DNA from: a virus
Reading direction: 5' to 3' (one strand)
IMG/VR virus record: IMGVR_UViG_3300020451_000162
Span: 1 to 24,328 of that record
Length of the DNA: 24,328 nt
Position 1 is the first letter of the stretch; each line of letters begins with the position of its first letter. Position numbers and translations under genes: made by a program. The notes under the pieces were generated by a model. It searched no databases and was not told the DNA's origin. It saw only the letters and a program-made list of their open reading frames with translations. Below are positions 1 through 24,328 of the stretch, piece by piece.

Positions 1-738
1 TTCTATGTGTTCTGTGCATCCAGTACCTTCACACCAACATACAACAGCACCACCAGCAGCATCCCAAGATGATGAGTTAAATGTATAACTTATATTAGAT
101 GGATAACCAGATGAAGTTGTATTAATAAATGAAGTCTGCCATAGTGTAGCAGATTGTGCTTCAGTTGCCCAGTGTCCTAAATCAGTATCTTCATAACAAA
201 CCCAGTTGACATCATTCAACCACCCTCTACCAGCAACATTTTGATCTATCCACCAACCACTTGTACTATTAGTTCCAAAGGTTGTTGTCTCAATAGAATC
301 TAAGTATCCATATTGATTATAACTTGTATATCCATATGAGTTGTGTCTACTTACCAATGCCCAAGCATTAGTAGAACCTATACTACCACCAGCAAACGAG
401 TCAAACTTAACATATACCTGTTGGACTCCAAGTCCACCCGTATTAATATAATATATCCCGTCAGTAGTTATACCAGCATCCCTAATTGCTTTAGGTGATG
501 ATGCAGGGTTAGCAGCAGTACCTGGTGGACTAGCAGATCCTGGAGCAGTACTCACCCAATTATTAGCAGTTCCGTCAGCATTTGGTGTATATACATACAA
601 ACTACCAGCAGTGTTTGTAGTCTTAACGTAAGCAACATCACCAACTGTTCCTTGAGGTAAGTTGGCAGCAGCATGTAATGGTAAATTTATACCTGTGCTT
701 GCACTTGCTGTTTCTATAGTTAGTTTACCAGATGCCAT
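1..738 (-). CDS. Tail fibre/adhesin-like protein with fibrinogen-like segment (3' end cut by window edge)
   Basis: The first 246 codons are visible and the frame stays open to base 1, so the C-terminus lies outside the window. The start ATG (738-736) has AGGAG about 12 bases upstream and a late promoter octamer at 763-770. Residues 81-130 contain PKAIRDAG, DGIYYIN, QVYVKFD and WALVSRH in that order. This spacing resembles the N-terminal part of fibrinogen-related domains (a 'GxxxDGxYxI...xVYC-D...W' pattern), although the usual first cysteines are missing. Trp and Gly are frequent around residues 161-200 (GWWIDQNVAGRGW), and there is a Cys cluster (VVCWCEGTGC) near the cut. The gene is last in a run of fibre-like genes, so a receptor-binding or virion-decorating role is inferred. 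The fold assignment is tentative. Confidence 0.7.
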   Translation of the reverse strand, partial: MASGKLTIETASASTGINLPLHAAANLPQGTVGDVAYVKTTNTAGSLYVYTPNADGTANNWVSTAPGSASPPGTAANPASSPKAIRDAGITTDGIYYINTGGLGVQQVYVKFDSFAGGSIGSTNAWALVSRHNSYGYTSYNQYGYLDSIETTTFGTNSTSGWWIDQNVAGRGWLNDVNWVCYEDTDLGHWATEAQSATLWQTSFINTTSSGYPSNISYTFNSSSWDAAGGAVVCWCEGTGCTEHIE

Positions 739-762
739 TTTATACTATCACTCCTATGCTTA

Positions 763-770
763 TATTTATA
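763..770 (-). promoter_or_regulatory. T4-type late promoter TATAAATA
   Basis: The minus strand reads TATAAATA, the exact T4 late promoter core, ending 25 bases before the ATG at 738. It overlaps the stop codon of the upstream LamG gene. In T4 such sites are read by RNA polymerase carrying gp55 with the sliding clamp. It would give the partial fibre gene its own late transcript. Confidence 0.75.
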
Positions 771-1851
771 CTCCGAAACGAGTTCTGGTCTTAGTGTAAT
801 GATTAAGAACCTGAGAAGCAGACCATGCTTCAGATAGTAACCAAAGTTGAGCAATATCACCTTCATAGTAGATACTATTTCTACCACCATTATTACTTGT
901 TGCTTCAGATCCATCTCCTACGAATCCCCATCGAGTAGATCCGTGACCAAACGAACTACCACTCCAACTATGACTGCCGTCAGCAACACCATCAAGGAAG
1001 AATTCAATAGATGAACCTTGTGTACCTACACATGCACCGAAATGCCATTGACCATCATTTGCAGGAGTATTACCTACAATATCATAACAACATGTGATGT
1101 TATCTCTACCAGCAAACTGTAGTTTACCATGAGCACCAATGTTCCAACCTATAGCTTCAGATCTATCCCAGTCATACCATGACCAGTTATCAAAGTCATA
1201 ACTACCACCTGAGTTTGCTGATCCATATGAAGTCCTGAACCAACATCCCATAGTAAAGTTTGGTAATTTACCATCATTATTAGGTCCATGAGATCCACTA
1301 CCACCATAGTTTAGGTCGTTGATCCAACCATACTGACTACTTCCATTAAAGTTCCAATATCCAATAGAACCATCACCACCACTTACTGTTGCAGTAAAGG
1401 TAGGACTGTTGATCATCGTACAATCAGCATTACTTAGATTAGGATGTTGTTCTTTGGATTTCCATGTATTACCAGTAACTTGATCAGAAGCACCATCATA
1501 AAATAATTCCATGAATTGTGAATTTGAATATTCAACATCTAAGTATGGTCCTGAAGGTTCTTCACTGCCACCTCCATCTTCAGATGCTGGTGGAGCAACA
1601 GGTCCACCCTTCTCTAACCATTCTGTTCCGTTATACCATTCTATCTTTGATGAATCAGTATTGTACCTTATCATACCAGCAGAAGGACTACTTGGTCTTT
1701 GTCCTGTATTTCCTGCGGGTAATGCTACTTGTGCTCTACCATCTTCAACTTCAAATGTCCCATTGACATTGATGTAAGCATCACTAGGCATAATGATTCG
1801 GAAATCAGTAGTCTCATGCCCTCTTAGTTCATTAACATTTAAAGTGCTCAT
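766..1851 (-). CDS. LamG-like lectin-domain fibre protein (copy 2)
   Basis: This 361-residue protein has two parts. Residues about 1-75 hold a short module found in three neighbouring genes, with LPAGNTGQRP, AGMIRYNTD and YNGTEW. Residues about 100-361 look like a LamG/concanavalin-type jelly-roll: GYWNFNGSSQYGWI, FTMGCWFRTS, GQWHFGACVG, FFLDGVADG and YYEGDIAQLWL follow the usual strand pattern of such lectin domains. The second part is a close duplicate of the gene at 2105-3175. The start overlaps the previous stop as TAATG, so it is probably translationally coupled, and AGGGAAG lies just upstream. A carbohydrate-binding role on the virion surface is inferred; the position on the particle is not shown. 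Confidence 0.85.
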   Translation of the reverse strand: MSTLNVNELRGHETTDFRIIMPSDAYINVNGTFEVEDGRAQVALPAGNTGQRPSSPSAGMIRYNTDSSKIEWYNGTEWLEKGGPVAPPASEDGGGSEEPSGPYLDVEYSNSQFMELFYDGASDQVTGNTWKSKEQHPNLSNADCTMINSPTFTATVSGGDGSIGYWNFNGSSQYGWINDLNYGGSGSHGPNNDGKLPNFTMGCWFRTSYGSANSGGSYDFDNWSWYDWDRSEAIGWNIGAHGKLQFAGRDNITCCYDIVGNTPANDGQWHFGACVGTQGSSIEFFLDGVADGSHSWSGSSFGHGSTRWGFVGDGSEATSNNGGRNSIYYEGDIAQLWLLSEAWSASQVLNHYTKTRTRFGV

Positions 1852-2108
1852 TATTCTTCCCTAAGATTTTTCCACTCAGTTCCATTATAGAACTCTGCTT
1901 CGACAGTGGTTGTATTCCAACGTAAATAACCTGCTTGAGGTGAAGCAGGTCTTTGTCCTGTAGTTCCTGCAGGTAATTGAAATGCACCAGTCCCTACCAT
2001 ATCTATAGTACCTTCAGATGCTACTCGTAACTTATAACCAGGTTCAATAGTAACCTGATTAAGATTCGTTGCTGTTCCCTGTAATCCTCCAAGTTTAATT
2101 TGACTCAT
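1851..2108 (-). CDS. Small fibre-module protein
   Basis: The 85-residue product consists almost entirely of the module that starts its neighbours: QLPAGTTGQRP, SPQAGYLRWNTT and FYNGTEW. This 'LPAGTTxQRPxxPxxGxxRxNT...YNGxxW' pattern is common in phage tail fibres, where it comes before a receptor-binding domain. Here no lectin domain follows. The gene may be a fibre stub that lost its C-terminal domain, or a small fibre-tip or adaptor protein. It overlaps the upstream gene by ATGA and the downstream gene by TAATG, so the three form one tightly coupled unit. Confidence 0.8.
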   Translation of the reverse strand: MSQIKLGGLQGTATNLNQVTIEPGYKLRVASEGTIDMVGTGAFQLPAGTTGQRPASPQAGYLRWNTTTVEAEFYNGTEWKNLREE

Positions 2109-3175
2109 GTTATACCTACCCTTGATTTAGTTTGATCGAAATGTGCTAATACTTGTGCATCAGTCCACTTAACCGATAATAAGAATTGCTGTGCTATGTC
2201 ACCTTCATAGTAAACATTATTTCTACTACTGTTCTCACTACCTGCTTCTGAACCATCACCAATGAATCCCCAACGTCTAGTTCTTGCCCCAAAGTATGAG
2301 AAACTATGACTGTGTTGTCCGTCTGGTTGTCCATCAACATAAAATCTTATTAGACTATCAGCAGATGATACAGTGCAAGCACCAAAGTGCCATTGACCAT
2401 CATTACATGATGTATTACCAGTTATATCATAATAACCACCAGCGTTACTATAACCAGAGAACTGTACCTTTCCAGTTGTTCCAATGTTCCATGATATAAC
2501 TTCTGATCTATCCCAGTCTAACCATGACCAGTTTCCAGAGTCCCAAGTATTACCACCTGGTGAACCATAAGAAGTTCTAAACCAAGTTCCCATAGTAAAT
2601 TCTGATAACTGACCATTGTTATTAGGTCCATGTTGTCCACCTTGACTATAGTTAAGTTCTCTAATGTAACCATACTGACTACTTCCATTAAAGTTCCAGT
2701 ATCCCATAGTTCCATCACCACCAGTAATTGATGCGTTCCATGTTGGACTGTTCTGCATTACGCAGTTAGCATTAGATACATTAGGGTGTGCTTGTGATGA
2801 GTTCCATGTATTACCAGAAACATTTGCAGGAGCACCATCCCAGAAACATTCTACTCTATTTGCAGGAGCATCAACAGAAACATATGGTCCTGATGATCCA
2901 CCACCTTCTTCTTCCTCTGCAATATCTGTTACTACTTGCCATCCAGATCTAAGTACATCAGCATTAGATACATAATACTCCATCTTATTAGAATCAGTAT
3001 TGAATCGTAATGATCCTTCTTGTGCTGCTGGTGGTCTTACTCCAGCACCACCTGATGGTACGGGAAGATACTGTTGATTGAGTAACTTTAACTCAGCACC
3101 CATCTCAAGAGTATCCACTACGTCGGTTCTAAAATCAGGAGACAACCCACGAATAGTGTTCACATTTAATTTCAT
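2105..3175 (-). CDS. LamG-like lectin-domain fibre protein (copy 1)
   Basis: This 356-residue protein is a paralogue of the product of 766-1851. The N-terminal module is more divergent (PVPSGGAGVRPP, EGSLRFNTD), and an acidic and Gly-Ser linker (AEEEEGGGSSG) follows at about residues 90-100. The C-terminal domain has the LamG-like motifs GYWNFNGSSQYGYI, FTMGTWFRTS, GQWHFGACTV, FYVDGQPDG and GDIAQQFLL, ending KSRVGIT. The start overlaps the previous stop as TAATG, with GGAG about 9 bases upstream. The product is probably a sugar-binding virion adhesin. The family call is from motif pattern only. Confidence 0.85.
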   Translation of the reverse strand: MKLNVNTIRGLSPDFRTDVVDTLEMGAELKLLNQQYLPVPSGGAGVRPPAAQEGSLRFNTDSNKMEYYVSNADVLRSGWQVVTDIAEEEEGGGSSGPYVSVDAPANRVECFWDGAPANVSGNTWNSSQAHPNVSNANCVMQNSPTWNASITGGDGTMGYWNFNGSSQYGYIRELNYSQGGQHGPNNNGQLSEFTMGTWFRTSYGSPGGNTWDSGNWSWLDWDRSEVISWNIGTTGKVQFSGYSNAGGYYDITGNTSCNDGQWHFGACTVSSADSLIRFYVDGQPDGQHSHSFSYFGARTRRWGFIGDGSEAGSENSSRNNVYYEGDIAQQFLLSVKWTDAQVLAHFDQTKSRVGIT

Positions 3176-3597
3176 TATACTATACTCCAGCTAGCTCCCG
3201 ATTCAACCGTGATCGTAAAACCTGTGCTCACAGTAATCGGTCCTGCCGTCATTCCATTTGCAAATTCACTACCGTTATTTGCTGTAGGTCCAATAGTAAG
3301 ATTCTCTCCAATAGTATTAGGGTTTGTTCTAACGACACTATCAGTTCCTAATGCGGGACCACCACCAGATACAGATGCCCATCCAGCACTTCCAGTGCCG
3401 TTATCTGCTTTATAAATTTCTGCAGCGTCTAATGTAGTATTAAATCTCAAAGTTCCTACCGAAACACTGGTTGGTCTTTGAGCAGTAGTTCCTGCTGGTA
3501 ATCTAAAAACACTGTTAGTGCTTAGAAAACTTAGAGTTGTAATGATTGCTGCTGTTGAAGTGGAGATCTGGTTTCCACTAATCCTTGATATTGCCAT
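3175..3597 (-). CDS. Small tail-fibre-like protein
   Basis: This 140-residue protein has the same module as the three genes after it, at about residues 32-80 (RLPAGTTAQRP, GTLRFNTT, AEIYKAD...GWASV). The C-terminal 55 residues are rich in Thr, Asn and Gly (NPNTIGENLTIGPTANNG, ITVESGASWSIV). The closing 'sGxxxxVxxGasWsI' style is typical of short cyanophage fibre proteins. It is first in an overlapping four-gene unit (3597 down to 766). GGGAGG lies about 14 bases before the ATG, a long spacing. A structural or fibre role is inferred from composition and neighbours. Confidence 0.8.
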   Translation of the reverse strand: MAISRISGNQISTSTAAIITTLSFLSTNSVFRLPAGTTAQRPTSVSVGTLRFNTTLDAAEIYKADNGTGSAGWASVSGGGPALGTDSVVRTNPNTIGENLTIGPTANNGSEFANGMTAGPITVSTGFTITVESGASWSIV

Positions 3598-3621
3598 AGC
3601 GTATGCTTAGATCCTCCCTTA

Positions 3622-3629
3622 TATTTAGA
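3622..3629 (-). promoter_or_regulatory. Imperfect late promoter TCTAAATA
   Basis: The minus strand reads TCTAAATA, one mismatch from the NATAAATA octamers seen elsewhere in the window. It is 25 bases before the ATG at 3597 and overlaps the stop of the upstream gene, the same placement as the better sites. It would serve the four-gene fibre unit. Confidence 0.4.
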
Positions 3630-6600
3630 TAGGTAATTCGATAATGTGAACCACATCGGATGCCAAAGGTGCATCACCTGATCCAAATGTAACGTTCGTA
3701 CCACTGCATGAATAGTTATGAGTGGCAGCAGTAACTTGAGCAGTTGTTCCACCAAGTTGTGCAACACCATTCAAGAATACTAATACTGAACTTGCTGTAT
3801 GTGCTACACCAGTGTATGTAGTAATAGCAAAGTTTAATGTTGTTCCATCACCAACGTATCGTCTAGTGATATACTTGTCAGCAGAAACACCACCTCGACC
3901 AGTAACAACTAAGTCACCATCGACTCTTACGTTACCACTAACCCTAACTCGTTCTGTTGATTGTGCTGCTTCACCTAAACCAATATTACCTGTGCCATCT
4001 GTAGCAACATTAATATTACCAGTGTCAGTTAAACCAAACTCTTTCCATACTGCACCATAGTATATCCAACCTAGAGATAAACCTGGTTGCCAGTTAATAT
4101 CATAAACTAAGTCACCATCAGCAGGAGTATCATACCCTGTGATATTAGAGAAGTCAGGTTGACCATTTGCAAGTCTAGGTGCAAGTAATGTCTGCTTGAT
4201 AACAGTACCATCTTGGTTAAAGTATGAAATCTTCTTAGACTGTAAGTTACTTGTAAAGGTTGTTAGACCTTGGAATGTAACAGGACCAGCAAAGATAGAT
4301 TCTAACTGGTTAGATGCTCCACCAATAACTGTAAGTTTATCGGTAAGAACAATCTCAGAGAATGTTTCAATAGTAGTGTTCTCTTCACCAACAACATTCA
4401 ACTGTGCAATATCTTCTGAAGTAACCTGACCTGTAACTGGGTTAATAACCTGGTTACCAATGAATAGGTCACCATTTGAGTTAAGACCAGAGTAGAACGC
4501 AACTCCTGCTTCTTCTTTAATAGACTGTGAGAATTTAATCTGATTAGCACTTAAAGTTTCTACCTGTGTCTGAGGGAAAGCAGTTGAGTAGTTACCTGGA
4601 CCAAAACCAAGGTATTCAAACGTATGGTTACCTGATCTTAGGATAGAGTGTCGTCTAAACTCTACAGCAATTGGATTAACTGTGCCGTCATTGTTCTCTC
4701 TTACATTAATCTTCCTTACTTCTTCATCTCCTGCACGTGCAGTAAGTTCTACACTAGACAATCTATTGTTTACAGAGTCATAGTTAGGTGTAGTACCTGG
4801 ATTTGTCCATCCAGTATCAGTTAGTAAGAACTTGGTTGCTTCCTTAGTAATTGATAACTTAGGATCTAAATTAGGTGTAGGTGATGCACCATCAGTTGCA
4901 TTAACCAATCCAATAGTTTCATTATCAGCAACAGATATTGCTTCTGTTGGGTCTGCTACTGGATTATCTCTATCAAATGTAGGATATACTTCGTTCACAT
5001 TCTGTGAGAACTTCCTATCATCAAAGTTAGATGTAGAAGGTGCGATAGATGCACAAAGTAAAGTTAGATAATAGATACCATTCTTAACACCTCTTTCCCA
5101 TGTTTGATATATTTCTATGTCATAAACATAGAAACACTTACTTAAATTAAATGATGTTGTATCACTATTCAAAGGTTGCATCACATAACCAGAGATAGGA
5201 TCTCTAGGTAATGGATTAGTCTTATCCTTATCAATTTCTAAACGAACACGATATGTTCTATCTTGTAAATCTCTTGGGTCAGGTATTCTCTTAAGGAATG
5301 TAGTAGGTGTAAAGTTAACATTACCATAAGTTGTAGTGTTAGTATCAAGAACGTTATATATTCCGTTGTCAGTTGCACTAACAGATAGATACCAACCACC
5401 GACTGTTCCTGCAACACCGTTAATTGTATATGTTGAAGCATCAAATTGTAATGGTGAACCAGCAGTTCCAGCAGCAAGACCAGAAACACTAGGACCATAA
5501 GGTGTAATACTTGCAGTCTTAACTATTGCATCAGTTCCTTGAGTTGGAATCAATAGACAGTTAAGTTTATCTGCTACTGCACTTGCACCAGTACCATCTT
5601 GTCTAGCACCAACTGTGAAACCCTGAACTCTAGTTGTAGGTGGAGATGCTTCTACAGTATAACCATATAGATACAATCTAGTACCAGGTGTTCCACCAAC
5701 CTGTCCTAACTGTTGGTTAATTGTTCTAGTTCTTTGTATGTCAATGTTAACCCAGTTAACAGAAGTCTCTTCACCAAAGATAACATTACCATTAACAGTT
5801 CCAGTATTAGTAGTAGATAAGGTTACAACTCTTGTGTTTACGTTAATATTTTGAACTACTGTTCCAGCAGCAATGTTTGTGCCTGTAAGAATCATTCCTT
5901 CAATCAGACCATTAACACTACCATCATTAGCAAGTGTAATTGAGTTAGCACCACTAGTACCTGTAGCAGTTGTTGAAATAACATTCAATGCTTTAGGTGG
6001 TATGATATGAGTTATAGTTCCTGCTTTATCTTTAGAGAATGATTTTGCTTTAAATCCTGCTGCTCTTAATGCAATACTACCAAAGTTACTGTTACTGTTA
6101 GTAATTGACATGTCAGCACCTGCCTCGCAAGTGAAATGTCCTTGATATCCAACAGCGAAAACAGAAACTGCCTGTATGAACGCATCATTAGATGCTAATA
6201 TATGTCTATGTCCCCAACCTTTTCTATACTCAGCGAAACCATCTAAGTGAGCACCATCTCCATCAGTTGCTATATCATAGTTTCCAGTTGATTGATTATA
6301 TCTTACAAATGCCCTGTCATCTTTCTGTAGTGACAGTCCAGTGAACTGTGCCACAACCATTGATTTGAAACCAGTTGTCTTACTACCATCAGCGTGCATA
6401 CCATTCATACCCCACACACTTCTTAGTGATAGGTTGAAAGCATAAGGTGATGCAGAGTCAACAGTATCAATCTCAGTCTTAACTGAAATGTTAGTTCCAC
6501 TAGCAGTACCAGAAGGTTCTGCTGACATTTGATATGTAAATGTGCTGTTAGTTGCAGAGGTTACAGTGAATGAACCATTGTAAAGTCCAGCATCAAGTTC

Positions 6601-7605
6601 TGACTGTGGTCCTTGAGATCCAGTAACACCAGAAATATTAATGTTAACACCAACAGAGAATCCGTGTGCTCTTGCTCCACCTGCTTCATCTACAGTATAT
6701 GCTGTAGCAGTTTGTCCGTTTCTAATGATAGTAGAAACTTTATATTCATCAGAGATCGGACCAACGATTCTATTTTCTTCTACCCTTGCCTGAATCTGGT
6801 CAGCAGATGGATCACCAGATGTATCAGGAATTGTTGCGAATGCTTTTGATATCTTCTGATAGTATATGTCTAAGTCAGTTCTTGAAAGTATATTAGGAAC
6901 AGCAGAATAATCTGCGTTAGGAACTGAACCTCTTGAGATTAGAGATGATAATGGATTTAAACCATCAGCAAACTCAAAACATGTAAGTCTATGGTGTGAG
7001 AACTTAGGAGCCAGTGTGTCTGTAGAGTCTGGTTTAAAGTATACACCTTCTTCAGCACCATCAAAAAATGAGAACTGCCAGAAATATGTACCACCAGTTA
7101 CTTTGAATATAGATGTTCTTGAAGGAACTTGTGCTTCATTAAGAATACCACCCTGAGTATAAGTCGTAGGATATGGAACATACTTTGGAATTATTTTAGT
7201 TCTTCTAAGGTCTGTACCAACAACAGAACAACCTCTAGGTACAACAACACCACCTTCGACTGAGTTATATTTGTATAGGACATTATTAGCAGACGTTAAA
7301 TCTAAGTTTGAGTTAGCATCAATAGGTGGAACGTTTGTATATAATACTTCACCAGGTCTATTGTCAATTATATATTCTGCTGGATAAAGCATGATACTGA
7401 AAGCATCAAATTCATCGTTTGCTAATCCAACTCTATATGAGAACCTTGCTACCTCTAGGAACGCTCGTTGCAATGTCTTAAACGGACGCAATGCAGAGTT
7501 ACCTCTATTGTCAATCGCATCAGAAGCATCGAAGTCATCTGGGTTGACATATATGATACGTCCTGTTCTGGACGTAATAATATTCTTGAGTCTAGTTAGT
7601 GACAT
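3625..7605 (-). CDS. Large virion structural/fibre protein, 1326 residues
   Basis: The N-terminus (residues about 15-75) has IIYVNPDDFDASD, PFKTLQRAFLEVARFSY and IMLYPAEYIIDNRPG. The 'PFKTLQrA' element after a 'YVNP.d.D.sD' start is typical of right-handed beta-helix (pectate-lyase-like) proteins. A long region rich in Thr, Asn, Gly and Val follows. The last 100 residues (VRVDGDLVVTGRGG, RRYVGDGTTLNFAI, SVLVFLNGVAQLGG) match the type of C-terminal domain found in cyanophage fibre proteins. A GATAAATA late promoter is 25 bases upstream. This is the largest gene here and was probably built as a long trimeric fibre or baseplate appendage. Exact equivalence to a T4 gene (gp10 or gp12-like) cannot be set from sequence alone. 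Confidence 0.8.
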   Translation of the reverse strand: MSLTRLKNIITSRTGRIIYVNPDDFDASDAIDNRGNSALRPFKTLQRAFLEVARFSYRVGLANDEFDAFSIMLYPAEYIIDNRPGEVLYTNVPPIDANSNLDLTSANNVLYKYNSVEGGVVVPRGCSVVGTDLRRTKIIPKYVPYPTTYTQGGILNEAQVPSRTSIFKVTGGTYFWQFSFFDGAEEGVYFKPDSTDTLAPKFSHHRLTCFEFADGLNPLSSLISRGSVPNADYSAVPNILSRTDLDIYYQKISKAFATIPDTSGDPSADQIQARVEENRIVGPISDEYKVSTIIRNGQTATAYTVDEAGGARAHGFSVGVNINISGVTGSQGPQSELDAGLYNGSFTVTSATNSTFTYQMSAEPSGTASGTNISVKTEIDTVDSASPYAFNLSLRSVWGMNGMHADGSKTTGFKSMVVAQFTGLSLQKDDRAFVRYNQSTGNYDIATDGDGAHLDGFAEYRKGWGHRHILASNDAFIQAVSVFAVGYQGHFTCEAGADMSITNSNSNFGSIALRAAGFKAKSFSKDKAGTITHIIPPKALNVISTTATGTSGANSITLANDGSVNGLIEGMILTGTNIAAGTVVQNINVNTRVVTLSTTNTGTVNGNVIFGEETSVNWVNIDIQRTRTINQQLGQVGGTPGTRLYLYGYTVEASPPTTRVQGFTVGARQDGTGASAVADKLNCLLIPTQGTDAIVKTASITPYGPSVSGLAAGTAGSPLQFDASTYTINGVAGTVGGWYLSVSATDNGIYNVLDTNTTTYGNVNFTPTTFLKRIPDPRDLQDRTYRVRLEIDKDKTNPLPRDPISGYVMQPLNSDTTSFNLSKCFYVYDIEIYQTWERGVKNGIYYLTLLCASIAPSTSNFDDRKFSQNVNEVYPTFDRDNPVADPTEAISVADNETIGLVNATDGASPTPNLDPKLSITKEATKFLLTDTGWTNPGTTPNYDSVNNRLSSVELTARAGDEEVRKINVRENNDGTVNPIAVEFRRHSILRSGNHTFEYLGFGPGNYSTAFPQTQVETLSANQIKFSQSIKEEAGVAFYSGLNSNGDLFIGNQVINPVTGQVTSEDIAQLNVVGEENTTIETFSEIVLTDKLTVIGGASNQLESIFAGPVTFQGLTTFTSNLQSKKISYFNQDGTVIKQTLLAPRLANGQPDFSNITGYDTPADGDLVYDINWQPGLSLGWIYYGAVWKEFGLTDTGNINVATDGTGNIGLGEAAQSTERVRVSGNVRVDGDLVVTGRGGVSADKYITRRYVGDGTTLNFAITTYTGVAHTASSVLVFLNGVAQLGGTTAQVTAATHNYSCSGTNVTFGSGDAPLASDVVHIIELPI

Positions 7606-7629
7606 TACCTATTCGCTTTCCTATATGGT

Positions 7630-7637
7630 TATTTATC
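7630..7637 (-). promoter_or_regulatory. T4-type late promoter GATAAATA
   Basis: The minus strand has GATAAATA 25 bases before the ATG at 7605, in the short gap after the 493-residue gene. Position and sequence fit a late promoter for the 1326-residue structural gene. Confidence 0.7.
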
Positions 7638-7645
7638 TCTGTGCT

Positions 7646-9127
7646 TTATGATGTAGCACCAAATACTCTAGTTGTAAATGCAGAAGAAGAATCTTCAAAT
7701 CCAATAAGACTAAAGACGTTATTCTGTGTAGCAGTCTCAACTATGAGATTCTCACCAGGTCCAATGACGATAGATGTTAATTTAGCAACTGCGTTAGCAG
7801 CATTAGTTACATCTTTAGCGATGTATTCAGTTCCTGCCAAAGCAGTTAAAGCAGTTGTTACACTACTTACTGTTGCAGTCGTACGAGTTCCTGTATTTAA
7901 CTTAGGAACATCTCTAAATGTATCTGATCCCGCAAAGGCAGCAGATCCAGTTCCTAAAATTACTTTAAGACTTGTTCCAACATAGCTACGAACGTAACCA
8001 TAAGGACCAGCAGTCTGAGCAGTAACAGTATAAGTTACTCCACTAAATGTAAATCCATCAGTAGAGTTAACCCATGTTCCATCTTTATCATAGATATACA
8101 ATTCTGTGTAAGTATATGATGAAGATGTGTTTATCAAACGATTTGCTCCACCGTAACCTGAGTTAGCAGCAGTTCCAGTTGTTCCTTCATAAATGTATAA
8201 CTGACCTGGTAATGCAGTATCCTGTGTAAAGTCATATTGAACATATGCACCACCAGAACCAGCACTTCCACTAGCAGTTCTACCTGTAGTATATTCAGTT
8301 CCATCATCAGAGTTACCAGCAGTCCCATCAGGACCCCACTCTCCATTGACAGTTGAAGACAGACTAAAGTCTAAACCTGACATTGATGCATCAGAGACAT
8401 CAAACTTATAAGTTCTATCTCCAAATACAGTAATGTCTTGACCACCACTACCTGCTACACCATCATTGATGAACAGATTGTATAGTGTACCATTTGTTGA
8501 AAGAACAAATTCATTTCCTGCTGCTCCTACACCACCAGTTGATACAGTTCCAGTAGCACCACCACTTGATGTTACGCTATCACCATCGGCAAATTCAGCT
8601 CCAGATCCATTAATAGTAGAAGGTCCAACATAAAGAACTACATTACCCTGTCCAATAAGAACACCGTAAAGTAAAGTTGTTGAAGTATTACCACCAGTTC
8701 CTTTTGTAAGTGTTTCACCAACGGCAAAAGTTCCTGTAACAGATTCAACTGTTATCTGACGAATAGCAATAGACTTAACATCAATCTCAGTAGTTGGGGG
8801 AACATAAAATGATTCAAAGTTAAAACTCTTTTCACCATCTGTTGATGTAAGTTTTGTTCCTGCAAAGAGGTCAGCAGATAATGGTAATGCTGTGTTTAAT
8901 GTAACCCTATAATTTGTAATTAGGTCACCTGGATGCAACTTATACGTTGATGCATCGAGTGCTAAATCTTGATCATAATCTTTAAGAGCAACATCATATG
9001 CTGCTCCAGTTCCATCATTTGCTATATTTAATACTGCACTTGTAGACGAAGTTATCGGTGCAGAATACAATATCGTATTTGTAGTACCTGCTGGTTTCGC
9101 TTGTGCTAAGAGTCCTTGGTCTGCCAT
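7646..9127 (-). CDS. Virion structural protein, 493 residues
   Basis: The N-terminus (LLAQAKPAGTTNTILYS, VLNIANDGTGAAYDVALKDYD, LHPGDLITNYRVTLNT, SFNFESFYVPP) is of a kind I recognise from structural proteins of T4-like cyanophages, but I know no assigned function. The rest is rich in Gly, Thr and Ser with almost no cysteine, as in beta-rich fibre or decoration proteins, including a Gly/Ser stretch around residues 255-310. It starts 6 bases after the stop of the 443-residue gene, with no late promoter in between, so the two are probably cotranscribed. The C-terminus ends SAFTTRVFGATS. Confidence 0.75.
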   Translation of the reverse strand: MADQGLLAQAKPAGTTNTILYSAPITSSTSAVLNIANDGTGAAYDVALKDYDQDLALDASTYKLHPGDLITNYRVTLNTALPLSADLFAGTKLTSTDGEKSFNFESFYVPPTTEIDVKSIAIRQITVESVTGTFAVGETLTKGTGGNTSTTLLYGVLIGQGNVVLYVGPSTINGSGAEFADGDSVTSSGGATGTVSTGGVGAAGNEFVLSTNGTLYNLFINDGVAGSGGQDITVFGDRTYKFDVSDASMSGLDFSLSSTVNGEWGPDGTAGNSDDGTEYTTGRTASGSAGSGGAYVQYDFTQDTALPGQLYIYEGTTGTAANSGYGGANRLINTSSSYTYTELYIYDKDGTWVNSTDGFTFSGVTYTVTAQTAGPYGYVRSYVGTSLKVILGTGSAAFAGSDTFRDVPKLNTGTRTTATVSSVTTALTALAGTEYIAKDVTNAANAVAKLTSIVIGPGENLIVETATQNNVFSLIGFEDSSSAFTTRVFGATS

Positions 9128-9133
9128 TTTAAT

Positions 9134-10465
9134 TTAGAATCCTGCGTAAAAGAATTGTTGTAGTCTAGTCTGCCCTACTAAGTTGTTAGCACCGATACCA
9201 GCACCGAAGGTAACATCTTCCAGAGCAACGTTTTGAGTTGATAATAATGTAGCATCTGCATCAGGGAACTTAATGCTCCTGTCAGCAGTTATGTTACTAG
9301 TATCTATAGTAACTTTAGATTGCTGTCCACCACCATCAGCAGGTTTCTGGAAACCTGAATTAACTAAAAACTTATTCTCTAAAGTTTGAGTTGCTTTTGC
9401 AAGAGTAATAACATTAGTCTCACTAGCAGTAGTATTTAGGTCCCCTGTAGGTGGGAATGATAACTCTCTATTAGTTGTGGTGTTAAGATTATCTAAGTTA
9501 AAATTTAATTTTTTAGTTATATCTGTATCATCAGCAAGAATCAAGTTTTTAATTGTTTTGTTCTCTAAAATTTGAGTTGCGTCAGTTCCTACGATAGTAA
9601 CATTTGTATCAGGAATAGATACATTTCTGTTTGCTGTTAGTGCAGAAGCATCAACAGTTGCTTTAAAAGTAGAATCAGCAGTTGCAGCAAACTTAGGACT
9701 AACGAAAGTCTTATTTAAAGTAGTTTGTTCTGCTTTAGTATCAAGTAAAGTAGATACTGTTGCCGTTGGTTCAGCAGTTGTAGTTACTGTACCAGCATCA
9801 GGTAAGAAATATGATCTACGTGTTCCCGAAGTAATTGACCAGTTAATCTGAAATATTGCTTCTTCAGTATTATCTGTTATAACAAAATTATCCTCGTCAA
9901 TGAGGATAGTCTTGTTTGTCAAAGTTTGTGTTGTATCAGAACCAACAACTGTTGTTCCATTACCAGAAGTAATAGGAGGAAATGTGAAAATACGTGTAGC
10001 CGTTCCAGTTCCTACATTACTTACTTCAAATCTTGCTTTCGGTCCTTGTGCATCTGTCAAAACAAATGCAGAGTCATCAATTTCAAACTGTCCTGTTACC
10101 TTAACAGATCCAGATCCTTTTGGTGAGAATACTATGTCAGCGTTATCCGCTACATCATCAACGGCAGCAATATACAAAGATGTACTCGTTGCACTATTGG
10201 TGATTCTAGACATATAGAATCCACCATCACCAAACGCAATACCGAGTTGGTCATATGCTGATTGGTATAATCCACTGTCCCTATCAAGGTCAAAGGAGAG
10301 ACCAGGAGAAGCTTTGGTTCCCTGAGAAACTCCTTTAAATAATTGATTTACTTTTGCTTTTCTGTTGGGTATCAACGGGTCAGATACAACCACTGGGAGA
10401 ATTGCTTCTCCCGATAAATTAGCATCTGATATTGTCTCTAACTGAGATATTTTTTTAGTTCCCAC
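9134..10465 (-). CDS. Virion structural protein with tail-fibre repeats, GTG start
   Basis: This 443-residue protein starts at GTG, giving MGTKKISQLETI. No ATG fits, and a late promoter lies 29 bases upstream. Residues 1-125 form a conserved-looking head (ILPVVVSDPLIPNRKAKVNQLF, GLSFDLDRDSGLYQSAYDQ). The remainder is made of about five imperfect units of 45-65 residues. Each has an aromatic-Pro-Asp/Pro turn followed by a 'TQtLxNKT' element: TTQTLTNKTI (178-187), EQTTLNKTF (246-254), TQILENKTI (297-305), TQTLENKF (359-366), and a final degenerate one. Such repeats are usual in phage fibre shafts. The end (GQTRLQQFFYAGF) is distinctive. It is probably cotranscribed with the next gene. Confidence 0.8.
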   Translation of the reverse strand: MGTKKISQLETISDANLSGEAILPVVVSDPLIPNRKAKVNQLFKGVSQGTKASPGLSFDLDRDSGLYQSAYDQLGIAFGDGGFYMSRITNSATSTSLYIAAVDDVADNADIVFSPKGSGSVKVTGQFEIDDSAFVLTDAQGPKARFEVSNVGTGTATRIFTFPPITSGNGTTVVGSDTTQTLTNKTILIDEDNFVITDNTEEAIFQINWSITSGTRRSYFLPDAGTVTTTAEPTATVSTLLDTKAEQTTLNKTFVSPKFAATADSTFKATVDASALTANRNVSIPDTNVTIVGTDATQILENKTIKNLILADDTDITKKLNFNLDNLNTTTNRELSFPPTGDLNTTASETNVITLAKATQTLENKFLVNSGFQKPADGGGQQSKVTIDTSNITADRSIKFPDADATLLSTQNVALEDVTFGAGIGANNLVGQTRLQQFFYAGF

Positions 10466-10493
10466 GGGAAAATCACACTATTGGCTACTTGTC

Positions 10494-10501
10494 TATTTAT
10501 A
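10494..10501 (-). promoter_or_regulatory. T4-type late promoter TATAAATA
   Basis: The minus strand has an exact TATAAATA, 29 bases before the GTG at 10465 and just after the stop of the small gene at 10508. It would drive the 443- and 493-residue structural genes as a pair. Confidence 0.75.
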
Positions 10502-10507
10502 ACGAAA

Positions 10508-10753
10508 TCAGTCTGTCATACCTACTTTTGTATCTCCTCGATTTAAAAGTAAACTATAAAGATCACTTGCCTTCTCTAAACTCTCACTATGGAATTTAAT
10601 CCACCCCTCAACCTCTGACAATAAATCCTCATATACTTCAGTAGAACTGGCATTAGGATCATTGATGTAGTCTCCAAATATTTCATACAGTCGTTCTCTC
10701 CTATCTGTACCTACAGGATCAATAAGATCAGGAACTACTCTTAATCTAGTCAT
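10508..10753 (-). CDS. Small unknown protein, 81 residues
   Basis: I do not recognise this protein. An ATG at 10765 would add four residues (MEHP). The ATG at 10753 has a better Shine-Dalgarno sequence (GGAG, six bases before it), so I chose the second start. The product is acidic and probably largely helical: RRERLYEIFGDYINDP, YEDLLSEVEGWIKFHSESLEKASDLYSLLL. The start overlaps the end of the 45-residue gene by eight bases. Being between hub and fibre genes in late-expressed DNA suggests a virion or assembly role, but nothing in the sequence proves it. Confidence 0.7.
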   Translation of the reverse strand: MTRLRVVPDLIDPVGTDRRERLYEIFGDYINDPNASSTEVYEDLLSEVEGWIKFHSESLEKASDLYSLLLNRGDTKVGMTD

Positions 10754-10883
10754 TGGATGCTCCATAAAGTTTGGCGATTAATCGCTTAGTACGTTTTTTG
10801 AGTTGACGCAAACGAGCAGACGCTAACTTCGATTTGAAGTTACGTCCTTGCTTTCTAGGAGTTTCATGGCTTTTAAGACGCAT
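10746..10883 (-). CDS. Small very basic protein, 45 residues
   Basis: The reading frame runs from ATG (10883) to TAG (10746). The product begins MRLKSHETPRKQGRNF and continues with LRQLKKRTKRLIAK. About one third of the residues are Lys or Arg, spread along what looks like a single amphipathic helix. A late promoter (CATAAATA) lies 33 bases upstream, and the gene overlaps the next one, which supports it being real. The charge suggests contact with nucleic acid or an acidic partner such as the neighbouring acidic small proteins; this is inference. No family is recognised. Confidence 0.6.
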   Translation of the reverse strand: MRLKSHETPRKQGRNFKSKLASARLRQLKKRTKRLIAKLYGASND

Positions 10884-10899
10884 TAGTCTGCCCCGCTTA

Positions 10900-10923
10900 C
10901 CTTATTATTATAAGGTATTTATG
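10900..10923 (-). promoter_or_regulatory. Late promoter CATAAATA followed by a small hairpin
   Basis: CATAAATA on the minus strand (10923-10916) overlaps the stop of the upstream small gene and precedes the 45-codon gene. Directly after it lies an inverted repeat (10915-10900), CCTTAT/ATAAGG with a four-base loop. The repeat would form a short hairpin near the 5' end of the transcript. There is no T-run, so it is not a clear terminator. Confidence 0.6.
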
Positions 10924-11164
10924 CTGAGGTGTCAACTTTTGCGTCTTCTGGAGTATTTTCCATAAACCCTTTCCTGAAATCCTCTACTTGGTCTAAAATC
11001 TCCTTGTCTACAGGAGGACCAGATTGTAATACTGGTGATAATAAAGTAACCGCACCATTTGGACTTTTAATTCTCCAAACAGTACGATTCCTTTGTGTCA
11101 TTGTCAAAAGAAAAGGCAGGTTTGAAACTGCCTCCTCCTCTGTTATGTCTTGAATATCAGTCAT
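10919..11164 (-). CDS. Small unknown protein, 81 residues
   Basis: I do not recognise this protein. It starts MTDIQDITEEEAVSNLPFLL, has a central mixed segment (RNRTVWRIKSPNGAVTLLSP), and ends with an acidic helix-like part (EILDQVEDFRKGFMENTPEDAK). It overlaps the end of the upstream 73-residue gene by eight bases, so it is probably translationally coupled and shares the consensus promoter at 11404-11432. No signal peptide or membrane segment is visible. Confidence 0.7.
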   Translation of the reverse strand: MTDIQDITEEEAVSNLPFLLTMTQRNRTVWRIKSPNGAVTLLSPVLQSGPPVDKEILDQVEDFRKGFMENTPEDAKVDTSA

Positions 11165-11378
11165 AAATTGTAAGTGTGTCTTCGTCTAGGTTTTCATTGA
11201 GAGTAGAGACTACCTCTGAAAATCCTTCAGTTCCCTCTGAATCAAATTTGAAGTTTACATCTTGACTGTAACCTTCTTCATCCAGCAAGGTAACCTGCCT
11301 TTTTGATAGGTTTACGAATACATGCTCAAGAACTTCAGAAGGTGCTCCTAGAAGTGTGTTCTCTTTTGAGTTAGACAT
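11157..11378 (-). CDS. Small unknown acidic protein, 73 residues
   Basis: I do not recognise this acidic protein (MSNSKENTLLGAPSEVLEHV, LLDEEGYSQDVNFKFDSEG, ENLDEDTLTIYD). It is the first gene after the gp5-like gene and is read from a perfect sigma70-type promoter rather than a late octamer, with a leader of about 20 bases containing AAAGGC near the ATG. This suggests expression by unmodified host polymerase, earlier than the structural genes around it. The following 81-residue gene overlaps it by eight bases. Confidence 0.7.
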   Translation of the reverse strand: MSNSKENTLLGAPSEVLEHVFVNLSKRQVTLLDEEGYSQDVNFKFDSEGTEGFSEVVSTLNENLDEDTLTIYD

Positions 11379-11403
11379 GTTGCCTTTGCTTGTTTACTCT
11401 CAT

Positions 11404-11432
11404 ATTATAGCAGGGTGCTATGCGGTTGTCAA
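11404..11432 (-). promoter_or_regulatory. Perfect-consensus sigma70 promoter inside the end of gp5-like gene
   Basis: The minus strand has TTGACA (11432-11427), a 17-base spacer and TATAAT (11409-11404), both hexamers exact. The -35 box lies in the last codons of the gp5-like gene, and the -10 box lies in the 39-base gap. Initiation near 11398 would give a leader of about 20 bases to the 73-residue gene. Confidence 0.85.
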
Positions 11433-13736
11433 CCTAACAGCGTCTGCCACTGTGACACTAAAAAGATTGTCTGTCACTGGTAAGTTGTAGGATGATCGGG
11501 TGGAAGTCAAAGATATTCTATATCCTTTAACATCAGATGGATTAATTACTGTATCCACTCCACCAGAAACAACAGTACGGATACCAGTCAGTTTCTTCGG
11601 TGTCGCATTTTCTTCAATATTAATTAGCTGTAATAGGTGTGGTGTTACCATTTCTATGGCATTATCAGCAGTAAATGATAACTCTACCCCACTCATTGTC
11701 TGTTGATAGGAAGAGTTTTCAAATAAATGCCCTGTTATCTTAGTAGAAAGGGATGCCACATTGCACTCTGCACCTTGTAATTCAAACTTAGAACCTACTA
11801 CACTCATGTCAGTATCAGATCCAAATCTAAGAGTATGCTTCTGAGGTGTAGTAGCACCAGCACCCTCAGCACTGAGGAAGAACCCTCCACCAACTTCTAT
11901 ATGACAGTTACCAGTCACCTTCAAATGGTAGTCACCATCAATAGTCCTGACATAAGAACCATTAACCAATTTACAATCATCACCATGAACTTCTTGAGTT
12001 AGAGCACCAGCATATGATATATGATCTGCTATCAGTCCACCAATATCACCCTTGTTACCTGTCTTATCATTAATATATTCTGATACAGTTGCATTAATCT
12101 CATCTTCAGTAAGACTATTGTACCTATCTTCTGGTAAATCTTTCCTTAACTGATCCCTTATTTGCTTCTCATACAAGTGAGCATCATTAAACGAAACTGA
12201 CGTATGAGTTGTTCCATTGGATTTTTTAACAATATCACCCTGACGACCAGGAGTTCCAAGGTATAGTTCATATGAACCGTTTATATTATTCTTGGATGAT
12301 GTGAGGTATGGATCTGCTTCATCAAACATAGTACCATAAACATCCTTTACAGTAGAACAAATACCATATAAAGGATACCAACCAACAGATGAAGAAACGC
12401 CCGCAGTTCTATTACAGTTACTACTTGTAAATTTGGTCAGTAGTTTCATCAGTCCAGTCAAATTGGCATTAGCACTCTTAAACAGGTCTGTATTTAATTC
12501 GTATATACCACTTCCCTTCTCCCACTCATCAATAATTTTAGTTGCTTCACCAACTCCACTAACAGTTGTCTTAACACTCTTAGTAATATCACCAACTCCA
12601 GTTATAATTTTTGCTGCATCTAAAACAATATCAGCAACAACAGTATCAACAGTCTTCTTAACTAAGGCAGGTTTATCTTCTACACCTGCTAAGAACGTAT
12701 CAAGATAGGTATTGATAGTTGCAAGTGGTGTTGCCTTATAAGTGGCAATGTTAGAATCTAACACACATAATGATGTTAATATTTTAGTAACTTCTGCTTG
12801 AATAAGATTATAAGCAGCAAAAGGTAACCCAGTAGAACTTTGAAGAATGTTCTCTACACTGAGATTAGTTGCTAAATTTGCAACTGATTGACGCATTGCA
12901 GATATTACTTGAGTAAAGATAACATTTAGATAATCATCTATCTTCTTTGTTAAATCTGCTTTCTTAATATATGAACCAACAACAATATCTAAGTAAGTAT
13001 CTGTGTCTATCTTAACAAGATTTGCTGAAGTGTTAGCAAGATCCTCTATTAGATAAGACATCTTAAATTCTAAGGTCTTCCAAGGACCACCCACACCATG
13101 AGCAGCAGGGATAAGTTTACTTGGAGTGGAAGGTTTAATAGGATTGGTTGTTGAACCTAGTACACCTTTAGATGAACCAATATTTTTAGGTGATCCACTA
13201 CCACCAACATCACTAAGTTTATTACCTGGTATTGCAACAGCATTATTCAATGACTGTCTTAAAGGTGCAGTTGGATTAACTGTGTTTCTTTCTGCAGGAT
13301 GAACAGCAGAGGAATTAACAGAAGTTCCACTAACTAAATCTTGATCAGTAAAGGAAAGTGAAGATTGATTCTTAGTAATATCACTTTTCTTTACCCTCAT
13401 GACACCTAATACCATAGGCATTTGTGCCATCTCTCCATCCATGAAGAATCCTAAAACTATAGCACCTGGTTGTAATTGACCAGAACTTTCCCCCTGTCCA
13501 TTGTTACCTGCTTGAGAAGTATGTTGTAATACTGTTGCCCAAGGTAACCCAGACGTAGGTAAGTCTGCTATGGTTCCACCGTCAAAGCTCGTGTAGTATC
13601 CAAGAACACGAACTTTAACACGACCCAATTCCATAGGGTCTTCATTGTCTTCGACTTCACCAACCCACCAGAAAAACCCATCCTTACCAACGAAGGATGT
13701 TCCGTTCTCATTAATAATTCCGTCAACGAGTTGCAT
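11418..13736 (-). CDS. 5: gp5-like baseplate hub/spike protein without visible lysozyme domain
   Basis: The 772-residue product has an N-terminal OB-fold like T4 gp5 at residues about 12-115 (GFFWWVGEVEDNEDPMELGRV, KVRVLGYYTS, LPWATVLQHT, LQPGAIVLGFFMDG, MPMVLGVM). The middle, about 190-480, is a long, largely helical insert rich in Ala, Thr and Val. The last 200 residues are beta-rich, with the alternating pattern expected of a spike (VRTIDGDYHLKVTGNCHIEVGG). I see no T4-lysozyme active-site context anywhere in the protein. It should sit at the tail tip with gp27 (16254-14869) and puncture the outer membrane. A late promoter octamer (AATAAATA) lies 20 bases upstream. The family call is firm; the domain limits are approximate. 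Confidence 0.88.
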   Translation of the reverse strand: MQLVDGIINENGTSFVGKDGFFWWVGEVEDNEDPMELGRVKVRVLGYYTSFDGGTIADLPTSGLPWATVLQHTSQAGNNGQGESSGQLQPGAIVLGFFMDGEMAQMPMVLGVMRVKKSDITKNQSSLSFTDQDLVSGTSVNSSAVHPAERNTVNPTAPLRQSLNNAVAIPGNKLSDVGGSGSPKNIGSSKGVLGSTTNPIKPSTPSKLIPAAHGVGGPWKTLEFKMSYLIEDLANTSANLVKIDTDTYLDIVVGSYIKKADLTKKIDDYLNVIFTQVISAMRQSVANLATNLSVENILQSSTGLPFAAYNLIQAEVTKILTSLCVLDSNIATYKATPLATINTYLDTFLAGVEDKPALVKKTVDTVVADIVLDAAKIITGVGDITKSVKTTVSGVGEATKIIDEWEKGSGIYELNTDLFKSANANLTGLMKLLTKFTSSNCNRTAGVSSSVGWYPLYGICSTVKDVYGTMFDEADPYLTSSKNNINGSYELYLGTPGRQGDIVKKSNGTTHTSVSFNDAHLYEKQIRDQLRKDLPEDRYNSLTEDEINATVSEYINDKTGNKGDIGGLIADHISYAGALTQEVHGDDCKLVNGSYVRTIDGDYHLKVTGNCHIEVGGGFFLSAEGAGATTPQKHTLRFGSDTDMSVVGSKFELQGAECNVASLSTKITGHLFENSSYQQTMSGVELSFTADNAIEMVTPHLLQLINIEENATPKKLTGIRTVVSGGVDTVINPSDVKGYRISLTSTRSSYNLPVTDNLFSVTVADAVRLTTA

Positions 13737-13755
13737 TTACACTAGGTTTTTTTAT

Positions 13756-13763
13756 TATTTATT
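13756..13763 (-). promoter_or_regulatory. T4-type late promoter AATAAATA
   Basis: The minus strand has AATAAATA 20 bases before the ATG of the gp5-like gene at 13736, overlapping the end of the 97-residue gene. Its placement matches the other octamers in this window. Confidence 0.6.
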
Positions 13764-14052
13764 CCCGTAGTGGACTGCCCGTTCTCCATTGTACTGACTT
13801 TTTATAAGAAGTTTTTTTCGATAGTCCATATGGGGTAGTATCAGAACGAACCCATAATTCTGTGAACTTCTCCATCTTGTCTGGATGTACTGCTGCAGGA
13901 TTTTCTGAAACTGCTGCTTTCAATGCCATAAGCTCGATCCATTCTTCATCTGTTAACTCTGAAGTTTCTACTGTTTGGTTCGAGTAGGTCATAGATTCTG
14001 AGTATTTAAAGGATGGTTGTCGATCATTATGGGTGTGCCAATCGCCACTCAT
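13759..14052 (-). CDS. Small unknown protein, 97 residues
   Basis: I do not recognise this protein. It begins MSGDWHTHNDRQPSFKYSES and has one likely helix pair (LTDEEWIELMALKAAVSENP, PDKMEKFTELWVRSD). It has its own sigma70-like promoter (14079-14107) rather than a late octamer, and it follows the cp12/cpeT pair. It may therefore belong with those accessory genes and not with the tail genes around it. No membrane or secretion signal is seen. Confidence 0.7.
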   Translation of the reverse strand: MSGDWHTHNDRQPSFKYSESMTYSNQTVETSELTDEEWIELMALKAAVSENPAAVHPDKMEKFTELWVRSDTTPYGLSKKTSYKKSVQWRTGSPLRE

Positions 14053-14078
14053 TTTGCTCGATTTGTAAGTTACATACT

Positions 14079-14107
14079 ATTTTATACTGAAACGCACACA
14101 AATGCAA
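14079..14107 (-). promoter_or_regulatory. sigma70-like promoter
   Basis: The minus strand has TTGCAT (14107-14102), a 17-base spacer and TAAAAT (14084-14079), about 27 bases before the ATG at 14052. An overlapping TATAAA at 15-base spacing is a second possible -10. No late octamer lies in this gap. Confidence 0.55.
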
Positions 14108-14109
14108 GC

Positions 14110-14132
14110 AATCTAAAGATTCTCCTTAGATT
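14110..14132 (-). other. Inverted repeat between cpeT-like gene and small gene
   Basis: AATCTAA and TTAGATT form a seven-base stem with a nine-base loop, in the 118-base gap after the cpeT-like stop and just upstream of the sigma70-like promoter. There is no T-run after it, so it would be at most a weak terminator. It could also be an operator for the promoter beside it. Confidence 0.4.
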
Positions 14133-14170
14133 CCGTTAACAAAGGATCAGTGACTGGTGCAGTGCAGTTA

Positions 14171-14620
14171 TTAATTGATGCGAGTAAAACGATACAAATA
14201 AGGAGAACCCCATACGAGGTCATTCCTTTCATTGAACCCTTGATCTTTGCAATGAAGTTTTGTTCCATATAAATGAATTTCTGATTTGATGCGATTGCCT
14301 CTTTCTCCTCGGCACTTATCGCTATCTAATGTACCATGCCAGCAATTATTGCTAAACACAAACATCATATCGCACTCTTCATGTCTTGTCAAGTCTAATC
14401 GATAATTTTCCATAACAACTGTATCTTCAGAAACAATGCGTATCTTATGTTTCTTTTGACGATAAGGACTTCCAGGACCGTCTACCCTATAAAAATTCTT
14501 ACTAAAATACCAATCCTCCTCTTTTGTCCAGATTATTTCACTAGATGCAAAAGAGTGGGGATTGGATTGGGCTTGTTGTTTGTTTGACCAATGACCTAAC
14601 AGGTAGTCATCAATCGTCAT
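14171..14620 (-). CDS. cpeT: CpeT-like phycobilin lyase family protein
   Basis: The 149-residue protein has the family's opening 'L.G.wsNk.QA..nP..fa' (LLGHWSNKQQAQSNPHSFAS), then WYFSKNFYRVDGPGSPYRQ, ECDMMFVF, and the closing DLVWGSPYLYRFTRI. CpeT/CpcT proteins of cyanobacteria attach phycoerythrobilin or phycocyanobilin to phycobiliproteins, and shortened CpeT-like genes are common cyanophage auxiliary genes. Whether the phage forms are active lyases or bilin binders is open. It overlaps cp12 by 11 bases, so the two are made together from the late promoter at 14870-14877. The central cysteines (CWHGTLDSDKC) are of interest for bilin binding, but no catalytic role is shown. Confidence 0.8.
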   Translation of the reverse strand: MTIDDYLLGHWSNKQQAQSNPHSFASSEIIWTKEEDWYFSKNFYRVDGPGSPYRQKKHKIRIVSEDTVVMENYRLDLTRHEECDMMFVFSNNCWHGTLDSDKCRGERGNRIKSEIHLYGTKLHCKDQGFNERNDLVWGSPYLYRFTRIN

Positions 14621-14837
14621 ATACTAAGCACTCTGGCTCATCTGGATGCATATCACAGAATAGTTCTAATGCATTAGGATCGTGATGATCACCTGCTTCG
14701 ATCTCTGCTTTATGATGCTCTACATACTCTTCCAGTTCATGCAGTTCTACTTTAGCATGTCTGCGTGCAGCAGCAGATTTTGTTGGATCTTCTACTACCT
14801 CTTTATCGTGCTGTATGTGTTGTTCTATTGTTGTCAT
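14610..14837 (-). CDS. cp12: CP12-like Calvin-cycle inhibitor
   Basis: The 75-residue protein ends with the CP12 signature DPNALELFCDMHPDEPEC followed by LVYDD. Cys61 and Cys70 have the C-x8-C spacing that forms the redox-sensitive disulfide, and the acidic tail is the one that inserts into GAPDH. CP12 bridges GAPDH and phosphoribulokinase and shuts down the Calvin cycle in the dark. Cyanophages use it to steer host carbon toward NADPH and nucleotide synthesis. The first 45 residues are helical and charged (MTTIEQHIQHDKEVVEDP, LHELEEYVEHHKAEIEAGDH), and the N-terminal Cys pair of plant CP12 is absent. AAGGAGAG precedes the ATG, and a late promoter is 33 bases upstream. Confidence 0.93.
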   Translation of the reverse strand: MTTIEQHIQHDKEVVEDPTKSAAARRHAKVELHELEEYVEHHKAEIEAGDHHDPNALELFCDMHPDEPECLVYDD

Positions 14838-14868
14838 AATTTAAGACTCTCCTTACGGTACGTCAATA

Positions 14869-16254
14869 CTATTTATCTCTAAGAATCGAATCCTTCAGTA
14901 ATGTCAGGGTAGTACTAAACGTCGTTGCTTCCGAATTAGTGCTGTGTGTTACCTTTTGGATAAGGTATCTACCACTGTATTTTTTATCGAGTTGGACTTT
15001 TCCACCTGTCCTGAATGTTGCTGGTATAGAGATATCTACTCCATGACCAGCATATAGATCTAGATTTCCTGGTACATTCACTCTAAGTTGAATATTACCA
15101 AGAGTTTCTATTCTCATATACTGATATGCCTCTAGGTCAGCTAACTGCTGATAGTTTGGTTGGGCATTGTCAACGAACTTAGGATCAAATACTTGATTTG
15201 GTAACATTGTATAACGAACTCGCCTCGGTTTCAACACTTGTTTCTGTACCGACACATCCATCTGAGTGATTGGGTCTACAGTCATCTTACCATTAAGGTG
15301 TGACATCTTTTGCCAGAGTTCTTCCACATTATACTTAGCACTGTCAGTTGTAGTATCTTTACTCAATCCCATCTTAGATGATGTGATGTTAACTGGATCA
15401 AATCCAACAGTATATCCAGACCACGTTCCATTCCTCAAACTTCTTAGAATGTTCTTTTCTTCTGGGAAAGCAAGTCCAGTCATACTAAAGGCATCTAATC
15501 CCTCATCAGTCATTGATTTTGGAGTCAATGAGTATGTGTGTAACTTAGGTACTCCAGTTACAAAATTAGTTTTTTCACTACGAGGTTGACTGTTAATATC
15601 ATCTATTAATTGGTCAATAGATTTAAAATGATAACCCAATGCATTTTCAAAGAATGTAAATCCATTTTGTAACCCACCACCAATTTTAGACTTTCTTATA
15701 CTACGTTTAGCAATCCAATACAATGTATCTAATGGTCTCCAATTGACTGCTACGAATGAATGCTTGTTAACAGTATCTTCAATATAAAGATTTTTATTTG
15801 AGTTAAGATACTTATCTCCTTTAACTAGAGTCTCTACCATATCTCCTGCTGTTCTCTTATTTTTAAATAAGACATCAGAATTACCAAAGACAGATTCAGA
15901 TTCATTCTTCATGAACTCATCACTTACACAATCAACCATAAAGACATCAGTTGTCTGCCCTGATCTATTACGAGAATGAACTCTGTAGATTCTAAATTTA
16001 AACGTTCTGTCAATTATAGATGTACCCACCTTTAGTCTAAGTTCCTCTGCACCACTTAGTATAGAAATTATACCAGCAGCATCCTCAAATATAAACGATG
16101 CCTCTACTGTTGCTAACCCAAAATCTTCTCTTATCTCAAATCCTTTACAGAATGCTTTAAAGTTAAAGTTTCCCTCGTTTTCAATTCTTTGTCCATTTCG
16201 GTGAATAGTCAATTGATATTCTAATTCACCTACGTCCCTTCTAAACTTTGGCAT
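14869..16254 (-). CDS. 27: gp27-like baseplate hub protein
   Basis: The 461-residue product resembles T4 gp27 (391 residues), whose trimer forms the ring that joins the gp5 spike to the tail tube. The N-terminus (YQLTIHRNGQRIENEGNFNF, VEASFIFEDAAGIIS, LKVGTSIIDRTFKFRIYRV) has the pattern of the first tube-like barrel of gp27 and phage D proteins. The end (GKVQLDKKYSGRYLIQKVTHS, FSTTLTLLKDSILRDK) is typical of hub proteins of this class: 'f.G.YlI..v.H......y.t.l.l.kds'. The ATG directly abuts the stop of the tape-measure-like gene (TAAATG), so translation is probably coupled. Only the accessory cassette separates it from its gp5 partner. Confidence 0.85.
   Translation of the reverse strand: MPKFRRDVGELEYQLTIHRNGQRIENEGNFNFKAFCKGFEIREDFGLATVEASFIFEDAAGIISILSGAEELRLKVGTSIIDRTFKFRIYRVHSRNRSGQTTDVFMVDCVSDEFMKNESESVFGNSDVLFKNKRTAGDMVETLVKGDKYLNSNKNLYIEDTVNKHSFVAVNWRPLDTLYWIAKRSIRKSKIGGGLQNGFTFFENALGYHFKSIDQLIDDINSQPRSEKTNFVTGVPKLHTYSLTPKSMTDEGLDAFSMTGLAFPEEKNILRSLRNGTWSGYTVGFDPVNITSSKMGLSKDTTTDSAKYNVEELWQKMSHLNGKMTVDPITQMDVSVQKQVLKPRRVRYTMLPNQVFDPKFVDNAQPNYQQLADLEAYQYMRIETLGNIQLRVNVPGNLDLYAGHGVDISIPATFRTGGKVQLDKKYSGRYLIQKVTHSTNSEATTFSTTLTLLKDSILRDK
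14870..14877 (-). promoter_or_regulatory. T4-type late promoter GATAAATA
   Basis: The minus strand has GATAAATA overlapping the end of the gp27-like gene, 33 bases before the cp12 ATG. If it is active, the cp12-cpeT pair is expressed late, or also late, rather than only from an early promoter. Confidence 0.65.
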
Positions 16255-19200
16255 TTAACCGAATCCTCTCAGTATATTTAATGCAGAGAAATTACTATTC
16301 TGTATCTGTGCTTGTGAGTTTCTAACTGCTCCCGCAAGTTTACCTCCTCCCATACCTCCACCAGATTTAGCAAGTAAGTTAGCAATAGCAGACTGTGCTG
16401 CAGCAACCGAAGAACGAACTGCTTGATTGTTTGCTTGAACTGCCTCTATGGTTGTTTGTACCATTTGAGACTGTCCTTCTCTCATCTGCTGCTGAGCTCT
16501 CCTTCTTTGCTCAGTAATCTTCTTCATCATATCTTGGTTTCTTTGATCCTTAACACCGTCACCATCTTGACCTGTTCTATTACTTGAGTCTCCTGCTCGT
16601 GGAGCTCCACCTAGAATACTACCAGATCCACCACCAGATCCACCTTTTCCTGCTACACTACCTCCACCATAGTTAGTATTAGTCTGTCCACCTTTTGCTT
16701 TACTATTAACACCACTGCCATGTCTGTGTTGTTGTCTCTTACTCTTTTTCCTCTTACCTGACATATCACCACCAACAAACTCTCCATCACCAAAGTCTTT
16801 ATTATCAAGGAGACCGTAGTTTATATTACCAAAACTCAATAGACTATCTCCCTCATCCATACCTTTAGGTCGAGTGAATGAGAAGGTAGATGCGTTCATC
16901 AATGCATCCTTATATGGTCCTTCAACACCTTTAGAACCTAGCATTTTATATAAACCAGGCGTGTCAAAGGACAACCCAATCATATCAGATGCTTTTTTAT
17001 CTTGTGAACTAGTTAAAGTTTTATTAGAGAATATATTTTTTCCACCAAATAGATTTTCTATGATCTGAGTCGGTGTCTTTGCTCCACCAAAGGCAGGAGA
17101 ACTAGCACCACTATCAATCAAACTTGCTTGGTTCCAAATAGTACGTGCTGTTAAAGCTCCTCCTAATGCATCTCCCTCTCCATGTTGAGCAATAATTGCT
17201 TTTTTCATCATACCCAAATCAGTTTCACCAAGAGCAGCACCACCGCTACCTGCAACCTGTCTATCAGCAAAACCTATCGTAGTAGTATTAGGTTTAGTAT
17301 GAGAACCTGGTCCTTTCTTAGTACCACCAGATGACCATGTTCCCCAACTATTATTTGCTATTTCAGCAATACCTAAACCCTTTCTTTGTCCAAACATCTC
17401 ATCAGCATATGCTCTAAGATTTGCTGGACCATTCTGTTTCTTTCTATGATCTGTAATATCAATAGCAAGTCCTCTCTTATGGAGTTTTCCTCCTTTTACT
17501 GGTTGACGACCAGATGTATCTTCACCTCTTCTGTTAGCACCATCTTTCTGCCACTTATTATTTCTAAAATTAGGATGATTATGTACAGTAAATCCTCTAT
17601 TCAATGCAGTTCTTCCTGCTCTAATTACTGCTCCTATACCACCGTTAGCAGATCTTACAATTCCATCAGGACCTCTCTTCGGACCACCACCTCCAGCACG
17701 ACCACCTTCACCGACACGCATAGATCCTTGATCTGCCCATCCAGTAGGAGCACCAGTAAGAGCACCACCGATCTGTCCACCGAGACCGCTACCACCAGTG
17801 ATAGAAGTAAGAGCACCACCAAGTTTCTGTCCGAATGACATTCCTTCAGAACCAGGTCCGAAGAATGAATTACCAATACCCTGTATCTTACCTAACCAAC
17901 CAGCAGCTTTACTACCTGGATCTAGGAATGAACTTGCAACACCACCAATACTCTTAAATATATCCCATCCTGTAGCCTTACCATCCTTACCACTACCTCC
18001 TCCACCAAAGATAGTTTGAATAGCACCACCAATAGCACCACCCTTATTACCAAATAAACCACCAATAGAACCAGCATTCTTAAGAAGTGAGTCCATAGTG
18101 ACTCTACCATTCTTATAGTTGAATCCCATTTGTGATCCTTGAAGCATTGCTCCATAAGAATCAGCATTAGCAACTGGTCCTATACCACTAGTACCACCGC
18201 CACCTCTATTCCAAATATTACTAAACCAATTACCACTTTTCTGTTTTGGAGGAACTATTGGTTTTGAGTAACTACTATTATCTTGTCCAAATCGAGATCT
18301 ACTCCCTGTCATTGGACCTTTATTACTGAAAGCGTTCTTTATACTTCCCCAGAAGAAATTCTCTTTACCTCTTGGTAATGAACCAGGAATCTCAAATCCC
18401 TGAGCATGTGCTTCCCTCATATTAGCAGATACCAATCCAGGTACTGCTCTAGTTGCAAAGTTATTGATAGGAATAACAAAGTCTTCACCTTTATTATTCT
18501 TTGATACGTACTCTAAACCATGACCAATAAAGTCTGCTTGTCCACCTTTACGACCTAATGATACAGGATAACCAGAGTCAGGACCATTAATCCATCCACC
18601 TGTTGCATATCCTGGTAATTCAGTCTTAGGAACTAACCCACCATATGCTCTCTCAAGATTACCAATCCGATCAACCATCTCACCGATGACAGTTTGACCA
18701 CCACCTTTAATATCATCCATACTAAAGGATCCTTCAAACTCCATAAGAGTTCTATCACCACCACCAGTAAACTTAGATGGTTCCATTCGGTCAGCAATAT
18801 CCTGACCATAATCATACATCTTCTTACCAACGTAAGCAGTTCCACCAACAGCAGTTGCAACAGTTGCTATCTTACCAAGACGACCCAGCTTACGCATCTT
18901 AAGTCCCTTATGGAACTTAGTCAGTCCTGTATGGAATCCTCTGAGTGCTTTACCCATTAGGGCTAAAGTTGCTCTTGGATGTCTAAGGAATATTAATGGT
19001 GCTAATATGGCTCCGAGAGACACCATGGCTTTCATAAAACCACCTAGTCTCTCAAAGAGAGTAGCATCATCCCGCAACATGTCGTACAGACCGTCTAGAA
19101 TTCGTGTTATATTTGTCCCAAGGAAAGCTTTCAGGAACCTGAATACCCTATCAAGAGTTTTTAGAGTATTCTCTATCTTCTCCCGATTCTCCTTCTTCGA

Positions 19201-19587
19201 CATCCATTCTAAAATAGGTCTGATAATAAGGAACTTAAGAAGTCCTGAGAACATGTTAAGTAATGCTTCCCAGAACTTAGGAGCACCTCTACCAACAAAA
19301 TCATTAACAAATCCAGAGAACGTATTCTTTTCTACTTTAGTATACTGTGGTTTAAATCCTTTTAATAGTTTCTTTCTTGAATCTTCTAAATTAGCGAGTT
19401 GTATATTTCTAAGATCATTTGCAATAACTGCAATACTGTTGACTACTCCACCTAAATTATTAACTGCCTGAATACTTTGACCCATAAGCTTTGACATACC
19501 AGGATCAGATGCACTAGCCGCTGCAGCAGCAGGTGACACCATCTTATACATGTTGATTTTTCTAGATTTAGGAAAAGTCGCTGGCAT
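16255..19587 (-). CDS. Tape-measure-like protein 2 with probable M15-type peptidase segment
   Basis: The 1110-residue protein starts with an Ala-rich helical segment. Residues 91-204 then align with residues 107-226 of the protein encoded just upstream (NMFSGLLKFLIIRPILEW, RILDGLYDML, LFERLGGFMKAM). Residues 460-640 are Gly-rich and hydrophobic, as in tape-measure proteins. At 703-711 it reads HKRGLAIDI, the HxxGxAxD zinc-ligand motif of M15 (VanY/D-Ala-D-Ala carboxypeptidase) enzymes. A candidate third ligand is His763, after a Trp pair. Residues 795-823 (KAIIAQHGEGDALGGALTAR) recall SleB-type cell-wall hydrolases, but weakly. The C-terminal 100 residues are Gln-rich coiled-coil. It lies between the first tape-measure-like gene and gp27, so it is a hub or tail-lumen protein that may also cut peptidoglycan. 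Confidence 0.75.
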   Translation of the reverse strand: MPATFPKSRKINMYKMVSPAAAAASASDPGMSKLMGQSIQAVNNLGGVVNSIAVIANDLRNIQLANLEDSRKKLLKGFKPQYTKVEKNTFSGFVNDFVGRGAPKFWEALLNMFSGLLKFLIIRPILEWMSKKENREKIENTLKTLDRVFRFLKAFLGTNITRILDGLYDMLRDDATLFERLGGFMKAMVSLGAILAPLIFLRHPRATLALMGKALRGFHTGLTKFHKGLKMRKLGRLGKIATVATAVGGTAYVGKKMYDYGQDIADRMEPSKFTGGGDRTLMEFEGSFSMDDIKGGGQTVIGEMVDRIGNLERAYGGLVPKTELPGYATGGWINGPDSGYPVSLGRKGGQADFIGHGLEYVSKNNKGEDFVIPINNFATRAVPGLVSANMREAHAQGFEIPGSLPRGKENFFWGSIKNAFSNKGPMTGSRSRFGQDNSSYSKPIVPPKQKSGNWFSNIWNRGGGGTSGIGPVANADSYGAMLQGSQMGFNYKNGRVTMDSLLKNAGSIGGLFGNKGGAIGGAIQTIFGGGGSGKDGKATGWDIFKSIGGVASSFLDPGSKAAGWLGKIQGIGNSFFGPGSEGMSFGQKLGGALTSITGGSGLGGQIGGALTGAPTGWADQGSMRVGEGGRAGGGGPKRGPDGIVRSANGGIGAVIRAGRTALNRGFTVHNHPNFRNNKWQKDGANRRGEDTSGRQPVKGGKLHKRGLAIDITDHRKKQNGPANLRAYADEMFGQRKGLGIAEIANNSWGTWSSGGTKKGPGSHTKPNTTTIGFADRQVAGSGGAALGETDLGMMKKAIIAQHGEGDALGGALTARTIWNQASLIDSGASSPAFGGAKTPTQIIENLFGGKNIFSNKTLTSSQDKKASDMIGLSFDTPGLYKMLGSKGVEGPYKDALMNASTFSFTRPKGMDEGDSLLSFGNINYGLLDNKDFGDGEFVGGDMSGKRKKSKRQQHRHGSGVNSKAKGGQTNTNYGGGSVAGKGGSGGGSGSILGGAPRAGDSSNRTGQDGDGVKDQRNQDMMKKITEQRRRAQQQMREGQSQMVQTTIEAVQANNQAVRSSVAAAQSAIANLLAKSGGGMGGGKLAGAVRNSQAQIQNSNFSALNILRGFG

Positions 19588-19592
19588 TTACT

Positions 19593-22500
19593 CTACCCTT
19601 GCCTCGGAACTGGTACTGGTATAGGATTATTTATCGGCACAGGCTTAGGTATCTCAATTAACTTCTCAATTAGCATTGGAACAGGGACAAATTCTAGTGC
19701 CGTTTGCATAGCATACTCCTGTGACAATTGTTTAGTGCTACCTCCACCTTTAGAAGTACTAAACATACTACTACTTCTATCAAATACACCTAAGACTCTA
19801 GGGTCAATACCTAATTCTGGTGCAAGTTCTCGGAGACCTCCTATAAAGTCACCACCAGCAACCATTCCTGAAATTGCTTTGAACATTCCACCCATACCAT
19901 TTTGACTGGCTAGGTTTTGCATAATGCCCATTACACCAAAAGGACCATCTCCAAAACTTTCCATACCAAATAATTGAGACATTCCTGGTATGTTAGCCAT
20001 GCCTGGTATTAACCCTGCTGCAACAGTTCCTAACGTTTGTCCTAGTCCACTTGATAAGAAATTACCAAACTTAGTTCCTGATAGTTTCCCACCAAGGAAA
20101 TTCATACCAGCACCTAAAGCACCTTGCACTCCTCCTTCAAGGAATCCCATTCCAATCTTACCGACTGGACTACTCATAAATTTACCAATGGCAGATCCTG
20201 CACCAAATGTACCTGGGAAGAATCCACCTAATGCACCCATAGCAGGTGCAATAGCACCCATAATATTACCTTGTGCCAAGGACATTGCTGCTTGACCAGC
20301 ATATATGAACGGTGCTGCGGCTGGGAAGACTATTGGTGCAATTTGCATTATAGTTCCCAAAATTGGGCTTGAAGCTATACTACTTACTACATTAGATACA
20401 CCTTTAACTACACCACTAACTACTTTACTAATACCTTTAAAGATCTTACCAAAGAAATATTGCTTATTGGTAAGTCTAGGTGGTATCCTTCCCATGACCT
20501 TACCACCATCCATTTTACCCCAACTAAATGGATTCCACCAACTACTACCCTTCTTCTCAGTTTTGGGTTGATCTTTTGAAGAACCAGTAGTATGCCTACC
20601 AATATTTGTATCAACAGCAGATCCTGGACTAGATTCTATAGTTTCTTTAGATCCTGATCCAAATGATCCTGCAGGGACTGATGACTCTTTATTAGGGAAT
20701 AGATCAAGGAAATCCCACCATTGATTATTAGATTTCTTCTCTGGTTGTGGAGTGATCGATGGTTGCTCATTTATTAAATTTGAAGCATTGATCCTATTCT
20801 TGGCAGCACTTCTGCCCATCTGTCTCTTATTAGGATCAGATTCGTACGTAGTTTCAACCTTTTCAATCTCTCCAGTTTCATTATCTTTCCAACCAACAAT
20901 TCTTCCACGTTTATTAGTGATTGGTGTTTTATTTTGTTGTTTTGCTCTTTCTCTTGCATCAACACCAGAAGTAGATTCACTTACATCTTTTTCTGGAGCA
21001 CCTGGATCTCCAGCACCCTTCTCTACTTTTCCTTTAGGTATAGCACTATCACCAAAGAAAGAAGATGCTACTAACTTGGCTTTGTCCCACGCATTAAGTG
21101 GGTTAATTAACCATAAAGGATTAGGGATCTCCATTCCTGGTAGACCCTTAAGCATGTGTTTACCTATCCAGTCTCGTTTAGGAAGCCATTTTGGAAGTTC
21201 TGGAATCTGCCATTTAGGTAATCCTTCATATAATCTACTAAATCCTTTCTTAACCCAGTTAATCAGATTACCTATCTGATTAAATACACCTTTAATATCT
21301 TGTTTTAATCTGTCACCAACTGCTCTGATTCCACCTGTTCCATCTCCTTTGAACATAGTGTACATCAAGTCACCGACATACTCACCAACGAGCATACCAA
21401 CTAGACTACCTACTCCTGGTATAGGAATAAGAGTTCCTAATGCACCACCAATAGCAGCACCACCACCTTTCCATAGTGCCTGATCTAATGGTTCTCCCAT
21501 CATTAATGAGAATAGAGTAGTTAAAGCAGCACCAAAGAACGGTATTCTTCCAAATACATTCTTAAATACACTCTTAACACCCTTAGTAGCACTAGGTCCT
21601 AGGAATTTTAGGGTTGTGCGGTTCATCACCTTCCCTAATCCAGGTTTAGCACCAGGTTTTATTATTTTTCCTTTAGGAGCACCACTTGGTGATAATCCAC
21701 TTGTAGGTTTAGGTGGTTTAAATGCTTGGGGATTCTTACGTGCAGCTCTTGTTACTCTCTTAAGTGCTTCACTTTCCGACATACCCATACGTCGGTACTG
21801 GTCGAATAATCTAGTTCCGTTCTTACCAAACCTTTGATTGACAGTTTTACTACCTTTAGTCCACCTTGGAGTTTTACCTGGTCTTGAGTTTCTACCTTGA
21901 TTCGGTCCTTTACCCTTGGTTCTATCTGGTTTATCCCTATACCAATCCCATCCTAATAAGCTTAGAATAGCATCCATCATACCAAATGGATTTAATAGTA
22001 ACGCCATTCCTCCCAGCCCTACTATTAATTCTCCCAGCCCTTTTAATCTTTCTCCTAACGTATTACCACTTCCAAACAAAGCAGTAAACCCATCCATTAT
22101 ATTACCAATTCTTCCACCAACAAAATTAGCAATCTTTGTAAAGACTACATGCAGTTTATGTAAAAATAATTCTAACTTCGGTTGGTTATCTGGATCTGCT
22201 AACCATTGCAAACCCTCGTACATTGCTAATTTGGTTCCCCATTCAGCCATCCATCCGAAGATGCTCCTAAACATACCAAAGATGGGATTCAATATCTTAT
22301 CTAAGAACTGTTCACCAAAACCCTTTTTCGTCTTTTTCTTAATTTTTGGTTTTGTGTTTATCCCTTTTCCCATTAGAGCGTTTCTACGCTCCATCTCATC
22401 TTCAGCTCTCTGATCCCTGTCTCTCTTATCTCTTCTTCTTTGTGCTTTCTCTGTTAATCTTTCTACTCTAGCCTTTGCTTTCGCAATCCCGCCCATGTCT

Positions 22501-22640
22501 CCAACAACACTTGCGATGCCATTGACAGTACTGCCCAAACGATTAAGTGCTAAAATTCCACTCCTACCAGCGTTGTGAGACATTTTGTCTGCACCTGCAC
22601 CACCAGGATTAATAAATTTATAGAAAGATATTTTAGCCAC
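19593..22640 (-). CDS. Tape-measure-like protein 1, GTG start
   Basis: The start is GTG (22640-22638), overlapping the preceding short frame by eight bases. The 1015 residues hold a highly charged coiled coil at 52-88 (KARVERLTEKAQRRRDKRDR). The shared paralogous domain is at 107-226 (GMFRSIFGWMAEWGTKLAM, RIGNIMDGFTALFG, LGERLKGLGELI). Hydrophobic stretches lie around 200-232 and 362-430 (GGAAIGGALGTLIPIPGVGS), and a second long Gly/Ala-rich hydrophobic region lies around 720-880. A Pro-Val tail closes the protein (PKPVPINNPIPVPVPRQG). Great length, helices, hydrophobic segments and position right after the gp26-like gene fit a tape-measure protein (gp29 role in T4). No direct similarity to T4 gp29 is claimed. 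Confidence 0.75.
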   Translation of the reverse strand: MAKISFYKFINPGGAGADKMSHNAGRSGILALNRLGSTVNGIASVVGDMGGIAKAKARVERLTEKAQRRRDKRDRDQRAEDEMERRNALMGKGINTKPKIKKKTKKGFGEQFLDKILNPIFGMFRSIFGWMAEWGTKLAMYEGLQWLADPDNQPKLELFLHKLHVVFTKIANFVGGRIGNIMDGFTALFGSGNTLGERLKGLGELIVGLGGMALLLNPFGMMDAILSLLGWDWYRDKPDRTKGKGPNQGRNSRPGKTPRWTKGSKTVNQRFGKNGTRLFDQYRRMGMSESEALKRVTRAARKNPQAFKPPKPTSGLSPSGAPKGKIIKPGAKPGLGKVMNRTTLKFLGPSATKGVKSVFKNVFGRIPFFGAALTTLFSLMMGEPLDQALWKGGGAAIGGALGTLIPIPGVGSLVGMLVGEYVGDLMYTMFKGDGTGGIRAVGDRLKQDIKGVFNQIGNLINWVKKGFSRLYEGLPKWQIPELPKWLPKRDWIGKHMLKGLPGMEIPNPLWLINPLNAWDKAKLVASSFFGDSAIPKGKVEKGAGDPGAPEKDVSESTSGVDARERAKQQNKTPITNKRGRIVGWKDNETGEIEKVETTYESDPNKRQMGRSAAKNRINASNLINEQPSITPQPEKKSNNQWWDFLDLFPNKESSVPAGSFGSGSKETIESSPGSAVDTNIGRHTTGSSKDQPKTEKKGSSWWNPFSWGKMDGGKVMGRIPPRLTNKQYFFGKIFKGISKVVSGVVKGVSNVVSSIASSPILGTIMQIAPIVFPAAAPFIYAGQAAMSLAQGNIMGAIAPAMGALGGFFPGTFGAGSAIGKFMSSPVGKIGMGFLEGGVQGALGAGMNFLGGKLSGTKFGNFLSSGLGQTLGTVAAGLIPGMANIPGMSQLFGMESFGDGPFGVMGIMQNLASQNGMGGMFKAISGMVAGGDFIGGLRELAPELGIDPRVLGVFDRSSSMFSTSKGGGSTKQLSQEYAMQTALEFVPVPMLIEKLIEIPKPVPINNPIPVPVPRQG
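19628..19635 (-). promoter_or_regulatory. Possible late promoter GATAAATA inside a coding region
   Basis: GATAAATA on the minus strand lies within the last codons of the 1015-residue gene, 41 bases before the ATG at 19587. The match is exact, but the spacing is a little longer than at the other sites and it lies in coding sequence. It may be an internal promoter for the second tape-measure-like gene or a chance match. Confidence 0.4.
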
Positions 22641-22824
22641 TTTGTGCGTTCTGCTCCTTCATTCTACGTTCTTCCTCTTTGAGAAACTCAGTTAATAAGG
22701 TCACATAGATTTCCTTTTCCCAAGGCATCAAATTATCAATATGATCAATTTGCCATTTATGATGATGCATCAAGGCAAAATTAGTATCATAATAATTCTT
22801 CAGGTTGGTATGAAGTAGGGCTAT
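22633..22824 (-). CDS. 63-codon frame with no standard start, probably the -1 frameshift extension of gp26
   Basis: The frame reads IALLHTNLKNYYDTNFALMH, continues HHKWQIDHIDNLMPWEKEIY, and ends KEEERRMKEQNAQSG. It looks like real protein: aromatic-rich, then an amphipathic charged helix. It overlaps both neighbours and fills the whole gap between gp26 and the tape-measure gene. In its frame the first codon after the gp26 stop region is ATA. No ATG, GTG or TTG precedes the conserved-looking part, and the internal ATG at codon 19 has no ribosome site. It is in the -1 frame relative to gp26, entered directly from the T TTT TTC at 22833-22827. The most likely product is a gp26-extension fusion of about 299 residues. 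Initiation at ATA is the alternative. Confidence 0.7.
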   Translation of the reverse strand: MALLHTNLKNYYDTNFALMHHHKWQIDHIDNLMPWEKEIYVTLLTEFLKEEERRMKEQNAQSG

Positions 22825-22846
22825 CCGAAAAAAGCCGCTAATCCTT
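22798..22846 (-). promoter_or_regulatory. Candidate programmed -1 ribosomal frameshift signal
   Basis: In the gp26 frame the minus strand reads GCT TTT TTC GGA TAG, so T TTT TTC (22833-22827) fits X XXY YYZ and stands six bases before the stop. Phe tRNA can re-pair on TTT TTT after slipping back one base. Upstream, AAGGA (22846-22842) is a Shine-Dalgarno-like sequence nine bases before the heptamer, the kind of stimulator seen in bacterial dnaX. Downstream, CTTCA/TGAAG (22815-22798) can form a small hairpin 11 bases after it. Confidence 0.6.
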
Positions 22847-23531
22847 CAAGCGTTACGTCACTTTCGACCTTAGTATTAGGATTTAAAACCTTAACTACAT
22901 GCTGAAGTTTTGGCATTGATTCAAAGAAATTTTGAATTTGTTTGAACTGATCCGAAGTCATCGTGTCTAAGAAATCCTTCATCTCCTGCGTTGGTATGTC
23001 TGCTGCTTCATAAACTTGCTCTGGATCAGTTATAGCACTGATACAACTAGCTGCCATATCAAATACTTGATCGACACCAGGTTCTTCTCCAGCAAAGTTC
23101 ATCTTAACAAAGGTTTCCAAAGTAGGATATTTCATTGTTAGAACAACTTCATCACTCAGTTTAAGTTCGTGCTTATGTCCTTTGGTTTTCTTGATTTTAA
23201 TATCATTCAAAGGAATTTTTACTTGAACTTCAGTTTCTTCATCATCAGGACATAACACTGTTACATCTACAGATTCACCAACAGATTTTGTTCTAATCTG
23301 AAGGAATACATACTCTATATCAAATGTTGCGAGATTCTCGACATCTGTTATATCGGTACATGCTCCAATAATGTCTTTAATAGCAGAAACCATGCTATTT
23401 TGATCACCAGTCTCAGTAGCAATTAGAAGAATTTTTTCTTCTTTTACTAAAAATGGTCTAAAATTCACCGTTCTGCCATCAGAAGGCAGTTTCATTTTAA
23501 ATTTCGGTGTGTTTAATGTAGGTAATACCAT
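22821..23531 (-). CDS. 26: gp26-like baseplate hub assembly protein
   Basis: The 236-residue protein fits the T4 gp26 baseplate family (T4 gp26 has 208 residues). The N-terminus (LPTLNTPKFKMKLPSDGRTV, FRPFLVKEEKILLIATETGD) is characteristic. It is followed by a paired-strand part (VDVTVLCPDDEETEVQVKIP) and a helical C-terminal half (DFLDTMTSDQFKQIQNFFES, LEGLAAFFG). In T4, gp26 helps to assemble the central baseplate hub. A late promoter octamer (GATAAATA) stands 23 bases upstream; no strong ribosome site is seen. The last codons contain the slippery site, so two products are predicted: gp26 alone and a C-terminally extended form. Position just before a tape-measure-like gene matches that of tail-assembly chaperones in other tailed phages. 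Confidence 0.85.
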   Translation of the reverse strand: MVLPTLNTPKFKMKLPSDGRTVNFRPFLVKEEKILLIATETGDQNSMVSAIKDIIGACTDITDVENLATFDIEYVFLQIRTKSVGESVDVTVLCPDDEETEVQVKIPLNDIKIKKTKGHKHELKLSDEVVLTMKYPTLETFVKMNFAGEEPGVDQVFDMAASCISAITDPEQVYEAADIPTQEMKDFLDTMTSDQFKQIQNFFESMPKLQHVVKVLNPNTKVESDVTLEGLAAFFG

Positions 23532-23553
23532 ATTAAATTCAATTCAGTAATAG

Positions 23554-23561
23554 TATTTATC
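23554..23561 (-). promoter_or_regulatory. T4-type late promoter GATAAATA
   Basis: GATAAATA on the minus strand lies in the 33-base gap between the gp54-like and gp26-like genes, 23 bases before the gp26 ATG. It is the only clear late promoter before the gp26, tape-measure and gp27 series. Confidence 0.7.
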
Positions 23562-23564
23562 GGA

Positions 23565-24328
23565 CTAACCGTAAGAGATATATGAGTTATTAGGATCTAA
23601 TAAGTTCAAAGTTGCTCTCCTATCGGGACTAGATGGAACTAAATCTCCAATATTTCCATCTTGTATATCTAGTACATCTCTACCATAAAATCTATATCTA
23701 GAATAATAGAATCCGACTGTTATGGTCATGACCCTTGATTCCATGTTATTCAACTGTACAGATCCAATATTATATGGAAAAACTTCTCGCAATTCCCAAC
23801 ATGCTGTTACACGATTCTTTCTATAGTTATCTGGAGTTACAGTAGAATTATTATCTTGCTGTCTAAGAGAACCGTAACTGTTTAAGGCATGAACGGAGTT
23901 TCCACCGCCTCTTTCCCATTTTAAAATTCTTACAGTAGGTGAAACAATATCATCATAGTAATCTACATACTGATCTGCATCATTTCTCATAAATGCTATC
24001 CATCTCTCAAATAACATCCTTGTATATTGAGATTGTGGCATTTTAAAAGTCATATTAATCTGACTAAATGCAGTTCCAGTTGGATACTTATAAGATGCAC
24101 CTTGAGTAACGATCTGTCCTGTAGATACTTGTTTACTTGGTAGATTTACCGTATCGCAGTAATAATCTAATAATAAACCAGTATCTCTCGCAGTGTTTTC
24201 AAATCCCCAGTTAGGAAGACCACTTAATCTAGGAGGAGTTGCAAAGTGTACGGAGTATAGGTTTGTATATGAGGGAGCATTATCTTGCTTTCTAAAAAAT
24301 GAACTAAACTCTTGTAATGACGAATTTC
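23565..24328 (-). CDS. 54: gp54-like baseplate tail-tube initiator (5' end cut by window edge)
   Basis: The frame is open from the right edge, well beyond the internal ATG at 24053, giving 253 visible residues. The earliest part (SSLQEFSSFFRKQDNAPSYT, NLYSVHFATPPRL) matches the start of T4 gp54 in pattern (SLxEF...Nxf.v.FATxP). Further on come DYYCDTVNLPSKQVSTGQ, FSQINMTFKMPQ, LFERWIAFMRN and RVMTITVGFYYSRY, which is the tail-tube (gp19-type) fold shared by gp54. gp54 sits on the hub and starts polymerisation of the gp19 tube. The gp19 tube protein itself is the alternative, but the length (at least 253 against 163 residues in T4 gp19), the N-terminal pattern and the hub-gene neighbours favour gp54. 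About 10 or fewer N-terminal residues are probably missing. Confidence 0.7.
   Translation of the reverse strand, partial: NSSLQEFSSFFRKQDNAPSYTNLYSVHFATPPRLSGLPNWGFENTARDTGLLLDYYCDTVNLPSKQVSTGQIVTQGASYKYPTGTAFSQINMTFKMPQSQYTRMLFERWIAFMRNDADQYVDYYDDIVSPTVRILKWERGGGNSVHALNSYGSLRQQDNNSTVTPDNYRKNRVTACWELREVFPYNIGSVQLNNMESRVMTITVGFYYSRYRFYGRDVLDIQDGNIGDLVPSSPDRRATLNLLDPNNSYISYG

Follow-up and report, generated by a model that had tools for sequence, protein, structure and literature searches.

A probable −1 frameshift site joining gp26 to a gp51-like domain in a T4-like cyanophage fragment

Introduction

In phage lambda, two genes precede the tape measure gene, and a −1 frameshift close to the 3′ end of the first yields a short and a long chaperone, gpG and gpGT, an arrangement reportedly worked out by Xu, Hendrix and Duda in 2004. 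The locus that we analyze here probably has the same layout. The slippery heptamer and the protein families of lambda are different ones.

In a review of T4, gp26 and gp51 are listed as hub assembly chaperones, and gp51 is described as an essential protein whose function is unknown and which the finished particle lacks (PMC3004832). These T4 proteins are homologous to those of our locus, but T4 encodes them in two separate genes, 26 and 51, which lie on opposite strands and need no frameshift.

The closest description of such a device in T4-like phages is a 2022 paper by Vladimirov, Gautam and Davidson, which reportedly found frameshifting to be conserved across several groups of T4-like phages, with T4 itself relying on genes 26 and 51. 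The PRFect paper cites this work for the TAC genes of T4-like phages (PMC10885494, its reference 44, giving Virology 566:9-15, PMID 34826709), and, as cited there, some T4-like phages have one short TAC gene and one long, fused one instead of frameshifting. The paper on Pseudomonas phage Adele cites the same work for poly-T slippery sequences in the TAC-N genes of T4-like phages (PMC12846349, its reference 76). Adele belongs to the Vandenendeviridae, in which, as in our locus, a TAC-N gene is followed by a −1 frame at an invariant poly-T motif; annotators usually enter this frame as a hypothetical gene of its own. The phage families differ from that of our locus, and the motif is GTTTTT (PMC12846349).

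Here we analyze a stretch of viral DNA of 24,328 nucleotides (IMG/VR record IMGVR_UViG_3300020451_000162), hereafter the window, in which a sequence-only reading had proposed a −1 frameshift at the end of a gp26-like gene and had known of no description of one in a T4-like gp26. The latter statement fails, since the device was proposed in 2022 (Vladimirov, Gautam & Davidson). A literature search on gp26/gp51 frameshifting gave no direct match, and the 2022 paper surfaced through the references of PMC10885494. As far as that work is represented by the papers citing it, it deals with the same pair (T4 26/51), the same idea of a short and a long form, and poly-T sites, and nothing essential sets our locus apart from it. 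What the window offers is thus the correct and independent recovery, from a genome fragment not described before, of a kind of device already in print: a good further, unannotated cyanophage example and no discovery.

Results

The features of the junction all lie on the minus strand (Table 1). Read directly, the 3′ end of gp26 is GCT TTT TTC GGA TAG, in which T TTT TTC (22833-22827) stands in the X XXY YYZ phase of gp26. No stop interrupts the −1 frame between 22845 and 22636; it comprises 66 codons counted from the slip, 61 of them past the gp26 stop. Its first standard starts are a TTG at codon 20 and an ATG at codon 21, neither of which has a ribosome site. We scanned both strands of the window for open reading frames of at least 100 aa with an in-phase slippery heptamer no more than 63 nt from the stop and a −1 frame running past that stop, and only gp26 was returned. 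Because it is the sole such frame in the window and the heptamer is found in 79 of 79 non-redundant relatives (see below), the site is more than a chance occurrence.

Most of what the sequence-only reading had said about this anatomy was borne out, namely that T TTT TTC fits the −1 slippery rule in the gp26 frame, that the −1 frame is entered without a stop and lacks a standard start (there is none before codon 20), that AAGGA stands upstream, ending 8 nt before the heptamer, and that a small hairpin lies 11 bases downstream, where we find a weak 5-bp stem. Two details needed correction. The frame was identified properly but its length of 63 codons was not, as 64 residues follow AAFF; and the gene placed directly downstream is indeed there, its GTG start sharing 8 nt with the 3′ end of the −1 frame, while its tape-measure identity is no more than probable.

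Table 1. Features of the gp26–gp51 junction in the window
Feature	Position	Strand	Remarks
gp26 homologue	22821..23531	-	236 aa; ATG at 23531, TAG 22823-22821; short chaperone form (TAC-N)
Slippery heptamer T TTT TTC	22827..22833	-	read directly; X XXY YYZ phase of gp26
−1 frame without start codon	22633..22845	-	gp51 C-terminal-like domain (TAC-C); TAA 22635-22633
Predicted fusion gp26-gp51	22633..23531	-	~299 aa (TAC-NC); predicted; layout as in T4 gp51
Shine-Dalgarno-like GAAGGA	22842..22847	-	8 nt upstream of heptamer; probable stimulator, predicted
Hairpin CTTCA-8 nt-TGAAG	22798..22815	-	11 nt downstream; 5-bp stem, -3.4 kcal/mol; weak possible stimulator
Large downstream gene	19593..22640	-	1015 aa, GTG start; probable tape-measure-like, from position and size

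In profile searches, the gp26 of the window matched PF12322 T4_baseplate (E 9.6e-73) and positions 5-232 of the 282 of phrog_150 (E 6.8e-83). The −1 frame matched phrog_634 (E 7.4e-32), which is labelled "baseplate hub assembly catalyst", and also positions 228-281 of phrog_150, its last 54. A public family profile therefore spans both frames, gp26 covering the earlier positions and the −1 frame the end. The two T4 proteins differ in the same respect: gp26 (208 aa) matches phrog_150 at 14-235 of 282 and has no tail, whereas gp51 (249 aa) matches 13-280 of 282, plus phrog_634, and so consists of a gp26-like domain followed by a tail that corresponds to the −1 frame of the window. The short match of the one and the full match of the other indicate that T4 uses two genes for what the window would encode by frameshift, and Erwinia phage Gravdalen has a gp26/gp51 pair as in T4. 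Judged by these profile matches, the start-less frame is the C-terminal domain of T4 gp51 and not an unknown protein. A sequence search of the PDB with the gp26 family and T4 gp51 gave no convincing match.

This assignment settles, for hundreds of genomes of cyanophages, the identity of the 190 unannotated bases that separate gp26 from the large gene after it. In no annotated record that we examined is gp26 joined to the −1 frame; gp51 is either missing or called from an internal Met, and the internal-Met calls cut off conserved residues. A search with the gp51 frame found 582 places in 580 phage records, which leaves almost none of these phages with a second, fused copy.

We thinned 177 loci with gp26 to 79 that are at least ~7% divergent in the region of the junction. 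The heptamer is present in phase, as T TTT TTC/T/G, in 79/79 of these, and the −1 frame is open in all. In 73 it reads TTTTTTC ten bases before the stop, and the rest have TTTTTTC, TTTTTTT or TTTTTTG nearby. It is kept in relatives whose gp26 is only 27-34% identical (phiM12, P10VF, LPCS28 and KVP40), P10VF having T TTT TTG and phiM12 T TTT TTT. In the gp26 alignment, no columns vary less at synonymous positions than the two Phe columns of the heptamer (TTT in 79/79, TTC in 75/78), compared with a pooled Phe usage of 69% TTT; several other conserved Phe columns mix both codons. The codon preceding the Phe pair is AGT, TCT, GCT, GAT or AAT, ending in T 79 times versus 51 expected from codon usage. 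In a stricter set of 24 divergent sequences, this picture of the slip site was unchanged. All of these counts take related sequences as independent, and p-values derived from them serve as a guide only.

Past the gp26 stop and before the first common ATG, codons 5-19 of the −1 frame have a pN/pS of 0.115, compared to 2.6-2.7 for the same stretch in the other frames and 0.098 for the remainder of the −1 frame in its own frame. Since the ratio is low in the −1 frame only, something translates this start-less stretch in that frame. There are 38 relatives with a gp26 identity of at least 60%; in 34 of them the first 19 codons include no ATG, GTG or TTG, and codon 4 is mostly ATA, GTA, TTA or CTA. 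The lack of an early start, together with purifying selection on codons 5-19, means that an independent start cannot explain the −1 frame in this clade. We also weighed ATA at codon 4 as a non-canonical start but dismissed it, since other relatives have GTA, TTA or CTA there. The junction thus combines the features of a programmed −1 frameshift site, that is, an in-phase X XXY YYZ heptamer, an open −1 frame and coding selection.

The sequence-only reading had expected an alignment of relatives to show the heptamer and the open −1 frame together with the absence of an ATG for the short frame, and had named a clear ATG or GTG start with a ribosome site, or loss of the heptamer while the frame is kept, as evidence to the contrary. 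The first part of the expectation holds throughout the 79, but 21/79 do have an ATG, just past the gp26 stop, and yet retain the heptamer. Loss of the heptamer with retention of the frame was seen in only two distant groups, the Ackermannviridae and Vibrio phage D492.

Upstream Shine-Dalgarno-like stimulators and downstream structures are common at −1 frameshift sites, although not obligatory, and dnaX has a comparable Shine-Dalgarno-like element upstream of its slip site. Nearly all relatives have GAR GGN upstream of the heptamer. GAG is used at the Glu codon of this element in 68%, compared to 21-35% at eleven other well-conserved Glu columns of gp26, an excess that hints at selection to keep a Shine-Dalgarno-like element 8 nt upstream of the slip. 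Among the 24 divergent sequences GAG is less clearly favored (10 GAG versus 9 GAA), so this selection may be strongest in the cyanophage clades. The codon-level bias thus suggests a putative Shine-Dalgarno-like frameshift stimulator. Downstream of the heptamer, the segment from +12 to +62 nt folds more strongly, on average, than its dinucleotide-shuffled versions (mean z -1.77 for 79 sequences; upstream control 0.20), but sliding 50-nt windows give only a modest folding dip around the site. We found no single conserved pseudoknot or hairpin downstream, as the stems differ between clades of relatives. A second region of above-average folding (mean z -1.15) lies ~225 nt downstream of the heptamer in the relatives (window ~22560-22610), near the start of the tape-measure-like gene, and is possibly linked to translation start of that gene.

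We modeled the gp26 of the window with AlphaFold2 (pLDDT 85.8) and compared the model with known structures. VIA-align 2 ranked 2ob9, the tail assembly chaperone of HK97, first (82 residues, rmsd 4.0), with a Z of 7.7 that can still reflect a common structural arrangement. The next was 3fgx (Z 6.9, rmsd 4.1, 84 residues), and unrelated rows had Z of 2.4 or less. Foldseek against the PDB gave no significant match for the model, with 2ob9 at E 2.7. The modeled resemblance to the HK97 chaperone fold favors the G/GT reading, short of proof.

Discussion

We consider it very probable, on comparative sequence evidence, that the phage makes its tail assembly chaperone in two lengths, gp26 being the short one and gp26-gp51, made by a −1 slip at TTTTTTC, the long one. 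Conservation, selection, homology and fold give strong support to the frameshift and to the G/GT analogy, both of which were put forward in the sequence-only reading. Most ribosomes translating gp26 would stop at TAG and release the 236-aa TAC-N. A minority would pause with two Phe tRNAs on TTT TTC and slip one base back onto TTT TTT, aided by the upstream GAAGGA, the adjacent stop, and perhaps the downstream hairpin. These ribosomes would read 64 further codons, yielding a TAC-NC of ~299 aa with the gp51 domain at its end. If the pair acts as G and GT do in lambda, the short and long forms together may hold the tape measure encoded downstream until the tube polymerizes round it. The occurrence of the slippage, its efficiency and tape-measure binding are what we infer here. 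The interpretation of gp26/gp51 as short and long tail assembly chaperones provides a testable answer, already proposed in 2022.

Among other accounts of the junction, the one with most in its favor, although we regard it as improbable, is that gp51 is a separate short protein made by re-initiation or from an internal start and that the poly-T run is incidental. Public annotation starts gp51 at an ATG just past the stop in P-SSM2 and P-SSM4, and at an internal ATG in Syn33, S-CAM22, S-RIM2 and P-HM2. The ATG of the 21 relatives that have one (P-SSM2 type clade) is at codon 5, about two codons past the gp26 stop, and KVP40, D527 and P10VF have stop-start overlaps. Such arrangements make separate translation of gp51, besides slippage, possible in those relatives, but the synonymous sites of the heptamer are frozen also in relatives with an ATG. 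In the window and the clade closest to it, codons 5-19 are strongly selected as protein even though the first standard start comes no earlier than codon 20, and codon 4 (ATA, GTA, TTA or CTA) is not even a conserved weak start.

The run of six T could instead allow RNA polymerase to slip and produce a fused message, which we think very unlikely: six T is short for slippage of this type, and tRNA re-pairing is what the strict phase, a second codon frozen as TTC instead of TTT, and the Shine-Dalgarno-like codon bias point to. That homology carries on across the junction in another frame is also what a sequencing error or a decaying pseudogene splitting one gene would produce. We give this explanation virtually no credence, as the identical break at the same base in 79 non-redundant genomes or contigs, many of them finished isolates, refutes it. 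The preferred reading remains ribosomal slippage at the heptamer.

Relatives that lack the heptamer were observed in two settings. In the Ackermannviridae Salmonella phage SFP10 (locus L180:2283-2470) and Klebsiella phage cp18 (locus L186), gp26 is followed by a gp51-like stretch in the −1 frame (FEIDLLSYFVMCDELK...SMPWHLDLL) that has neither a start near the junction nor T TTT TTC, and that is unannotated in SFP10. In Vibrio phage D492 (locus L184:2200-2300), gp26 ends AAG TAA TGG, a stop-start overlap into a gp51-like frame.

We speculate, with considerable doubt, that the T4-like lineage holds a graded set of ways to make the long chaperone. These might be a frozen T TTT TTC with selection on Shine-Dalgarno-like codons, in the Kyanoviridae and several Straboviridae; the heptamer combined with a stop-start overlap, in KVP40 and P10VF, which could yield a third product, the gp51 domain on its own; a −1 frame with neither a start nor a recognizable heptamer, in the Ackermannviridae; and gene duplication, in T4. 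If this is true, the Ackermannviridae junction needs an undescribed recoding signal. That junction and the codon-level Shine-Dalgarno-like evidence may be additional to the 2022 work, in which tests of Shine-Dalgarno codon bias and pN/pS may or may not already be included.

The junction is set in a T4-like cyanophage tail operon composed of a tail-tube-like protein, gp26, the −1 frame and two large tape-measure-like proteins, with genes for a baseplate hub and lysozyme, for tail fibres and for a CpeT-like antenna protein as further neighbors in the window. The 1015-aa protein encoded downstream matches phrog_790 and others labelled "endolysin" by PHROGs. In phiM12, a large gene two places downstream of gp51 has been noted as similar to tape measure proteins. 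The genes at 16255-19587 and 19593-22640 stand in tandem and look tape-measure-like, both of them; their N-termini are paralogous (27% identity over ~228 residues, E 3e-10). The gene at 16255-19587 includes an M15-peptidase-like stretch (HKRGLAIDITDH), and PHROGs labels such proteins endolysin. The CpeT-like antenna protein gene (14171-14620; phrog_488, E 6e-53) lies within the tail cluster and thereby marks the phage as a cyanophage.
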